64,000 nt of DNA. Origin: Puia sp. (GTDB taxonomy: Bacteria > Bacteroidota > Bacteroidia > Chitinophagales > Chitinophagaceae). Shown here piece after piece: positions 1-64,000 of this stretch. The stretch lies in assembly GCA_031292515.1 (NCBI GenBank), contig JARLGZ010000076.1:62001-126000 (forward strand). Reading direction: 5' to 3'. The first letter of the stretch is position 1. Each line of letters opens with the position of its first letter. The position numbers and the translations under genes were made by a program. The notes under the pieces were generated by a model that saw only the letters and a program-made list of their open reading frames with translations, did not search any database and had not been told where the DNA came from.

Positions 1-1736
1 CTCTGCGTATAGTCCAGATCAGCCGTTTTTTGGGGTCCGTCGAGGACTACCGTCCGCAGCGGGTTGCGTTTGAAGCATTGAAAAAAGAGGTCCTCCGCGA
101 CATAATACTCCAGTGACCGGCCTGTGTAGCCAATACCCGTTATGTGATCGATCGTGTGTCCCATTTTGTCAAACTGGTCCCGGATCGTATAGTCGATCGC
201 GTATTGCTTATGATGCGTGGTTTTGAAATTTGCATAAGACAAAAGCAGTAATCCTGCAATCAGACCGAAAAAAACCGGTTGACGATACCCGGCAAATGCG
301 GAAAAAGATCTTCCGGGAGCGGCTATGCGCCGCATAAGATCCCCGAGATGCCGGCACCCGAAAGCAGCAAAAAAACCGATGGAAAAAAACAGCGGTCCGG
401 CCAGGTAAACCCAGGTCCGTTCGAAAGGGATGACCGGGTATAAGAAGAGGATAAACGCCGGCGATAGCAATACCAACAGCGAAAAACGGACAAAGAAGGG
501 CCCCCTTGTCCCTTTAGCGGGGTTACCCGGCAATGCCGGGATGACCAGCAGGAGAATCGCCGCGAGGGGTATTCGCCGGGACCCCAGGAGAAAGGACCAT
601 GTGGAAGAAAGATGGGGAAGAATGAGCCTGGCAACCTCATGGTAGCTTGTTACCGAAGAACCATTGGGGTTCGTCAGCACTTTGAGCCCGTTCAAATAAA
701 TGACCGGGGCGTACAGCAATGCTACGATCCCGACGGCTATCACGTTGTCCAGTAAGAACCGTCCCCCTTCTCTCCACCGCCCGTTCACGGCATAGTAGAT
801 GAGCAGGATCATGTTGATAACAAAAACGGCAAACAAAAAGGATGGCATCGTATACAGACCCGCCACGACCGAGAAAAAAAATAAAAGCCTGAGCCTCCCG
901 CTATCGGGACTGCGGACGAGGCCTTCCGCCGCATAGCACAATAATACGGCAAAACAGATCAGAAAGGAATAGCCCCGGGCTTCCACCGAATACAGGATTA
1001 CCGGGTAGGCGGCCGAAAAAGCCAGGGTGGTCAAAACCGCAATCGTCCGCGGAAAATAACCGGCGGCCAGTTTAAAAAAATACCAGGTGGCGATGAAATT
1101 GGCGCAGAGACCGGGCAGCCTGGTGCAGACCTCGGGGCCAAACGGCAGCCTGGTGAACAGGCCTGCCACCAGGTTATAGAAAATATGGTTGTTCGGCAAG
1201 GGGTAAAAGGTGGCAGTCTGGAGAAATCCCCTCCCCGTAAAATACACATAGGTCCAGGCCTCATCATAATGGAAAGGCGTATGCACCAAAAAAAACAAAA
1301 GGGCGCCGGCCTGCAGTCCGAAAATAAGACCCAGACAGCAACGGGTGAACGGGTCCAGCCCCCTGACAAAATCGCGATTGCCTGTAAAAACGGACACAAC
1401 GGTGCGGATCCGTTTGTCCGCCGGGCGGGAGAGGCGGCTCCTGTGAAGAAAACACCAATCATACAGCCACGCGGAGAGCAAAATAAGGAAGCCCGCGAGT
1501 ACCCATTTCAGCGCGACAAAGATCATCTTCAAAACCGGGTCACGGTAGTGATCCTCATAATCGCTCATCCTCCGCACGCCAGATAACAAGGCCTGTAAAA
1601 AAGAGGCATAGTCCGAGGAAACATATAATAAAATAAAATAGAACGAGCATGAAAAAATACAGGCGGCAAACAGATATCTCAAAGACAGGAAAAGATTCTC
1701 TGCCGGCAGTCTTTCAGGAAGGTGATTCTTTTCCAT
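1..1736 (-). CDS. GT-C (family 39-like) membrane glycosyltransferase, partial
   Basis: The frame is open from an ATG to the left edge, so about 578 N-terminal residues are visible and the C-terminus is missing. The protein is rich in hydrophobic helices. After a helix near residues 138-152 it carries HYDEAWTY at about 156-163; an Asp-Glu pair in the first outer loop is the catalytic signature of GT-C enzymes of the ArnT/PMT type, which move a sugar from a lipid-phosphate carrier in the inner membrane. A second motif, PLPNNHIFYN, follows, also typical of the family. Its place at the start of a polysaccharide cluster suggests it decorates the glycan or its lipid carrier on the periplasmic side. 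Acceptor and sugar cannot be read from the sequence. The family call is firm, the exact substrate unknown. Confidence 0.8.
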   Translation of the reverse strand, partial: MEKNHLPERLPAENLFLSLRYLFAACIFSCSFYFILLYVSSDYASFLQALLSGVRRMSDYEDHYRDPVLKMIFVALKWVLAGFLILLSAWLYDWCFLHRSRLSRPADKRIRTVVSVFTGNRDFVRGLDPFTRCCLGLIFGLQAGALLFFLVHTPFHYDEAWTYVYFTGRGFLQTATFYPLPNNHIFYNLVAGLFTRLPFGPEVCTRLPGLCANFIATWYFFKLAAGYFPRTIAVLTTLAFSAAYPVILYSVEARGYSFLICFAVLLCYAAEGLVRSPDSGRLRLLFFFSVVAGLYTMPSFLFAVFVINMILLIYYAVNGRWREGGRFLLDNVIAVGIVALLYAPVIYLNGLKVLTNPNGSSVTSYHEVARLILPHLSSTWSFLLGSRRIPLAAILLLVIPALPGNPAKGTRGPFFVRFSLLVLLSPAFILFLYPVIPFERTWVYLAGPLFFSIGFFAAFGCRHLGDLMRRIAAPGRSFSAFAGYRQPVFFGLIAGLLLLSYANFKTTHHKQYAIDYTIRDQFDKMGHTIDHITGIGYTGRSLEYYVAEDLFFQCFKRNPLRTVVLDGPQKTADLDYTQ

Positions 1737-1793
1737 AGTCTGGTTTGATGAATTTGGAGATCAGGGCGATTGGGTATTACCGTTCATTCAGAC

Positions 1794-2630
1794 TTATCGC
1801 TCATTGACCCCGTATATCCAGTCATCCGCGTAGTCCGTCCCCGTATTTCTTGTTTCGATGCGGAAACCGCTGGTCTGCAGGAAAGCGGAAACGGCTTCTC
1901 TCGTAAAAAGGCTTGGGTCTCCCTGTCGTCTGCCCAGGAAATCGTGGCAGGAGATGGCAAGATGCCTGGTATTGGCTACCTGTTTAAAATCCCTGATCAG
2001 CAATTGTTCCGCTCCTTCGATATTTACTTTCAGGTAATCGATCCTGGCGATCGCGTTGTTGCGAATAAAGTTATCCATGGAGCAGGCGTCGACTTCCGTG
2101 GCGCTTCCGTTGGTTTTCGCCCCTGTCCGTGCGTTCATCACGGAATTGGAAATATGCGATTCGGTATGATCGCTGATCGTCAGTTTCCCATCCCGATCGG
2201 AGATCGCCAGGTTAAAGAGTTCCACATTTTTCAGGTTGTTCTCTAATACGTTGGCCTCTAAAATCTTATATGTGAATGGGGATGCTTCGACCGCATATAT
2301 CTTTCCTAGTGCGCCCACCCTTTTGCTCAAAGAGATCGTCTCTGTCCCGATGCCCGCGCCGATATCGAGGCAAAGATCGCCTTCCTGTGGCTGATAGGCA
2401 AAGAAATAGATGTCGTCGTTAAATTTTTCGAGAGCGGTCATATCCATCCGGATATTCGGGAAGGCTTCGTTGATGATCACACCGGTCCGGGTACGATGTT
2501 TCCAGTATCCTTTCCTGTCATAGCTGATCTGACATCCGCTGCCTGCTAATTTGCTGACGAGTGTGAGAATAATTCCGGACAAATAGTAACATTGCATGCG
2601 AATAAGCCAGCGGGCCAGGGTAGCTATCAT
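1794..2630 (-). CDS. FkbM family SAM-dependent methyltransferase
   Basis: The protein of about 278 residues has a class I methyltransferase core. Motif I, CLDIGAGIGTE, is at about residues 87-97, followed by an acidic residue in YAVEAS, and DYLKVNIEGAEQLLI is the FkbM-type motif in the second half. FkbM proteins O-methylate sugars or other hydroxyls and are common in polysaccharide clusters. The frame stays open up to 2741, but that would overlap the divergent flippase gene by 60 bases, so I chose the ATG at 2630; the 51-base gap then holds the divergent promoters. It lies 57 bases from the GT-C glycosyltransferase on the same strand, so the two probably form one leftward operon. The sugar methylated is unknown. 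Confidence 0.85.
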   Translation of the reverse strand: MIATLARWLIRMQCYYLSGIILTLVSKLAGSGCQISYDRKGYWKHRTRTGVIINEAFPNIRMDMTALEKFNDDIYFFAYQPQEGDLCLDIGAGIGTETISLSKRVGALGKIYAVEASPFTYKILEANVLENNLKNVELFNLAISDRDGKLTISDHTESHISNSVMNARTGAKTNGSATEVDACSMDNFIRNNAIARIDYLKVNIEGAEQLLIRDFKQVANTRHLAISCHDFLGRRQGDPSLFTREAVSAFLQTSGFRIETRNTGTDYADDWIYGVNER

Positions 2631-2681
2631 GGTTTTAAAGGTTGACTTTGCAAAAAGAAATTCAAAAATAGGCGTTTCCGC

Positions 2682-4112
2682 ATGAAAAAAAAGTTCACCC
2701 GCGATATATCGGCCAATACGTTCCAGGTCGTGATCAATCAACTGGCGGGTCTTCTCATCTTCTATTTCTGCTCGAAATTCCTGGACAAGCAGACTTTTGG
2801 GGAGATCAACTGGTCCATTGCGTTGTTAATAACGGCTTTTAATATTTTGGGCAGCGGCATCGACCAGGTGACGGTCAGAAAGATTGCCGCCGGGCATTCA
2901 CCGGATTCATTAATGCGGCTGTACCTGCTTCATGTCCTGTTTACGGGGCTGATCTTTTATCTGTGCCTGTTGCTGGGAGCGCTCTGCTTTCCCGGTTTCT
3001 TCCGTACCCATACCCTGCTGATCGCGCTGGGCATCAGTCAGTTCTTTATTTTTTTGTCGACCCCGTTCAAGCAGGTGGCCACAGGAAAGGAGCAATTCAA
3101 AACGCTTCTTTTCATGTCGACCTGTTCGAATATCGTAAAAGCCATCGGCGTGCCCCTGCTGGTCATGACGAACCACCTGACGGTCCGGCTTGTCCTGGCG
3201 ATCTTTATAGCGGGCGCCACGGTAGAGCTGATCCTGTGCGCCTATCTGAGCAAGGCCCTGCTCAAAAAGTCCGCCGCCGTTCCTTTCGACAGGAAGAATT
3301 ACCGGGAGCTCATCCGGGAATCGCTGCCCCAGCTGGGTTCGGTGATCTTCAATTCGGCGGTAGCGCGGTTCGACTGGATATTGCTGGGCTTTATTTCGAC
3401 CGCCGTGGTGCTGGCAGAGTATAGCTTTGCCTACAAGATCTTCGAGTTGTCAACCTTGCCCCTGCTGGTGCTGGCCCCGCTCCTGCTGCCGAAATTTACG
3501 CGGCTCTTTCACGACGGGTCGCGGCCCGACCTGCTCGCCGGCGACAAAGGTTTCATGGTCCTGCTCCGGATCGAAATGATCCTTTCGGCTTTTATCGCAC
3601 TCCTGCTGAACATGTTATGGGAGCCTTTTGTCGATCAAATTACGGGCGGCAAATACGGCAGGGTGAATGTCACCAATATCTTTATCCTTTCGGCCTGCAT
3701 GCCTTTCCTGTATATGAATAATTTCCTGTGGACGGTGAACTTTGCAAAGGGGCAGCTGAAAAGGATCTTTTTTATCATCATGGTCACTTTCGGCGTCAAT
3801 GTGGCGGGAGATATCGTGCTGATCCCTTTCCTGCAGGGACGGGGGGCGGCGATCGCCTACCTGGCGGCCATCGCGGGGCAGACCGTCCTTTACATTGGCG
3901 GCACAAAGATTGCGCATATTCACAAAGCCTGGCAATCCATGCTTCTCTGTTCCGGCGCAGCACTGGCTGCCGGGTGTCTGGCAAACCGCTTCTTTACGGA
4001 TGCGCTTGCCCGTGTGGCCATTTCTTCCATTCTTTATATCTTGCTGCTGGTCCTGGCGGGGCAGTTGCGATCGTCCGACTGGAAGACCTTAAAAACGACT
4101 ATAGGAATATGA
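2682..4112 (+). CDS. Wzx-type polysaccharide flippase (MOP superfamily)
   Basis: A 476-residue integral membrane protein with about 12 to 14 hydrophobic helices and very few long loops, the size and layout of RfbX/Wzx flippases. The N-terminus (MKKKFTRDISANTFQVVINQ) is a short basic stretch running into the first helix. Wzx proteins turn undecaprenyl-diphosphate-linked repeat units across the inner membrane so that a Wzy polymerase can join them. The gene opens a rightward series of closely spaced polysaccharide genes; the next starts 12 bases after its stop. Assignment rests on hydropathy pattern, length and context rather than a catalytic motif, so the lipid-linked substrate is inferred. 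Confidence 0.85.
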   Translation: MKKKFTRDISANTFQVVINQLAGLLIFYFCSKFLDKQTFGEINWSIALLITAFNILGSGIDQVTVRKIAAGHSPDSLMRLYLLHVLFTGLIFYLCLLLGALCFPGFFRTHTLLIALGISQFFIFLSTPFKQVATGKEQFKTLLFMSTCSNIVKAIGVPLLVMTNHLTVRLVLAIFIAGATVELILCAYLSKALLKKSAAVPFDRKNYRELIRESLPQLGSVIFNSAVARFDWILLGFISTAVVLAEYSFAYKIFELSTLPLLVLAPLLLPKFTRLFHDGSRPDLLAGDKGFMVLLRIEMILSAFIALLLNMLWEPFVDQITGGKYGRVNVTNIFILSACMPFLYMNNFLWTVNFAKGQLKRIFFIIMVTFGVNVAGDIVLIPFLQGRGAAIAYLAAIAGQTVLYIGGTKIAHIHKAWQSMLLCSGAALAAGCLANRFFTDALARVAISSILYILLLVLAGQLRSSDWKTLKTTIGI

Positions 4113-4124
4113 AGCTATTGGAAT

Positions 4125-5450
4125 ATGAACCTACTTTTCATCTGTAACGAATACCCGCCCGGAAGAAGCGGCGGCATCGGCTCGATCACACGGGCGCTTG
4201 CCAGGAGTCTCGTAGCGGCGGGGCACCAGGTATTCGTGGCGGGTCTGTATGCCCCCGGGTACGGCCAGGCTGACTATGAAGAAGACCAGGGGGTCCGGGT
4301 CTGGAGAAGGCGTTTCGGGCTCGACATCGGGCTTATCAGGAATGACTATTCGAAGACCGATACCCTGCTGCTGGAATTGTTCAGGAGAAGCGGACTGTCG
4401 CGTCGCGATACGGTCCGGAGCGTACGCGCCTTTAGCGTTTTTGTCGGCGAACTCATCGGAAAATTCCGGATCGACCTGGTCGAATGGCCCGACTTCAATG
4501 AATATTTCGCCCACCTGCCCGCCTCCTTCTCCTGGCCGGCGCTGCCGGTACCCCTGGTCGTGAAGTTCCATGGAACCGCGTCTTATATCTACCGCCAGAT
4601 GCAGGAACCCGTAGATCAGACCACCTTTCTCCTGGAGAAGAAACATATGGAGAGGGCCGATGCCCTGGTCTCGGTGAGCAGGAATACCGCAGAAAACTAT
4701 GCTTCCTTTTACGGCCTGACCCGGAGGATCGGGGTCCTTTATAATTCCATCGAAGTCCCCGGAGTCCGGACGAACGGACTTTCCCCGACAGACGACAAGG
4801 CGGGCGGATCCGCTCAAACGAGCGACCCGGCCGGGATCCCTTCTCCGGAAGCCGCGCGGACCATCGTTTATACCGGGGCGTTGTCCCGGGTAAAGGGGAT
4901 CCATTCCCTGATGGAAGCGTGGCCGCTTGTTCTCAGGAAGCGCCCGGATGCTATCCTGCGGGTATTCGGCAAAGGCAGGCCGTCGTCGCTGCTGGCAAGG
5001 CTCCCCGAACAGGCCAGGAATTCGGTCCGGTTCGAAGGGTTCGTCACGAAAGACCGTCTGTACGAGGCCTTGTCGGGCGCCGCCGCGGCCATCTTCCCAT
5101 CCTATACAGAATGTTTTGCGCTTGCCCCGCTGGAAGCCATGGCTGTTGGCTGCCCGGTCATCTTTACGGAACGTGTCTCCGGTCCCGAACTGATCGAAAC
5201 GGGTGTCAACGGCTTACTGATCAACCCGGACGACTATGGTCAGATGGCCGAAGCCATGTTATCCCTGCTGGAGGATGTGGAAAAGAGGAAGACTTTTTCA
5301 CGGAATGGGAGGCAGACGATCCTGGAAAGATTCGATATCCGTAAATCAGTCAAGGACCATATCCGGTTCTATGAAGAGTTGATAATAAATTATCAGGCCA
5401 GGATGCAACGATCCGACCCAAATCGCACTCCTGCACAAAACAAAACCTGA
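4125..5450 (+). CDS. GT4 family glycosyltransferase
   Basis: A 441-residue GT-B fold enzyme. The N-terminal domain starts with FICNEYPPGRSGGIG, the glycine-rich acceptor-side loop of the family. The C-terminal domain begins near IVYTGALSRVKGI and contains FPSYTECFALAPLEAMAVG, the E-x7-E nucleotide-sugar binding motif of retaining GT4 enzymes. It should add one sugar to the lipid-linked repeat unit on the cytoplasmic face. It sits 12 bases after the flippase gene and 15 before the polymerase-like gene, so all three are likely co-transcribed. Between the two domains, coded by about 4756-4860, lies a low-complexity linker rich in Gly, Ser, Asp and Pro that is longer than usual. Donor sugar unknown. 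Confidence 0.9.
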   Translation: MNLLFICNEYPPGRSGGIGSITRALARSLVAAGHQVFVAGLYAPGYGQADYEEDQGVRVWRRRFGLDIGLIRNDYSKTDTLLLELFRRSGLSRRDTVRSVRAFSVFVGELIGKFRIDLVEWPDFNEYFAHLPASFSWPALPVPLVVKFHGTASYIYRQMQEPVDQTTFLLEKKHMERADALVSVSRNTAENYASFYGLTRRIGVLYNSIEVPGVRTNGLSPTDDKAGGSAQTSDPAGIPSPEAARTIVYTGALSRVKGIHSLMEAWPLVLRKRPDAILRVFGKGRPSSLLARLPEQARNSVRFEGFVTKDRLYEALSGAAAAIFPSYTECFALAPLEAMAVGCPVIFTERVSGPELIETGVNGLLINPDDYGQMAEAMLSLLEDVEKRKTFSRNGRQTILERFDIRKSVKDHIRFYEELIINYQARMQRSDPNRTPAQNKT

Positions 5451-5465
5451 CTCCAAAATACGATC

Positions 5466-6908
5466 ATGAACAGACAATCCTTTCAAAACGCCGTTACCAC
5501 ATGGGCCCGGGAAACAGACTGGACGCTGTTGTTCTTTCTTTTACTCGTGACGGATGTAAAAACGGCTGTTAAGATCGTTGCTGTTGCCGCCATTTTTCTG
5601 CTGCGGCCCAATTTCCGTTTCGGTCTGCGATGGAGGCCGCTGCGGGAATCCCGGTTGCCTTTATTCTATTGTGCGGCTGCGGCGATCGCCGTGCTGAACT
5701 GGCTGCTCAGGATCGGATCGTCGACAGTCTCCCAGGACGTCCTGTTGCTAAACGGTCTGTTTTTCTGGGCTTTATGCTTCCTCATCATCCACCAGCTAAA
5801 GTTATTTGTCGAACAGGGGGGGCTTGCCCGGATACACCGGACGCTGTCTTTTTTCTTCCTGCTGAATATCCTGGTGTCGGCCGGAGACCTGGTCCATATT
5901 ATGTGGGTGACCGGATCGTTGAACCCTTACCAGTTCCAGGGGATGGACCAGCAATATTTTATCGGCACCGGCGACAAGATCAGGGGCATTACCTTCGACT
6001 TCTCCCTGACCAATGCGTTGATCAACGCGTTTGGTCTTGTGTATTTTGCACGCAGAAGGCAATTTGCCCTGGCGGTCGCCTGTATGTGCGTGTTGCTGAT
6101 GACCGGAAGCAATTTTACGAATATGCTGATGGTCCCGATCCTGTTTGTGCTGTTCTTTTTCAAAAGCAACAAGGCGCAAAAGATCCTTGCCGGCGGATGT
6201 CTGCTGCTGATGGTCTTCTTCCTGAGGGTCATTTCGCCGGAGAACAAGGATTATGCCGCCGTCACCCTGGAGAAGCTCGCGGGAGAGCAGTCCTTTACCG
6301 TCAGGGCGCAAACGCTAAAGGAGCGGAAGGCGTTGTCCGAAGAACAACGGTTATTCGATCTCCGCGCAGCGCAGATCCTGCAGGCCGATACGTTCAGACC
6401 GGCAGGCCTGGAAAGAAGACTACCGGGCAAAGTCATCTCTTTTATGGAGACCTGGCGATTTATGCAGACGCATCCGGCGAAGATCCTCTTAGGGGACGGC
6501 ATGGGTCATTTTTCTTCCAAGCTTGCTTTCCGGGCCACCACCCTGGATGTGGCAGGCAGCTATCCGGCCAAATACGGTTATATAGATCCCGATTTCAAGC
6601 GCAACCACCTGGCCCTCTACCTGTTCTATTTTACAAAGGGGACGGAGCATCATTCCATCCTCAACGTCCCCCATTCGGTGTATAACCAACTGGTGGGAGA
6701 ATATGGCCTCATTGGGTTACTCGCCCTTTTTGTGCTGTACTTCGGCTATTTCCTGAGACATCTAAAAAAACTTAGCTATGGCATTCCCGCCCTGCTGATC
6801 CTGGCGGTAGCTTTTGTGGCAGACTACTGGTTTGAACAATTGTCTCTCGTGATCCTTTTCGAGCTACTGCTGTTCCTGGATATCCGGGAGAGCGGGTCCG
6901 AAAATTAA
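5466..6908 (+). CDS. O-antigen polymerase/ligase-like membrane protein (Wzy-like)
   Basis: A 480-residue protein with about ten hydrophobic helices and one large soluble loop (about residues 260-400) before the last helices. The loop ends with NVPHSVYNQLVGEYGLIG, matching the H-x-x-Y/N...E.G..G pattern typical of the Wzy_C/WaaL superfamily loop. Such proteins either polymerise undecaprenyl-linked repeat units or ligate finished glycan to lipid A or protein in the periplasm. Next to a flippase, polymerase is the simpler reading. A second protein of the same superfamily lies at 12453-13781, so one may be the polymerase and the other the ligase; the sequence alone does not say which. Confidence 0.75.
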   Translation: MNRQSFQNAVTTWARETDWTLLFFLLLVTDVKTAVKIVAVAAIFLLRPNFRFGLRWRPLRESRLPLFYCAAAAIAVLNWLLRIGSSTVSQDVLLLNGLFFWALCFLIIHQLKLFVEQGGLARIHRTLSFFFLLNILVSAGDLVHIMWVTGSLNPYQFQGMDQQYFIGTGDKIRGITFDFSLTNALINAFGLVYFARRRQFALAVACMCVLLMTGSNFTNMLMVPILFVLFFFKSNKAQKILAGGCLLLMVFFLRVISPENKDYAAVTLEKLAGEQSFTVRAQTLKERKALSEEQRLFDLRAAQILQADTFRPAGLERRLPGKVISFMETWRFMQTHPAKILLGDGMGHFSSKLAFRATTLDVAGSYPAKYGYIDPDFKRNHLALYLFYFTKGTEHHSILNVPHSVYNQLVGEYGLIGLLALFVLYFGYFLRHLKKLSYGIPALLILAVAFVADYWFEQLSLVILFELLLFLDIRESGSEN

Positions 6909-7120
6909 TGATTCACGGAGCAGAGCGGGGAGCCGGATGATTGCGGAAGGGATCATCGAACAGATTGTAAGGTGCAGGCACTGAGCGGATCAAGGAGACG
7001 GCCATCAGGCGATCAGGGAAAACCGGTATGGAACCGGGCATCGAACGGCGTAAGGAAAAGAGAAGCGAAAGAGAATCGAAAAAAGGATTGAAAAGAATCG
7101 AAAAGAGGATCGAACAAAGT
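6909..7120. other. Intergenic tract with purine-rich degenerate repeats
   Basis: No convincing gene. From about 7055 the plus strand is a purine-rich run of variants of GAATCGAAAAGAGGATCGAA. It is formally open in the frame of the downstream glycosyltransferase and would add 31 highly charged Arg/Lys/Glu residues to it. I treat it as leader sequence rather than coding, because the fold of that enzyme begins only after residue 40 of the extended reading. Confidence 0.4.
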
Positions 7121-8113
7121 ATGGAACCGAGTATAGACATGATTATAGAACGAATCCCGGCCCCCGTTCCGGCGGTAACGGTATTGATGCCGGCTTATAA
7201 CACCGAAAAATATATCGCGGAGGCGATTCGCTCCGTGCTGGAGCAGCATTTCTCCGATTTCGAATTGTTGATTATAAACGATGGTTCGACGGACGGGACC
7301 GAAGCGATCATCCGTTCCTTCAAAGACCCCCGCATTGTCCTGGTGACCCAGGCGAACCAGGGTGTCTCCGCCGCCCTGAATACGGGTCTCCGCCAGGCCC
7401 GGGGCCGCTTTATAGCACGGTTCGACGCCGACGACACCTGCTATCCCGACCGTCTCCGGAAACAATATGACTTCATGGCTGCGAACCCGGACTATGTGTT
7501 GATCGGCTCCGATGCCGATTATGTCGACCAGGAAGGAGAACCCCTGTTCTATTACAGCAATATCGGACATAGCTATGAAGAGATCCTGGAAAAGATAGGA
7601 ATCTATTGCCCGTTTGTCCATTCGACGGTCTTTTACCGGAAGGATATCGTCCTGGAACTGGGCGGATATGAGCCGAAGGCCCACACCTTCGAGGACTGGC
7701 TGTTATGGATGCAATTTATAAAAAAGGGAAAGGCGCTCAATGTCAGAGAAGCCCTGATTGCCGTCCGGCTAAACCCCGAATCGGTGACCGTCGATGAGAA
7801 ACTGCGCGGGAAGAGATTCTCCCAATTGAAAAAAGAGATCCTGACCGGCGGTCTGCCGATTACGGATGTCCAGGAGAAAGAATTGAAGCGCATCCTGAAA
7901 AGCCAGGATTTCTCCGCGTTCAAACACTACAGTTATTATATCCTGGTCGCCAAGAAATATTTGTGGAACAACTACAACCCCGCAAGGTCGCGGCGGCATT
8001 CCGCGAAGGCCATCGGGCTGAAGCCCTTTCTGCCGGGGGGTTATCTGCTTTTTTTGCTGTCGCTGCTGCCTGAAAGAACTTTGCGCTACCTTCACAAAAA
8101 ATCGAAAGGCTGA
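7121..8113 (+). CDS. GT2 family glycosyltransferase
   Basis: The GT-A fold starts with VTVLMPAYNTEKYIAEAIRS, followed by IINDGSTDGT (nucleotide binding) and RFDADDTCYPDRL, whose D-x-D binds the metal and the nucleotide-sugar. Inverting GT2 enzymes of this kind transfer a sugar to the growing lipid-linked unit in the cytoplasm. The start is uncertain: I use the ATG at 7121, giving 330 residues. An ATG at 7139 is also possible, and one at 7028 would add a charged low-complexity tail with no counterpart in the family. The C-terminal part ends with a hydrophobic segment (LLFLLSLL) that may touch the membrane. It lies between two repeat-filled gaps, so it may have its own transcript. Confidence 0.9.
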   Translation: MEPSIDMIIERIPAPVPAVTVLMPAYNTEKYIAEAIRSVLEQHFSDFELLIINDGSTDGTEAIIRSFKDPRIVLVTQANQGVSAALNTGLRQARGRFIARFDADDTCYPDRLRKQYDFMAANPDYVLIGSDADYVDQEGEPLFYYSNIGHSYEEILEKIGIYCPFVHSTVFYRKDIVLELGGYEPKAHTFEDWLLWMQFIKKGKALNVREALIAVRLNPESVTVDEKLRGKRFSQLKKEILTGGLPITDVQEKELKRILKSQDFSAFKHYSYYILVAKKYLWNNYNPARSRRHSAKAIGLKPFLPGGYLLFLLSLLPERTLRYLHKKSKG

Positions 8114-8190
8114 ACCCGGTCCAACAGGATCCGGAACCGGATCTGAAGCGACCCGAACCGGAAGCGACCCGAACCTGAAGCAGACTTGAG

Positions 8191-8258
8191 CCGGAACCGG
8201 CCTTAATCCGGAACCGGCCTTAATCCGGAACCGGACCTGAGCCGGAACCGAAACCGCA
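8191..8258. repeat. 17-bp tandem repeat, unit CCGGAACCGGCCTTAAT
   Basis: Two identical 17-base units are followed by a third with changes at its end and a fourth, more divergent one. The flanks (8120-8190 and 8259-8285) are filled with further degenerate CCGGAAC and CCCGAACC variants. The whole gap 8114-8304 between two polysaccharide genes is made of this material and contains no gene that I can support. Confidence 0.8.
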
Positions 8259-8304
8259 ACCGGATCGAAATCCGGAAGCCCATCTTTAACCTTATAATTC
8301 GATC

Positions 8305-9252
8305 ATGGCAAGAATTCGCTCGGTTTTAAAATATTACTATCACAAACTCTATCAGAAATTCCATTACGACACCTTCAAAGTGCTAGTCAATATCGGGAGG
8401 ATGCAGGCTGAAGCGAATGCGTCAAAAAACATAGAGCGGCTGGAGCAGGCCGAGTTCCAGGTGTTCTCCCAGCGGGGCGAGGACGGGATCCTTCAATATA
8501 TCATCAGCAAGATAGAAATCCCGAATAAGATCTTTATCGAGTTCGGGGTCGAGAACTATACCGAGTCGAATACGCGTTTCCTGCTGATCAACAACAACTG
8601 GTCGGGCCTGGTGATCGACGGCGACAAGGACAATATCCGTTTTATCCGGAGCGATTATATCTACTGGAAATACGATCTCACGGCCATGCACAGCTTCATC
8701 CGGAAGGACAATATCAACAGGCTGATCGGCCGGTTCCTGCAGTCGGGGAATATGCACAGGGGGCTTGCCGGGGACATCGGCCTGTTGAGCGTCGACATCG
8801 ACGGAAACGACTATTGGATCTGGGAGGCCATCGATACGATCCGCCCGCGGATCGTCGTATGCGAGTACAATTCCGCCTTCGGGTCCACCCTTAAGGTATC
8901 CATCCCCTATGCCCCGGACTTCTACAGGACCGCGGCTCATTATTCGAATCTTTATTTCGGCGCTTCGCTTGCGGCCTTTTGTCATCTTGCGGAGCAAAAA
9001 GGATACGACTTTATCGGGACGGCGGGTGCGGGCGTGAATGCCTTTTTTGTCCGCAAAGACCTCTCGGACCCGTTTAAAAAGTGCAGCCCCGGGACGGACT
9101 TCCGCGAATCAGCCAACCGGGATTCGAGAACGAAGAAAGGGAGGAATAGTTTCCTCCCCCACGCGGAACGGCTTCCGCTCATCAGGGACCTGCCGCTCGT
9201 CGATGTCGTCACCGGCGAGAGCTATCTCATCAAAGATCTCTACAAGCTATGA
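8305..9252 (+). CDS. Uncharacterised polysaccharide-locus protein, FkbM/methyltransferase-like
   Basis: A 315-residue soluble protein. KIFIEFGVENYTESNTRFLL near residues 75-94 resembles a divergent class I methyltransferase motif I, with GLVIDGDKD next, and LLSVDIDGNDYWIWEAI near 160-176 resembles the D-x-E/D-G motif of FkbM enzymes. I recall similar proteins in exopolysaccharide clusters, usually annotated as hypothetical. Motif I lacks the classical G-x-G-x-G, so SAM binding is not certain. About residues 257-290 is a charged low-complexity insertion before the conserved end. The stop overlaps the start of the next glycosyltransferase by four bases (ATGA), so the two are translationally coupled. 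Methylation of the glycan is an inference. Confidence 0.6.
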   Translation: MARIRSVLKYYYHKLYQKFHYDTFKVLVNIGRMQAEANASKNIERLEQAEFQVFSQRGEDGILQYIISKIEIPNKIFIEFGVENYTESNTRFLLINNNWSGLVIDGDKDNIRFIRSDYIYWKYDLTAMHSFIRKDNINRLIGRFLQSGNMHRGLAGDIGLLSVDIDGNDYWIWEAIDTIRPRIVVCEYNSAFGSTLKVSIPYAPDFYRTAAHYSNLYFGASLAAFCHLAEQKGYDFIGTAGAGVNAFFVRKDLSDPFKKCSPGTDFRESANRDSRTKKGRNSFLPHAERLPLIRDLPLVDVVTGESYLIKDLYKL

Positions 9253-10430
9253 ATTCAGATCCGGCAAGCACGCCGCCGACGCAGCAATCCCGGGACCTCT
9301 CTCCGAAACCGGGCAAGACCCTCAATCTCTTTGTGGACGCGCATGTATTCGACGACGAGTTCCAGGGGACGAGGACCTTCCTGAGGGAGATCTATGCCCT
9401 CCTTGCCAAAAAAACAGACCTCCGCCTGTTCCTGGCCGCGGGCGATACAAAGAACCTGGAAAAATATTTCCCCCGGCAGGACAATATCCGTTTCCTGTCT
9501 TATAAGAGCGGTTCCTCCCTGGTGAGGCTGGGATGGGAGATTCCCTCGCTGTTGAAAAAGCATGCCATCGATTATGCGCATTTCCAATATATCACCCCGC
9601 TGACAAAAAGAAGCAAATACATAGTAACGATACACGATGTGATCTTCAGCGAATACCCGGAAGAGTTTTCACTGCCCTACAGGTGGAGCAAGAGATTCCT
9701 GTATGGCAGGTCCGCCCGCATGGCGGATATCGTGACTACCGTTTCCGCCTATTCTAAAAAATCGATCGGGAAATTTCTCGGGATCGATCCCGGCTCCGTG
9801 CATGTCGTACCCAATGGCGTGGGGCCGAAATTCTTCGAACCCTATGACAAACTCCGCTCGAAGGATTTTGTCGCGGGGAAATACGGACCCCGTCATTTCG
9901 TCTTGTATGTAAGCCGGATCGAGCCCCGGAAAAACCATATACTCTTATTAAGGGCGTGGCTGGAACTGGAGTTGTATAAGAAAGGGATCTGGCTGGTGCT
10001 GCTGGGTCACCAGAGTATCCCGATCCCGGACTTCGACAAGGTGCTAAACGATCTGCCCGCGGAGATCAGCCGGCTCATTTACCGGGATGACAGGGTCGGA
10101 GACGATGACCTGCTCGAATTCTACAGGGCTGCCGACGTCTTTGTGTACCCTTCGAAGGCAGAGGGTTTTGGCATTCCGCCCCTGGAGGCCGGGGCGCTGA
10201 AAATACCGGTCATCTGTTCGAACACTTCGGCGATGGAGCAATTCTCTTTTTTCGGGGAAAACCATATCGATCCTTTCGATTTCCCGTCGTTCACAGCGCG
10301 CCTGTCGGCGAACCTGGTCTCTCCGCCCGCGGAGGAGGAGTTGGCCCGTCTGTCCGGCCTGATCCATCGTGAATATTCCTGGGAGCGTGCCGCAGAAGCT
10401 CTGTATAAAATATTACCTTTGCAAAAATAA
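9249..10430 (+). CDS. GT4 family glycosyltransferase (mannosyltransferase-like)
   Basis: A 393-residue GT-B enzyme. TIHDVIFSEYPEEF in the N-terminal half and VSAYSKKSIGKFLG before VVPNGVG are typical of WbdA/mannosyltransferase-type GT4 proteins. The C-terminal domain opens with FVLYVSRIEPRKNH and holds FVYPSKAEGFGIPPLEAGAL, the E-x7-E motif. It transfers a sugar from a nucleotide donor to the lipid-linked glycan in the cytoplasm. It starts inside the stop of the preceding gene and ends 12 bases before the oxygenase gene. A promoter-like TACCTTTG at 10414-10421 lies within its 3' end and may give the next gene extra expression. The sugar cannot be told. Confidence 0.9.
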   Translation: MNSDPASTPPTQQSRDLSPKPGKTLNLFVDAHVFDDEFQGTRTFLREIYALLAKKTDLRLFLAAGDTKNLEKYFPRQDNIRFLSYKSGSSLVRLGWEIPSLLKKHAIDYAHFQYITPLTKRSKYIVTIHDVIFSEYPEEFSLPYRWSKRFLYGRSARMADIVTTVSAYSKKSIGKFLGIDPGSVHVVPNGVGPKFFEPYDKLRSKDFVAGKYGPRHFVLYVSRIEPRKNHILLLRAWLELELYKKGIWLVLLGHQSIPIPDFDKVLNDLPAEISRLIYRDDRVGDDDLLEFYRAADVFVYPSKAEGFGIPPLEAGALKIPVICSNTSAMEQFSFFGENHIDPFDFPSFTARLSANLVSPPAEEELARLSGLIHREYSWERAAEALYKILPLQK

Positions 10431-10442
10431 AATAACCTGACT

Positions 10443-11216
10443 ATGATCGATTTTCAATTCCTGGAAAGGAACAAAGAAAGGTTGAGATCCGAATACCTGT
10501 TTGCAAGACCCTTCCCTTACCTGATCCTCGATAACTTTTGCGAAGCCGAAAAGCTCGAAAGGCTCTACGACCAGATCCCGGAACTGAACAACAAAAGCCG
10601 CGATTATGTATTTGCCAATAATAAGTTCGAGAAATCGAATTACCGGGAACTGGGGGCCGAGTTCCAGGAACTCTACCAGGACCTCAGTTCGAAACAGATG
10701 AATGATTTTTTGAGCTTTATCGCCAACGAAGAGGTCTTCGTGGACCCCGTGAACCACGGGGGTGGTCTGCACCAGGGCAAGAAGAACAGCTTCCTCGATA
10801 TGCATCTGGACTTCAATTATCACCCTCTTCAGAAAGGCTGGTACCGGAACATGAACCTGTTGCTGTATCTAAACAAGGACTGGAAGCCGGAGTACAAGGG
10901 GCAGTTAAAGCTCGAGGATTTACGGAGCGGGGAGAAGAAGGAACTCGATGTACCTTTTAACAGGATGATCATCCAGCAGACCCGCGCCTATACCCTGCAT
11001 GGATACGATATGACAAATTTCCCCGATCAAAAATACAGGACATCGGTCGCCACCTATGCCTATACGAAACATCAGCATCTCGTTGAAAAGCCGAGGACCA
11101 CTGACTGGGTCGTCAAAGACGGGCAGCCGCTCAAACGGGCCATCGCTTCCATCTACGGGCCCGCGGTGAAAGTAAAAAACTTACTGCTCGGCAGCGGTAC
11201 GGCGAAGAACAAGTAA
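10443..11216 (+). CDS. 2-oxoglutarate/Fe(II)-dependent oxygenase (prolyl-4-hydroxylase type)
   Basis: A 257-residue double-stranded beta-helix oxygenase. HLDFNYH supplies the first iron ligands, His121 and Asp123. The distal histidine is in TRAYTLHGYD (His186), and Arg199 in KYRTSVATYAY fits the 2-oxoglutarate carboxylate anchor. Enzymes of this group use O2, Fe(II) and 2-oxoglutarate to hydroxylate protein side chains or small molecules. It lies between two glycosyltransferases: it starts 12 bases after one, and its stop is directly followed by the ATG of the next, which points to a role in tailoring the polysaccharide or its sugar donor. Oxygenases in such loci are common but few have known substrates. 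Confidence 0.85.
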   Translation: MIDFQFLERNKERLRSEYLFARPFPYLILDNFCEAEKLERLYDQIPELNNKSRDYVFANNKFEKSNYRELGAEFQELYQDLSSKQMNDFLSFIANEEVFVDPVNHGGGLHQGKKNSFLDMHLDFNYHPLQKGWYRNMNLLLYLNKDWKPEYKGQLKLEDLRSGEKKELDVPFNRMIIQQTRAYTLHGYDMTNFPDQKYRTSVATYAYTKHQHLVEKPRTTDWVVKDGQPLKRAIASIYGPAVKVKNLLLGSGTAKNK

Positions 11217-12377
11217 ATGAAAATAGCCATCATAGGAACCCGGGGGATCCCCAACCACTACGGTGGTTTCGAGCAGCTGGCCGAGCACCTCTCCGTACGC
11301 CTCTATGAAAAGGGCCATGCCGTGACCGTATACAATTCCCATCGTCACCCTTACCGGGAGAGCGGCTGGCGGGGCGTCCAACTCATTCACTGCAAGGACC
11401 CGGAAGCGAAGCTGGGGACGGCCGGTCAATTCATTTATGACCTCAATTGTCTGCTCGACGCACGCAAAAGAAAATTCGATGTGATACTGGCGCTTGGCTA
11501 TACCAGTTTCTCTTTATGGGGCCGGCTGCTGCCACGGGATAGTGTAACGGTCATCAATATGGACGGTCTCGAGTGGAAGCGCACGAAATATTCGAAGCCG
11601 GTGCGCCGGTTCCTCCGGTATGCGGAAGGGCTGGCTATCCGCTATTGCGACCGGTACATTGCCGATTCTCCGGCCATCCGGGATTATCTGAAAGAGAAAT
11701 ACGGCGTGGACAGCGAATATATCGCCTACGGGGCGGAGCTGTTCACCGGCGAGGAAGAGGGTCTGCTGCAGGCGTTCAAGGTGGAAAAAGGCGATTATTG
11801 CATGCTGATGGCGCGGATGGAGCCGGAAAACAATATCGAGATGATTGCGGAGGGTTTCCGGGACAGCCATTCGGCGAAAAAACTGCTGATCATAGGAAAT
11901 ACCGGCAACGCATTCGGGCAATACCTCGTAAAGAAGTTCGGCGGCGACAAGCGGATCGTGTTTGCCGGGGCGATCTACGACGCAAAAAAAATACATGCCC
12001 TCAAGGCGTTTTCGAGCCTCTATTTTCACGGTCACAGCGTAGGCGGCACGAATCCGTCGCTGCTGGAAGCCATGGCGAGCAGGGCCCTTATCGCGGCTCA
12101 TGACAACCCTTTCAACAAAGCCATCCTCGGGCCGGATGCGCTCTATTTTTCAAGTCACCGGGAGGTCAGCGTATTGGTGGAACAAATTGACCGGGACGAA
12201 TCTTTCAGGGAAGGCGCTCCGAAGAAGGAGACCGGGAGCGACCGGGAGCGGATGATCGGCAACAATCTTGAGAAAATAAGAGAACATTTCAACTGGGGGA
12301 AGATCGCCGATCAATATGAACAATACCTGCTGGCCAGCTATCGCGAGCGGTCTGTGAAAGCGTCGGAGGGAAGGTGA
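11217..12377 (+). CDS. GT4 glycosyltransferase with DUF1972 N-terminal domain
   Basis: A 386-residue protein. MKIAIIGTRGIPNHYGGFEQ is the signature of the DUF1972 domain, found at the N-terminus of rhamnosyltransferase-like GT4 enzymes. The C-terminal half has YCMLMARMEPENNIEMI and SVGGTNPSLLEAMAS, the donor-binding part. It likely adds a deoxysugar such as rhamnose, but this rests on family habit only. The start codon follows the oxygenase stop without a gap. Near residues 328-345 is a charged insert (EGAPKKETGSDRERM) before the last helix, one of several low-complexity insertions in this window. Confidence 0.9.
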   Translation: MKIAIIGTRGIPNHYGGFEQLAEHLSVRLYEKGHAVTVYNSHRHPYRESGWRGVQLIHCKDPEAKLGTAGQFIYDLNCLLDARKRKFDVILALGYTSFSLWGRLLPRDSVTVINMDGLEWKRTKYSKPVRRFLRYAEGLAIRYCDRYIADSPAIRDYLKEKYGVDSEYIAYGAELFTGEEEGLLQAFKVEKGDYCMLMARMEPENNIEMIAEGFRDSHSAKKLLIIGNTGNAFGQYLVKKFGGDKRIVFAGAIYDAKKIHALKAFSSLYFHGHSVGGTNPSLLEAMASRALIAAHDNPFNKAILGPDALYFSSHREVSVLVEQIDRDESFREGAPKKETGSDRERMIGNNLEKIREHFNWGKIADQYEQYLLASYRERSVKASEGR

Positions 12378-12452
12378 TTTTTTGGCTTTTGGTTAACAGC
12401 AATGCTGCAATAAAAACGATAACGTTACAGCCCGGATCTGATTATATAAAAC

Positions 12453-13781
12453 ATGAATAGTTCCCCGACATATCTGCAACCCTTCCTCCAGAAAAGAGTC
12501 CATTTTTTTGTCATGCTGGGCGTCATCGCCACCACTGTTTTTTCGCTGTACAACCTGAACAGCTGGTTTATCATGCTGCTGGTGTTCTGCCGTCTACTGG
12601 ACGGGGGGCCGGTCCGTGCGATCGGGGCAGCCTTTCACAGCAGGTATTTTATCGGCTATCTCGCCCTGTTCCTTATCGATGTCGCCGGGCTGGCGTATAC
12701 ACATAACCTGCATGAAGGCAGCCATATCGTGGAAAAGGAAGCGACGCTGGTCGCCCTCTCGTTTGTACTCTTCGCTGGGCCTTTCACGGACAGCCGGGGT
12801 TACGGGCGGCTTATGACGGCCTATATCGGGATCCTGCTGGCCGCCTGTCTGTATTGCCTGGCCATTGCCGCGCGGGATTACGGGTCTCTGCCCGGGAAAA
12901 ATATTTCCGTATTCTTTTATCATGCCCTGAGCCATCCCATCGGCCAGAATGCGGTGTTCTTCAGCGTTTTCATGATCTTTGGCCTCCTCTTCCTGCTCTC
13001 CCATCCGCTGCAGACCGGCTCCCTCCCGCGCCGGACCCGCAGGCTGCTGCAGGTCTTCCTGATCGTTTTTTTTATCGCGATGATCGTTCTGCTGTCATCC
13101 AAGCTCCTGCTGATCGTCCTGTTCCTGATACTGATCAGTATGATCCTCCGGCGTTATATCGCCCGGAAGAATTATAAAGCCATCGGGGGGATCGGGATAG
13201 TCGGGTTGTCGCTCATCATCTGGCTGGGGTTCACCGATAATCCCATCAAAAAGAGATACCGGGATCTGGGCGAGGGAAATATCACGATGATCCGGCAGGA
13301 TAAATTCACCCCCAGCACCCAGTTCAACGGAGCCCAGCTCCGGCTGCTGCAATGGCGGTTCGCCAACCAGATCCTCCGGGAACACCATGCCTGGCTATCC
13401 GGTGTCAGCGGCGGGGACAGCCAGGACCTGCTGAACCAGAAATACAGAGATGCCCAGGTGGATACGGGGATCCCGAATACCAAACAGCACGGCTTCCTGA
13501 ACTACAACTTCCACAACCAATATATCGAGACCCTGGTCCGCTCCGGTTTGCTGGGTCTGGCGATCTTACTATATGTCTGCTGGCTGCTCGTGGAAATGGC
13601 CGTAAAGTGGCAGACCGCGGAGACTTCTTTTACAGTGCTGAGCCTGCTGCTGATCTTCACGGTCGAATCTTTCCTGACCATGCAGCATGGCGTCTTTGCC
13701 TTTGTCTTTATGCCGCTGCTCCTGTTCTACAGTCCCAAAAAGGGGAAGGCGGCCTCCCCGGCTCCCTCCGCCCGGCCGTAG
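12453..13781 (+). CDS. O-antigen ligase family membrane protein (WaaL/Wzy-like)
   Basis: A 442-residue protein with about 11 hydrophobic helices. The large periplasmic loop (about residues 265-355) ends with YNFHNQYIETLVRSGLLG, the H-x-Q/N...G..G motif of the Wzy_C/O-antigen ligase superfamily; HNQY fits the family well. The enzyme joins glycan chains or transfers them from undecaprenyl diphosphate to an acceptor at the periplasmic face. It is the last gene of the polysaccharide series; 75 bases separate it from the upstream glycosyltransferase and about 100 from the ABC exporter. The other superfamily member lies at 5466-6908. Confidence 0.85.
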   Translation: MNSSPTYLQPFLQKRVHFFVMLGVIATTVFSLYNLNSWFIMLLVFCRLLDGGPVRAIGAAFHSRYFIGYLALFLIDVAGLAYTHNLHEGSHIVEKEATLVALSFVLFAGPFTDSRGYGRLMTAYIGILLAACLYCLAIAARDYGSLPGKNISVFFYHALSHPIGQNAVFFSVFMIFGLLFLLSHPLQTGSLPRRTRRLLQVFLIVFFIAMIVLLSSKLLLIVLFLILISMILRRYIARKNYKAIGGIGIVGLSLIIWLGFTDNPIKKRYRDLGEGNITMIRQDKFTPSTQFNGAQLRLLQWRFANQILREHHAWLSGVSGGDSQDLLNQKYRDAQVDTGIPNTKQHGFLNYNFHNQYIETLVRSGLLGLAILLYVCWLLVEMAVKWQTAETSFTVLSLLLIFTVESFLTMQHGVFAFVFMPLLLFYSPKKGKAASPAPSARP

Positions 13782-13825
13782 GGGCTCGGTTCCGGGTACA
13801 TGGCGTCTCCGGCGGGAGAAAGGCG

Positions 13826-13833
13826 TAATTTTG
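13826..13833 (+). promoter_or_regulatory. Bacteroidota-type -7 element before the ABC exporter
   Basis: TAATTTTG matches the TAnnTTTG -7 consensus of the Bacteroidota housekeeping sigma factor and lies about 50 bases before the exporter start. No clear -33 element is seen. Confidence 0.45.
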
Positions 13834-13883
13834 TCACTTTCTCCGAACTTGTACGGATTTTGATGGTTATATCATGACCAATT

Positions 13884-15725
13884 ATGAAAATATTACTGCA
13901 CTATCTGAAGCCTTATAAATGGGTGATTGCGCTTGCTTTATTGCTGGCCACGATCAACCAGGTCTTTTCCATGCTGGATCCTTACTTTTTTGGACGGCTG
14001 ATCGACACGCTCTCCAACCACCCGCATGAGACGGGTCAATACGACAAGGACCGGATATTCCACAGCAATGGTCCCAACAGCCGCAGCCAGCACGATTATA
14101 TATGGGCGGTACTGAAGGTATTGTGCATACTGATCGGCGTGGCAATGGTCTCGCGGATAGCGAAGGCCTTCCAGGACTACTTTACCAATGTCATCATTCA
14201 GAAATTCGGGGCGAAGATCTTTACGGACGGGTTGCAGCACTCGATGGCCCTCCCCTACCAGGATTTCGAGGATCAGCGGAGCGGGGAGACCCTGTCTATT
14301 CTGACCAAGGTGAGGGCGGACACGGAGAAATTCATCATGAATTTTATCGGGGTGTTGTTTACCATCCTTGTCGGTGTCGTCGTCGTGAGTGTGTATGCGT
14401 TCACGCTGCATTGGAGCATTATGCCGATCTACCTGGCGGGTTCGGGGATCCTGGCGCTGTTAACCAGCGTTCTCAGCAAAAAGATCAAGGTCATCCAGAA
14501 GAACATCGTACGGGAGACGACGGCGCTGGCGGGCACTACGACCGAATCGCTCCGGAATATCGAGCTGATCAAGAGTCTCGGCCTGACCAACCAGGAAGTC
14601 AAGCGGCTGAACAATAACACCTATAAGATCCTGGGGTTGGAGTTGAGAAAGGTGAAGAGCATCCGGACCCTGAGTTTTATCCAGGGAACTTTTGTAAACT
14701 TTCTGCGGCAGGTGATCATGTTTACATTGTTGATGCTGGTTTTCCACACGAAGCTGACCACGGGGCAGCTGATGACGCTGACCTTTTATTCTTTCTTTAT
14801 ATTCGGTCCATTGCAGGAGCTGGGGAATATCATTCTGTCTTACCGGGAAGCGGAAGCCTCGCTGCAGAATTTTCATACCCTGATGCAGAAGCCACCGGAA
14901 AAACTGCCGGCTACGCCGAGTTCGCTGGGCGCCGTCCGGGAACTGCAATTCAAAAACGTCTCTTTTCAGCACCAGACGGCGGGGCAGAAGGCCATCGACG
15001 GGATCAGCTTCGATGTCAGGAAAGGGGAGACGATCGCCTTTGTGGGTCCATCGGGTTCGGGTAAATCGACCCTGATGAAATTGCTGGTCGGTTTGTACCG
15101 TGCGCAGGAAGGCAGTATCCTTTATAACGGATTGGATGAAAATTCCATCAGTTTTGACGATCTGCGAAACCAGATAGGGTTTGTCACCCAGGATACCCAG
15201 CTCTTTGCCGGGAGTATCCGGGAGAACCTGCTCTTTGTCAACCCGTCGGCGAGCGAAGAAAATCTTATGGACGCGCTGGAGAAGGCGAGTTGCCTCGGTC
15301 TGCTCTCGAGGGCCGAGAAGGGCCTGGATACGATGATCGGGGAAGGGGGGTTGAAATTGTCGGGCGGAGAGAAGCAGCGGTTGTCTATCGCGCGGGCCCT
15401 TTTACGGAAGCCTACCCTGCTGTTGTTCGACGAAGCTACCTCCGCGTTGGATTCCATCACCGAAGAAGATATCACACAGACTATCCGTGAAATATCCGCC
15501 GATGGCAACCAGATCACGATTCTGATTGCCCACCGGCTCTCGACGATCATGCATGCCGAAAGGATCTATGTACTGGAGAAAGGCGAGTTGGCGGAGATGG
15601 GTACGCATGAACAGCTACTCGCGGAAAAGGGGCTCTATTATGCGATGTGGAGGCAGCAGATCGGGGAAAGGAAGACCTCTTCGCCTGCATTAGCCAGCCA
15701 GGCGGCCAAGAAGCTGGCTGTATAG
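13884..15725 (+). CDS. ABC transporter, fused membrane and ATPase domains (MsbA-like exporter)
   Basis: A 613-residue half-transporter. Residues 1-320 form the six-helix type IV exporter domain. The ATPase domain follows, with Walker A GPSGSGKST at about 388, the signature LSGGEKQRLS at about 491, and Walker B with D-loop LLLFDEATSALD at about 512. As a homodimer it would export a hydrophobic substrate such as a lipid, lipid-linked glycan or peptide, using ATP. It follows the polysaccharide locus but has its own promoter-like element, so the link to glycan export is only positional. The next gene, a DUF983 protein, starts 24 bases after its stop. Confidence 0.9.
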   Translation: MKILLHYLKPYKWVIALALLLATINQVFSMLDPYFFGRLIDTLSNHPHETGQYDKDRIFHSNGPNSRSQHDYIWAVLKVLCILIGVAMVSRIAKAFQDYFTNVIIQKFGAKIFTDGLQHSMALPYQDFEDQRSGETLSILTKVRADTEKFIMNFIGVLFTILVGVVVVSVYAFTLHWSIMPIYLAGSGILALLTSVLSKKIKVIQKNIVRETTALAGTTTESLRNIELIKSLGLTNQEVKRLNNNTYKILGLELRKVKSIRTLSFIQGTFVNFLRQVIMFTLLMLVFHTKLTTGQLMTLTFYSFFIFGPLQELGNIILSYREAEASLQNFHTLMQKPPEKLPATPSSLGAVRELQFKNVSFQHQTAGQKAIDGISFDVRKGETIAFVGPSGSGKSTLMKLLVGLYRAQEGSILYNGLDENSISFDDLRNQIGFVTQDTQLFAGSIRENLLFVNPSASEENLMDALEKASCLGLLSRAEKGLDTMIGEGGLKLSGGEKQRLSIARALLRKPTLLLFDEATSALDSITEEDITQTIREISADGNQITILIAHRLSTIMHAERIYVLEKGELAEMGTHEQLLAEKGLYYAMWRQQIGERKTSSPALASQAAKKLAV

Positions 15726-15737
15726 AAGCCAAAAGCT

Positions 15738-15745
15738 TACCTTTG
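15738..15745 (+). promoter_or_regulatory. -7 element placed four bases before a start codon
   Basis: TACCTTTG fits TAnnTTTG, but only four bases separate it from the ATG of the DUF983 gene. If used, the transcript would begin at or next to the start codon and be leaderless. No convincing -33 element is present. Confidence 0.4.
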
Positions 15746-15749
15746 CCCG

Positions 15750-16172
15750 ATGGAGCGAAAGGAAAAACCCAACTATTTGTGGAGCCTGCTTACTTTGAAA
15801 TGTCCCCGTTGCCGCAGGGGGGCCATGTTCTCCGCAAAGAATGCCTGGAATCTGAAGACGACCCTGAAGATGCCGGAGAAATGCGAGGAATGCGCCCAGC
15901 CCTTCGAGCTCGAAGTCGGTTTCTGGTATGGTACCGGCTACGTCAGCTATGGGTTGACCGTCGCCATGTCGATCGCCAGTCTCGTCGCCTGGTGGGTGCT
16001 GATCGGCCTCTCCGCGCATGACAACCGTTTCTTTGTCTGGATGGCCATCAATTCGGCGGTGCTGCTCGCCCTGCAACCCTGGATCATGCGGCTCAGCCGG
16101 GTCATCTACCTCTATTTCTTTATCCAATATGACCCGGATTATAAGAATACGCCGGTAAGAACCTTTGACTAA
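15750..16172 (+). CDS. DUF983 family small membrane protein
   Basis: A 140-residue protein. LLTLKCPRCRRGAMF gives the first Cys pair (CPRC) and MPEKCEECAQPFELE a second (CEEC), the zinc-ribbon-like head of DUF983 proteins. GFWYGTGYVSYGLTV then leads into two hydrophobic helices. DUF983 proteins are small inner membrane proteins of unknown function. It is the last gene before a bidirectional terminator and follows the ABC exporter closely. No function is proposed. Confidence 0.85.
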   Translation: MERKEKPNYLWSLLTLKCPRCRRGAMFSAKNAWNLKTTLKMPEKCEECAQPFELEVGFWYGTGYVSYGLTVAMSIASLVAWWVLIGLSAHDNRFFVWMAINSAVLLALQPWIMRLSRVIYLYFFIQYDPDYKNTPVRTFD

Positions 16173-16174
16173 AA

Positions 16175-16206
16175 AAAGGCCGCCTCATGGGTTTGAGACG
16201 GCCTTT
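16175..16206. terminator. Bidirectional rho-independent terminator
   Basis: A hairpin AAGGCCGCCTCA / TGAGACGGCCTT with one mismatch and a six-base loop stands between two convergent genes. Read on the minus strand it is followed by a T-run, so it should stop the TonB receptor transcript well. On the plus strand the T-run is short. Confidence 0.8.
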
Positions 16207-16294
16207 CGAGGTTTATGAAATTGGGTTAGTAATATATAGAACGGGAAAAAGTAATACTTATTATGTATCATACCCGGGGTGTCCGCTATCCCGG

Positions 16295-16365
16295 TAATTG
16301 CTATCCAATGGTTAATTGCTATCCAACGCCTCCTTCCCGTTAGTTGCTATCCGATGCCTCCTTCC
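16295..16365. repeat. 28-bp repeat spanning the 3' end of the TonB receptor gene
   Basis: The last codons and stop of the TonB receptor (minus strand GGATAGCAACTAA and upstream bases) occur again directly downstream as a 28-base copy with a few changes, including a second in-line stop, and a third partial copy follows. It looks like a local tandem duplication of the gene's end. Confidence 0.75.
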
Positions 16366-18925
16366 GCTGCTTCAACCGGAAGTCCAGCGGGAAGTCGAGT
16401 TTGATGCTGAGATTGCGGCCCATATTGTGGATCCCGTGTGCGGGATTGGTGTCGGTTTGGGAGTACAGGAAATACTTCAACCGGCTCATGTGATCGAAGT
16501 AGGCGACATCGAAGAGATTGTTCCCCATCACGTAGACGTTCATGAATACCTTGCCCTTGCTATTGGTGATCCCCGTTCCGAAACCGGCGTTGAACAGTGT
16601 ATAGCCGGCAGTCGGCGTCTCCGTATCGTCGACGAGATAGGCGCGGTTTTGCCGGGCGTACCAGGCCATCTGGACTTTGACAAAGCCGTGTACCAGGTGG
16701 CTATGAGGCGCCTGGATGTCATAACGCAGTTCGGAGAGACCGTGCACGGGCGGGATCAGGGGCAGGTATTTGTTGCTATCGGTACGCTCTTTTGCGTCGA
16801 TACTTTTGTTCAGGGCATAGACTGCCGAAATACTGTTCTCAAAATGGAGCGCCCGGACCGGGTGGATGTCGATGTTCATCTCTCCGCCGTACAACTGCGC
16901 CTTGCCCTGCTGGAATTTGTAGACCGGGGTATTCTGCAACAGCGAGTCTCCGCCACCGGTAGCAGTCAGCTTCTGGTTAAAGATATAATTCGAGACGATA
17001 TTGTTGAAGATGCTGGCGTTTATGACCAGGTATTTTGTCGCCCACTCGACCCCGATGTCTTCCTGGAGGTTAAATTCAGATTTGAAATCCCCGCTGCCTA
17101 TCTGGTAGATGCCTGTACCCGGATGTACGCCGTTGGCGGCGATCTCGGAGATATTGGGGGCGCGGAAACCGCGGGCGATATTGGCCTTCAGCGACACTTT
17201 CTCGCTGACCGTATAGGTTGCGCCCAGGCTGCCGGAGGCGCCGGAGAACACGTGACTGTAAGCGGCGAAATTCAGGTTGGCCCCGGCGGTATCCGGGCCG
17301 TAGACGGGGATATCGAAGCCAGGGTTGGCGCCAGGTTTTGTGTACAGCTGCTGGTTGCTGAAAGAGCGGCTGTCAAAGCGAATGCCGCCGGACAGGTCCA
17401 GTTTGTCGAAACTTTTACGGAGCATGGCGAAGGGGCCGATGTCAAACTGGTGATAGGAGGGGATGATAAACTCCGTGCCGTTTGTGACTTTATTATCCTG
17501 GTACATACCATTCAGCCCGGCAGTCAGGTTCCAGCCGTTCCATTCGGGAAAATAGTATTTCAAGTCATACGAATAGGTGGCAAGTTGGAGATCGAGACCC
17601 GCGATATCCGGCTGCTCGGGATGGCTGTACTCACGGCGCTGGCTATACTGATAGCCGAAGTTGACGGCCAGGCGACCGCTGCCGAGAATAAAATTGTTGT
17701 TCAGATAGCCGCGGTAGTGCTGCACATGTTGATGAAGGGGCGTCATCGAATAAGATTTCAATTCCGCGTCGGAGACGATGGGCCGGAAGAGGTCTGCATC
17801 GGTGATCTGCTGTGTAAACTTACCCGTCGCCGAGTCACGGCTGCCGTCGGGTATCTCCTGGAGGTCGTCGAACAGTTGGAGGCTAAGGTGGGAATAACCC
17901 CAACCACGATGCAGGCCGAGGGACAAGCCGGCGTCCGTCTCGTTGAAGGCGGTATTGAAGACAGGTCCGTCGATCTTGTTCTGGTAGTTGGTCGCTTGTT
18001 TTTTTGAGATCCTCGCCATCCATTCGAAGCCGTTTTTTGTCGCGCCGAGCATGGCCGATCCGCCGAACTGGCCATTATTGGTATGATACTCCGTGACGAC
18101 GTCGCCGATCATCCTGCCTTCCGGCGCCGGCTGTGTGGGAATCAGGTTGACGACCCCTGCAAGGGCGTCCGAGCCATAGGTCAGGCTGGCCGGTCCTTTT
18201 ATGACTTCGATGCGGTCGATCCCATACTGGTCCACTTCGATCCCGTGTTCGTCCCCCCACTGCTGTCCTTCCTGGCGAATGCCATCATATAGCGTAAGGA
18301 TCCGGTTGTAACCGAGCCCCCGTATAAAGGGTTTTGACACATTGGGGCCTGTGGTGAGCGCGCTTACCCCGGGCACCTTCGCGATGGCGTCGATGATATT
18401 CGTGCTGAGATTGGTTGCGATATAGTCATGGTTGACGGAGATGATCGGCACCGGGCTCCTCTTGATTTGGGTGGCTTTTGACAAACCCGTGATGACGACC
18501 GGGCTCTCTTCCACGAATTCATCGGCCAGTTCAAAGTCCTGGATGGTAGCGCCGTTGATAGTGATATTTTTCGTCTGTGTCTTATAGCCCACATAATGCG
18601 CTTCCACCAGGTATTTCCCGTTCGGGAGGTTACCAAACCGGTAGAAACCCGTGGAATCCGCTATGACACCCAGTTTCAGGTCGGATATATAGACCGATGC
18701 TCCGGCCAGGGTATGGCCTTTGAGTTTGTCCACGACTTTGCCCGAAAGGGATCCGGTGCCGGGCAGGGAATGTGCGGGGGGACGTGAAGATCCATCTGCT
18801 ATAGATCCGGCGGAGGGTCCCGAGGGATTCTGTGAGAATCCGCGGATGATGCCGGTCAGCAGAAAGGCTGTGAAAAACAAAAGGCGAGGCTTTGGTATAA
18901 GATACTTTGGTACAAATAAACGCAT
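16340..18925 (-). CDS. TonB-dependent outer membrane receptor, probably for a metal or metal chelate
   Basis: About 861 residues. After a signal peptide (hydrophobic LLFFTAFLLTGIIRGFSQ) comes a carboxypeptidase-regulatory-like domain (SLSGKVVDKLKGHTLAGASV), then the plug with IRGLGYNRILTLYDGIRQEG and IEVIKGPASLTYGSDALAG, and a long beta-barrel ending in an aromatic-rich strand (LSIKLDFPLDFRLKQ). The plug's DEHGIEVDQYGIDRIEVIKG resembles ZnuD-like metal receptors; this is inference. An ATG six codons upstream (18943) is an alternative start, and the frame is open to 19180, but that stretch has no signal peptide features. The small Cys/His-rich secreted protein gene lies 127 bases upstream and probably shares its promoter. 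A terminator stands downstream at 16175-16206. Confidence 0.9.
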   Translation of the reverse strand: MRLFVPKYLIPKPRLLFFTAFLLTGIIRGFSQNPSGPSAGSIADGSSRPPAHSLPGTGSLSGKVVDKLKGHTLAGASVYISDLKLGVIADSTGFYRFGNLPNGKYLVEAHYVGYKTQTKNITINGATIQDFELADEFVEESPVVITGLSKATQIKRSPVPIISVNHDYIATNLSTNIIDAIAKVPGVSALTTGPNVSKPFIRGLGYNRILTLYDGIRQEGQQWGDEHGIEVDQYGIDRIEVIKGPASLTYGSDALAGVVNLIPTQPAPEGRMIGDVVTEYHTNNGQFGGSAMLGATKNGFEWMARISKKQATNYQNKIDGPVFNTAFNETDAGLSLGLHRGWGYSHLSLQLFDDLQEIPDGSRDSATGKFTQQITDADLFRPIVSDAELKSYSMTPLHQHVQHYRGYLNNNFILGSGRLAVNFGYQYSQRREYSHPEQPDIAGLDLQLATYSYDLKYYFPEWNGWNLTAGLNGMYQDNKVTNGTEFIIPSYHQFDIGPFAMLRKSFDKLDLSGGIRFDSRSFSNQQLYTKPGANPGFDIPVYGPDTAGANLNFAAYSHVFSGASGSLGATYTVSEKVSLKANIARGFRAPNISEIAANGVHPGTGIYQIGSGDFKSEFNLQEDIGVEWATKYLVINASIFNNIVSNYIFNQKLTATGGGDSLLQNTPVYKFQQGKAQLYGGEMNIDIHPVRALHFENSISAVYALNKSIDAKERTDSNKYLPLIPPVHGLSELRYDIQAPHSHLVHGFVKVQMAWYARQNRAYLVDDTETPTAGYTLFNAGFGTGITNSKGKVFMNVYVMGNNLFDVAYFDHMSRLKYFLYSQTDTNPAHGIHNMGRNLSIKLDFPLDFRLKQRKEASDSN

Positions 18926-19052
18926 GACAGAAAATTGGTGCATGATACAAACGGGTTCTGACGACGAAACGCGATAAAAATGGAAATAGCCGGAGTCAGT
19001 CAGGAGACAGAGACGGTGAAACAGGAACGGGATCGGGGACGGTGTCCCGTGA

Positions 19053-19421
19053 TCATGCAAAAGGCGGACCGCGCAACCCCGTGGATAGCAGGGTGACGGA
19101 AAAGAGTCTTTTGACGACGACCGAAGGAGGGCAACAGGCGCCGGTGGCAATCGTCTCCCCGTAGACGGGGGGGAGGCCACCGATAAACGGGGATTCTACG
19201 ACCAGGCTCTCGCAATTACAATGAAAGCCGGCCGTATGTAACCCGGTGGTACCGGGGACGCCGTGTTTGACGGGGGTATCGTGGTGGTTGGCAAGAAAAT
19301 CGTGGAGATCCTTGCGGGGTGTCATACTGAAGACAAACAACAGCAACAGGAGGCCCGCCGAAAGTTTTCGGAGCCATTCCCGGTCACAGCGACTTCTCGG
19401 TATGTTTGTTTGTTTTGACAA
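19053..19421 (-). CDS. Small secreted Cys/His-rich protein upstream of the TonB receptor
   Basis: A 122-residue protein with a basic N-terminus, a hydrophobic stretch (LSAGLLLLLFVFS, about 20-32) and then DLHDFLANHHDTPVKH, FHCNCES (about 67-72) and GACCPPS (about 95-101). That arrangement gives several His and four Cys, suitable for binding zinc or copper. I recall short proteins of this type before TonB receptors in Bacteroidota but cannot name a family. The start is TTG, since a stop codon directly precedes it in frame and no ATG exists before the hydrophobic segment. It is the first gene after a good promoter (19501-19533). A role in handing metal to the receptor, or in sensing it, is inferred. 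Confidence 0.65.
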   Translation of the reverse strand: MSKQTNIPRSRCDREWLRKLSAGLLLLLFVFSMTPRKDLHDFLANHHDTPVKHGVPGTTGLHTAGFHCNCESLVVESPFIGGLPPVYGETIATGACCPPSVVVKRLFSVTLLSTGLRGPPFA

Positions 19422-19500
19422 TCAGTATCTTGTTCGGACGAGGGCTCTGCGCCGATGACGGCATCATTTGCCCTGTAACCGGCGCTTTGTTACACTGTTG

Positions 19501-19533
19501 CAAATATAGAGCGAGAGCGCCGATTTCAACAAA
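19501..19533 (-). promoter_or_regulatory. Promoter of the Cys/His-rich protein and TonB receptor
   Basis: On the minus strand a TTTGTTG -33 element is followed after 18 bases by TATATTTG, a full match to TAnnTTTG. The leader to the TTG start would be about 75 bases. No clear operator palindrome is visible. Confidence 0.65.
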
Positions 19534-19584
19534 TTTATCGGTCAACCGAGCGTCCAAAACGGGGCATTATGTGATAAGCGGTTG

Positions 19585-19989
19585 TTAATTTCCGGAACCG
19601 GTCTTCATTTTGATGGCAAGCCGGACGATCTTTTCCAATTGCAGGATAACGAAAAGTACAAACAGCAGCTGGAAGGGCAGGACCAGCTGCCCGGGAGAAA
19701 AGCCCGGCGGCAGCAACTGATTTCGTAATAAAAGGGTGTTGATTAGCAGTCCGAAGCTGGTGCCTAACCCGAAGAAGAGGCCGGAGAGTTTCAGGTCTTT
19801 GAAGATGTTCTTCCGATGGCGGAGGTTCTGTTCGATCTTCCACATGGTGTCATCTTCGAAATTCGAAAAAGGCATCGGGAGCAGGCTATTTTTCATCAGC
19901 CCGGCGAACCGCTTTTCCGATGCGTCTCCCGCGGGGCCGTCTCCGGTTCTGCCGGTTTTTTTGTGGTTGTTCGGTTCCTCGTCTGGCAT
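19585..19989 (-). CDS. Small membrane protein downstream of the ECF sigma factor, possible anti-sigma factor
   Basis: A 134-residue protein: about 70 polar cytosolic residues (with NFEDDTMWKIEQNLRHRKN), then two hydrophobic helices (about 68-87 and 98-118) joined by a short loop, and a basic tail. It starts 51 bases after the ECF sigma factor stop on the same strand. A soluble N-terminal part on a membrane anchor, next to an ECF sigma gene, is the layout of anti-sigma factors, but I see no ZAS or other anti-sigma motif. Many sigma genes of this group carry a small helper membrane protein of unknown role. The call is by position and topology only. Confidence 0.6.
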   Translation of the reverse strand: MPDEEPNNHKKTGRTGDGPAGDASEKRFAGLMKNSLLPMPFSNFEDDTMWKIEQNLRHRKNIFKDLKLSGLFFGLGTSFGLLINTLLLRNQLLPPGFSPGQLVLPFQLLFVLFVILQLEKIVRLAIKMKTGSGN

Positions 19990-20040
19990 AAATGTTTTTT
20001 AAAAATTTGGCTTTTACACCCGGTCTTCCCCGGTCGCTTA

Positions 20041-20619
20041 TCATGGATTTGTCTTCATCGCCGTCCGCAGGAGGGCAAACATGTTTCTACGCGCCCTGAA
20101 GAGAATGACTTTTGTGTTCGCTTCGGACCATCCGGTCAGCTCGCATACTCCTTTGATGCTTTCTTCCTGCAAATAGAAGAGGCGTAAAGCGAGGCTCTCC
20201 CGCGGGTCGAGACGCTCCAGCGCCTTGTTGATCAACCGGGATTGCTCCTCTTCGCGGATCGAGTCCAGCAGTCCTTCGTTGCCCGTCTCCCCGGCGTTGT
20301 CGGGGAGGTCTTCGCCGGATAGGTTGTGACCAGGGAGGCCCTCAAAGGATACGATCTCTCTTTTTATCCGCTTCAGCCTCATCAGGGATTCGTTGACCAC
20401 GATCCGGTAGAACCAGGTGCTGAATTTTGATCTTTTGTTAAAAGCGGGTAAGCCGTTGAATGTCTTTAGAAATGCGTCCTGGACGACTTCCTCTGCCAGG
20501 AACGGGTCCTTCACAACCGAGACCGCGATCGAAAAAGCCATGTCTTTGTATTCCTTCAAAAAATACCGGAATGCATTGGTGTCTCCCTCGCATACTTTAC
20601 GGATATAAAGATCATCCAT
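20041..20619 (-). CDS. ECF-type RNA polymerase sigma factor
   Basis: 192 residues. Region 2 covers about 5-80, with AEEVVQDAFLKTFNGLP and FSTWFYRIVVNESLMRLKR, the latter binding the -10 region and core polymerase. An acidic linker (about 95-125) is followed by region 4 with LDPRESLALRLFYLQEESIKGVCELTGWSEAN as the helix-turn-helix core. There is no sigma region 3, as expected for ECF factors. It directs transcription of a stress or surface regulon that cannot be named here. It is nine bases downstream of a DUF6249-like gene and upstream of a small membrane protein, so all three probably form one operon. Confidence 0.92.
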   Translation of the reverse strand: MDDLYIRKVCEGDTNAFRYFLKEYKDMAFSIAVSVVKDPFLAEEVVQDAFLKTFNGLPAFNKRSKFSTWFYRIVVNESLMRLKRIKREIVSFEGLPGHNLSGEDLPDNAGETGNEGLLDSIREEEQSRLINKALERLDPRESLALRLFYLQEESIKGVCELTGWSEANTKVILFRARRNMFALLRTAMKTNP

Positions 20620-20628
20620 CGATAAACG

Positions 20629-20964
20629 TTATTTGTTTCGTTTATCGACAAAATGCGAGACAATCACTGCAGATCCGCCGCACAAACCCAGTATCGCGGG
20701 ATAGATGGCGTCCGATCTTCCGGCAAGCCCGGTGTTCACCAGGACCGTGATGATGGCCAGGCCGACGCTCAATCCTACCACGATCATGCCCAGTTTCAAC
20801 CAGGGAAAGACAAACCCCTTGTCCTTCAGGAGCTCGTCCGGGTTGGCGCCCTGCTGAATCAGCATCTTCCTTTCTTCATACCGGGCTTTGTTGGAGAAGT
20901 ACCAGGCCAGGAAGAGGCAGAGAATCAAAAAAATCCATGAAAAGCTAAAGATTACTTGTTCCAT
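20629..20964 (-). CDS. DUF6249-like small membrane protein
   Basis: A 111-residue protein with an N-terminal helix (IFSFSWIFLILCLFLAWYF), a charged linker containing RKMLIQQGANPDELLKDKG, and two further helices near 55-75 and 85-103. The motif E-R-x-x-L-I-x-x-G in the linker is typical of the DUF6249 group, which often precedes an ECF sigma gene in Bacteroidota. The sigma gene starts nine bases after its stop, so co-expression is nearly certain. It may take part in sensing or in controlling the sigma factor, but no function is known. Confidence 0.75.
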   Translation of the reverse strand: MEQVIFSFSWIFLILCLFLAWYFSNKARYEERKMLIQQGANPDELLKDKGFVFPWLKLGMIVVGLSVGLAIITVLVNTGLAGRSDAIYPAILGLCGGSAVIVSHFVDKRNK

Positions 20965-21101
20965 GCTGCTATTTTTTTATTAAGGGGAGACAGTGTCCCT
21001 GTTTATTGGATGACGGAGCCGGCAAAAGGTTACAAAGATCCGGGGGTTGCCGTCGTAATTTTTCAGGCATTTGCCGTCTCATTGCCTGTCTTATCCCTGT
21101 C

Positions 21102-22943
21102 TCACTTCTTCAGTGTGATCGTAAACAGGGTGCCTTCCCCGGGTTCGCTTTCGCAGGTTATCTGCCCGTTGAGTTCTTCGACGATGCGTTTGACGATCGA
21201 AAGGCCGAGGCCGGTAGAGGATTCGCCCTGGGTAGGGCGGGAAGAGATGCGGCTGTATTTGGAGAAGAGATGGGGCAGTTCATCGGAGTCTATGCCGATC
21301 CCTTCATCCCGGATGCGGATAACGAGCGCTTCTTTCTCCTCCCGGATCGATACCCTCACTTTTTTCCCGGAGGGGGAGAATTTCAGGGCGTTGGAGAGCA
21401 GGTTCTCAAGCATGCGCCCGAGCAACTGCCGGTCACTTAAGATATGATACCCCGGGGCGGGCGCATCGAGGTGCAGGCTGATATTTTTCCGGGCGGCGGC
21501 GGAATGAAATTCATCGAATATCCCGGATACGATCGCTTTCAGGTCGAGGTTTTCGAGCATCACCTTATGCTGGTTTGTCTGCGCTTTTTCCACATCCAGG
21601 ATGTTGCGGATGAGTTTCTCACCATAGCCCGTGGCCTGGTCGATGCGAGCCAATGCCTTTTGCTGTTCGGCGGTCAGGCTTTCGGGATCGGATCGGAGAA
21701 GCTGGCTCCACATGCCGATGCTAGCGAAAGGGGTGCTCAAGTCATGAGATACGATGCTGATCAGGGAGTTCTTCTCATAATTCAGTTCGGAGAGTCTCTC
21801 GTTCTGGCGGACGATGAGTTCGTTGGTGCGTTGAAGGGTCCGGTTGTTATTCCGCTTCATCACGAAGGCCATGGCGGCCACGATGGCGACGATAAGCAGG
21901 CTGATGGCCAAGATCAGCGTGATCCGGTAGCGGAGTCGTTGCTGGGAGACTTCGGCCTGCAGCAGCAGCTTTTCGTTTTCCCGTTGGCGCGCCTCGAATC
22001 TTTGTTCCAGTTCGGCGATGGCTTTGTAGGTCTCTCCATTGACGAGCGAGGTGTCCAGTTCATACCAGCGACGCTGGTAGTCGAAGGCCCTTTTGTAGTC
22101 TCCTTTGTGCTGGTAGAGTTTCGAGAGGATGGCATAGCTATCGGCCTCTTTGCTGCGGGATTCCAATGTATGTGCCAGCGCCATGGAAAGCAGGGCATAT
22201 TTGCCCGCGGAGTCATAGGCGCCCTGTTCGGTGTATACATCGGCGAGGTTGAGTTCGTCAAACCATTTGTCTGCGAAGTTTCCCGAGCCCTGGTGAAATT
22301 CGAAATTGTTCCGGAAATAGAACAAGGCCTCGTCGTATTTTTTCTTCAGGAAAAAGGTATTCCCCAGATTGTTGTAGAGGGTGGAGAGATCTTCCCCGCT
22401 GTTCGCCTCGAGCGGTTTACCGATGCGCAGTCCTTCGTGGAGGAACAAAAGCGCGCTGTCATATAATCCCAGGCGGTCATAGATGGCGCCGAGATTTGTA
22501 TAGCTGTCGATGAGCGAGCGGGCATCGCCTTTCTTTTTATTGAGGGCCACGCATTCGAGGTAGATCTCTTTGGCCTTAACCGGTTGTTTTATATTCTCTG
22601 TATAAATGACCGCGAGATCGGTAAGGGCGCCCGTCTGCATTTCGATATCGTTTTGTTTGCGGGCTTCGTACAGGGTCTGCAGGTAGTAGTCGATGGCTCT
22701 TTTATAATCGGCTTTGTTCTCGTAGTAGAACCCATAGAGCCTCAGGGAATAGAGGGCGCCTGTCGGAAAATTCAGTCTCCCTGATTCGGCGCTGATATAG
22801 GCGGCGTAGTAACCGATGGAGTCGACGCGGGCTTCGGTAAAGTCCAGGGCATGAGCGTAGAGATTTTTCAGTTTGGCAGTATCCTGCTGCGCCCGCAACG
22901 CAGAGAAGAAGAACAGGGCAATAAAAGGTAACGCTGACTTCAC
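21102..22943 (-). CDS. TPR-containing sensor histidine kinase
   Basis: 613 residues. A signal peptide (FIALFFFSALRAQ) is followed by about six TPR-like repeats to residue 290 (for example SYTNLGAIYDRLGLYDSALL), which would lie in the periplasm. A coiled coil and one membrane helix (ITLILAISLLIVAIVAAMA) lead to a HisKA dimerisation domain with His400 in SIVSHDLSTPF, then the ATPase domain with N, G1 (RIRDEGIGID), F and G2 (GLGLSIVKRIVEELNG) boxes. The response regulator gene ends 18 bases upstream, so the two form one operon with regulator first. The signal is unknown; TPR kinases of this type are common in Bacteroidota. Confidence 0.92.
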   Translation of the reverse strand: MKSALPFIALFFFSALRAQQDTAKLKNLYAHALDFTEARVDSIGYYAAYISAESGRLNFPTGALYSLRLYGFYYENKADYKRAIDYYLQTLYEARKQNDIEMQTGALTDLAVIYTENIKQPVKAKEIYLECVALNKKKGDARSLIDSYTNLGAIYDRLGLYDSALLFLHEGLRIGKPLEANSGEDLSTLYNNLGNTFFLKKKYDEALFYFRNNFEFHQGSGNFADKWFDELNLADVYTEQGAYDSAGKYALLSMALAHTLESRSKEADSYAILSKLYQHKGDYKRAFDYQRRWYELDTSLVNGETYKAIAELEQRFEARQRENEKLLLQAEVSQQRLRYRITLILAISLLIVAIVAAMAFVMKRNNNRTLQRTNELIVRQNERLSELNYEKNSLISIVSHDLSTPFASIGMWSQLLRSDPESLTAEQQKALARIDQATGYGEKLIRNILDVEKAQTNQHKVMLENLDLKAIVSGIFDEFHSAAARKNISLHLDAPAPGYHILSDRQLLGRMLENLLSNALKFSPSGKKVRVSIREEKEALVIRIRDEGIGIDSDELPHLFSKYSRISSRPTQGESSTGLGLSIVKRIVEELNGQITCESEPGEGTLFTITLKK

Positions 22944-22961
22944 GGGAAGACGATGTCTTAT

Positions 22962-23606
22962 TTAGTCGATCAGTTTGTGCTTCAGGGCAAATTTGACCAG
23001 GCCCACGGTATTGTTCACCCCCAGTTTGGCGATCAGGTTCTTCCGGTGGGTCTCTACGGTGCTGACGCTCAGGAACAGCTTCTCGGCAATTTCCGCATTG
23101 CTGAATTCCCGGCAGATGAGACGGAGTACTTCAAGCTCGCGGCGGGACAGGATTTCGTCTACCTTCCGGTCATCGATGATGATGGTGGTCCGGAAGTCTT
23201 CCTGTCTGTCGCCGATGTTGATCTCTTTACTGAAATAGGTGCCCCCGTCCCATACCGCCTGCAGCGCCACGATCAGTTCGCCGATAGGGGCATTTTTGAG
23301 CATGTATCCCTGGATATTGTGTTTGACGAGTTTGTGGATATACCGGGTCCCGCGCAGTAAAGTAAGGTAGATGATCTTCAGATCAGGTCTGAGTTCCCTT
23401 ATTTTGAGCAATAGTTCTTCTTCCAGCATATCGGGCAGGTAGACATCCAGCAGCAGGATATCCACCGCGAGACCCGGTAATTGCTGTAAGAGATCCTGTC
23501 CGGATAAAGCGGTACCGACGACTTCCATATCAGACTGCCTGCCGAGCAGCAGGGCCAATCCTTCCAGGTACATTTCATGGTCGTCCGTTATAAATACCCG
23601 AATCAT
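22962..23606 (-). CDS. LuxR/NarL-type response regulator
   Basis: 214 residues from the ATG at 23606. The receiver domain starts MIRVFITDDHEMYLEGLAL with the acidic pair at 8-9, phosphoacceptor Asp54 in LLLDVYLPD, and a conserved Lys in GYMLKNAPIGEL. The C-terminal LuxR helix-turn-helix holds LSRRELEVLRLICREFSNAE and STVETHRKNLIAKLGV. The frame is open 26 codons further upstream, but that stretch has no receiver character. It pairs with the TPR histidine kinase encoded just downstream. Targets unknown. Confidence 0.92.
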   Translation of the reverse strand: MIRVFITDDHEMYLEGLALLLGRQSDMEVVGTALSGQDLLQQLPGLAVDILLLDVYLPDMLEEELLLKIRELRPDLKIIYLTLLRGTRYIHKLVKHNIQGYMLKNAPIGELIVALQAVWDGGTYFSKEINIGDRQEDFRTTIIIDDRKVDEILSRRELEVLRLICREFSNAEIAEKLFLSVSTVETHRKNLIAKLGVNNTVGLVKFALKHKLID

Positions 23607-23748
23607 CGTGTTTGAATGGATTCGTTTAGCAGATAGAGCTTTCTCATAGATAAGTTTCCGGCTGATCGGTCTTTCGACCATCAATCTTTCGACAGATAAA
23701 GTTGTTTAACAAAAGGCAAGTTATAACTATTTGTGATACAGGCCGACA

Positions 23749-23775
23749 AAAAGGCCCTTTTGAAGGGCTCTTTTG
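23749..23775 (-). terminator. Rho-independent terminator of the thiolase gene
   Basis: Minus-strand hairpin GAGCCCTT / AAGGGCC with a short loop and a TTTTT run, 36 bases after the thiolase stop. It also has a T-run on the plus strand. Confidence 0.7.
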
Positions 23776-23809
23776 AAAAAAATATAGTTTACTAAAATTT
23801 AATGTGTTT

Positions 23810-24988
23810 TTAATTAATACTTTCAATGATCCCCGCGATACCCTGACCTCCGCCGACACAGGCAGTAACAAGACCATATTTTTTGTTCAGGCGTTTCATG
23901 TCCCGGGTGATTTGTATGGTCAATTTGCAACCGGTGCAACCCAGCGGGTGTCCGAGGGCAATCGCTCCGCCGTTGATATTGACCCGGCCGGGGTCCATCT
24001 CCAATTTGCGAATGACGGCCAACGCCTGGGAGGCAAAGGCTTCATTCAGTTCTACAAGGTCTATCTGGCCCAGGGACATATTGGCCTGTTTTAAAGCCTT
24101 TGGAACGGCCTCGACCGGCCCGATGCCCATGATACGCGGATGAACGCCCGCGCTCGCACAGGCCACCAGCCGGGCGATAGGCGTAAGGCCCAGCTCCGCG
24201 ATCATTTTTTCGCTCATTACGATGACAAAGGCGGCTCCATCGCTGGTCTGCGAGGAGTTGCCGGCTGTTACGGAGCCGCCGGCTGCGAATACCGGTTTCA
24301 AGCGAGCCAGCGCCTCCAGGGAAGTGTCGGCGCGGGGTCCTTCATCGGTGTCGACGGTGTAAGATCTCTTTTGCTTTTTCCCTTTCGGGTCGAGGTAGAT
24401 CTCTTCCACGGTCACCGGCAGGATTCCCTGTTTGAAATAACCGTTCCTGATGGCGTTGATCGCTTTCTGGTGCGACTGATAGGAGAATTGATCCTGGTCT
24501 TCCCGGCTCACGTTGTATTCTTTGGCCACAGCTTCCGCGGTCAGTCCCATATTCAGGTAGTAGTCGGGGTCTTCGGATGCGATGGAATAGGCGGGGACGG
24601 TTTTCCAGCCGGCCGTAGGCACCATGCTCATGCTCTCGGTGCCCCCGGCGATGATACATTCGGCCTGTCCGCTGCGGATCTTCGCAGTGGCGATCGCGAT
24701 AGTTTCGAGGCCGCTGGCGCAATAGCGGTTGACGGTCATGCCCGGCGCATGGATCCCAACGGCGCGGGCCGCGATGATGCGACCTACCTGCAGGCCTTGT
24801 TCTGCTTCGGGAACGGCATTGCCTACGATGACATCGTCGACACGACGGGGATCCAGCCCCGGAACGGAGGCCAGCAAGGCCTTGATTACGTCGATAGCAA
24901 GATCGTCGGGACGATAAAAACGGAGACCGCCGCGTTTGGATTTGGCGACAGCGGTTCGATATCCGGTAACTATATAAGCATCCTGCAT
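23810..24988 (-). CDS. Acetyl-CoA C-acyltransferase (thiolase)
   Basis: 392 residues, the usual thiolase length. The nucleophile Cys90 is in RYCASGLETIA, GGTESMSMVP follows, His347 is in GHPLGCTGCK and the second catalytic Cys377 in TACVGGGQG. The enzyme cleaves 3-ketoacyl-CoA with CoA in fatty acid beta-oxidation, or condenses two acetyl-CoA in the reverse reaction. No other beta-oxidation gene lies beside it, so I cannot separate the FadA from the AtoB role. It is divergent from pyrD across a 138-base gap that holds both promoters. Confidence 0.9.
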   Translation of the reverse strand: MQDAYIVTGYRTAVAKSKRGGLRFYRPDDLAIDVIKALLASVPGLDPRRVDDVIVGNAVPEAEQGLQVGRIIAARAVGIHAPGMTVNRYCASGLETIAIATAKIRSGQAECIIAGGTESMSMVPTAGWKTVPAYSIASEDPDYYLNMGLTAEAVAKEYNVSREDQDQFSYQSHQKAINAIRNGYFKQGILPVTVEEIYLDPKGKKQKRSYTVDTDEGPRADTSLEALARLKPVFAAGGSVTAGNSSQTSDGAAFVIVMSEKMIAELGLTPIARLVACASAGVHPRIMGIGPVEAVPKALKQANMSLGQIDLVELNEAFASQALAVIRKLEMDPGRVNINGGAIALGHPLGCTGCKLTIQITRDMKRLNKKYGLVTACVGGGQGIAGIIESIN

Positions 24989-25110
24989 AAAAGAGTATTT
25001 AAAATAAAATATTCCAATAGTTGTCTATGCAACCTTCTATCTCAAAGATACTTCTTTACACCGAATCGGCAAACCCGCAAGTACACGCTTCCATTTACGG
25101 ACTGCTTCTG

Positions 25111-25118
25111 TATATTTG
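25111..25118 (+). promoter_or_regulatory. -7 element of pyrD, close to the start codon
   Basis: TATATTTG matches TAnnTTTG; the ATG lies eight bases downstream. Transcription would start within a few bases of the codon, giving a very short or no leader. The -33 element is weak. Confidence 0.5.
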
Positions 25119-25126
25119 CGTGCACT

Positions 25127-26263
25127 ATGTATAAAATAATTCGTAATATATTATTCCTCTTCCCCCCGGAAGAGGTCCATCATTTCTCTATGAGTGCCCT
25201 CCATTGGGCCTGCCGCCTGGGTCCTCTGCGCAGTCTTCTCCGGAAGATGGGCCTGCCCGGTTCGGCGGCTCGCCTGCAGGGTGCGGGCAGGAATGAGCGG
25301 TCCGGGGGAGTCGGGGTTGGCAGGGAATCCGGGGTGTCCCGGGCTTCGGGGGCAAAAGGGACCGAGCGGGAATTGTTCGGGCTCGTCTTTCGCAATCCGG
25401 TAGGTCTGGGTGCGGGTTTTGACAAAAATGCCCTCTACCTGCCGGAGCTGGATATACTGGGTTTTGGTTTTGTCGAGATCGGCACAGTGACTCCTTTTCC
25501 ACAGGCCGGCAATGAACGACCCCGGCTTTTCCGTCTACCCAAGGACCGTGCGCTGATCAACCGCATGGGATTCAACAATGACGGGGTCAAGGCAGTGGCG
25601 GGCCGCCTTCGCGACTGGCGAAAGGCGAATGCGGAAAAGAGCAGCCTGATCGTCGGTGGCAATATCGGCAAGAACAAGGCCACTCCCAATGAAGATGCCT
25701 GGAAGGATTATGAAATTTGTTTCCGCGAGCTGTTCGACTGTGTGGATTACTTTGTCGTAAACGTGAGTTCTCCGAATACGCCGGGTCTTCGTGAATTGCA
25801 GGAGAAGGAGTCGCTGCGGAAGATCCTCTCGCATCTCCAGACTCTCAACGGTCAGTATCCCCGGCCCAAGCCTATCCTGCTAAAGATCGCCCCTGACCTG
25901 GGTCCTGAACAACTCGACGATGTCATCGACCTGGCCCTCGAAATACAGTTGGATGGATTGGTGGCGACCAATACCACGATCAGCAGGGATACCCTGCAGG
26001 CCACCAAACAGAGCGAATGGGAATGCATCGGGGCCGGTGGCCTCAGCGGCTCTCCGCTAAAGGAGAAGTCCACGGCGTTTGTCCGGCATATCCATGAAAA
26101 GACCGGAGGAGCGCTGCCTGTCATTGCTTCGGGAGGAATTTTTACGGGTGCGGATGCGCGGGAGAAGATGGCTGCCGGCGCGTCGCTGGTGCAGGTATGG
26201 ACGGGATTCATTTATGAGGGGCCTTTTATCGCGGGGAAGATCACCGCGGAGCTGGCCGAATGA
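25127..26263 (+). CDS. pyrD: Dihydroorotate dehydrogenase (quinone), class 2
   Basis: 378 residues from the ATG at 25127; the frame runs on upstream, but that part lies opposite the thiolase gene. PyrD oxidises dihydroorotate to orotate in pyrimidine synthesis and passes electrons to quinone at the membrane. The N-terminal helices (IIRNILFLFPPEEVHHF) are the membrane-binding and quinone tunnel part of class 2 enzymes. VGLGAGFDKNA and EIGTVTPFPQAGN bind FMN; VNVSSPNTPGLREL holds the catalytic Ser (214/215), and NTTISRD and ASGGIFTGADA complete the barrel. Residues about 44-80 are a Gly/Arg/Ser-rich insertion between the N-terminal helices and the barrel, which makes the protein some 30-40 residues longer than usual. 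Confidence 0.93.
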   Translation: MYKIIRNILFLFPPEEVHHFSMSALHWACRLGPLRSLLRKMGLPGSAARLQGAGRNERSGGVGVGRESGVSRASGAKGTERELFGLVFRNPVGLGAGFDKNALYLPELDILGFGFVEIGTVTPFPQAGNERPRLFRLPKDRALINRMGFNNDGVKAVAGRLRDWRKANAEKSSLIVGGNIGKNKATPNEDAWKDYEICFRELFDCVDYFVVNVSSPNTPGLRELQEKESLRKILSHLQTLNGQYPRPKPILLKIAPDLGPEQLDDVIDLALEIQLDGLVATNTTISRDTLQATKQSEWECIGAGGLSGSPLKEKSTAFVRHIHEKTGGALPVIASGGIFTGADAREKMAAGASLVQVWTGFIYEGPFIAGKITAELAE

Positions 26264-26365
26264 TAAAAACTGTAGCGGAATCAAACGGCTTTTGTATCAT
26301 TACCGAACGATACGACTTTTCGCATACTCTCAAAGCTCTGTTTTTCAGCAGAATATAAACGGGCA

Positions 26366-26373
26366 TAATTTTG
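26366..26373 (+). promoter_or_regulatory. -7 element of the first FtsX-type permease gene
   Basis: TAATTTTG fits the TAnnTTTG consensus, with a TTTTTC tract about 20 bases upstream as a possible -33 element. The start codon is 32 bases downstream. Confidence 0.5.
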
Positions 26374-26405
26374 CGGGAACAAAAGCACCGAAAATGGCAT
26401 GACAA

Positions 26406-29168
26406 ATGGAGCAAGAACGCCTTTGGAAGTTAATCGTTCTGAAACTGACCCGTGAAGCATCCGAAGCAGAACTGCTGGAATTACAACGGCTGGCGCAGGA
26501 GAACCCTGCCTTGTCCCTTTATTTGCAAACCCTGGGTCAATTACAGACCGGGTCTCCGGATGGCAAGGCCGGCCCGGCTTCTGATCCGGGACAATGGACA
26601 CCGGAAGAAGTCGGGGAAGCGTACCAAAGGCTGATGGCGCGGGTGGCCACGGGCGAAACAACGGTGGATGAATCAACGGTTCCGGAGACGGGCCGGGCTC
26701 CCGGCAGGGATTCCGTCAACCGCAGGAAGACGTCCTTCAGCCGGCGCGGCGGCGCTGCAAACGGCATGCTTACAAACTACTGCAAGATCGCCTGGCGAAA
26801 TCTTTTGAGGGATAAAGTCTATAGCCTGGTCAATATCGGCGGTCTGTCCATCGGGATCGCCGTCTGTCTGCTGATCACCCTCTATGTGACCCACGAGTAC
26901 AGCTATGACAGCTTTCACAGGAATGCCGGCCGGATCTATTCCGTAGATGCAAAAATGAAGATGGACGGAGGAGATTATTTCGACTATCCCCTCGTGAGTT
27001 ATAATACGGGACCGGCCCTTTTACGGGAGGATCCCGACGTGGAAAGTTTTGTGCGGACGCCTGCCTCATTTGGCGAAAATCCTATTATCACCAACCCGCA
27101 ATCTCCGGATAAGAAGTTTCAGGAAAGAGGCATGCTGTTCGCCGACAGCAATTTTTTTCAATACTACTCTTTTCCGCTGAGGGAAGGAGATCCGGGCCAG
27201 GTACTGGCAAGGCCGTTTTCGATTGTCCTCAGTGAGCGGATGGCAAGGAAGTATTTCGGGGATGCCGATCCGATAGGCGGGATGCTCAAGTATGACAGCA
27301 CTTATATTTTTACCGTCACGGGTGTGGCGGCCGAAGCGCCGTCCAACTCCACCGTCCGTTATGATTTTGTCGCATCCTTGTCCAGCCAGTTGTCGATGCC
27401 CGCGTTTAAACCGCACCGGGAGGATCAGGCTGTTGTGAGCAGCGGTAATTTTGCTACGTCCATCCTGCTGAAAAAAGGCGCCGATCCGAAGAAAACGGAA
27501 ACCATCCTGAGAAGGCTGGCGGCGTTGAATCCTGACAAATCGGACTCGGCGACCCGCTATGCCCTGCTCCCTCTCCCATCGATGCATTTGTCTATCGGCG
27601 GTTTTGACCAATCGAACACGAAATACCTGCAGATATTTATACTCGCCGGCGGGTTGATCCTGCTACTCGCCCTGATCAACTATATGAGCCTTGCTACGGC
27701 AAAGGCTACGCTCCGGGCCAAGGAGATCGGGGTCCGCAAGGTGATCGGCGCGGGTCGCCCGAGTATCGCCCGCCAGTTTTATGTAGAGTCCGCTTTATAC
27801 GCCGGGATCGCCTTTGTACTGGGTTTCATCCTGTTCAGGCTGGCGCAGCCCTATTTCTTCGACAGGATCCAATTGTCCATCGACTCTTCTTTTCTTTATA
27901 ATCCCCGGGTGCTGGGAATGTTTTTGGCGCTTCTGCTGGCAACGATCTTTATTGCTGGATCTTACCCTTCGTTTGTTTTGTCTTCTTTTAACCCGGTGAC
28001 CGTTTTGTACGGAAGGTTCAGCAAACAACAGGGCGGATCGGGCATCCGTAAATTCTTCCTCGTCCTGCAGTTCTCCTTATCGGTCGGCATGATCATCAGC
28101 AGCCTGGTCATTCAAAAGCAGATGTATTTTTTCCGTCATACGGATACCGGTGTGAACCGGGAAAACGTGGTCATGATCCGGTTCAAAAAGGATATCAGCA
28201 AACACTATCAATCGTTTAAGAATGAGGTGCTGCAAGTCCCGGGTATCAGCAAGGTAGCGACGGGGCGTGATGAGTTGTATACCGGTTACTCCATTTTTTC
28301 GGTGACGACCGCTTACGATAAGACCCCCCGGCAGCTTGCGGCCCTGAATGTGGACGACCAGTTTGTCTCCCTGCTGCATATAAAATGGCTGATCCCACCC
28401 AAGGGAGGCGAGGTTTACAACGATGACCACAAGATCATCGTCAACGAAGCGGCTATCGGCGGGTTGAACCTGCCGGCCAACCCGGTTGGCGAGTATATCC
28501 GGTTAGGGGAATCGAGGCTCCAGGTCGCGGGCGTCGTCAAAAACTTCGTCTATTCATCCCTGCATGATAAGATCGGCGCCCAGGCCTTATTGATTTCGAA
28601 GGATACCGCGATCGGCTGGGGCGATAGCAGGGGTGTGCTCTTTGCCAGGATCGATCCGCATGTAAATATTCCGACGGTGATAGAATCCCTGCGGCGGATC
28701 TATACCCGGTATGATACTCATACGGCTTTCGATTTCCGCTTCATGGATGATGTCTACAATTCCGCCTACAAAGCGGAAGACCGGCTGGCGGATATCTTCA
28801 GTCTCTTCACCGGTCTGATGATCGTCATAGCCGGGCTGGGCCTGTTCGGGCTGATCTCTTTCTCCGCGGTTCAACGGACCCGGGAGATCGGCATCCGAAA
28901 GGTGCTGGGTGCGAGTGTGCAAAGCATCGTGTCGCTGATGGCGAAAGATTTCCTGCTCTATATCCTGATCGCAATTCTAATCGCGGCCCCTGTCACCCTC
29001 TATGCGATGAGCCGATGGCTGGAGAATTTCGCGTACAAGATCTCTCCGGGCTGGGAACTCTTTTTGGGTGCGGCTTTGCTGACGCTCGTGCTGGCGTTGC
29101 TAACGATCGGCGGGATCGCTTTCAGGGCGGCAAGGGCGAACCCGGTGAAGAATCTGCGGACGGAATAA
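26406..29168 (+). CDS. FtsX/MacB-type ABC permease with extra N-terminal domain
   Basis: 920 residues. From residue 121 (MLTNYCKIAWRNLLRDKVYS) it is a normal Bacteroidota tandem FtsX permease of 800 residues: a first helix, a MacB periplasmic domain, three helices near 405-540, a second periplasmic domain, and a final three-helix FtsX bundle with RTREIGIRKVLGAS. Residues 1-120 are extra: MEQERLWKLIVLKLTREASE and following residues resemble the cytoplasmic head of FecR-type anti-sigma factors, joined by a linker. The -7 element at 26366 favours the long form. Such permeases need a separate ATPase, not encoded nearby. Cargo is unknown; export or mechanical signalling across the envelope is likely. 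Confidence 0.85.
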   Translation: MEQERLWKLIVLKLTREASEAELLELQRLAQENPALSLYLQTLGQLQTGSPDGKAGPASDPGQWTPEEVGEAYQRLMARVATGETTVDESTVPETGRAPGRDSVNRRKTSFSRRGGAANGMLTNYCKIAWRNLLRDKVYSLVNIGGLSIGIAVCLLITLYVTHEYSYDSFHRNAGRIYSVDAKMKMDGGDYFDYPLVSYNTGPALLREDPDVESFVRTPASFGENPIITNPQSPDKKFQERGMLFADSNFFQYYSFPLREGDPGQVLARPFSIVLSERMARKYFGDADPIGGMLKYDSTYIFTVTGVAAEAPSNSTVRYDFVASLSSQLSMPAFKPHREDQAVVSSGNFATSILLKKGADPKKTETILRRLAALNPDKSDSATRYALLPLPSMHLSIGGFDQSNTKYLQIFILAGGLILLLALINYMSLATAKATLRAKEIGVRKVIGAGRPSIARQFYVESALYAGIAFVLGFILFRLAQPYFFDRIQLSIDSSFLYNPRVLGMFLALLLATIFIAGSYPSFVLSSFNPVTVLYGRFSKQQGGSGIRKFFLVLQFSLSVGMIISSLVIQKQMYFFRHTDTGVNRENVVMIRFKKDISKHYQSFKNEVLQVPGISKVATGRDELYTGYSIFSVTTAYDKTPRQLAALNVDDQFVSLLHIKWLIPPKGGEVYNDDHKIIVNEAAIGGLNLPANPVGEYIRLGESRLQVAGVVKNFVYSSLHDKIGAQALLISKDTAIGWGDSRGVLFARIDPHVNIPTVIESLRRIYTRYDTHTAFDFRFMDDVYNSAYKAEDRLADIFSLFTGLMIVIAGLGLFGLISFSAVQRTREIGIRKVLGASVQSIVSLMAKDFLLYILIAILIAAPVTLYAMSRWLENFAYKISPGWELFLGAALLTLVLALLTIGGIAFRAARANPVKNLRTE

Positions 29169-29271
29169 TGTCCGCGATATGTCACTGATGGTTTGCCGGA
29201 GCCTGCACCGGTATAGTTTCGTTGATTACTTACTGAAGCCGCGCCGGTATAGCCATATCGGCGCTTCGGTT

Positions 29272-32200
29272 CTAATCAAACTTAACCTTGTAGGCGCTGC
29301 TCTCTCCGGTCGTCAGGTTATTCACACGCAGAAAGTACCAGCCCGGGGCTATCCCCGGGTTCCGGTGGTAGATGATCGTGCTGCTTTGGATGTTCGACTG
29401 CACGCTGGTGTAGAGGGTCTGCCCGGTAATATTGTACAGGGAGATCGCATAGTCCTGGCTTCGCTCGCCGCGGATGTTGATGTTCAGCAGGTCGGTGATG
29501 GGATTCGGATACACGGAGACCTGCCAGCCTGCATTGCCTTTCAACACCACGATATTGCTATAGGTCACCTTGTCGTCGGCATGTTGAATCTCCAACCGGT
29601 AATAGTTAGCACCGCCGGCGGGGTCGTTGTCGGAATAGGTGTAAGGCTCATCGGTGGAGGACGGGTTCGCGGCCACCGTCCCTATCGCGGCAAAACCGCT
29701 TACTGCCTGCGTGCTTCGTTGCACGGTAAACCCGGTAAAAGGAGCTCCGCCCGGCACGGTCCAGCTGAGTTGATTGACGCCGCCGGAAACGGTATTGCCC
29801 TTCAGCGTGATGTCAACCGGGAGGATGATCAGGCCACCGCAGCTGCCATCCAGGTCGAAATAGGAAAGCTTCGTCAGGCATCCGCTGTTGACGGACATTC
29901 GGTTCACATAGATCCCCGTATCGCTTACGGTTACATAGGGTATCGTATAGGTATTTCCGGTACCCACTATTGCGCTGTCGGTGGAGGTCGCCTTTGCCTT
30001 TTGATACCAGGTATAGGTTGCATTGGCGACTATGGGAACCGATAAGGAGGCGCCCTGGTAGAGGCAATCGGAGGTGGAGGTGACGATCGTGTTAGCCAAG
30101 GGGAGGATGTTCACGTCCGCCAGAGCTGCATTGCCGCATGCATCGACGGCACGTAACCGCACCAGGGAATATTGTACGCCGTTATTAATGCTAAATACAG
30201 GGTTGCTCTGGGAGGTCGAACTGATGGCAGGCATGGAGGGCGTACTTCCGATCACCTGGTAGGTATAGGGTGGAGCCCCGCCAGTGACAGATGCGCCGAC
30301 GCTGAAGCTATTATTATCGCACTGATAAGCGGCCGAATTCGAAAGGTTGGGGAAACTATAAACCGGCACGCTGACAGTATCGTTGATCGAGGCCGTGCAT
30401 CCCGGAAAAGTATAGGTGACCACGTAGGTGCCTGCCGCCATGTTGCTGAATGTATAAGTGTTGCCGGAACTAAATGAATAGCCGATCGTCACCGGTAAAA
30501 AATTCATTTGTGTGATCGAAAGCAATACCCCCCCTGAAAGATTGGTAGACGCGACTACCTGGAGGTTGGCGGAGCCGCTCGAAACGCCGGAGGGGCACTG
30601 CGGGGTCACCGTAATTGTGTGGTTGAGCACGCTTGGCGTGGCCGTCACATAGGTTGTGACAGGCGAGCCGCAGGCGGAGGACACTGTGATTTTATAGCGT
30701 TTCGCCGAGATCAGGGAAGGCAGGCCGGACACCACGATATTGGTGCTGGTCGTGACCGTGTCTTTTATCAGGTTGTTGAGCGTATCGTATATCTGCACGT
30801 TGAACGGGGAGATCCCGGAGCTGATCTGAACGGTCACATTCGTAGTGTTATAACTACAGGAGGGAGTGGCTGTCAGGGCGACTACCGTCGACGGGAAGCT
30901 GCTCGTAAAACATCTTCGGATAGTCGTATCAAGGCAGGCGGTTGTAGTATTTATACAATAAGATCCATATGCGATACCGGTGAAAATGCCGGTTGTGTTA
31001 TTGGCTATTGGATTCCCGAGATTGTCTGTTAAATAGTACTTCGCACCTGTAAGATTTGTCTGTCCGGTAATGGAGGCTGAGAAGGTCGTACAGGTCTGGT
31101 TGGCGATGGTCACCGTCGACGCTTCGGAGGGGACGGGTTTTGCCACGCTGAAATGGTTGGTAAATTGTATGCCCGTGCAGCCATCGGTGGTCTTTAGTGT
31201 ATAGGAGCCAAAGCTGGTGATATTGAATATGCCGGTGCCGTTGCAGGTGCCGACCTGGTTGTTTAGCGAGTCATACAAACAAAAGGTCGGCGAAAAGAGA
31301 TTTGTCTGGCCGCCCTGGGTAGCCGTGAAGCCGGCGCAGGTGGTGTTGCTGATCGCGACCGTCCCTACAGAGGGGACAGGAGGTGCTACCGTAAAGCAGG
31401 TATTCAATGTATTTCCGGTGCAATAATCGGTCGTCTTTGCACAATAGGATCCATACGGCACATTTGTAAACACGCCCGTGGCATTACACGACACTCCAGC
31501 CACAGGGTTACCGGACGCGTCCGTGAGGCAGTACAAGCCCCCACTGTATATATTGGCCTGTCCGTTGATCGTCACGGTAAAGCCCGAGCAAGTCTTATTG
31601 GAAATGGTGGCAACGCCGGTGGTCGGACTGGGCCGGTTGTAATTGAAGCATCGCTGGATCGTCGTATCCATACAGGCATCCGTCACATCAATACAATAGG
31701 AAGTGCCGTAGGATAAATTGGTAAACGAGCCGGTGGAGTTACAGGACAGGGTGTTTCCGTTATTATCGACCAGACAATATTGCGGGGTATTCAGGTTGGT
31801 GGCGCCGGTGACCGAGGCATTGAAAGAGGTACAGGTATTTCCAGCGGTGGTAATATTTGCAGCGACGGAGGGGACTTTTGCAGCAGCCGTGAAGTTGACA
31901 GGTACTACCGTTCCCGTGCAGCCGTCTGTCATTTTGATGGTATAGCTGCCATAAGGAATCGCCGTAAAAACGCCCGTTGTATTGCAGGCGCCGACCTGGA
32001 CGCCAGCGCTCGTAAACAGGCAATAAGTCGGGCTGGAAACGTTCTGCTGGCCGGTCACGGTAGCCTGAACGGTGGTACAGGTATAGTTTGTGAGGCTGAC
32101 GGATCCCGTGATGGCGGGTACGGGCCGGTTCACGATAAAGCAACGCGTGATCACGGTGTCATAACAGCTGTTGGTGAGTTTTATACAATAGGAGCCGTAG

Positions 32201-33225
32201 GGGATATTTGTAAAAACACCGGTGGAATTACAGGGCTGGCCAGGTACTGGATTTCCCGAAAGATCGGCCAGACAGTAGTTCGGGTTGGAGAGGTTTAACG
32301 GAGAATATACCGAGGCGGTAAAGCCTGTGCATCCCAACGCGCTCGATACAATAGTCGAGCTGATGTAAGGTACTGCCGTGTTCGTCCAGCTCGCGGTTTT
32401 TACCAGTCCGCAGGCGTCTTTCGCGACCAGGCTAAGCGACCTGTTCTGGCCGATATCATAGGTAAAGGACGCTGTAGTGAACCAGGTGGTGTCTCCGGGT
32501 GCGGTCACGACCCCATAAAGAAAGCCGCTGAATGCGGTGCCCGACAGGTTGCTATTTCCTTTACTGTCCTTCAAGGCTATCTGCATATTATAACTGGTAC
32601 AATTTGCCAGTGTCACGGTGGTAGTATTGATCGACCAACTATAATTCTGAATACTGATAGTTCTCGTTTGTATGGCGCCGCAGGAATCGGTCATCTGTAC
32701 CGCGTAGGTGCCTGGCGTAAGGCCGGTAAAAGTACCGGTGGAATTGGACGTACCCACACCCATGGGGGAAGGAGCTACCAGGGTAAAAGTGAACGGGGAA
32801 AGGCCATTCTGCAATCCTGTCACCGAGATCGAGCCATTCGAGCCGTTGACGCAGGTGACATCCGTTTCGGTCAGGCCGAATCTTGGCTGGCTATAGGTAC
32901 CTGGAACTACTACATTGTTTATCTGGAGGGTGCAGTTGGAGACGATATCCTTGACGGTTACGGTGTAGGTACCACTTTGCAGGCCGTCGATGACGCTGGA
33001 GGAGGTAAACCCGGTATTTGTCGGGCCCTGGACCTGATAGTTATAGGTACCCGAACCACCGGAGGGGATGATTTTTATGGAGCCGGTAGCCGTACACCGG
33101 GATTCGGTGGCCGTGCAGGTGGCAGTAAATCCGTTGCAGGTCTGTGAAAAGCCATTGTATAAGACGCCAAACTGTAAAATCAACAACATCACAAACCCGG
33201 GGCCAGGGTGTAGTATCCGCTTCAT
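29272..33225 (-). CDS. Large type IX secretion substrate with six internal repeats (adhesin-like)
   Basis: 1317 residues. A signal peptide (GFVMLLILQFGVLYNGFSQ) is followed by SprB-like Ig/beta domains (about 30-290) with SGTYTVTVKD and TPGTYAVQMTD, six tandem repeats of about 80 residues (298-785), further beta domains, and a C-terminal type IX sorting domain (VSVYPNPITDLLNINIRGE ... GWYFLRVNNLTTGESSAYKV). The sorting domain sends it through the outer membrane via the type IX system and anchors or releases it at the surface. The repeats carry about four or five Cys each and a G(V/S/I)FT(N/A/G)(I/V/L)xYGSYCIK core. It is probably an adhesin or gliding-type surface protein. It stands alone, convergent with the permease gene upstream. 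Confidence 0.88.
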   Translation of the reverse strand: MKRILHPGPGFVMLLILQFGVLYNGFSQTCNGFTATCTATESRCTATGSIKIIPSGGSGTYNYQVQGPTNTGFTSSSVIDGLQSGTYTVTVKDIVSNCTLQINNVVVPGTYSQPRFGLTETDVTCVNGSNGSISVTGLQNGLSPFTFTLVAPSPMGVGTSNSTGTFTGLTPGTYAVQMTDSCGAIQTRTISIQNYSWSINTTTVTLANCTSYNMQIALKDSKGNSNLSGTAFSGFLYGVVTAPGDTTWFTTASFTYDIGQNRSLSLVAKDACGLVKTASWTNTAVPYISSTIVSSALGCTGFTASVYSPLNLSNPNYCLADLSGNPVPGQPCNSTGVFTNIPYGSYCIKLTNSCYDTVITRCFIVNRPVPAITGSVSLTNYTCTTVQATVTGQQNVSSPTYCLFTSAGVQVGACNTTGVFTAIPYGSYTIKMTDGCTGTVVPVNFTAAAKVPSVAANITTAGNTCTSFNASVTGATNLNTPQYCLVDNNGNTLSCNSTGSFTNLSYGTSYCIDVTDACMDTTIQRCFNYNRPSPTTGVATISNKTCSGFTVTINGQANIYSGGLYCLTDASGNPVAGVSCNATGVFTNVPYGSYCAKTTDYCTGNTLNTCFTVAPPVPSVGTVAISNTTCAGFTATQGGQTNLFSPTFCLYDSLNNQVGTCNGTGIFNITSFGSYTLKTTDGCTGIQFTNHFSVAKPVPSEASTVTIANQTCTTFSASITGQTNLTGAKYYLTDNLGNPIANNTTGIFTGIAYGSYCINTTTACLDTTIRRCFTSSFPSTVVALTATPSCSYNTTNVTVQISSGISPFNVQIYDTLNNLIKDTVTTSTNIVVSGLPSLISAKRYKITVSSACGSPVTTYVTATPSVLNHTITVTPQCPSGVSSGSANLQVVASTNLSGGVLLSITQMNFLPVTIGYSFSSGNTYTFSNMAAGTYVVTYTFPGCTASINDTVSVPVYSFPNLSNSAAYQCDNNSFSVGASVTGGAPPYTYQVIGSTPSMPAISSTSQSNPVFSINNGVQYSLVRLRAVDACGNAALADVNILPLANTIVTSTSDCLYQGASLSVPIVANATYTWYQKAKATSTDSAIVGTGNTYTIPYVTVSDTGIYVNRMSVNSGCLTKLSYFDLDGSCGGLIILPVDITLKGNTVSGGVNQLSWTVPGGAPFTGFTVQRSTQAVSGFAAIGTVAANPSSTDEPYTYSDNDPAGGANYYRLEIQHADDKVTYSNIVVLKGNAGWQVSVYPNPITDLLNINIRGERSQDYAISLYNITGQTLYTSVQSNIQSSTIIYHRNPGIAPGWYFLRVNNLTTGESSAYKVKFD
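30871..32334 (-). repeat. Six tandem about 80-residue coding repeats in the type IX substrate
   Basis: Each unit begins with C(T/S/A)(G/T/S)F-type residues, holds YCL near its middle, then CN(S/T)TGVFT and YGSYCIK, and ends with a Pro-Val-Pro linker. The last unit has lost the middle Cys residues. DNA identity between units is partial, so the duplication is not recent. Confidence 0.85.
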
Positions 33226-33407
33226 AAGGGGGTTTTACTTCATAGGATCCAGGAATTCATGAAAAACGACAAAATACTCCCCTAAAGTATCCAATGTCCA
33301 TAAATACCCGGACAATAGAAAAACGCTAAGTGGAAATACTTAAAGCGCATCCAAGATATATTGTATCCGGCTTGTATTTTTACGGCTCCTTTTAACTGAA
33401 TCTATTT

Positions 33408-34139
33408 ATGATAAGCCCCCTTTTTACCGCCGATTCCCTTATCAGCCTGCTGACGCTGACCTTGCTGGAAATTGTGCTGGGTATCGACAACGTCATTTTC
33501 GTCTCCATCCTTATCGGAAGACTGGACGCCGTAAAGCGACTGAAGGCACGCCGGATATGGATGATCGCGGGTATTTTGTCCCGCACGCTGCTCCTGCTGG
33601 GTCTCGGGTGGCTGGTCAGCAACGGGAGCAAGGAGCTGTTTGCGGTAGCCGGGTATGGGTTCAAGCTCCGAAACCTGATTATGCTGGGCGGCGGCCTGTT
33701 CCTTCTTTATAAGACGGTAAGAGAGATCCATGAAAAATTCGAGGAGCCGGGCCCGGAGGGGATTCGGGTGGAGGGTGCCGGTCGCGGATCTTTCGGGGCA
33801 ATCATGGGCCAGGTCATCCTGGTGGATATTATTTTTTCCTTTGACAGCATCGTCACGGCTGTCGGGCTGGCCAGGAAACTACCCGTCATGATCGCGGCTG
33901 TTGTCATCGCGATGTTCATCATGTTCTTCTTCTCTCAAAAAATAGCTGATTTCATCCACCGGCACCCCAGTCTTAAGATGCTTGCCTTGTCTTTCCTGCT
34001 CATGGTCGGTTTCAGCCTGGTTTTCGAGGGGTTGGAGCCCATCCACCACAGCCATATCGACAAGGGATATATCTATTTCGCCATGGCTTTCTCTTTTGGC
34101 GTCGAATTGCTGAATATCAAGCTTCGAAAAAGAAAATGA
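33408..34139 (+). CDS. TerC family integral membrane protein
   Basis: 243 residues with about seven membrane helices. LEIVLGIDNVIFVSILIGRL near residues 18-37 and ILVDIIFSFDSIVTAVGLAR near 137-156 are the two conserved TerC motifs with paired acidic residues in the membrane. LEPIHHSHIDKGYIYFAMAF near the end is also typical. TerC/Alx proteins move manganese or other metal ions, or load exported metalloproteins, and were first linked to tellurite resistance. It is a single-gene unit: about 180 bases from the divergent adhesin gene and followed by its own terminator. Confidence 0.92.
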   Translation: MISPLFTADSLISLLTLTLLEIVLGIDNVIFVSILIGRLDAVKRLKARRIWMIAGILSRTLLLLGLGWLVSNGSKELFAVAGYGFKLRNLIMLGGGLFLLYKTVREIHEKFEEPGPEGIRVEGAGRGSFGAIMGQVILVDIIFSFDSIVTAVGLARKLPVMIAAVVIAMFIMFFFSQKIADFIHRHPSLKMLALSFLLMVGFSLVFEGLEPIHHSHIDKGYIYFAMAFSFGVELLNIKLRKRK

Positions 34140-34191
34140 ACCCCCCGAAAGGGTCTTGGGCTTCATCCGAAAAAAATCGTGAAACTCAGTT

Positions 34192-34216
34192 CAGGAGAGG
34201 GTTTTCCTGTTTTTTT
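34192..34216 (+). terminator. Rho-independent terminator of the terC-like gene
   Basis: CAGGA / TCCTG stem with an eight-base loop followed by seven T, 52 bases after the TerC stop. The stem is short. Confidence 0.6.
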
Positions 34217-34345
34217 GAAGGCTTTGGGATGATAGGGAACGCCATAAGTTGTCTTCCGCAGGAACCAAACCCGCCGTACTTTTACATCAGAAGGAAAAGC
34301 AATATAGACTAAGCAAGAATTTTCATATGGCAAGCAATCGTTAGA

Positions 34346-34378
34346 GGTCAGCTGTTTCCACAGCCGACCCTTTTTTTT
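34346..34378 (+). terminator. Strong terminator not attached to any called gene
   Basis: GGTCAGCTGT / ACAGCCGACC forms a ten-base stem (one G:U) with a four-base loop and a run of eight T. The TerC gene already has a terminator 130 bases upstream, so this one should end a separate short transcript or act as an attenuator in the leader of the small gene at 34698. Confidence 0.75.
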
Positions 34379-34697
34379 GTTTTTTTTGCCGTTTTGCGGG
34401 TCCGCCTTTCATTCTTGTCGCCGCCACCGGTTCGGCTCTCTGGAGCGACCATTGCCCAAGCGGTTCAGTGTTTACCACCGCGCACTATCCACGTCGCCAA
34501 CCGTCTGCCGATTCTATCGCCTGCCTGAGAACGGTTTCACCCGCCGATCGACGATTTCTGCCTGTCAGCGGCTTTTGTCGGACGCCAACCAACGGTTCCA
34601 ACCGTCTGCCAACGATTTTTGATGCCTGCCTGCCAACGATTTCAAATACACAACAAAGATATCGCTATCAATCTTTTACACTATAAATTTTAATACT
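34379..34697 (+). other. Pyrimidine-rich leader with degenerate repeats before a small gene
   Basis: This stretch belongs to a gap of more than 500 bases after TerC and has no gene that I can support. The plus strand is rich in C and T and repeats variants of CAACCGTCTGCCAACGATTT and GCCTGCCTGCCAACGATTTC, with several GGTT/AACC elements that could pair. It may be the untranslated leader of the 46-residue gene, or a decayed repeat tract. Confidence 0.4.
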
Positions 34698-34838
34698 ATG
34701 AAATCTCTGCTCAAGGATCTGTTTTTCGACAAAGAACTGGTAGCCCGGATCAAAGAAATGAAAGTCGACACCGATTTATTGTACATCCAGCTGATGACCG
34801 GTAAGATCACGCTCCAGGAATATATGGCAGCTCTCTAA
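34698..34838 (+). CDS. 46-residue small protein of unknown function
   Basis: A short open frame, ATG to TAA, encoding a mixed-charge helical protein that begins MKSLLKDLFFDKELVARIKE and ends LQEYMAAL. About a third of its residues are charged and the hydrophobic residues are spaced as in amphipathic helices; there is no signal peptide or membrane helix. Codon choice (CTG, ATC, CAG, ACC) matches neighbouring real genes, and an AT-rich stretch precedes the ATG, which supports translation. It stands alone downstream of a terminator-bearing, repeat-rich leader. I do not recognise the family; a small regulator or binding partner is possible. Confidence 0.55.
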   Translation: MKSLLKDLFFDKELVARIKEMKVDTDLLYIQLMTGKITLQEYMAAL

Positions 34839-34898
34839 GACGGCTGTGTCGCCGGGTCGTCCCGGGTACTTACTTATGCGAGGCGCCTGCGGACCGTA

Positions 34899-37892
34899 TC
34901 ACCGGGGATCGAAGAAGATGCCGCTCAAGGCTGCGTTGACTCCCCGCACCTGGTCGATCCGGACCCTCACCGATTTATAAAAGCGGAAACGGACATAGCG
35001 GCCCTGCCGGTAATTTCGTATCATGCCGACGGGCGCCAGGATATTCAGGGTCCCGAGATCGAATAATTCGAGGGCACTCCGACGGGGTTCTTTTCCCCCT
35101 TCCCAATCCAGGAAATACAGGGTCAGGTAATAGGGATGTTCTTTCTTCAGCCTGACATCGATCGTAAAAGTCTGCCGGGTCGGTGCGGGGTCACCGGTGA
35201 TGATTGCCGCCGCCTTGCCGCTGTTTGACCCGGGGGTTGACCCTGGAAGCGTCAGTACACGGGAATCGTTCACAGCGGAATCCCAAACGACCCGTTCTTC
35301 TCCATGATATTGTATGTCTTCAACATAGGAAGGCCAGGATCTACCAGCCGCTCCATAACCGAACAACTCATATCCGTCTTTTCCGTATTTCTTCCGCCAA
35401 TCCCCCCCGGTCAGGCGATCCAGGGTGATGCCGGGCAACGGGTATGCAAGGTCTCCGGATGGGGTCTCTGCAGACCGGGTCTTCTCTGACCGGGCTTCTC
35501 CCGGCCGGGGGGCTGTTGACGGGGCCGATCCTGATCGTGCTGCCACAGAGCGTGTCGCCATAGAGCGGGTCGCCATAGAGCGGGTCGCCATAGACCGGAT
35601 AGTGGTTGACCGGACTATGGATGATCCGGTCCTGTTTTGTTTATTTATTCCTTCGTATGCACATTTGACCGAATAGTCCCCCGGCGGCACCTGTAACAGG
35701 TATATATAACTGCTATCTTCGGCGACGGTCCTCAGGCCCTTCCACACCGGAGGGGCGTCCACTTCATTTTCTTTGGCATTCTCTTTCGTATTCTCTTTGG
35801 CTTGTTCTTTGCCTTGTTCCGGGGCTTGTTCCGGGGCAATCTGCTGCGCATTTTTCCCAGCGGCAGTATTGGACCACAGCAACCGCCCGTTTACCGCCAC
35901 CGTGACGATCTTTCTGCCGGTTCCCGTTGTCCGGGGGATGCCGATCCGTTCGGCGAGGAGCCCGGGGGGGATGAAGAATCTGTTTATTCCGTTACGGCTG
36001 TCAAAAGATGCGCTGATGATGCCGGAGGGCGTCGGCATCTCTCCCCGGACCCAGGTCAGGTGTCCGTCCAGGTGGGGAAGGATGACAAAATTTTTGAAGC
36101 CGGGGATCGAGGGCCTGATACCCAGTATATTTTCGGACAGCCATTTTGTGACGCCGGCGCCCCAGGGATGGGCCAGGCTCGTGTATCCGCATTGGTTATT
36201 CGGTGGCGGGTCGTTCTTTTGCAGGATGGTATTCCAGGATGGGCGGTATACTTCGAAGAAGCTGGTGCCGCCGTACCGGAGTTGTCCGCCCCACTGGTCT
36301 TTTATCGTACGAAGGGCCTCTTTGTATCGTCCTGCCGAGGCCATCGCCTGGATAATGAAGTATTGGTTGAATGGTGAATAGCTAAGCCGGTTGAGGCGGT
36401 CCGCAAACCATTTTTTTGCGCGGGCGGCTACTACCGGATCCTGCAACAGATCCGCATTCACGGCTTCGGAGACCGCGTGGATCCCGAATGAGAAGGCGCC
36501 TGATACTGGCGCACTCTCTGAGGAAATGATACCGGATGCCGCAGCCCGCTCATCTGCATTGAATAATTCGCGGCTCTTCGAGACGGCATATCCCTCATAT
36601 TTTGTGGCCAGGGTGGTATCCCCTGTCGCCAAGACCGCGGCGGCCATTTTTCTCCAGACGTGGATACACAGCATCCGGTAGGTCTCCTGTGCCTCCGGTG
36701 CATCCGGGTGTTCGAAGCCTGCCCCCAGCCGCTCGTCCCAACCCATAAAACCCAGAGATGGCAGCGTGTCGTAGTGCCGGTAGGCGCGTTCCAGTTTTTT
36801 ATCCGCGTTACCTGTATATTCCCGGAAAAAAGAGCTGTCTCCCGTATAGCGATAGTAGTCAACCAGGCTCAACACCCAGTATAACGGATACGACGCTATG
36901 CCGTTGTCCTGTCCGGCGGTGATGCGGATGTTGGCGCGTATGAAATCGTCATTGCCGAAGGCGGCCAACGCGGCTGCCTGCGCGGGATAGGCGTCCCCGG
37001 TCCAGGACTGCCGGTCGCTGCGTTCCATCAGGATGGCGCCGAAATAGTGCTGCAACAGGTTTAGCCGTACCGTATAGGCGCCCGTATACCAGATGCGGGT
37101 CAGTTCCGGATCGCTGCACGAAAAGCTGCCGGCATAGTTCACCGGGCGCACCTGGCAGACCAGGCGGGGGTTGAGGATATGCCAGGTCTTTTTATAACGG
37201 CGTACATGGATCCAGCCGAACCGGACGCCTTCATAGAGTTCCTCATTCAACTCCAGCCGGTAGGTATGCCCGTATTTTGCCGGTCTGGCTGTTTTTATGG
37301 GATGTCTCGCTCCCGTATTGACTATGGCGGGCTCGTTGTATTCGCTGATGCTCATCTCTACGGAATCCGGGAGGTCGTCGGAATCAAACTCCAGCCAGCC
37401 CGCACACTCCACTCCAAAATCCAGGCGCAGCGATCCCGTACCTTTTACGGCTATTGAAAGACCGGCGATCAAACCGCCGTCAGCCAAACCAGCGGGCCGG
37501 CGACCTCCCCGATATGCTGCTTCAGACAAACCTGCCGCTATCGGGATAGTTGGGGCCGGGCCGCCTTCTTTTACAGAACTCATAAAGGCGGATCGGGGAA
37601 ATCCCTGCATCGAGACGGGCGTTCGGGTATAGATCTGCAGCGAATCGCCTGCTTTCGGATCGTCCCAGCGGTAAGACACCAGCGGATCCGGAGATTCACG
37701 GACCCGGGTACCCGAAAAACATCCTCCGTGGAGTGGCCGCCAGGGCTCTGTGACCTGGGCGTCGAGCGGGCTGAGAAATACGGGGGGGCCGGCGACAAAA
37801 AAAAACAAGGCTAAGAGGGCTGCCGCCGGCGAAGGGATATGAATATCTATAAGCGATATAAGCGAGGCTATCATATACGACTTCCTGATCAT
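34899..37892 (-). CDS. Secreted GH78-like (alpha-L-rhamnosidase superfamily) protein
   Basis: 997 residues with an N-terminal signal peptide (AALLALFFFVAGPPVF). LRLDFGVECAGWLEFD and YEGVRFGWIHVRRY form the beta-sandwich part; FSCSDPELTRIWYTGAYTVR opens the (alpha/alpha)6 barrel, with MERSDRQSWTGDAYPAQ at the active-site position, and HPWGAGVTKWLSENILGI and IPGFKNFVILPHL are the GH78 end. A C-terminal module after about residue 800 resembles a carbohydrate-binding beta domain. The usual general-acid Glu appears to be Asp and a nearby catalytic Asp is missing, so specificity may differ. Two low-complexity inserts (Lys/Glu/Asn/Gln-rich and Arg-Ser-Met-Ala-Thr-rich) come from tandem repeats. It probably trims rhamnose-containing glycans outside the cell or in the periplasm. 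Confidence 0.75.
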   Translation of the reverse strand: MIRKSYMIASLISLIDIHIPSPAAALLALFFFVAGPPVFLSPLDAQVTEPWRPLHGGCFSGTRVRESPDPLVSYRWDDPKAGDSLQIYTRTPVSMQGFPRSAFMSSVKEGGPAPTIPIAAGLSEAAYRGGRRPAGLADGGLIAGLSIAVKGTGSLRLDFGVECAGWLEFDSDDLPDSVEMSISEYNEPAIVNTGARHPIKTARPAKYGHTYRLELNEELYEGVRFGWIHVRRYKKTWHILNPRLVCQVRPVNYAGSFSCSDPELTRIWYTGAYTVRLNLLQHYFGAILMERSDRQSWTGDAYPAQAAALAAFGNDDFIRANIRITAGQDNGIASYPLYWVLSLVDYYRYTGDSSFFREYTGNADKKLERAYRHYDTLPSLGFMGWDERLGAGFEHPDAPEAQETYRMLCIHVWRKMAAAVLATGDTTLATKYEGYAVSKSRELFNADERAAASGIISSESAPVSGAFSFGIHAVSEAVNADLLQDPVVAARAKKWFADRLNRLSYSPFNQYFIIQAMASAGRYKEALRTIKDQWGGQLRYGGTSFFEVYRPSWNTILQKNDPPPNNQCGYTSLAHPWGAGVTKWLSENILGIRPSIPGFKNFVILPHLDGHLTWVRGEMPTPSGIISASFDSRNGINRFFIPPGLLAERIGIPRTTGTGRKIVTVAVNGRLLWSNTAAGKNAQQIAPEQAPEQGKEQAKENTKENAKENEVDAPPVWKGLRTVAEDSSYIYLLQVPPGDYSVKCAYEGINKQNRTGSSIVRSTTIRSMATRSMATRSMATRSVAARSGSAPSTAPRPGEARSEKTRSAETPSGDLAYPLPGITLDRLTGGDWRKKYGKDGYELFGYGAAGRSWPSYVEDIQYHGEERVVWDSAVNDSRVLTLPGSTPGSNSGKAAAIITGDPAPTRQTFTIDVRLKKEHPYYLTLYFLDWEGGKEPRRSALELFDLGTLNILAPVGMIRNYRQGRYVRFRFYKSVRVRIDQVRGVNAALSGIFFDPR
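35536..35610. repeat. Five 15-bp tandem units inside the GH78-like gene
   Basis: Units of CGGGTCGCCATAGAG type, the middle ones nearly identical, keep the frame and encode Arg-Ser-Met-Ala-Thr repeats on the minus strand. Confidence 0.85.
35767..35838. repeat. Six 12-bp tandem units inside the GH78-like gene
   Basis: Units of TTCTCTTTGGCA and TGTTCCGGGGCT type keep the frame and encode Lys-Glu-Asn-x and Pro-Glu-Gln-Ala repeats on the minus strand, between the barrel and the C-terminal module. Confidence 0.85.
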
Positions 37893-38022
37893 GTGAATCG
37901 GGTTTTCTTTTTTGGATAGATGGCCAAGTAACGATTTTTTAATTTATTTCCGGGAAAGTGTAACATTTAACCGGAAACGATGTCTTCTATAGCAGGTGCG
38001 CGTCTAACCATAAAAAAGCTTT

Positions 38023-40443
38023 ATGTTCAAAAACTATCTCAAGATCGCCTTCAGGAATCTGGCCCGTCATAAAGCCTATTCGACCCTGAATATTGCGGGT
38101 CTGGCGATCGGCATGGCTTCCAGTATCCTGATCCTGCTTTGGGTGCAGAACGAATGGAGTTATGACCGGTTCCATAAAAATGCCCGGCAGCTCTACCGGG
38201 TCACTGCGTCCGCCAGCAATTATAATGTGGCGGTGAACCCCGCCGGCATGCCTGCGACCCTGAAAGCGGAAATACCCGCTATCAAAAGCTCCGTGCGGAT
38301 CAGCACGATCCAAAGTATCCTGTTTGAGGCAACGGATGCGGGGCGGGGCGGGGATGCAGGGCGGGGCGGAGCTTCGGGGCAAGCCGGCGTAAGGAAATTC
38401 CAGGAGAAGCGGGTCTTCTTTGTCGACTCCAACTTCCTGAAGGTGTTCTCTTTTCCCCTCGTGAAAGGAGATCCGGCTACGGCCCTGCGGCGCCCGGATG
38501 CCGTGCTGCTCACGGAGGACATGGCAAAGAAGTATTTCGGAAAGGAAGAGGCGCTTGGCAGGACCCTGAGACAGGACAACGGAGGCTATACCACCGTCAC
38601 AGGCGTGCTGGCGAATGTGCCTGGAAATTCGCACCTGCAATTCGATTTCATCCTGCCGATCTCGTCGATCGCCAACAGCAACTACGATGTCAAAAATAAT
38701 GTGTGGGATAATTTCAACTTTTATACCTATCTGGAGCTGGATAAAAATTTCGCACCCACGAAGGCGGCCCTTGCCGGCATCGAACGGCAGATGGACGAGA
38801 TCTACAAGAAACATGTGACCGACCTCAGGGTCGCCTTTTTTTTGCAAGCTTTAACGGATATCCATCTCCATTCCGACTTGCAGGCCGATCTGCCGGGTCG
38901 TGGAAATATCCAGTATGTAAACATTTTTTTCATCGTGGCCATTTTCATCCTCGTGGTGGCCTGCATCAACTTTATGAACCTGGCCACGGCCAGGTCTGCG
39001 CGGCGCGCCAAGGAAGTAGGGCTTCGCAAGGTGATTGGCGCGCTGAGGGGGCAATTGATCTACCAGTTCCTGGGCGAGTCGCTGCTGATTTCCTTTTTCG
39101 CGATGCTGCTGGCCTTTGGCCTTGTATTGCTTTTTCTGCCGGGCTTTAACCATCTGGCCGACAAAAAGCTGACCCTTCACCTGGCGGACGGGCGTTTCTG
39201 GCTGATACTCCTGGGTATCACCGCTACCACGGGGCTGGTGGCAGGCAGCTACCCTGCCCTGTTCCTGTCCGGCTTCCGGCCGGTAAAGGTTTTAAAAGGC
39301 AACCTGAAATCACCCGGCGGCAACCTGGTCTTCCGGAATACCCTCGTCGTTACACAATTCGTCGTCTCGATCGTCTTGCTGGTGGGCACCGTCGTCATCT
39401 ATAACCAACTCCATTTTATCAAGGACAAAAACCTGGGTTTTGAGAAGTCGAATCTCCTGTATATGCCGATGACCGGTGAGATGTATGGCAAGCAGCAGGC
39501 GTTGAAGGCACAGCTGACCGGAAACCCGCTCACCAGCGAATATGCCTTTGTCAACGAAATACCCGCCAATGTCAACAACGCCACCGCGGAAGTGGATTGG
39601 GTGGGCAAGGATCCGCACACGCAGTATATTGTCCCGACGCTGGACGTGAACGAAGGGTTTGTAGATGTCTTTAAGATGAAGCTCCTCTATGGCCGGGGTT
39701 TTTCGGCCGCCTTTAAGGGTGATACGATGAATTATATGGTCAATGAGAAACTGGTGCGGACGATGGGACTTACGCCGGATGTTGCGGTGGGTAAATCGCT
39801 GACGCTGCACGGGCAGAAGGGTACCATTATCGGGGTACTCAGGGATTTCAATTTCAAACCGGTCCAGCAGGCCATCGAGCCCCTGATCATGCGGTTGAAT
39901 ACCTATGGCGGGAATGTGGTGATCCGGGCGAAACCCGGCGCTACGGAAGCTACCGTCCGGGTCCTGGAAACGATCAGTCATTCGCTGAGCCCGTCCTATC
40001 CTTTCAGTTATAATTTCCTGGACCAGGACCTGGCCAACCTCTATAAAGGGGAGCAACAGATGGGTCGTATTTTCAACCTCTTTGCCATGCTTGCTATTTT
40101 TATCTCTTGTCTGGGATTGTACGGGTTGTCAGCCTTTATGGCACAGCAGCGTACCAAGGAAATAGGCGTTCGCAAGGTGCTGGGGGCTTCGGTTTTCAAT
40201 ATCGTGTACCTGCTCTCGACCGGGTTTACCCGGCTGGTGTTGATTGCCGTAGTCCTGGCCGTACCGCTCTCCTGGTTCGCCATACATGGCTGGCTGGAGA
40301 CCTTTGCCTACCACATAGACGTAAGCTGGAGCCTGTTCGCGATCGCTTCGCTATCCGCCCTGGTCATCGCCTGGATAACGGTGAGCTATGAGTCGATCCG
40401 GGCCGGGATCAGCAATCCCGTCAGGAGCCTGCGGAGCGAGTAG
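38023..40443 (+). CDS. FtsX/MacB-type ABC permease
   Basis: 806 residues starting MFKNYLKIAFRNLARHKAYS, the usual head of this Bacteroidota family. The order is: helix near 22-43, MacB-type periplasmic domain, three helices (about 290-420) with RSARRAKEVGLRKVIGA, a second periplasmic domain, and a last FtsX bundle with QRTKEIGVRKVLGAS. Unlike the permease at 26406 it has no N-terminal extension. It would work with an ABC ATPase encoded elsewhere to drive export or envelope signalling. A Gly/Arg repeat insert (DAGRGGDAGRGGASG) lies in the first periplasmic domain, coded by about 38325-38390. Its stop codon lies at the edge of a GTGAGT-type repeat. Confidence 0.9.
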   Translation: MFKNYLKIAFRNLARHKAYSTLNIAGLAIGMASSILILLWVQNEWSYDRFHKNARQLYRVTASASNYNVAVNPAGMPATLKAEIPAIKSSVRISTIQSILFEATDAGRGGDAGRGGASGQAGVRKFQEKRVFFVDSNFLKVFSFPLVKGDPATALRRPDAVLLTEDMAKKYFGKEEALGRTLRQDNGGYTTVTGVLANVPGNSHLQFDFILPISSIANSNYDVKNNVWDNFNFYTYLELDKNFAPTKAALAGIERQMDEIYKKHVTDLRVAFFLQALTDIHLHSDLQADLPGRGNIQYVNIFFIVAIFILVVACINFMNLATARSARRAKEVGLRKVIGALRGQLIYQFLGESLLISFFAMLLAFGLVLLFLPGFNHLADKKLTLHLADGRFWLILLGITATTGLVAGSYPALFLSGFRPVKVLKGNLKSPGGNLVFRNTLVVTQFVVSIVLLVGTVVIYNQLHFIKDKNLGFEKSNLLYMPMTGEMYGKQQALKAQLTGNPLTSEYAFVNEIPANVNNATAEVDWVGKDPHTQYIVPTLDVNEGFVDVFKMKLLYGRGFSAAFKGDTMNYMVNEKLVRTMGLTPDVAVGKSLTLHGQKGTIIGVLRDFNFKPVQQAIEPLIMRLNTYGGNVVIRAKPGATEATVRVLETISHSLSPSYPFSYNFLDQDLANLYKGEQQMGRIFNLFAMLAIFISCLGLYGLSAFMAQQRTKEIGVRKVLGASVFNIVYLLSTGFTRLVLIAVVLAVPLSWFAIHGWLETFAYHIDVSWSLFAIASLSALVIAWITVSYESIRAGISNPVRSLRSE

Positions 40444-40479
40444 CGAGTAGTGAGTAATGAGTGGTCAGCAGTGAGTGGA
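40442..40479. repeat. Dispersed GTGAGT-type repeat, copy 1
   Basis: Begins inside the permease stop codon and shares GAGTGGTCAGYAGTGAGT (Y is C here) with the copy at 52671-52700, where it lies in reverse orientation. It fills the gap to the converging DNA repair gene. Confidence 0.75.
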
Positions 40480-40483
40480 CTGA

Positions 40484-41308
40484 CTATCTCTTCTTCCGGA
40501 GTTTCTTCAGTCTTTCCTTTTTTGCGGGGTCGAGTTTTTCGATAGCGGCGGTGAATGCGGCGGGACGGATGTCGGTCACATGATCCAGGAGAAACTGCCA
40601 ACAGGCGCCAGGGTATCTGTTGCCTATTTCCCGCAGGGTCCAGCCAACGCCTTTCTGCACGAAATAGTCCTCGTCGCCGAGCAGGGGTTCCACCATCGAC
40701 AGGAGTTCGGCCGCGGGCAGGACGGTCTTCCTCTTTTTATCGTATTCGAGCAGCGAGACGACGGACTGTCGCCGCTCCCAGGGGTTGGCGGACAGGTTCC
40801 AGGTTTTGAGCTGTTTATAGACCGGGGAGGGGTTTACGGGCGACTGTCGTTCCCCGGCCCGGCGTTTTGTGAGTTTATATGCCGGAGCTTTGGGGCGGGT
40901 GCTAGTCCTGGCCGCGGTGAAAGATACCTCCAGGTCCTTTTCCAGCAGATAGGAATAGATGGCAGACAGACTGTCCGAGTGGGCCCAGTTGTCGATCCGG
41001 CCTACCCAGCCGCGGGTCGTCTTCCAAAGGAGACGGTGGTTGAGCTGGTCGGGTTTTTCGAGATGATGACTGATGAAAAGCAAGGCCTGGCTCAGGACTT
41101 CATAGAGATTTGAATGACGCCAGCAGAAATCCCATATCTTCAGTTGTTCCTGGAGCGTGAGATGGTCATGGCCAAACCCGGTCTTAAAGACCTGTCGCTG
41201 CCGGGGCACTGAGAGCCCGACAAAATCATATCGTGTTCCGATGTACTTTTTCAGGTCGGGATAGAGTGCGGGCTTGTCGCCTGTCTTGGCGGCCTGGAGC
41301 TTCTCCAT
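40484..41308 (-). CDS. DNA alkylation repair protein (AlkD-like HEAT repeat glycosylase)
   Basis: About 274 residues, all helical. FVGLSVPRQRQVFKTGF, WVGRIDNWAHSDSLSAIYSYL and WERRQSVVSLLEYDKKRK followed by YFVQKGVGWTLREIGNRYP match the AlkD/AlkC-type HEAT-like fold with its conserved Trp, Asp and Arg residues. These enzymes remove bulky or positively charged alkylated bases such as 3-methyladenine and 7-methylguanine without flipping the base. Residues about 135-160 form a basic, Arg/Lys/Ser-rich insertion in a loop. I use the ATG at 41308; a TTG one codon earlier is the only alternative. It is convergent with the FtsX permease gene. Confidence 0.88.
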   Translation of the reverse strand: MEKLQAAKTGDKPALYPDLKKYIGTRYDFVGLSVPRQRQVFKTGFGHDHLTLQEQLKIWDFCWRHSNLYEVLSQALLFISHHLEKPDQLNHRLLWKTTRGWVGRIDNWAHSDSLSAIYSYLLEKDLEVSFTAARTSTRPKAPAYKLTKRRAGERQSPVNPSPVYKQLKTWNLSANPWERRQSVVSLLEYDKKRKTVLPAAELLSMVEPLLGDEDYFVQKGVGWTLREIGNRYPGACWQFLLDHVTDIRPAAFTAAIEKLDPAKKERLKKLRKKR

Positions 41309-41336
41309 CAATTCCCGGTGATATTTTTCCAGGGTG

Positions 41337-41975
41337 TTAATCCGGCAATACCTTTACCATGATATTTTTAAAGTGGACTTCGCTTTTGGGGTCATGGCCC
41401 TGCAAGGCAAAGGTTCCGTCGGAGATAAACCTGCCGGGGTGGCCTGCGGGAGGCTTGTAGCCTTCGGGCTCCGTATAGTCTACGACGGTTTTATCGTTGA
41501 TCTTGATGATGACATGCTTCCCTTCTACCTTAACGTATTCGGTAAACCACACATTGTCCTTCACATAGGTCTCCTTGATGTCCACGATGTCATAGAGGCT
41601 GCCGGTCCTTTTCCAGTCTGTATGCGAATTGTTCACCTGTACTTCGAATCCGCTATCCGGGAAGCTCTCCTGCTGGAATTTCGTATGGAAGTAGATGCCG
41701 GAATTGGAGCCCGGGAAGGTCATGACATCGGCTTTGAGTTCAAAGTTTTTAAAGTCGTGATTTTTATAGTCCCCCATATAGAACAAATGGGCTGTCGGAC
41801 CGTGGACTACGATCTCGCCGTTCTGCACCGAAAAAGTTTGGGCATTTTTTCCGACCTGCCATCCGTTCAGTGATTTGCCGTCGAACAAAGAGACCCATTT
41901 ACCAGACTTGTGTTTTGCGGCCGAAAAGGCGCAGAGCAGGCAGACAATCGTACCGAAGACCATTAATTTTTTCAT
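41337..41975 (-). CDS. DUF1080 (3-keto-disaccharide hydrolase-like) secreted protein
   Basis: 212 residues with a signal peptide (MKKLMVFGTIVCLLCAFSAA). WVSLFDGKSLNGWQVG is the conserved N-terminal motif of DUF1080, and FPGSNSGIYFHTKFQ and GTFALQGHDPKSEVHFKNI are the other family blocks of this concanavalin-like beta-sandwich. Some members hydrolyse 3-keto-glycosides; others seem to be binding proteins. It would act in the periplasm or on the surface on plant-type sugars. It starts 63 bases from the rsmE end and lies 28 bases before the alkylation repair gene on the same strand. Confidence 0.9.
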   Translation of the reverse strand: MKKLMVFGTIVCLLCAFSAAKHKSGKWVSLFDGKSLNGWQVGKNAQTFSVQNGEIVVHGPTAHLFYMGDYKNHDFKNFELKADVMTFPGSNSGIYFHTKFQQESFPDSGFEVQVNNSHTDWKRTGSLYDIVDIKETYVKDNVWFTEYVKVEGKHVIIKINDKTVVDYTEPEGYKPPAGHPGRFISDGTFALQGHDPKSEVHFKNIMVKVLPD

Positions 41976-42038
41976 ATGCGAATCAATGTTTTGGCAACCA
42001 AATTAGCGAATTTTATCAGTCGGGAGTATTAAAATATA

Positions 42039-42932
42039 TTAATCGATACAGAGCAGGGTGGCCGCGACGATTCCCGCCGTCTCCGTGCGCAGCCGTGTCT
42101 CTCCCAATGTTACCGGTTTATATCCCCGCGCCAGGGCACGTGTGATCTCTTCTTTTGTGAAATCTCCTTCGGGACCGATCAGGATCAGGACCGGAGTGGG
42201 TTGTGGGCTACTGGTATCCGGCGTGGGTGGTTCCGGGAGGGGAGTTCCGGTCAAGGGAGTTTGCGGGGATGCGGGGGCGGTGATTGCGGCATTCGGGGTT
42301 ATAGCGTCCCGTATTATGGCATCCGGGTCTGCGGTTATGCGGATCGGGTCTGCGCACATGGCCGAAGACGCGCGGACTTCCTCCGCCAGGGACAGGCGCT
42401 GTTCTTCCAGGCAATGGGCGATGTATCTGCGCAGGCCGCCGGCTGTATTTACGGGGATTACGTTCTTTTCAAGCAAGGTATCAAAGGCCGTGGGTCCGGA
42501 CAGATGGGGCAGCCAGGTCTGGCGCGATTGCAGCAGCGCGCTAACGAGGATGTTCTGCATCCGGTCCTGGCGAAAATGGGCTTTTTCCGTCCGCTCGCAG
42601 AGCAGGGGGATCACGCCGCTAACGCCGATCTCCATCGCCTTTTCAAGAAACCATTCGAAACGGGCGGTATTCTTCAGCAGGGAGATGGCGACGACGACCT
42701 CTTTTTCGGGGCGTGGATAACGGGTCGCGGACACCACCTGCACCCTGCATTTCTTTTTGTGGTCCTCCAGGATGGCGACGGTCAGGAGTTGTCCGTTGCC
42801 GTCGGTCAGGTACAGGGTCTCTCCCGGCTTCATCCGAAGAACCTGGACGATATGGCGGGAGTTGTCTTCGTCCAATAGGAATTCTGTTTGCCCGTCGTTA
42901 TAATGGGGTATGTAGAAAAAGGGTAGTGACAT
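42039..42932 (-). CDS. rsmE: 16S rRNA (uracil-1498-N3)-methyltransferase RsmE
   Basis: 297 residues. N-terminal PUA-like domain (HIVQVLRMKPGETLYLTDGN), then the SPOUT domain with LLKNTARFEWFLEKAMEIGV, VLILIGPEGDFTKEEI and TLGETRLRTETAG, which form the SAM-binding trefoil knot. RsmE methylates U1498 in helix 44 of 16S rRNA. The usual length is 230-250; here residues about 187-246 are an extra Ala/Asp/Thr then Pro/Thr-rich stretch in the loop just before the knot. All catalytic motifs are intact, so activity is expected. It stands alone between the dnaB terminator and the DUF1080 gene. Confidence 0.93.
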   Translation of the reverse strand: MSLPFFYIPHYNDGQTEFLLDEDNSRHIVQVLRMKPGETLYLTDGNGQLLTVAILEDHKKKCRVQVVSATRYPRPEKEVVVAISLLKNTARFEWFLEKAMEIGVSGVIPLLCERTEKAHFRQDRMQNILVSALLQSRQTWLPHLSGPTAFDTLLEKNVIPVNTAGGLRRYIAHCLEEQRLSLAEEVRASSAMCADPIRITADPDAIIRDAITPNAAITAPASPQTPLTGTPLPEPPTPDTSSPQPTPVLILIGPEGDFTKEEITRALARGYKPVTLGETRLRTETAGIVAATLLCID

Positions 42933-43021
42933 GCCGGCACTCTTTTAACCGGTAAATGTATGAAGGAACCCCGGAAGATGATTGCCTGGATTGCGGGTTG
43001 TTATGGCATTGAGCCGTCCCT

Positions 43022-43051
43022 GAAAAAATAAAAGCTCCGGAATTTCGGAGC
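43022..43051 (-). terminator. Rho-independent terminator of dnaB
   Basis: On the minus strand GCTCCGAAATTCCGGAGC folds into a six-base-pair stem and is followed by TTTTATTTTTTC, a little over 100 bases after the dnaB stop. Confidence 0.85.
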
Positions 43052-43159
43052 AATTATTATAATTAGCGAACCTCAGACTGTTTAAGTGCCCTGGCCCGGC
43101 CAAATCCTTTCCGGGTCCGGCGGCCCTGCGGGGGTGTTGGGGTGCAGCGGCGGGTTGCG

Positions 43160-44725
43160 TTAAAAAGGAGCGTCTTCCTCATCCATTGGCAGGTCTTTCA
43201 TCCTGCTGCCGGCCTGGATATAGAGCTTGGCTCCTGCTCCGCCTTCGTCGTCCTGCACCGGTTTCCAGTTTCCGCCCGAAGGCATGCCGATGCCGCCGAA
43301 GTCGTCGGCGCCATATTCGGTAAATTTCTGGATATGGAGCAGGGCGCGCAACTTGACCGTTTCCAGGGAGCCATTACGATGTTTGGCGATTTTGACGTGT
43401 GTCTCGCCTTTATTGCTTTCGCCCATTTCGTTGGCGGTGATGCCATAGTATTCCGGTCTGTACAGGAACATGACCATGTCCGCGTCCTGCTCGATGGCGC
43501 CCGATTCGCGGAGATCGCTCAACTGGGGGATCTTCTCTCCTTCCTTACGTGATTCGACCGCCCTGCTCAGCTGTGAGAGGGCGATGATCGGCACCTGGAG
43601 TTCTTTGGCGAGTCCTTTCAGGTCGCGGGAAATACGGCTGATCTCCTGTTCACGGTTACCGTTCTTGCTATCGCCGGCGCCGCTCATGAGCTGCAGGTAG
43701 TCGATGATGATGATGCCGACATTGTGTTTGTTCCGGAGGCGACGGCACTTAGCGCGCAACTCGAAGATGTTCAGGGCGGGCGTATCGTCTATGAATATGG
43801 GAGCTTTGGCCAGCTTGTCGATTCCCTTTTTGTATAATTGCTTCATTTCGTGTTCCTCCAGTCTGCCGCGGGCGATCTTCTCCATGAAGATCTCGCTTTC
43901 GGCGCTCAGGATCCTCTGCACGAGCTGGGCGGAACTCATTTCCAGGCTAAAAAAGGCGACCGGTGTCGGCTTGGTCGGGTTCAACGCGGCGTTGCGGGCC
44001 AGGTTGAGCGCAAAAGCGGTCTTACCCACGGAGGGGCGGGCTGCCAGGATGATCAGATCGGTCGGCTGCCATCCGTAGGTGATCTTGTCCAGGGACGGGA
44101 ATCCGCTCGGCACCCCGGTGATCTCCTCCTGTTTGTGACGGAGGTCTTCGATACGCTGGATCGTCTTGACGAGTACCGTATCGATGCTGTCGAAATTTTT
44201 ACGAAGGTGATTGTTGGTGATTTCGAAGAGTTTGCTTTCCGCATCGTCGAGCAGGTCGAAGACGTCGGTGCTGTCTTCGTAGGCGTCGCCGATGATCTCG
44301 CCGCTGATGCGTATCAATTCGCGCTGGATGAATTTCTGAAGGATGATGCGGCAATGGGTATCGATATTGGCGGCCGATACGACGGAGTTGGTGAGTTTCG
44401 TCACATAATAGGGGCCTCCTACGATGTCCAGCTCCTCACGCATCTTCAATTCTTCTACAACGGTAAGAATATCAATAGGTTGGCTCTTCTGGGCGAGTCC
44501 CTGCATAGCGTGGTAGATCCGCTGGTGTCCCTCAAGGTAAAAGCATTCCGGCTTCAGGATCTCCACGACCGTATCGAAAGCGCTTTTTTCCAGCATGATG
44601 GCGCCCAGGACGGCTTCCTCCAGCTCCCTGGATTGCGGGGGTACTTTTCCATATACCATGGTACTCAGGTCTGCCGAAGGCTTGCGTCTGAGTTTACGGT
44701 CTTTATTGAGATTTGTCAGGTCCAT
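43160..44725 (-). CDS. dnaB: Replicative DNA helicase DnaB
   Basis: 521 residues. N-terminal collar domain (PQSRELEEAVLGAIMLEKSA), linker, then the RecA-like domain with Walker A ARPSVGKTAFALNLARNAA, the Walker B-like IIIIDYLQLMSG, the H4-type loop SRDLKGLAKELQVP and the arginine finger region near FLYRPEYY. It is the hexameric helicase at the replication fork. The C-terminus has a Gly-rich linker and ends in an acidic tail (LPMDEEDAPF), a pattern usual in Bacteroidota and also seen in SSB proteins. No intein is present. The gene is followed by a terminator and preceded by a 0.5-kb AT-rich gap with DnaA-box-like sites. Confidence 0.97.
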   Translation of the reverse strand: MDLTNLNKDRKLRRKPSADLSTMVYGKVPPQSRELEEAVLGAIMLEKSAFDTVVEILKPECFYLEGHQRIYHAMQGLAQKSQPIDILTVVEELKMREELDIVGGPYYVTKLTNSVVSAANIDTHCRIILQKFIQRELIRISGEIIGDAYEDSTDVFDLLDDAESKLFEITNNHLRKNFDSIDTVLVKTIQRIEDLRHKQEEITGVPSGFPSLDKITYGWQPTDLIILAARPSVGKTAFALNLARNAALNPTKPTPVAFFSLEMSSAQLVQRILSAESEIFMEKIARGRLEEHEMKQLYKKGIDKLAKAPIFIDDTPALNIFELRAKCRRLRNKHNVGIIIIDYLQLMSGAGDSKNGNREQEISRISRDLKGLAKELQVPIIALSQLSRAVESRKEGEKIPQLSDLRESGAIEQDADMVMFLYRPEYYGITANEMGESNKGETHVKIAKHRNGSLETVKLRALLHIQKFTEYGADDFGGIGMPSGGNWKPVQDDEGGAGAKLYIQAGSRMKDLPMDEEDAPF

Positions 44726-44940
44726 TATTCTATCCGTCCAAAAGAATTAAAAAATATTGTGTCCTTCGGTGTGGCTTCCGTCCGTGGTCTGGTCCTTCGG
44801 GCACGCAGACGAGGAGGCCACATGGTTAAATCGAACTCTTTTAACCAGGCTCATTGGGTCAGTGTTCTCGGCCTTGTTGTTAAGAAATTATTATGGCAGT
44901 ATGAACGGAATGTTATCCCTTTGAGTCAGGAGGGCGAATA
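44726..44940. other. Upstream part of the dnaB gap, no gene seen
   Basis: About 215 bases of mixed composition next to the dnaB start. An AT-rich stretch directly precedes the dnaB ATG on the minus strand (TTAAAAAATATTG). There is no open frame with protein character and no tRNA. Confidence 0.4.
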
Positions 44941-45113
44941 TAAACCCCAAACTCCCGTTCAAAAAATTTTTTCTTTTTCTATATTTTTCCTTCGATAATC
45001 CACCTGGTTATCCACAATAAATCAAGGCTTACCCACAGTATTGTTTCGGCTTTCCACAATTTAAAAAAGTTTTCAGCTTTTTGTCTTTTTAAATTCACAC
45101 AGTCTGTGCAGAA
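44941..45113. other. AT-rich region with phased DnaA-box-like sites: candidate origin or dnaB control region
   Basis: TTATCCACA (45008-45016) is a perfect DnaA box. TTACCCACA (45029) has one mismatch and CTTTCCACA (45050) two; all three face the same way at exactly 21-base spacing, two helical turns. TAATCCACC (44996) and the reverse-strand TTCTGCACA (45113-45105) are weaker sites. AT-rich blocks flank them: 44958-44990 with runs of A and T, and 45058-45096. Genes to the left run left and most to the right run right. These are the parts of a bacterial oriC, but a DnaA-regulated dnaB promoter is equally possible. Confidence 0.45.
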
Positions 45114-45182
45114 AGATTTCGATTGAAATATTTTGCCGGGTTACCGGGATTACAGAATGGAGCGAGGGGCGTAAGCGGGCGT

Positions 45183-45218
45183 AAAAAAGCCGGTCTCTTG
45201 CAGACGGGACCGGCTTTT
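45183..45218 (-). terminator. Rho-independent terminator of the DUF6600 gene
   Basis: A stem of eleven pairs, AAAAGCCGGTC / GACCGGCTTTT, with a 14-base loop and a T-run on the minus strand, 20 bases after the stop codon. Confidence 0.85.
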
Positions 45219-45238
45219 ATTTGTTATCGGCCACTCTT

Positions 45239-46846
45239 TCAATCCTGTTTTACGGGTTTTGGGGGTGGAGGAGGTGGTTTTCTGAATCTGCCGGCTTTAT
45301 TCGGCTGGCCGGGCTGCTGTCCGGCTTGTCCTGGTTGTCCCGTGTGAGCCTGTCCACCGGGTTTGACAGCGTTGCTGCTGCCGTTGTTGTTGCCGTTGTT
45401 GCCCGCACCGCTGCCCGTTATGCCACCGGCTCCGTTGTGTTGCCCGTTGTTTTGACCATTGCTCTGGCCGTTATTTTGCCCGTTGTTCTGTCCGTTGTTC
45501 TGTCCGTTGGCGAACCGATTGCTACCCGGGGGATTCGTTGGGGCGCCGGAGGCGCCGTTCGCGCCGTTTCCACGACCGGTATAGGTTCCATTCGTCTGTC
45601 CGTTGCCCGGACCGCTGTGGGCGGGAGGATTGACGGCCGGGGCGCCTGTCGCGGGTCTCGGGAAACCACCTGCGTTCGCATTGCCCGCGGGGGGCTGCGG
45701 CCGATTCACCGGTGTCGTGACTGCCGGGGTATTATTCGCCGGGGCATTGGGCGGCGTATAGACACGACTGGCTCCGGGTGTCGTATTGTTGGGGGCGTTG
45801 CTGTTATTCGGCGGAGTATTGCCCGGCACCGCATTGTTTGAAGGTGTGCGATTCGCCGGAAGATTATTGCCTGCGGCCGGCCTGTTAAAATTGGGAGAAG
45901 GTCGGAGGCTTTGGAAAGACTGCACACGGGAAGGAGCCGGTGTTCCCGCGGGCGGGGTTCCATTTCCGGCGGCCCGGTTGCCGCCGCCTGCACCAGCGGA
46001 GGGCGCCGCATTTACGCGGGGACGGTACAGTGACAGCTGGCCGCCCGTATTTTGCTCGCCGGGACGGTTTGCGGTCCGCAGTGCGACCGGTCGGAGCGCA
46101 GCGCCTGTGGCCGTTTCCACTTCCCGGGGATCCGGACCGCCTGCATAGGTGTTGCGATTGATCGTGGTGTTGTTGATCGTCGTATTGCTGATGCGGTTGT
46201 TGGTGATATTGTTATTGGTCACATTATTGTTGACAATCGTGGTATTGTTGATGACAGTCGTGTTATTGATGATCGTCACATTTTTCGTCTCATTGACATA
46301 GTAATTGTTGATTTGCGGGCTCGTGACGTACTGGTGGGGCACGAAGTTCCAGTAGTGGGCGGGCGGGTTGTAGCCGCCACCGAATGAGACGCTGACGCTG
46401 ATATTCGGTCCCAGCGGCGCCCAGCCGTAATAGTCGGGGCTTCTTCGCCAGCTGACCCAGGCGGGTGACCAGTCGTATCCGGGGATCCACATCCAGCCAT
46501 AACCGTCCTGGAAGAACCAGCGGCCGTAGTGAAAGGTAGCCCAGCCCCAGTTATAATCGGAGGACCATACCCATCCGGCGTCGCTATATACCCAATGCCC
46601 GTTGGTAGCATACGGTTTGAAATCGGGTCCGACATCCGGACGCCACACATAGCCATAATTGGGATAGTCGATCCATTCTCCGTAAGGGCTGAGATCGTCG
46701 TAAAAAGTTTGATAGGTGACTTCCGGTTCCGCGGGCGGTGGTGGTGGCGGGATGGGGGCCGGTCTCGATTCGACGACTATCTGGGTGGGACCACAGGAAG
46801 TCAGGGCGATCGCCGATATGGCGACCGCAAACAGCAGTTTCTTCAT
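45239..46846 (-). CDS. DUF6600-like lipoprotein with long low-complexity tail
   Basis: 535 residues. A lipoprotein signal ends at the Cys in AISAIALTSCGPTQ. Residues about 45-165 are the aromatic YGEWIDYPNYGYVWRPDVG / WGWATFHYGRWFFQDGYGW region typical of DUF6600 (YXWGXW-like) proteins, with SPDYYGWAPLGP at its end. Then comes an Asn/Thr-rich beta-helix-like stretch (VTIINNTTVINNTTIVNNN), a long disordered part rich in Pro, Asn, Gly and Ala with Asn-Gly-Gln-Asn repeats, and a basic Pro-rich end. It should sit in the outer membrane facing the periplasm or the surface. Function unknown. It is divergent from pheT. Confidence 0.75.
   Translation of the reverse strand: MKKLLFAVAISAIALTSCGPTQIVVESRPAPIPPPPPPAEPEVTYQTFYDDLSPYGEWIDYPNYGYVWRPDVGPDFKPYATNGHWVYSDAGWVWSSDYNWGWATFHYGRWFFQDGYGWMWIPGYDWSPAWVSWRRSPDYYGWAPLGPNISVSVSFGGGYNPPAHYWNFVPHQYVTSPQINNYYVNETKNVTIINNTTVINNTTIVNNNVTNNNITNNRISNTTINNTTINRNTYAGGPDPREVETATGAALRPVALRTANRPGEQNTGGQLSLYRPRVNAAPSAGAGGGNRAAGNGTPPAGTPAPSRVQSFQSLRPSPNFNRPAAGNNLPANRTPSNNAVPGNTPPNNSNAPNNTTPGASRVYTPPNAPANNTPAVTTPVNRPQPPAGNANAGGFPRPATGAPAVNPPAHSGPGNGQTNGTYTGRGNGANGASGAPTNPPGSNRFANGQNNGQNNGQNNGQSNGQNNGQHNGAGGITGSGAGNNGNNNGSSNAVKPGGQAHTGQPGQAGQQPGQPNKAGRFRKPPPPPPKPVKQD
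45439..45512. repeat. In-frame NGQ(N) coding repeat in the DUF6600 gene
   Basis: Six or seven 12-base units of CCGTTGTTCTGT type, coding Asn-Gly-Gln-Asn on the minus strand; some units differ by one base and give Ser or His. Confidence 0.8.
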
Positions 46847-46994
46847 AAATTAGCTTTTATAGTACTTTTAAGTTAGCCGTTTGACTACATCTTTCATGCT
46901 AAGTATATTCCCAAAACAATCATTAACATTCAATTATGAGTTGCAGCCAGACCTTTTACAAACGAATCAATCCGGTAAATATTTCCGGGAATCC

Positions 46995-47002
46995 TATCTT
47001 TG
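46995..47002 (+). promoter_or_regulatory. -7 element of pheT
   Basis: TATCTTTG matches TAnnTTTG and lies 29 bases before the pheT ATG. A clear -33 element is not seen. Confidence 0.5.
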
Positions 47003-47031
47003 CCCTTCATTTATAAAATCGGATCTTTTAC

Positions 47032-49569
47032 ATGACCATCAGTTACAATTGGCTTAGTGAATACCTTCCCATAAAGATCGAGGTGGAACGGCTGGCAAAA
47101 ATACTGACTTCGATCGGACTGGAAGTCGAAGGCGTTGAAAAATATGAATCGGTAAAAGGCGGTTTGAGGGGATTGGTCGTCGGGGAAGTCCTCAGCTCCG
47201 AGCGGCACCCCAATGCCGACAAACTCAGTGTGACGACCGTCAATACCGGCGGTCCGGAGGCGCTTCAAATCGTATGCGGCGCTCCGAATGTGGCAGCCGG
47301 TCAGCGTGTGGTCGTAGCCGCCGTGGGAACGACGATCTATCCGCTTAAAGGGGAGCCGGTGACCATGCGGCTGGCGAAGATCCGCGGGATAGAAAGCCAG
47401 GGAATGATCTGCGCGGAAGACGAGATCGGTCTCGGAGAAAGTCATGCCGGGATCCTGGTGCTACCCGCCGGTCTGAAACCCGGAACGGCGGTTGCCGCTC
47501 ATTTTCAGCCTTACCAGGACCAACTCATCGGGATCGGGCTGACCCCCAATCATATGGATGCGATGAGCCACCTCGGCGTAGCCCGCGACGTATGTGCGTA
47601 TCTCTCCCACCATGAGAATAAGGACTACCGGCCACGTACCCCGTCGATAAATAGTTTTAAAGCAGTTCCTGCCGCCGGCTCCCAACCGGGCGGCCTTCAA
47701 AGCGGTCCTATCCGGGTGAATATCGAAAATACGGATGCCTGTGGCCGCTATTCGGGTCTCAGCATGAGCAGCATCACGGTCCGTGAATCCCCGCAGTGGT
47801 TACAGGACAAGCTGAAAGCCATCGGCATACGGCCCATCAGCAATATCGTGGACATCACCAATTTTGTGCTGCATGAAACCGGGCAGCCCCTGCATGCCTT
47901 CGATGCGGACGAAATAAAAGGATCCCGGCTGATCATAAAAAATCTTCCCGAAGGAACACCCTTTATCACCCTTGATGAAAAAGAAAGAAAGCTCCATGCG
48001 GACGATCTGATGATCTGCAATGCCGAAGAGCCCATGGCCATGGCCGGTGTCTTTGGCGGGCTGCACAGCGGTATAAAGGCCGGTACGACCCGTATATTCC
48101 TGGAGAGTGCGTGGTTCAACCCCACCGCTATCCGCAAGACTTCTTTCCGGCACGGTCTGCGTACCGATGCCGCGGTACATTTCGAGAAGGGCATGGACAT
48201 ATCGGGTACCCTGACGGCGCTGAAAAGAGCGGCCCTGCTAATCAAAGAGCTGGCAGGCGGAGAAGTGACGACCGAACCGGTGGACATATATCCCTACCCG
48301 CAGAATAAGACCCAGATCACCATCAAGCACCATTACCTGAAGAAACTGAGCGGCAAGAATTATCATCCAGATACCGTAAAGAATATCCTGCTGAGCCTGG
48401 GTTTCGAGATCCTCAAAGAGGGCATGGACGACCTGCGCGTGGCGGTCCCCTATCACAAGCCCGACGTGAACCTGCCGGCGGATATCGTCGAAGAAATCAT
48501 GCGCATAGACGGTTACGACAATATCCCCATCCCGGCTACGATCACCCTCTCTCCTTCCGTGGAGACCGATGCCGCTCCGGCGGCTTTCCGGGGAAAGACG
48601 GCCGGATACCTGGTGGGTCTCGGTTTCTACGAGATCTTCACCAATTCCATTACCAATAGCGCCTATTATGGGGAAGAAGAACTGGCGACTACCGTGACCA
48701 TGATCAACAACCTGAGCGTGGAATTGAATGTGATGCGGCCGTCTATGCTGGAGACGGGCCTGGAATCGATCGCCCATAACCTGAACCGGAAAAAAACCGA
48801 CCTGCGTTTCTTCGAATTCGGTAAGACGTATCATACGACCGGCGTAGGGCAGTATACCGAGACCAACCATCTTTTTTTGTATGTTACCGGTCAACTGGCC
48901 GCGGATTCCTGGAAGGCCAAAGGGGCCGCCGCCGATTTCTATTACCTGAAGGGGATCTGTAAACGTTTGCTGGAACTGACCGGGATCGATATTCCACTCG
49001 TCGACACGCCCCTTTCCGGGAGCCGGGACCTTCCCGGATTCTCCGACCCCGATCCGAAAGCGGCGGATGCCGGTGCGACGACGGGCCCGAAACCGGCAGA
49101 TGCCAAAGTAGCCTATATGCTGACGGCCCGGGCAGGGGAAGAGACGCTGCTGGAGGCCGGCATCGTACAGGCCGGAACGCTAAAACGTTTCGATATCCGG
49201 CAGCCCGTCCTTTTTGCCCGTTTTAACTGGGACGGGATCCTGGCGCAAGCCGCAAAAAATAAGATCGTATTCCGCGAACTGCCCAAACAGCTGCCTGCCC
49301 AACGCGATCTGGCCATGGTCGTCGACCGTTCCCTGCCGTTCGGGGATGTCGAGAAGACGATAAAAAGGCTGCGATTGGATAAATTGCAGGAAATCCGTCT
49401 ATTTGATATCTTCGAGAGCGACAAACTCGGCGCCGGGAAGAAATCCCTCGCCGTCAATTTTAGCTTCCTGGACCCGGAAAAGACGCTGACAGACAAGGAG
49501 ATTGATGGAATGGTCGGTCGCATTATGGATGCCCTTGAGAAAGAGTTGAAGGCGGAGATAAGAAAGTGA
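47032..49569 (+). CDS. pheT: Phenylalanine--tRNA ligase beta subunit
   Basis: 845 residues, a little longer than the usual 800-820. The order is the classical one: N-terminal ISYNWLSEYLPIKIEVERL, tRNA-binding (EMAP-like) domain at about 40-155 with ERHPNADKLSVTTVNTGG, B3/B4 editing domain with GMDISGTLTALKRAALLIKE after it, B5, the catalytic-like core (LGFYEIFTNSITNS), and a C-terminal anticodon-binding ferredoxin domain (PAQRDLAMVVDRSLPFGDVE). With PheS (not in this window) it forms the alpha2-beta2 enzyme that charges tRNA-Phe. A Gly/Ala/Asp-rich insert coded by about 49020-49110 and a short one at 47650-47710 add length. A GTGAGT-type repeat and a G-rich tract follow the stop. Confidence 0.97.
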   Translation: MTISYNWLSEYLPIKIEVERLAKILTSIGLEVEGVEKYESVKGGLRGLVVGEVLSSERHPNADKLSVTTVNTGGPEALQIVCGAPNVAAGQRVVVAAVGTTIYPLKGEPVTMRLAKIRGIESQGMICAEDEIGLGESHAGILVLPAGLKPGTAVAAHFQPYQDQLIGIGLTPNHMDAMSHLGVARDVCAYLSHHENKDYRPRTPSINSFKAVPAAGSQPGGLQSGPIRVNIENTDACGRYSGLSMSSITVRESPQWLQDKLKAIGIRPISNIVDITNFVLHETGQPLHAFDADEIKGSRLIIKNLPEGTPFITLDEKERKLHADDLMICNAEEPMAMAGVFGGLHSGIKAGTTRIFLESAWFNPTAIRKTSFRHGLRTDAAVHFEKGMDISGTLTALKRAALLIKELAGGEVTTEPVDIYPYPQNKTQITIKHHYLKKLSGKNYHPDTVKNILLSLGFEILKEGMDDLRVAVPYHKPDVNLPADIVEEIMRIDGYDNIPIPATITLSPSVETDAAPAAFRGKTAGYLVGLGFYEIFTNSITNSAYYGEEELATTVTMINNLSVELNVMRPSMLETGLESIAHNLNRKKTDLRFFEFGKTYHTTGVGQYTETNHLFLYVTGQLAADSWKAKGAAADFYYLKGICKRLLELTGIDIPLVDTPLSGSRDLPGFSDPDPKAADAGATTGPKPADAKVAYMLTARAGEETLLEAGIVQAGTLKRFDIRQPVLFARFNWDGILAQAAKNKIVFRELPKQLPAQRDLAMVVDRSLPFGDVEKTIKRLRLDKLQEIRLFDIFESDKLGAGKKSLAVNFSFLDPEKTLTDKEIDGMVGRIMDALEKELKAEIRK

Positions 49570-49590
49570 GATAGTGAGTAGTGAGTATTG
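49566..49590. repeat. Dispersed GTGAGT-type repeat, copy 2 (short)
   Basis: GTGAGATAGTGAGTAGTGAG starts within the pheT stop codon. It shares the AGTGAGTAGTGAGT part of the copies at 40442 and 52671 but lacks the GGTCAG core. Confidence 0.6.
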
Positions 49591-49651
49591 GGGAGATTTT
49601 TGGGAGCTTGGGTTTAGGGTTAAGGGAGGGTTGGGTTGAGAGGGATTGGGG
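49590..49651 (+). other. G-quadruplex-forming motif between pheT and the coiled-coil gene
   Basis: Nine runs of three or four G with loops of 8, 5, 4, 4, 1, 2, 6 and 3 bases, all on the plus (coding) strand. Any four neighbouring runs from the second on satisfy the canonical G3-N1-7 rule. It lies in the untranslated gap downstream of pheT and would be in the transcript if pheT reads through. Confidence 0.75.
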
Positions 49652-49787
49652 TATTAATTGAATTCGGGTGGAATAGATCGGGAAGGCGGGTGGTAACAGG
49701 TAGAGGAGTTTCGGGTAAGCACGGGTGGCGTTCACCGGAGCACCTGGCGCAGACCGACACGGTAAAGCAAGATACAACCACGGATAG

Positions 49788-50075
49788 ATGACTGATCTGG
49801 AATCACAATTGAAACGGGTAAGCGAGAAGCTGCAGCTGATGCTGAAGCAGAGGGAGCTTTTGCTCAAGGAGAACGTAAAGTTGAAGCAGGAGATCGGCGC
49901 TTTGCGAAGCGAAAGACACGAGCATCAAAAAACCATCGAGCGATTGGAGCAGCAGGTGGCGATCAGTAAGGTATCCAGGACGGAAATGAGCGAGGCCGAG
50001 AAGAAACAGTTTGAAAAGAGGCTTGGGCAGTATATAAAAGAAATAGATCGCTGTATCGCCCTGCTAGGGGAATAA
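49788..50075 (+). CDS. Small coiled-coil protein, possibly a cell division accessory factor
   Basis: A 95-residue protein that is almost entirely a heptad coiled coil: LESQLKRVSEKLQLMLKQRE and the following residues to about 60 alternate Leu, Glu and Lys, with a second helix after residue 65 ending in IDRCIALLGE. It has no membrane helix. It lies between pheT and zapA, an arrangement I recall in other Bacteroidota, and its size and make-up resemble ZapB-like division factors. A role with ZapA at the division ring is therefore plausible but not proven. The gap from pheT (218 bases) has a repeat and a G-rich motif, so the gene probably has its own promoter. Confidence 0.7.
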   Translation: MTDLESQLKRVSEKLQLMLKQRELLLKENVKLKQEIGALRSERHEHQKTIERLEQQVAISKVSRTEMSEAEKKQFEKRLGQYIKEIDRCIALLGE

Positions 50076-50165
50076 AGGCAGGACGGACAGACTTTATGGT
50101 CCGAAGTCCGGCGGCGGATAAGGATAATCCGGCCGGGCGTCGCCCCGGAAAGATCCGAAATCGCT

Positions 50166-50423
50166 TCAGACCCTTTTGACGAGGCGCATTTTCATTTCAT
50201 CGGTGCCCCGGGAAATCTCAAGGGTATACACGCCGTAGGGCAGGTCGTTGAGGCCGTTCCAGTTAAGAAAACGCTGATCTTTTTCAACTTCCGTTTCCAT
50301 GGCGCTGCATACAATTCCGGTATCGTCTTTCAAAACGGCTTTAAGAAGGCATTTACGGGGATGGTTGACTTCAAAGGTCAAGCGGTCGATGAATACGGGG
50401 GACTTGATTTTTAGGAATATCAT
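50166..50423 (-). CDS. Short beta-strand protein resembling a stand-alone sorting-domain-like module
   Basis: An 85-residue protein from the ATG at 50423; the frame runs further up but would overlap zapA and is AT-rich. Sequence such as VFIDRLTFEVNHPRKCLLK and FLNWNGLNDLPYGVYTLEIS reads as a small beta-sandwich, and the GVYTLEIS...MRLVKRV end resembles the FlgD-like or type IX C-terminal domains. It has no signal peptide and no larger protein attached. It is convergent with the coiled-coil gene and divergent from zapA, so it interrupts an otherwise rightward housekeeping cluster. I do not recognise a family; a cytosolic protein of unknown function is the safest reading. Confidence 0.55.
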   Translation of the reverse strand: MIFLKIKSPVFIDRLTFEVNHPRKCLLKAVLKDDTGIVCSAMETEVEKDQRFLNWNGLNDLPYGVYTLEISRGTDEMKMRLVKRV

Positions 50424-50497
50424 GGTTGTTTCAAGGTTATTGGGTACGCTCAGAAACTGAATCGGATTTGGATTTAATAGACAGGTTCTGAATAATA

Positions 50498-50506
50498 TGT
50501 GGATAA
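50498..50506 (-). promoter_or_regulatory. Perfect DnaA-box sequence upstream of zapA
   Basis: TGTGGATAA is the reverse complement of TTATCCACA and sits in an AT-rich stretch 22 bases before the zapA start. A single box of nine bases can occur by chance. Confidence 0.35.
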
Positions 50507-50528
50507 ATATAAAATAAGAATTTGAACT

Positions 50529-50810
50529 ATGCAAGATTTAATTCCAATTAATGTCGTCATAGGTGATCGCACTTACAGGATCAAGATAGAACCGGCGGAT
50601 GAAGAGGTAGTCCGGAAGACGTTGAAAACGATTAATGACAAGATTGTGGAGTTCAAAACCCTTTTTGCCGGGCGGGATATGCAGGATTATGTGGCCATGG
50701 TGCTGCTGTGGTATGCCACCCAGGCTTCGATCGGGGCCAAACCGGGCATCACCAGCGCGGTTTCGGAGGCGCTGACGCGGATGGAACAATTGCTCGACCG
50801 GGCGTCCTGA
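50529..50810 (+). CDS. zapA: Cell division protein ZapA
   Basis: 93 residues. LIPINVVIGDRTYRIKIEPA is the N-terminal beta hairpin, and EEVVRKTLKTINDKIVEFKT then MQDYVAMVLLWYATQ start the long coiled-coil helix of ZapA proteins. ZapA binds FtsZ and cross-links its filaments at the division site in the cytoplasm. The length fits the family. The upstream small coiled-coil gene and downstream rny are its usual neighbours in Bacteroidota. The start overlaps the leader of the minus-strand small gene, and a DnaA-box-like site precedes it. Confidence 0.92.
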   Translation: MQDLIPINVVIGDRTYRIKIEPADEEVVRKTLKTINDKIVEFKTLFAGRDMQDYVAMVLLWYATQASIGAKPGITSAVSEALTRMEQLLDRAS

Positions 50811-50954
50811 GGAAGCCGGAGAGCCGGCGGGGGCCGGAAAAGATCGACTGCAGTCTTTCCGATCAGCCTCGGGGAAAGGCGGCCGCCGGACGGGTCGTCA
50901 GGATCCTTCCGGAATTCCTGCCTCAAACAGCCCTTTTCTGTCCGCCAAAACCGC

Positions 50955-50984
50955 TTGCTGCGTGCGGCTAAATCCTTATCTTCG
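50955..50984 (+). promoter_or_regulatory. Promoter of rny
   Basis: TTG at 50955-50957, then 19 bases, then TATCTTCG, one mismatch from TAnnTTTG. The leader before the rny ATG would be about 65-70 bases. Confidence 0.5.
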
Positions 50985-51058
50985 CCAACTAACACATTTT
51001 CATGCAATCATGAACAGGAATAACAAATATATGATTGCGAACTATTTAAAATCAAGAA

Positions 51059-52645
51059 ATGACTTCCAATATTATACCCATCATTGCAGGTATCGTCGCC
51101 CTCGTCATAGGGATTATTGCGGGTAAATTCATTTTTGCGAGGACCAGCCAGAAACAGGCCGAAGAGGCGCAGCATGAGGCTCAAAAGATTGTCGCGGACG
51201 CTAAAACGACTGCGGAAAACCTGAAAAAGGAGAAATTGCTCGAGGCCAAGGAGAAATTCGTTCAGTTGAAGGCCGAGCATGACCGGGAGGTCCTCGAAAA
51301 AAACCGCAAGATCAATGATACGGAGGCCCGTATCAAACAGAAAGAGCAGGGAATCATCCAGAAAGAACAGGGCATCAACCAAAAACTGGAAAACCTGGAG
51401 AAGCAGGCCAAAGAGAACGATGTCATCAAGGAGAACCTGAATCGCCAGATAGAAGTGGTCAATCACAAACGGACCGAGCTGGAGAAACACCAGGAGGAAC
51501 ATATCCGCCGCCTGGAAAAGATTGCCGCCCTCTCTGCGGAAGAAGCCAGGGCCCAGCTGATCGAAAGCCTCCGACAGGAGGCCCAGACCCGCGCCCTCGC
51601 CCTGCAGCAGGAGATTATCGACGACGCCCGCCAGAAAGCCAACAAAGAGGCGCGAAAGATCATTATACAGAGCATCCAGCGCACGGCCGCCGAGCAGGCG
51701 ATCGAAAACTCGATCACCGTTTTCAACCTGGAAAGCGACGAGATAAAGGGTCAGATCATCGGCCGTGAAGGGCGCAATATCCGCGCCATCGAAGCGGCGA
51801 CGGGTGTGGACCTGATCGTAGACGACACCCCGGAAGCCATCGTGCTCTCCTCCTTCGACCCGCTTAGACGCGAGATAGCCCGTCTTTCCCTGCAAAGACT
51901 GGTCGCTGACGGACGTATCCATCCGGCGCGCATCGAGGAAGTCGTGGAGAAAACCCGAAAGCAGATCGAGGAGCAGATCATGGAGATCGGGGAACGTACG
52001 GTGATCGAACTGGGTATCCATGGCCTGCACAAGGAGCTGGTACGTATCGTAGGCAAGATGCGTTTCCGCTCTTCCTATGGCCAGAACCTGCTGATGCACA
52101 GCCGCGAGGTAGCAAATCTTTGCGGAATCATGGCTGCTGAACTGGGCATGAATCCCAAACTGGCCAAGCGGGCCGGTCTTCTCCATGATATCGGCAAGGT
52201 CCCCGACGAGGAAACGGAGCTCAGCCATGCCCTGCTGGGTATGAAACTGGCGGAGAAATATGGTGAAAACCCCGCCGTCGTCAATGCCATCGGAGCCCAC
52301 CACGACGAAGTAGAAATGCAATATGTCATTGCGCCGATCATACAGGCCTGCGACGCCATCAGCGGCGCCCGTCCCGGAGCCCGCAGGGAGATCATGCAAC
52401 AGTACCTTCAGCGTATCAAGGACCTTGAAAACCTGGCGCTGGCCTACCCGGGCGTTGAAAAAGCCTATGCCATCCAGGCCGGCCGGGAACTCCGTGTGAT
52501 TGTAGAAGCCGATAAAGTAACGGATATCGACAGCGACAAGCTGAGTTTCGAGATCGCCCAGAAGATACAGACGGAAATGACCTATCCGGGCCAGATCAAA
52601 GTGACCGTCATCCGGGAGAAGAGAGCCGTGAATGTGGCCCGGTAG
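51059..52645 (+). CDS. rny: Ribonuclease Y
   Basis: 528 residues. One N-terminal membrane helix ([20 protein letters not shown]), a long charged coiled coil to about residue 215, a KH RNA-binding domain with [20 protein letters not shown], and an HD domain with [14 protein letters not shown] and [14 protein letters not shown] that binds two metal ions. RNase Y is a membrane-bound endonuclease that starts mRNA decay. The domain order and length are standard. It has its own promoter, and a GTGAGT-type repeat lies 26 bases after the stop. Confidence 0.97.
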
Positions 52646-52670
52646 TGTGGCGAGTGCAAAGTCTTCATAA

Positions 52671-52700
52671 GCACTCACTACTCACTACTGACCACTCACT
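52671..52700. repeat. Dispersed GTGAGT-type repeat, copy 3 (inverted)
   Basis: GCACTCACTACTCACTACTG and the next ten bases are the reverse complement of the copy-1 type, sharing the GAGTGGTCAG core with it. It lies between rny and the rplS promoter. Confidence 0.75.
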
Positions 52701-52708
52701 AAAAAGAT

Positions 52709-52739
52709 TTGGAATATCGGGCAACTATTGATACTTTTG
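52709..52739 (+). promoter_or_regulatory. Promoter of rplS
   Basis: TTTG (-33) and TACTTTTG (-7) are 20 bases apart, a near-ideal Bacteroidota promoter. The ATG is 22 bases downstream. Confidence 0.7.
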
Positions 52740-52761
52740 CCGTCCGTTAAAAATTACATTC

Positions 52762-53112
52762 ATGAACTCCGCAGTAGCATTTGTACATGAGCAATTGACC
52801 GGAAAAAAGGAATTTCCGAAGTTCAAGGCCGGTGACAATATCACCGTCAACTATAAGATCCTGGAAGGGAACAAGGAGCGTATCCAGGGATTCAAGGGAG
52901 ATGTCATCAAAAGACAGGGTGACGGCCAAACCGCTACCTTCACCGTCCGTAAGATCTCCGATGGCGTAGGCGTGGAAAGGACTTTTCCCCTGTTCTCGCC
53001 GAATATCGATTCTATCGAGCTGCACAAGGTAGGCCGTGTACGTCGCGCTAAATTGTATTTCCAGCGCGAGCGGAGCGGTAAGAGCGCCCGTATCAAGGAA
53101 AAAAGATTTTAG
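52762..53112 (+). CDS. rplS: 50S ribosomal protein L19
   Basis: 116 residues, the normal length. [35 protein letters not shown] and [32 protein letters not shown] blocks are conserved L19 sequence; L19 sits at the 30S-50S interface. The usual partners rpsP, rimM and trmD are not beside it, as is common in Bacteroidota. A good promoter precedes it. Confidence 0.97.
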
Positions 53113-53219
53113 GAGCCCAAAACGGGAAAAGGACCATTCAGGGCTTTTGGAGAAAAAGTTAAATAGTTCCCCGGGTATCGATTTTCTTTCTACCTTTATC
53201 AGTACAAAAACTTAGAGAC

Positions 53220-53474
53220 ATGGGAGATTTATTCAGTGGTCCGCATATCTTACTCATAGCATTTGTAGTCCTCCTCTTATTCGGAGGCAAAAAAATCCCC
53301 GAGCTGATGCGTGGGTTAGGCAAGGGTATCCGTGAGTTCAAAGATGCAAAGGACAACGTTACCAGAGAAATAGAAGACCATATCAAGGATGACAACAGGG
53401 TCAATACCAATTCGACCTCTGCTACTACCACACCTAATAAACAGGTTTCATCCGGTTCTTCTCTCAACAATTAA
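53220..53474 (+). CDS. tatA: Sec-independent translocase protein TatA/E
   Basis: 84 residues. An N-terminal membrane helix ([20 protein letters not shown]) with the FGGKKIPEL hinge is followed by an amphipathic helix ([20 protein letters not shown]) and a disordered Ser/Thr/Asn tail. TatA assembles into the pore that carries folded, twin-arginine proteins over the inner membrane. tatC follows after a terminator, so the two Tat genes are neighbours but can be transcribed separately. A near-consensus TACCTTTA lies 22 bases before the start. Confidence 0.93.
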
Positions 53475-53501
53475 GACATTTTTCTGTATTAACTTCGTGA
53501 G

Positions 53502-53535
53502 ACCCCGCAACTTGTTTTTGCGGGGTTTTTCTTTT
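53502..53535 (+). terminator. Rho-independent terminator of tatA
   Basis: A perfect nine-base stem ACCCCGCAA / TTGCGGGGT with a seven-base loop followed by a T-run, 27 bases after the tatA stop. Confidence 0.9.
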
Positions 53536-53575
53536 ATTTGCAATACTTTTATACCCGGATGTATTTTCAAATTTC

Positions 53576-54421
53576 ATGAAATTATTTAAGAGAGCCCGCA
53601 AGGACGGATCGCTGGAAGAGATGTCTTTTATAGAACACCTGGATGAACTGAGAAAGCATCTGTTCAGGTCGGCCGTCGCCGTTGCGATCGGGGCCATCGT
53701 GATGGCGATTTACAATAAGTTTATCGTGGAAAGGATACTGATGGGCCCTACCAACGGAGATTTTGTCACTTACACCTACCTGTGCAAGATCAGCGCAAAG
53801 CTGGGGCTCGGGAATAAGCTGTGTATGACTGCCATCAATGTGAACATGCAGAGCACCGATGTGGCGGGTCAGTTCAATATCTATTTCAATGTCATCCTCA
53901 TCGGCGGTTTCATCCTCGCCTTCCCTTATGTGTTCTGGCAGTTCTGGAAATTTACAAAGCCGGCGCTAAAGCCCCAGGAGCTGAAGAACACGCGTGGCGT
54001 GATCTTTTGGGTTTCGCTGTTGTTCTTTTTGGGGGTGCTATTCGGCTACTTCATCATTTCGCCCTATACCATCAACTTCTTTTCAAATTTTTCGCTCGAC
54101 CCCAAGATCAAAAACATCTGGACGATCTCCAGCTATTTTAATACGATCGTGCCGCTCATCCTGGGAGCTGGCCTGGCGTTTCAACTGCCGCTGGTGATGT
54201 TTTTCCTGGCGAAGGTCGGGGTGGTGAGCGCGGCGTATCTGCGGCGGGTGCGTAAATATGCGATCCTGATCATGCTCATCGTGGCGGGTATCATCACGCC
54301 TCCCGACATGCTCAGCCAGATCGTATGTACCATCCCGTTAATCCTCCTGTACGAGATCAGCATTTTGCTCTGTGTAAAAGTGGAGAAGAAACAGGTGCAG
54401 GAAGAGGCGGAGTGGCATTGA
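53576..54421 (+). CDS. tatC: Sec-independent translocase protein TatC
   Basis: 281 residues with six membrane helices. The cytosolic head SFIEHLDELRKHLFRSAVAV carries the conserved E-H-L-D/x-E-L-R-x motif that binds the twin-arginine signal. FPYVFWQFWKFTKPALKPQE and the YFIISPYTINFFSNFS loop are further TatC marks. TatC is the receptor of the Tat pathway. Between helices one and two the periplasmic loop is about 25 residues longer than in E. coli, as often in Bacteroidota. A repeat-filled gap follows. Confidence 0.95.
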   Translation: MKLFKRARKDGSLEEMSFIEHLDELRKHLFRSAVAVAIGAIVMAIYNKFIVERILMGPTNGDFVTYTYLCKISAKLGLGNKLCMTAINVNMQSTDVAGQFNIYFNVILIGGFILAFPYVFWQFWKFTKPALKPQELKNTRGVIFWVSLLFFLGVLFGYFIISPYTINFFSNFSLDPKIKNIWTISSYFNTIVPLILGAGLAFQLPLVMFFLAKVGVVSAAYLRRVRKYAILIMLIVAGIITPPDMLSQIVCTIPLILLYEISILLCVKVEKKQVQEEAEWH

Positions 54422-54422
54422 G

Positions 54423-54493
54423 ACGCGAATGATCGCGAATTGGGGGAACGCGAATAAAAGAACACGAGGGGACGCGAATTGGGGAGGCGCGAA
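54423..54493. repeat. Imperfect CGCGAAT repeat after tatC
   Basis: CGCGAAT occurs four times (54424, 54434, 54449, 54473) and once as CGCGAA (54488), within longer units of GACGCGAATTGGGG type at 15-24 base steps. It begins right after the tatC stop and encodes nothing recognisable. Confidence 0.7.
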
Positions 54494-54582
54494 GGATCGA
54501 AAAGGAGAACACCGGCGATCCGAATGGTGAAAGATGCCGACGCAATAATAAAATAATAAAAATAACCTATAAAAAAAGCCAT

Positions 54583-56052
54583 TTGTTTTCCTTTCATTCG
54601 ATAGAAGAGTACCATCGTTTTCTGGATGCCAACCCGGACGGATGCCAGGTGGCGGTCCGTCATTATCTGTCCAGGATCGAGGAGAACAAGTCCCTGAACG
54701 CCTTCCTGGAAGTATTTGCCGCCGAGGCGCTGGAACGGGCGAAATGGCTGGATGAGAAAAGAAGGTCGGGTGGCGCGCGGGGAAAACTGCATGGCGTGGT
54801 CGTGGCCCTGAAAGACGTACTCTCTTATAAACATCACCGGCTTTCCGCCGGTTCCAGGATTTTAGAGAATTTTACGGCTATCTATGACGCCACCGTCGTG
54901 GAGAAGCTCCTGGCGGAGGAAGCCATCCTCATCGGGAGGAACAACTGCGATGAATTCGCCATGGGATCCACCAATGAAAATTCCGCCTACGGAAACGTGC
55001 TGAACGCGCTGGACCCCTCCCGGGTACCCGGCGGCTCTTCGGGGGGTTCGGCAGTGGCGGTCCAGGCAGGTCTTTGCATGGTCAGCCTGGGGTCTGATAC
55101 GGGGGGATCTGTCAGGCAGCCTGCGGATTTCTGCGGCATCCTGGGTCTCAAGCCCTCTTATGGGCGCATATCCCGTTATGGGCTTGTCGCCTATGCCTCC
55201 TCATTTGACCAGATCGGCATTTTCGGCACCAATACCCCCGACATCGCCCTTGTACTGGAGGTGATCGCCGGAGCCGACGATTACGACAGTACGGCCGCGG
55301 CTCATCCGCCTCCCCTGCCCCGCCCCGAAGAATTGGAGGCCGGAAAGGGCCATAAGTTCAGGATAGCCTTTTTCAAGGACGCATTGACCCATCCGAGCCT
55401 GGACCCGGTCATCGCCGCACAGTTCGAAACGTATTTTGAGCGGCTGCGGGCGGACGGCCATACCGTAGAGGGCGTCGATTTTGAATACCTGGATTATATC
55501 GTACCCACCTATTATGTCCTCACCACGGCGGAGGCTTCTTCCAACCTTTCCCGTTTCGATGGGGTCAAATACGGCTACAGGACTCCGGACACAGGAGAGG
55601 ATTTAACAAGTTTTTACAAAAAGACGCGGTCCGAAGGTTTCGGAGCCGAAGTAAAACGCCGTATTCTGTTGGGAACCTTCGTGTTAAGTGCGGGGTATTA
55701 CGAGGCCTATTTTACAAAGGCCCAGCAGGTGAGAAAAATTTTAGTCGATCGTACCAGTCTGTTATTCAATGACTTCGATATAATTATCCTGCCAACTGCT
55801 CCCACCACCGCTTTTCCGATCGGAGAGAAGAAAAACGATCCGATTGCGATGTATCTCGCTGATATCTATACAGTTTATGCGAATCTGACCGGTATCCCCG
55901 GTATTTCCATCCCCCTTTTCAGGCATTCAAATGGCATGCCTTTTGGTGTTCAGGCTATGACAAACCGATTTAAAGAATTATCTTTGCTTCAATTCTCGCA
56001 TCTGATGATGCAACAATATAAGTCCTACGAAAATCCTACCTTATGTGACTGA
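54583..56052 (+). CDS. gatA: Asp-tRNA(Asn)/Glu-tRNA(Gln) amidotransferase subunit A
   Basis: 489 residues. The amidase signature is complete: Lys77 in VVVALKDVLS, the cis-Ser152 in RVPGGSSGGSAVAV and the nucleophile Ser176 in GSDTGGSVRQPADF, the same spacing as in known GatA enzymes. GatA releases ammonia from glutamine and passes it to GatB for transamidation of misacylated tRNA. GatB and GatC are not in the window. The start is TTG: the encoded MFSFHSIEEYHRFL fits the GatA N-terminus, and no ATG lies upstream in this frame after the repeat tract. Confidence 0.93.
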   Translation: MFSFHSIEEYHRFLDANPDGCQVAVRHYLSRIEENKSLNAFLEVFAAEALERAKWLDEKRRSGGARGKLHGVVVALKDVLSYKHHRLSAGSRILENFTAIYDATVVEKLLAEEAILIGRNNCDEFAMGSTNENSAYGNVLNALDPSRVPGGSSGGSAVAVQAGLCMVSLGSDTGGSVRQPADFCGILGLKPSYGRISRYGLVAYASSFDQIGIFGTNTPDIALVLEVIAGADDYDSTAAAHPPPLPRPEELEAGKGHKFRIAFFKDALTHPSLDPVIAAQFETYFERLRADGHTVEGVDFEYLDYIVPTYYVLTTAEASSNLSRFDGVKYGYRTPDTGEDLTSFYKKTRSEGFGAEVKRRILLGTFVLSAGYYEAYFTKAQQVRKILVDRTSLLFNDFDIIILPTAPTTAFPIGEKKNDPIAMYLADIYTVYANLTGIPGISIPLFRHSNGMPFGVQAMTNRFKELSLLQFSHLMMQQYKSYENPTLCD

Positions 56053-56179
56053 GAGAATTTGAAGAAGGTCCGCTGCCCCTAATCCAGGCATGACAAAATC
56101 ACGTTTTCCCGTTGATCCCGCTCCTGTGAAAGATTGTAGACGCCTATATGGGTGTTTACCATCCAAAAAAACGTTGGAC

Positions 56180-57301
56180 ATGCACAAGAGACTTTTATTG
56201 TTGGGTATTATCAGCCTTGGCTGGATACCCGGTACCCAGGCGGACGACGCCGTCAGAGGAAGCAAGGCCAAGGCTTCCGCGCATCGTGTCACTCATCACG
56301 CAAACACCCGCAAGAGCCGCAAGAACAACTACTTAGACATTCGTCTGGGGAACGGCGCCTCTCCTGTTGAAGTCGCTGCGGTGGATACGCAATCGTATTT
56401 CCAGGGTCTCTTTATAGCAGCTTCGCTGGGAAGCAGCAATGGCGTCAAATTGAATCCCCGCGCGCTTAGCTTTGTACAGGATTATATGGAACAGAACTGG
56501 GCCGACCTCCAGGGCATGAAGAGCTGGGGAAGGCCTTATTTCAACCTGATCGACGGGATCCTGAGCCAATACGGCCTGCCCCGCGAGCTGAAATACCTCG
56601 CCGTTATCGAATCGCAACTAAAGCCTACCGCCAAGTCCTGGGTAGGGGCCGTGGGTCCCTGGCAGCTGATGCCGACTACCGCGCGTGATTTGGGTCTGAA
56701 GGTCAGCCGCAGCTATGACGAACGTAAGAATTATTACAAGAGCACACGCGCTGCCGCCCTCTATCTCAGGGACTTATATAGTGAATTGGGAGACTGGCTG
56801 CTGGTGATCGCCGCCTATAACGGAGGTACGAACAATGTGTACCGCGCCATCAAAAGGAGCGGGAGCCGGAATTTCTGGGATTTGCAGTATTACCTTCCCC
56901 TGGAGACCCGTCTCCATGTCAAGAAGTTTATCGGGACTCAGTATATATTCGAGGGCCAGGGCAGTGTCACGACCCTGACCAAGCAGGAGGCTACCGAGCA
57001 GTTGCCGGGTTCCTCGCAGTATGTCTTTACCCGGAAAATCAGCGCCGAAGAGCTGGTCAACTCGAAGACCCTGTCTGTTTCGGGAAAATACTGCGCTGCG
57101 GCGATCGCCCATGTGGTCGTCATGGACCTCGGTGATTTTAATCGCTACAACCCTGATTTTGATAAGATTATGGCCAGCGTTAACAATACTTACGATCTGA
57201 AGTTGCCTTCCGACAAGATGGATCAGTTCACCGCCAATAAGTATCAGATCCTGAACGAGTCCGTTCAGATGCTGATCAACGATGACACGGTGAAAAAATA
57301 A
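56180..57301 (+). CDS. Lytic transglycosylase (SLT/MltD-like)
   Basis: 373 residues from the ATG at 56180, which begins a signal peptide (RLLLLGIISLGWIPGTQA); the frame is open 30 codons further but without such features. The SLT domain spans about 115-260: GLPRELKYLAVIESQLKPTA holds the catalytic Glu144, then GAVGPWQLMPTTARDLGL and VIAAYNGGTNNVYRAI. It cuts the glycan strands of peptidoglycan in the periplasm, leaving 1,6-anhydro ends. MltD proteins usually end in LysM repeats; none is seen here, so the C-terminal 110 residues are a different region. Only six bases separate it from the cytochrome-type lipoprotein gene. Confidence 0.88.
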   Translation: MHKRLLLLGIISLGWIPGTQADDAVRGSKAKASAHRVTHHANTRKSRKNNYLDIRLGNGASPVEVAAVDTQSYFQGLFIAASLGSSNGVKLNPRALSFVQDYMEQNWADLQGMKSWGRPYFNLIDGILSQYGLPRELKYLAVIESQLKPTAKSWVGAVGPWQLMPTTARDLGLKVSRSYDERKNYYKSTRAAALYLRDLYSELGDWLLVIAAYNGGTNNVYRAIKRSGSRNFWDLQYYLPLETRLHVKKFIGTQYIFEGQGSVTTLTKQEATEQLPGSSQYVFTRKISAEELVNSKTLSVSGKYCAAAIAHVVVMDLGDFNRYNPDFDKIMASVNNTYDLKLPSDKMDQFTANKYQILNESVQMLINDDTVKK

Positions 57302-57307
57302 GGATCC

Positions 57308-59041
57308 ATGAAATTGAGCCAATGTATCGCATGCCTGTCCCTGTTATTAGGGGCGGGCATGTGGTTTTTTATGGGGTGTGGGGACGCTAATGGCCCGAAT
57401 GGCGGAGACGCGAAGCCGGATAGACCGGCAGGAGGCGCAGGAGCCGCCGGCATGGGTGCGACCGGGTCGTCAAGCGCCTCGGGAAGCGTGCTTTATGAGC
57501 AGTATTGCGGGGCCTGTCATTTGAAGCCTGATCCTGGAAGCCTCACCAGGATAGTCTGGAAGGAGCATGTTCTTCCGTTTATGGGGGTGCTGATGGGCAT
57601 CCCTTCGGCCATCGATTCTTTCGACTTCTCCTCCGATAAAGACAGGGACATCCTGAACAGGCCCGGCAACCACACCGGTCACCCGATGATGAGCGAGCCG
57701 GACTGGAACGCCCTGAAGGGCTATCTCGTCAGCCAGGCCCCCGATAGTCTCCCGTATGACACCCGGCGGCAGTCACGCAACGCGTCCCTGGTGCAATTTG
57801 TCCGCCAGGATTTCCCGCTGGATGACCGGCGCCCTTCGCTGGTAACGGGTCTGGGGTACGACAAAGCCAGTCATACCCTCTGGGTCGGCGACCTGTATAA
57901 GCGGGTCTTCAATTGGCAATGGAATAAGGGGATAGTCAATACCCGGCCGGCACATAGTCCCGTGGTGGATTTCAATTTCTACGGGGGACAGACCTACCTG
58001 ACCGAGATCGGCATGATCCTGCCTACCGAACTGAGGATCGGCGCCTTTGCGACGGCTGGACCCGAGGGTGATTCCCTGTTGCTTACGGGTCTGCACCGGC
58101 CGGTGCAATCGGTCGTCGAAGACCTGGACGGCGATGGAGTGCCCGAGATCCTGGTATGCAATTTTGGCAATTTCTCCGGCTCTCTTTCCTTGTTTAAAAA
58201 GGATCGGGTTACCGGCCGCTATGCGGAACAGGTGCTGCTGGCGATGCCGGGCGCGGTCAGATGCATTGTCCGGGATATGGATGGGGACGGCAAAAAGGAT
58301 ATCGTGGCCTTGTTTGCGCAGGCGGATGAGAGCGTCTATATCTTCTATCAGCGGGCGCCTCTCCAATTCCAGGTGGAAAGAGTTCTCCGATACCCGCCCG
58401 ACTATGGTACCACGGACCTGATTCTCACCGATTATAACCATGACGGTTTGGTGGACATTGTCACCGTACAGGGCGATAACGCCGATTATTCCCGGATCCT
58501 GAAGCCCTATCACGGTATCCGTATTAATATCAACCAGGGGAAGCGTGGCAAGGGGGACAAGGGGAGTAAGGGGAGCAGCAGGATAGTTGCGGGAGACGGG
58601 CACCGGCCTGACAAAACACCTTCTTTTAAAGAGAAATTCTTTTACCCGCTCTACGGAGCCACGCGGGTCATCGCCGAAGACTTCGACAAAGACGGCGATA
58701 TCGATTTTGCCGCGACGGCCTTTTATGCCGACTATGACAATCCGCAGGACGAATCCTTTGTCTACCTGGAAAACGTCGGAGGGGCCTCTTCTTTCCGGTT
58801 CAAGTCCTATACCCTGGCCGGTCATCTGCCGGTGAAGTCCTTTGCCCTGGAAATGGCGGATCTTGATGGAGACGGATATATGGATATCATTCTGGGCAAT
58901 TTCTCCCAATCCCCGATCGCTGTGCCGGATTCACTGGAAAACGCCTGGAAAAGGGCTCCCTACGGGCTCACGGTCTTTCTCAATCAGTCGGGGCGCCTTC
59001 GGCGGGCGGCGGGCGGTCGGCACGCCGGCAACGGCAAATAG
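57308..59041 (+). CDS. Lipoprotein with cytochrome c domain and VCBS/FG-GAP repeats
   Basis: 577 residues. A lipoprotein signal ends at Cys24 (MWFFMGCGD), followed by a Gly/Ala-rich linker. A short cytochrome c module has the haem site CGACH (Cys67, Cys70, His71) and a likely Met ligand in HPMMSEPDW. From about 170 the chain forms a beta-propeller of VCBS/FG-GAP repeats with calcium-type loops such as DLDGDGVPEI, DMDGDGKKDI, DYNHDGLVDI, DFDKDGDIDF and DLDGDGYMDI. Related proteins are found among Bacteroidota and Planctomycetes with unknown partners. It may bind an electron carrier and a glycan or protein ligand in the periplasm. A Gly/Lys/Ser-rich insert lies between blades, coded by about 58535-58615. 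Confidence 0.8.
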   Translation: MKLSQCIACLSLLLGAGMWFFMGCGDANGPNGGDAKPDRPAGGAGAAGMGATGSSSASGSVLYEQYCGACHLKPDPGSLTRIVWKEHVLPFMGVLMGIPSAIDSFDFSSDKDRDILNRPGNHTGHPMMSEPDWNALKGYLVSQAPDSLPYDTRRQSRNASLVQFVRQDFPLDDRRPSLVTGLGYDKASHTLWVGDLYKRVFNWQWNKGIVNTRPAHSPVVDFNFYGGQTYLTEIGMILPTELRIGAFATAGPEGDSLLLTGLHRPVQSVVEDLDGDGVPEILVCNFGNFSGSLSLFKKDRVTGRYAEQVLLAMPGAVRCIVRDMDGDGKKDIVALFAQADESVYIFYQRAPLQFQVERVLRYPPDYGTTDLILTDYNHDGLVDIVTVQGDNADYSRILKPYHGIRININQGKRGKGDKGSKGSSRIVAGDGHRPDKTPSFKEKFFYPLYGATRVIAEDFDKDGDIDFAATAFYADYDNPQDESFVYLENVGGASSFRFKSYTLAGHLPVKSFALEMADLDGDGYMDIILGNFSQSPIAVPDSLENAWKRAPYGLTVFLNQSGRLRRAAGGRHAGNGK

Positions 59042-59049
59042 CCGATTAT

Positions 59050-59416
59050 TTAGCGGGTCTGTTTTAGGGGGTCGCTTAGCGGTCTGGAGATCCCGTTTAT
59101 TTTTACCCGCCTCCACTTGACCGAAATCTCCGACCCTTCGGCCAGCATCACGGAGGAAGGCTGCGTTTTGGCGAGAAACCCAAATTCCCCGCCATACATG
59201 GCCGAAAAATCACAGCGGATCGAGTGGTCAACGACCGGTGGGTAGACCGAATATCCTCGTCCCGGCGAACAAAAATCCCACCAGGCTCACATAGGTCCTG
59301 CCTTCATGTTTATCGAGTTCCGTGCCTGCCGGCAAATATTCCTCCAGGATCGCGGGTGGCACTTCGTAATTCGCCATGATCAGGTTCTGCCATTTCGCGG
59401 TTAAAAAGTTGAGCAT
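59050..59416 (-). pseudogene. Remnant of a DUF2071 family gene
   Basis: Two fragments in different frames make one broken gene. The N-terminal 62 residues (NLIMANYEVPPAILEEYLPA, VSLVGFLFAGTRIFG) end in a stop at 59230. After a frame change, about 56 residues follow with DFSAMYGGEFGFLAKTQPSS and LAEGSEISVKWRRVKI, the C-terminal part of the same family. The middle, about 120 residues in intact members, is gone, so a deletion joined the two ends out of frame. DUF2071 proteins have no firm function. Confidence 0.75.
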
Positions 59417-59453
59417 ATCCGGATTTGAGCGGTAAAGCTAAGAAAGAATCCAT

Positions 59454-59834
59454 TCATCGCCGGCTTTCGAACTCGTCCGGACCAAATGCTCTCTTAAAAT
59501 AGAGACGCTCTTCATAGGCTCCAACCCAGAGGCTGACAACACCCACGAAGGTCCATCCGAGCGCAGACATATAGTTTAGAACATCCACGGAGGTAGTAAA
59601 CCGATTGACCTTCGTCAATCCCGAAACAATGGACGTGTCTTTAAACGAGAAAAGGCTGTCTGCATAGCCTAATGAAAGGATGGCTGTTTCGGTGGAGTTG
59701 AATGCTTTTTTTTGTTTGACCAGGACTTCACAAAATCTCTCGGTTTTTGCCTGAGAATCTATCTTTTCCTGAGCGAAGGAAATGGAACCGGCACAAAAAA
59801 ACAGGATGAATAAGAGCACAAGAATCTTTTTCAT
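59454..59834 (-). CDS. Small exported protein of unknown function
   Basis: 126 residues starting with a clear signal peptide (MKKILVLLFILFFCAGSISF, cut after AQ). The mature part has a basic-polar helix, a Cys (RFCEVLVKQ) and one hydrophobic stretch, VLNYMSALGWTFVGVVSLWV, that could be a membrane helix or a buried strand. It ends with charged residues. I do not recognise the family. It stands alone between the DUF2071 remnant and pabB; the neighbouring gaps look more AT-rich than the polysaccharide region. Confidence 0.6.
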   Translation of the reverse strand: MKKILVLLFILFFCAGSISFAQEKIDSQAKTERFCEVLVKQKKAFNSTETAILSLGYADSLFSFKDTSIVSGLTKVNRFTTSVDVLNYMSALGWTFVGVVSLWVGAYEERLYFKRAFGPDEFESRR

Positions 59835-59975
59835 TGGAGGTGTTTTTACGGTTAAGCGGTAGATGGCTTAAGAGGGTAATTTACAGACAAAATCCGGCTG
59901 TCAGAAAGTGACCGGCTACTATAACTGTCGCTTAACATGTCCGCCGGCAGGTGGTCGTTACTATTAATAGAGGAC

Positions 59976-61298
59976 TTACCCTTCGCCGTCCAGCACCTTC
60001 CGGATTGCCTGCGCCTTGAGCAGACATTCTTCGTATTCCTTTTCCGGCTCGCTGTTGAAGGTAATCCCCGAGCCCACCTGGTAAGACAGGTGACGGCTTG
60101 CACGGTTATAGAAGATGCTTCGTATCACCACGTTGAAATCGAAATCGCGGGCATCGGCTCCTGACCCCGGCAATGCATACCCGACGGCGCCGGAGAACAG
60201 GCCCCGCCGGCTCCGCTCGTATTGTGCGATCAATTCCATCACCCTCTTTTTCGGGGCTCCGGTCATCGACCCCATAGGAAAGGTCTCCCGCAGGCAATCG
60301 CCGAGACCCATGCCCGGCAACAGTTCGCCGCTGATGGTGGAAATCATCTGGTGTACCTGCGGAAAGCTGTAGATGCCGTAGAGCTCCTCGACCCGCACGC
60401 TGCCCGGCAGACAGACCCTGGAAAGATCGTTCCGCACCAGGTCTACCACCATCACATTTTCGGCGCGGTCTTTTTCGCTATGATAAAGATTTTCCCTGTT
60501 CAGCCGGTCCTGTTCAGGATCCGGCAGGTTCCGAGGCGAAGTACCCTTTATCGGCTGCGAGAAGAGCTTTCCCGCTTTGCAGGCCAGGTATCGCTCGGGG
60601 CTGGCGCAGAAGAGATAGTGGTCGTCCAGTCTGTAAAAAGCGCCGAAGGGCGTGGGTGAGGCCTCGCTCAGGGCCAGGTAGACGGCTATCGGATCGAGCA
60701 CGGTCCCGTCCGCAAAAAACTCCTGGCAGAAATTAATCTCGTAACAGTCTCCCCGCAGGATATGTGCGCGCAGCCGCTGTATCGTCTCTATATACTCTTC
60801 ACGCGTGAACTTCGATTGCAGTGGCTCCTGCGTTGTGACCGCCGGCCCCCTGGCCCGCGACGGCGAATCGAGGATCTGCTGAAAAATGATCGTGGCCTGC
60901 CGTTCAACCTGTTCAGCCTCTTCAGCCGGCACTCCGATGCGTAGGTGGTCCTTGTTCAACTCGATTACGGTCTCCGGGACGAAGAAAAAAAGATCGGGGA
61001 AGCCGATCGGGTCGCTGTAAGCAGGGGGAACCCCATCCGGATGATCAGACAGCGCCTTGCCGGGGAGGGTTGAGGGCGTTCCCGCATCATAGCCGACATG
61101 ACCAAAGAGCCATTCGGAATTGTTCTTCCGGGCAAACTCTTCGAGCAACGAAAAGGGATCGGGAACCCTATCCGCCGGAACACGCAACTGTTCCGAAGCA
61201 CCCACTGCCAGCAAGCACTCGAAGGTATGAGGGGCTATCCGGTAGGCATGGCTATCCAGAAAAAGGCAAATGTTGAACCGGGAAGCCCAATTCAACAT
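59976..61298 (-). CDS. pabB: Aminodeoxychorismate synthase component I / anthranilate synthase-like
   Basis: 440 residues from the ATG at 61298; a longer reading has no family counterpart. The chorismate-binding domain has RGDCYEINFCQEFF, SQPIKGTSPRNLPD, ENVMVVDLVRNDLS, GSMTGAPKKRVMELI and GSGITFNSEPEKEYEE. The Lys in PIKGT (Lys251) is the residue that forms the covalent intermediate in PabB enzymes; anthranilate synthases usually have Ala-Gly-Thr there. It makes 4-amino-4-deoxychorismate for folate with a glutaminase partner not seen here. The N-terminal 160 residues are the less conserved half-domain. The gene is 69 bases from the acidic protein gene. Confidence 0.88.
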   Translation of the reverse strand: MLNWASRFNICLFLDSHAYRIAPHTFECLLAVGASEQLRVPADRVPDPFSLLEEFARKNNSEWLFGHVGYDAGTPSTLPGKALSDHPDGVPPAYSDPIGFPDLFFFVPETVIELNKDHLRIGVPAEEAEQVERQATIIFQQILDSPSRARGPAVTTQEPLQSKFTREEYIETIQRLRAHILRGDCYEINFCQEFFADGTVLDPIAVYLALSEASPTPFGAFYRLDDHYLFCASPERYLACKAGKLFSQPIKGTSPRNLPDPEQDRLNRENLYHSEKDRAENVMVVDLVRNDLSRVCLPGSVRVEELYGIYSFPQVHQMISTISGELLPGMGLGDCLRETFPMGSMTGAPKKRVMELIAQYERSRRGLFSGAVGYALPGSGADARDFDFNVVIRSIFYNRASRHLSYQVGSGITFNSEPEKEYEECLLKAQAIRKVLDGEG

Positions 61299-61367
61299 TT
61301 GTATTTTTATTTTCTGAAAATCAGTGATCGCGAATGTAACGAACCGTCTGGTCACTATGGAGAGTTG

Positions 61368-61841
61368 TCAAAAATCGTCCTCTTCCTCGTCGAAGCTGCT
61401 TTCCCCGAAAAGATCCAGGTCCTTAAAGTCTTCGTCGAAGCCCAGGTCATCTTCTTCTTTTGCAGATTTTTTTGAGGCGCCGCCGGGGCTGCCGGCGCCG
61501 CTACCGGTGGTCTTTTTGGATTTCGATTTGGGGATATCGAATTCGTCGAAGTCAGGGTCCCATTCTTCGTCTTCTTCGACTTTTTCCCATTCGTCTACTT
61601 CGTCCGCCAGGTCCTCCTCCTCATCATCCTCCTCGTCGGCATCCTTTTTGGATTTTGACGGAGCCTTTGATGCCTTCCTGGATGCGGGCTTAGTATCTTC
61701 CGTATCATCATCGTCGTCGTCATCCTCATCCTCGTCCGCAGGTTTTTTGGATTTGGGCGTAGACTTTGCCGATGTCTCCTTTGATGATTGAGGTGCGGAT
61801 TTCTTTGAACCCTTTTCCTCCTTATCAGATTTTGATGCCAT
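61368..61841 (-). CDS. Acidic, lysine/serine-rich low-complexity protein
   Basis: 157 residues with two alternating compositions: Lys/Ser/Ala/Pro-rich basic segments (about 5-35, 50-67, 103-128) and strongly acidic ones, including a run of seven Asp near residue 40 and Glu/Asp-rich 68-97. The C-terminus (LGFDEDFKDLDLFGESSFDE) is acidic with spaced aromatic residues and looks like a binding peptide. The whole chain should be unfolded. I recall similar proteins near purA in Chitinophagaceae. The pattern resembles RNA polymerase delta-type or histone-like tails. Function unknown. Confidence 0.65.
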   Translation of the reverse strand: MASKSDKEEKGSKKSAPQSSKETSAKSTPKSKKPADEDEDDDDDDDTEDTKPASRKASKAPSKSKKDADEEDDEEEDLADEVDEWEKVEEDEEWDPDFDEFDIPKSKSKKTTGSGAGSPGGASKKSAKEEDDLGFDEDFKDLDLFGESSFDEEEDDF

Positions 61842-61955
61842 GGTCTAATAAGATTGTTCTGTAAAATTTCAGCGAAGTTTTTAATCCGCCAAATTTTTTA
61901 AAATAATTTTTTTAAAAACAAAGCTCTTTTTTATTGCCCGGTTGGCTTCTTTTCT

Positions 61956-63221
61956 CTATAGGTTTTCTATTAACTGGTCTCGTCCGGGTCCGTTGGAAAT
62001 AAAGGCCACCTTTACCCCCAGGAATTTGTTGATGAAATCTACGTATTCTTTCATCCTGGCAGGCAAGTTATTATAATTTTTTAAAGAAGTGATATCCGAT
62101 TTCCAGCCTTCGAAGGATTCCAGGACGGGAACGATCGGCAGGCGGCTCATCTGGAAGGGGACTTCCGTGGTTTTCTGACCGTTCACTTCGTAGGCGGTGC
62201 AGACTTTCAGCTCTTTGAATGCGTCCAGCACGTCGGCCTTTGTCATGACAATCTTTGTGACGCCGTTGATCATACAGGCGAATTTCAGGGCGACGAGGTC
62301 GATCCAGCCGCAGCGACGGGGTCTGCCGGTCGTGGCGCCGAATTCGCTGCCTGTCTTCCGCAGTTCTTCCCCGGTTTCATCTTCCAGTTCAGTCGGGAAG
62401 GGACCGCTGCCAACCCGCGTGCAATAAGCCTTGCTGACACCGATGACGTCGCGGATCAGCTGGGGGGCGACACCCAGCCCGGAACAAACGCCCGCGGATA
62501 TGGTATTGGAGGACGTCACAAAGGGGAAGGTCCCGAAATCCACGTCCAGCATGCTACCCTGGGCTCCTTCCGCGAGCACTTTTTTCCCCTGGCTGATTCT
62601 TTCGTTGATAAAGTATTCCCCGTTGACGATCTTGAAGGATCGCATAAACTCCAGGGCTTCGAAGAATTCTTCCTCCCACTCGGAAATGTCTTCATGGAAG
62701 TTCAGCCCGTCCAGCAATTTCTGGTGTTTGAGGCGCAGTTTTATATACTGTGTAGTAAAGCTTTTGTCCAGCAAGTCCCCCACTCTCAGCCCATTCCGTC
62801 CCGTCTTGTCCATATAGGCGGGGCCGATGCCTTTCAGGGTGGAACCGATCTTCTCGTGTCCTTTGGAAGTCTCGGAGGCTTTGTCCAGCGCCCGGTGCGT
62901 CGGCAGGATCAGGTGCGCCCGCTGGGAGATATACAGGTTTTTGCGATAGTCCACGCCGAAGGCGGCCACCGAATTGCATTCTCTTTTCAGGGTCACGGGA
63001 TCCAGCACCACTCCATTCCCGATCAGGTTGGTCGTCTTTTCGTGAAAGATCCCCGAGGGGATCTGGTGCAATACAATCTTCTTATCATTTACGTAGAGCG
63101 TATGACCGGCGTTGGGTCCACCCTGGAAGCGGGCGATCAGGTCATAGCGGGGCGCAAAAAAATCCACGATCTTTCCTTTGCCTTCGTCGCCCCACTGGAG
63201 GCCTAAAATTACATCAACCAT
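61956..63221 (-). CDS. purA: Adenylosuccinate synthetase
   Basis: 421 residues, full length. LGLQWGDEGKGKIVDFFAPR holds the GTP-binding loop and catalytic Asp; GGPNAGHTLY has the catalytic His and GPAYMDKTGRNGLRVGDL the IMP-binding part; EGAQGSMLDVDFGTFPFVTS and TTGRPRRCGWIDL follow. PurA joins IMP and aspartate at the cost of GTP, the first committed step to AMP. The order relA/spoT, purA and the acidic protein on the minus strand suggests a possible shared transcript, with gaps of 139 and 114 bases. Confidence 0.97.
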   Translation of the reverse strand: MVDVILGLQWGDEGKGKIVDFFAPRYDLIARFQGGPNAGHTLYVNDKKIVLHQIPSGIFHEKTTNLIGNGVVLDPVTLKRECNSVAAFGVDYRKNLYISQRAHLILPTHRALDKASETSKGHEKIGSTLKGIGPAYMDKTGRNGLRVGDLLDKSFTTQYIKLRLKHQKLLDGLNFHEDISEWEEEFFEALEFMRSFKIVNGEYFINERISQGKKVLAEGAQGSMLDVDFGTFPFVTSSNTISAGVCSGLGVAPQLIRDVIGVSKAYCTRVGSGPFPTELEDETGEELRKTGSEFGATTGRPRRCGWIDLVALKFACMINGVTKIVMTKADVLDAFKELKVCTAYEVNGQKTTEVPFQMSRLPIVPVLESFEGWKSDITSLKNYNNLPARMKEYVDFINKFLGVKVAFISNGPGRDQLIENL

Positions 63222-63360
63222 TATTCCTTATGATTTTTTATTCCTTATGATTTCTGCGATTTGCAAGTGTCCTTATTGCCGGGTAAAAAAATCGCCCGGG
63301 CCGGTCCTGTTTGTCAAAACGGGGCAAAAATAGGTGAAGAAAAAGAAATGCCGGATATTT

Positions 63361-64000
63361 TTATGCATTTTCGGTATCGTAGCGGGTTACGGAGTGGATA
63401 CCACTCAGTTGTTTCAGCCTTCCCACCAGCTCTTCCAGTTCCTCTTTGTCATGGACATAAATCCTGATATTGCCTTCGAATAACCCTTCTTTGGCTTCGA
63501 TCGTGATGGCGTTGATATTGAGCCGCAATTCCCCGGAGATGAGATTGGTGATCTTGTTCACCACGCCGACATCGTCCATGCCCACGATACGGATCCCGGT
63601 CAGGAAAGAGATCTCCTTGTTTTTGGCCCATTTGGTCTTTACGACCCGGTGGCCGTAGTTGGCCATGAGCTTGGCGGCATTGGGGCAATTGGTACGGTGG
63701 ATGGTGAGACCCTTGCCTACCGATACGAAACCGAATACGTCGTCTCCCGGGATGGGTTTGCAGCAATTGGCCAGGGTGTAGACGATCCGGTCGCTGCTTT
63801 CGCCGAAGATAATGAGCTCGGCATCCTTACGGGGCAGGGCCGTATCGGTTTTTATTTCGGCGACGGGCTTGGGCGGGCGGGGTGGTTCGAGCCTGTCTCC
63901 CAGAAGGTTAAATTCCTTCAGCTCTTTCAGGTCGATATTTTTCACGGAGACCTGGTAGAAGAGGTCGAGGGACGAATTGTACTTGTAGAAAGCGGTCAGG
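63361..64000 (-). CDS. RelA/SpoT family (p)ppGpp synthetase/hydrolase, C-terminal part
   Basis: Only the last 213 residues are in the window; the frame runs off the right edge. LTAFYKYNSSLDLFYQVSVK leads into the helical region, LANCCKPIPGDDVFGFVSVG is the zinc-finger/RIS-type Cys motif, and ISFLTGIRIVGMDDVGVVNK starts the ACT domain that ends the protein. RelA/SpoT enzymes make and break (p)ppGpp; these C-terminal domains control the balance on the ribosome. Most Bacteroidota have one bifunctional Rel, but the catalytic half is not visible here, so the exact type cannot be told. Confidence 0.93.
   Translation of the reverse strand, partial: LTAFYKYNSSLDLFYQVSVKNIDLKELKEFNLLGDRLEPPRPPKPVAEIKTDTALPRKDAELIIFGESSDRIVYTLANCCKPIPGDDVFGFVSVGKGLTIHRTNCPNAAKLMANYGHRVVKTKWAKNKEISFLTGIRIVGMDDVGVVNKITNLISGELRLNINAITIEAKEGLFEGNIRIYVHDKEELEELVGRLKQLSGIHSVTRYDTENA

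What the first reader, a model, noticed from the sequence alone, without database searches (positions are those of the whole stretch)
44941..45113. Phased DnaA-box array in an AT-rich gap: candidate chromosome origin or DnaA-controlled dnaB promoter
Three sites, TTATCCACA, TTACCCACA and CTTTCCACA, lie in the same orientation at exactly 21-base spacing (45008, 45029, 45050), with two weaker sites around them and AT-rich blocks on both sides. Phased DnaA boxes beside an AT-rich unwinding region are the hallmark of bacterial origins. The replicative helicase gene is adjacent, genes to the left mostly point left and genes to the right (pheT, zapA, rny, rplS, tat, gatA) point right. Against it: the DUF6600 gene, the converging small gene at 50166 and the minus-strand block after 59 kb do not fit a simple picture.
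Basis: partly seen in the sequence, partly recalled or inferred. Interest (0 to 1): 0.72.

Follow-up and report, generated by a model that had tools for sequence, protein, structure and literature searches.

The report
DnaA-box array docked to dnaB promoter
This is probably not where the chromosome starts replicating but a control region in front of the gene for the replication helicase DnaB, where evenly spaced landing sites for the replication starter DnaA keep a fixed distance to the promoter in most of the related bacteria examined, suggesting that DnaA sets the helicase supply.

Summary
In detail: TTATCCACA 45008, TTACCCACA 45029 and CTTTCCACA 45050, one strand, 21 bp apart. It is not chance. 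Same-strand boxes lie upstream of dnaB in 46 of 50 family loci examined and, with a looser box, 28 of 28 genus loci, mostly 21 or 42 bp apart. In the genus 59 of 66 boxes sit 65, 86, 107, 128 or 148/149 bp (+-1) from a conserved promoter-like TATATTCG, though that motif is 67-328 bp from the ATG; Flavihumibacter profundi shows the same 65/86/107. The array thus belongs to the promoter.

Origin reading: not supported. In five complete relatives sampled skew never favours the dnaB gap; in four of five it favours the gap upstream of nadA, which carries a DnaA-box/DnaA-trio element, also in this genome. Own-genome skew is uninformative at both places.

Best reading: DnaA on a phased array regulates, more likely activates, dnaB. 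DnaA control of dnaB is reported for Caulobacter and DnaA binding there for Mycobacterium; the register-locked array is a new variant. Binding and expression are untested.

The parts
43160..44725 (-). dnaB, replicative helicase, 521 aa; the controlled gene
   Evidence: Pfam DnaB_C 1.3e-103 and DnaB N-terminal domain 1e-31
44726..44930 (-). inferred untranslated leader of dnaB, about 205 nt, with TAAC-type repeats 11 bp apart near its start
   Evidence: start inferred from the -7 motif (no transcript data); TAAC spacing counts
44935..44942 (-). promoter-like -7 element TATATTCG (one change from the Bacteroidota consensus TAnnTTTG)
   Evidence: nearly invariant column block in 28 genus loci; coordinates; consensus from passages of PMC6847099
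44996..45004 (+). weak DnaA-like box TAATCCACC, 53 bp from the -7 motif
45008..45016 (+). DnaA box 1, TTATCCACA, 65 bp from the -7 motif
45029..45037 (+). DnaA box 2, TTACCCACA, 86 bp from the -7 motif
45050..45058 (+). DnaA box 3, CTTTCCACA, 107 bp from the -7 motif
45055..45073 (+). strictly conserved block CACAATTTAAAAAAGTTTT that overlaps the end of box 3; role unknown
   Evidence: exact in 25 of 28 genus loci, 28 of 28 with one free position; exact in 3 of 48 other family loci
45091..45099 (+). weak box AAATTCACA, 148 bp from the -7 motif (one 21-bp step skipped)
45105..45113 (-). opposite-strand weak box TTCTGCACA, 162 bp from the -7 motif
   Evidence: 25 of 28 opposite-strand boxes found in the genus loci lie at exactly 162 bp
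45185..45218 (-). hairpin with GC-rich stem, likely terminator of the upstream DUF6600 gene; separates it from the dnaB unit
   Evidence: 13-pair stem; reported on +, but the A-run at its left end gives a T-run on minus; I4

Best explanation
The gap is the regulatory region of dnaB. A Bacteroidota-type promoter (-7 motif TATATTCG, 44935-44942, minus) drives dnaB with a leader of about 205 nt. Upstream of it lies an array of DnaA boxes, all in one orientation, in steps of 21 bp (two helical turns), at 65, 86, 107 and (one step skipped) 148 bp from the -7 motif, closed by an opposite-strand box at 162 bp. DnaA molecules would sit on one face of the helix, in fixed register with RNA polymerase, and change dnaB transcription; the upstream position suggests activation. 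dnaB expression would thus follow the amount or ATP-state of DnaA. Shown here: the sites, their conservation, the fixed distance to the promoter motif. Inferred: that DnaA binds, that the motif is the active promoter, the sign of the effect.
For: Same-strand boxes (<=1 mismatch) 100-450 bp upstream of dnaB: 70 in 46 of 50 family loci (50 of 93 genomes with a match were examined), 3 on the other strand, shuffles mean 4.2, max 10. Box distances peak at 21 and 42 bp: 43 and 19 of 105 pairs in 28 genus loci; 45 of 191 pairs at 20-23 bp and 39 at 41-44 bp in 50 family loci. Register: 59 of 66 boxes in 27 measured genus loci at 65/86/107/128/148-149 (+-1) from TA-N-TTCG, expected 11% if uniform; 49 of 93 boxes in 42 measured of 48 other family loci. 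Meanwhile the motif-to-ATG distance runs from 67 to 328 bp in the genus, so the array keeps to the promoter, not to the gene. Flavihumibacter profundi (named Chitinophagaceae), found by pattern alone, has boxes at 883, 904, 925 and TATATTCG at 999, i.e. 65/86/107. The dnaB pair is the best 21-bp pair of the genome in G000, G002, G007, G014 and G067, 5 of 12 genomes searched. Precedent: dnaB is in the DnaA regulon of Caulobacter (review passage) and DnaA of M. tuberculosis binds upstream of dnaB, a mutant that binds less there also under-expresses dnaB (passages).
Against: No DnaA binding, transcript start or expression data. The -7 motif differs from the consensus TAnnTTTG and no -33 element was established. 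The boxes are degenerate in some relatives: G011 of the same genus has no box that could be measured (L135); 14 of 42 measured family loci have none in register; G042 and G092 have no 21-bp pair at dnaB within 3 mismatches (G059's list was cut off). In 18 genomes of other families of the class only 3 have a same-strand box, so it is not a general feature of the class. DnaA itself was not found in this assembly, though present in 32 of 39 relatives. Genus loci share ancestry, so their counts are not independent.
Confidence: 0.75

Rival explanations
1. The gap is the chromosome origin: DnaA fills the array, melts the AT-rich flank and loads the helicase.
For: Several DnaA boxes, AT-rich flanks of about 80% AT, dnaB next door.
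Against: Skew fits in five complete relatives do not favour dnaB (ranks 31-63%) and favour the nadA gap in four of five. The nadA gap has at least two boxes (<=1 mismatch) within 700 bp in 27 of 27 genomes (no shuffle made for this count) and a box-plus-trio element in 13 of 27 against 0-2 in shuffles, while the dnaB gap has it in 5 of 76, shuffles 0-2. The array is fixed to a promoter motif. Weakness: the window's own genus has no complete genome here and its skew is uninformative at both sites; the skew samples are 10-28 stretches per genome.
Confidence: 0.05
2. A DnaA-titrating or DnaA-reactivating locus (datA- or DARS-like) that happens to lie next to dnaB.
For: A cluster of boxes away from the origin; conserved extra blocks such as CACAATTTAAAAAAGTTTT and the opposite-strand box at 162 bp could serve a larger nucleoprotein complex.
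Against: A sink need not keep a fixed register with the dnaB promoter while the leader length varies. It is always beside dnaB in the loci examined because loci were chosen by dnaB, so this cannot be used either way.
Confidence: 0.08
3. The repeat is the operator of another regulator whose site resembles the DnaA box; DnaA is not involved.
For: Box 3 is embedded in a longer strictly conserved sequence; several sites deviate from the DnaA consensus; the repeat spacing of 21 bp is not the tight spacing of known DnaA filaments (recalled).
Against: The commonest site is the exact consensus TTATCCACA: present same-strand in 22 of 50 loci, none on the other strand, shuffle mean 0.3; the variable fifth base and the fixed CACA end match DnaA preference (recalled). 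DnaA and dnaB are linked in other phyla.
Confidence: 0.1

Closest known systems
dnaB in the DnaA regulon of Caulobacter crescentus (Hottes et al. 2005, as told in PMC8203912)
   Same: Predicted DnaA boxes upstream of the replicative helicase gene; expression depends on DnaA.
   Different: Another phylum; the passage seen describes no phased array or fixed register.
DnaA binding site upstream of dnaB (Rv0057 region) in Mycobacterium tuberculosis (PMC7738170)
   Same: DnaA binds upstream of dnaB; weaker binding by a DnaA variant goes with lower dnaB expression.
   Different: Another phylum; binding shown by experiment there, only predicted here; the passages seen describe no 21-bp array.
Bacterial origin with basal unwinding system (DnaA boxes plus DnaA-trios; PMC8287927)
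   Same: Several DnaA boxes beside AT-rich DNA.
   Different: No trio element at the array beyond a few loci (5 of 76) and no skew support; the nadA gap fits this kind instead.
datA / DARS sites of E. coli (recalled)
   Same: DnaA-box clusters outside the origin.
   Different: Here the boxes are in fixed register with a promoter motif; no IHF/Fis site was tested.

Membership tests
Bacterial chromosome origin (oriC) | Lies at the strand-skew switch (origin side) | tested here: not met
   Five complete relatives: dnaB ranks 31-63%, nadA gap 0.0-0.8% in four and 15.4% in one. Own genome: no switch at either place, so met in neither there.
Bacterial chromosome origin (oriC) | Cluster of DnaA boxes in an AT-rich intergenic gap | tested here: met
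Bacterial chromosome origin (oriC) | Box plus short spacer plus DnaA-trios (basal unwinding system; not obligatory in all origins) | tested here: not met
   5 of 76 dnaB gaps, shuffles 0-2; nadA gap 13 of 27, shuffles 0-2.
Bacterial chromosome origin (oriC) | Replication starts there | not testable with these tools
   Needs marker frequency or initiation mapping.
DnaA-regulated promoter of dnaB | DnaA boxes upstream of dnaB, conserved beyond chance | tested here: met
   46 of 50 family loci, 70 same-strand boxes, 3 opposite, shuffle mean 4.2.
DnaA-regulated promoter of dnaB | Boxes placed relative to a promoter | tested here: met
   Fixed distances to TATATTCG in genus and most family loci; that the motif is the promoter is inferred.
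DnaA-regulated promoter of dnaB | DnaA binds the site | not testable with these tools
   No binding data; no DnaA ChIP paper for Bacteroidota found.
DnaA-regulated promoter of dnaB | dnaB transcription depends on DnaA | not testable with these tools
   No expression data.
datA/DARS-like DnaA-control locus | Alters DnaA-ATP level or titrates DnaA; IHF/Fis-type sites | not tested
   No assay; such sites were not searched for.

The most novel reading that the evidence does not exclude
The region is a DnaA-operated, register-locked enhancer: DnaA copies on one face of the helix, two turns apart, build a platform that touches RNA polymerase at dnaB, so that the supply of the replicative helicase reads out DnaA-ATP oligomerisation, while the origin itself lies elsewhere (upstream of nadA). 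A DnaA array whose phase to the promoter is kept across a whole bacterial family would be a distinct mode of DnaA action in transcription.
Probability: 0.35. Interest if true: 0.68.

Novelty: new variant of a known kind. Interest (0 to 1): 0.5.

Why it matters
DnaA is best known for starting replication; direct control of the helicase gene is described for few bacteria. If this array works as proposed, in a large Bacteroidota family the initiator also sets how much helicase is made, through a geometry (21-bp steps at fixed distance from the promoter) that can be tested base by base. The same work points to the gap upstream of nadA as the likely origin of these genomes, far from both dnaA and dnaB, which would help origin calling and growth-rate estimates from read depth in Chitinophagaceae.

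Tried and rejected
Rejected: origin at the dnaB gap. Skew inside the window alone showed no switch at 45 kb; in the own genome and in genus-mate G009 it showed none at nadA either, so own-genus skew was not used as proof. The class-wide check outside the family found no such array in most of 18 genomes. dnaA upstream regions: 10 of 23 readable loci have a box, one further locus gave no ORF. Shuffles in my scripts are first-order Markov resamplings, not exact dinucleotide shuffles; the motif was chosen with a box 30-170 bp upstream, which selects for presence but not for register.

Dropped rows: L311 (second half of a split dnaB) from the genus set; L135 from the genus register count; six of 48 family loci from the register count, five in the looser count. 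Of 93 family genomes with a dnaB match 50 were examined.

Literature searches for DnaA boxes or DnaA control at dnaB in Bacteroidota; for a nadA origin. None of the listings named either; the library lacks most subscription papers.

Full report
What is there. The finding lies between dnaB (43160-44725, minus; Pfam DnaB domains) and a DUF6600 gene (45239-46846, minus), whose likely terminator hairpin is at 45185-45218. Weak boxes lie at 44996 and 45091 on the same strand and at 45105 on the other. The stretch is AT-rich. The window is part of contig C205 of an unnamed 7.3-Mb genome in 285 contigs. The family is unnamed in the data; Flavihumibacter profundi, whose DnaB is 76% identical, is a Chitinophagaceae, so I infer that family.

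Is it more than chance? Single boxes are not: 14 in the window against 11 expected, 43 in the genome against 40 for a reversed control. The arrangement is. Upstream of dnaB in 50 family genomes (the 30 best and the next 20 matches, of 93 with a match) there are 70 same-strand boxes in 46 loci and 3 opposite-strand ones; Markov shuffles give 4.2 on average and at most 10. In 28 genus loci (28 of 33 genomes had a match) 43 of 105 box pairs are exactly 21 bp apart and 19 exactly 42 bp. In a search of 12 genomes for two boxes at 21 bp with up to 3 mismatches, the dnaB pair is the best of the genome in five (G000, G002, G007, G014, G067), is listed at 3 mismatches in four (G009, G056, G060, G122), is missing in two (G042, G092), and one genome (G059) was cut from the list; overall counts in this search are only modestly above or even equal to the reversed control, so the pattern as such is not enriched genome-wide.

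The array is tied to the promoter. Reading the genus loci side by side shows a nearly invariant TATATTCG block that resembles the Bacteroidota -7 element TAnnTTTG (passages of PMC6847099). Measured from it, the boxes fall at 65, 86, 107, 128 or 148/149 bp (+-1): 59 of 66 boxes in 27 of 28 genus loci, against 11% expected if uniform; 49 of 93 boxes in 42 of 48 other family loci, 28 of the 42 having at least one. The motif itself lies anywhere from 67 to 328 bp from the start codon in the genus. An opposite-strand box lies at exactly 162 bp in 25 of 28 cases found. Flavihumibacter profundi, found through the pattern alone, repeats 65, 86 and 107. Steps of 21 bp are two helical turns, so the boxes face the same side of the DNA and keep phase with the polymerase. 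This is what one expects of a transcription control region and not of an origin or a passive sink. Exceptions are real: genus member G011 has a degenerate array (L135), and a third of the measured family loci have no box in register.

Where the origin probably is. Genome G056 shows five exact boxes within 210 bp at 2.3757 Mb, where the strand of exact boxes also changes along the chromosome; the cluster lies beside nadA. In 27 of 27 genomes tested the nadA gap has at least two boxes with at most one mismatch within 700 bp. Fits of sampled skew in five complete genomes put the nadA gap at the best 0.0, 0.5, 0.0, 15.4 and 0.8% of positions, dnaB at 31, 36, 63, 35, 32% and dnaA at 61, 44, 50, 75, 56% (20-kb stretches, 10 to 28 per genome). 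Support is strong in G060 and G056, rests on AT skew alone in G122, is moderate in G092 and weak in G042. The nadA gap carries a box, an 11-bp spacer and CTAATAGTAATA in this genome; such a box-trio element, as defined after passages of PMC8287927, is in 13 of 27 nadA gaps (10 of them this conserved CTAATA-type form), against 0-2 in shuffles, and in 5 of 76 dnaB gaps. In the window's own genome skew switches neither at dnaB nor at nadA, so the origin of this very genome rests on the comparison.

How it most likely works. DnaA binds boxes 1-3 and the weaker ones, forming a row on one helix face next to the dnaB promoter, and changes dnaB transcription. Activation is more likely than repression because the sites are upstream of the promoter, and because in M. 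[quoted passage not shown] In Caulobacter dnaB has predicted boxes and belongs to the DnaA regulon (passage of the review PMC8203912). Shown here: sites, conservation, register. Inferred: DnaA as the binder, the promoter, the sign.

Limits. The array was found in the family only; 3 of 18 genomes from other families of the class have any same-strand box. DnaA was not found in this assembly with three family models; genus-mates carry dnaA 150-180 kb from dnaB, so it may lie in an assembly gap. The conserved block at box 3 and the TAAC repeats after the promoter suggest further regulators that this account does not explain.

Verdict. Observation confirmed; origin reading not supported; dnaB-promoter reading supported by comparative evidence and given 0.75. 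It is a new variant of a known kind (DnaA acting at dnaB), with moderate interest.

Noticed in passing
G000:C226:93397-94383 and the gap upstream (L253); also L240-L266: Likely chromosome origin of the family: DnaA boxes and a box-plus-trio element upstream of nadA, at or near the skew switch in four of five complete genomes.
   Followed up: partly
window 44882-44916 (minus), start of the dnaB leader: TAAC/TAAT repeats 11 bp apart just after the promoter motif: in 28 genus loci 29 pairs at 11 bp, 25 at 22 and 23 at 33. They look like a PhoB-type direct repeat (recalled), perhaps a second regulator.
   Followed up: partly
window 45055-45073: CACAATTTAAAAAAGTTTT overlapping box 3 is exact in 25 of 28 genus loci, more conserved than the boxes themselves; binder unknown.
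   Followed up: no
G000 assembly: No dnaA found with PF00308, TIGR00362 or PF08299 in a genome rated 99% complete; in genus-mates G007, G009, G011 and G014 dnaA lies 150-180 kb from dnaB.
   Followed up: partly
L012, L013, L015, L016, L018, L020: A TTATTCACA box about 300 bp upstream of dnaA in 6 of 8 genus loci, possible DnaA autoregulation.
   Followed up: no
G056:C1:2763571-2763805: A second group of three exact TTATCCACA, with the best 21-bp pair of that genome, away from dnaB and nadA.
   Followed up: no
window 50498-50506: The only other exact TTATCCACA of the window, on minus, inside the small ORF 50166-50534 that has no Pfam match.
   Followed up: no
L386 (G180, another family), 305 and 362: Two exact TTATCCACA upstream of dnaB in the opposite orientation to the Chitinophagaceae arrays.
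   Followed up: no
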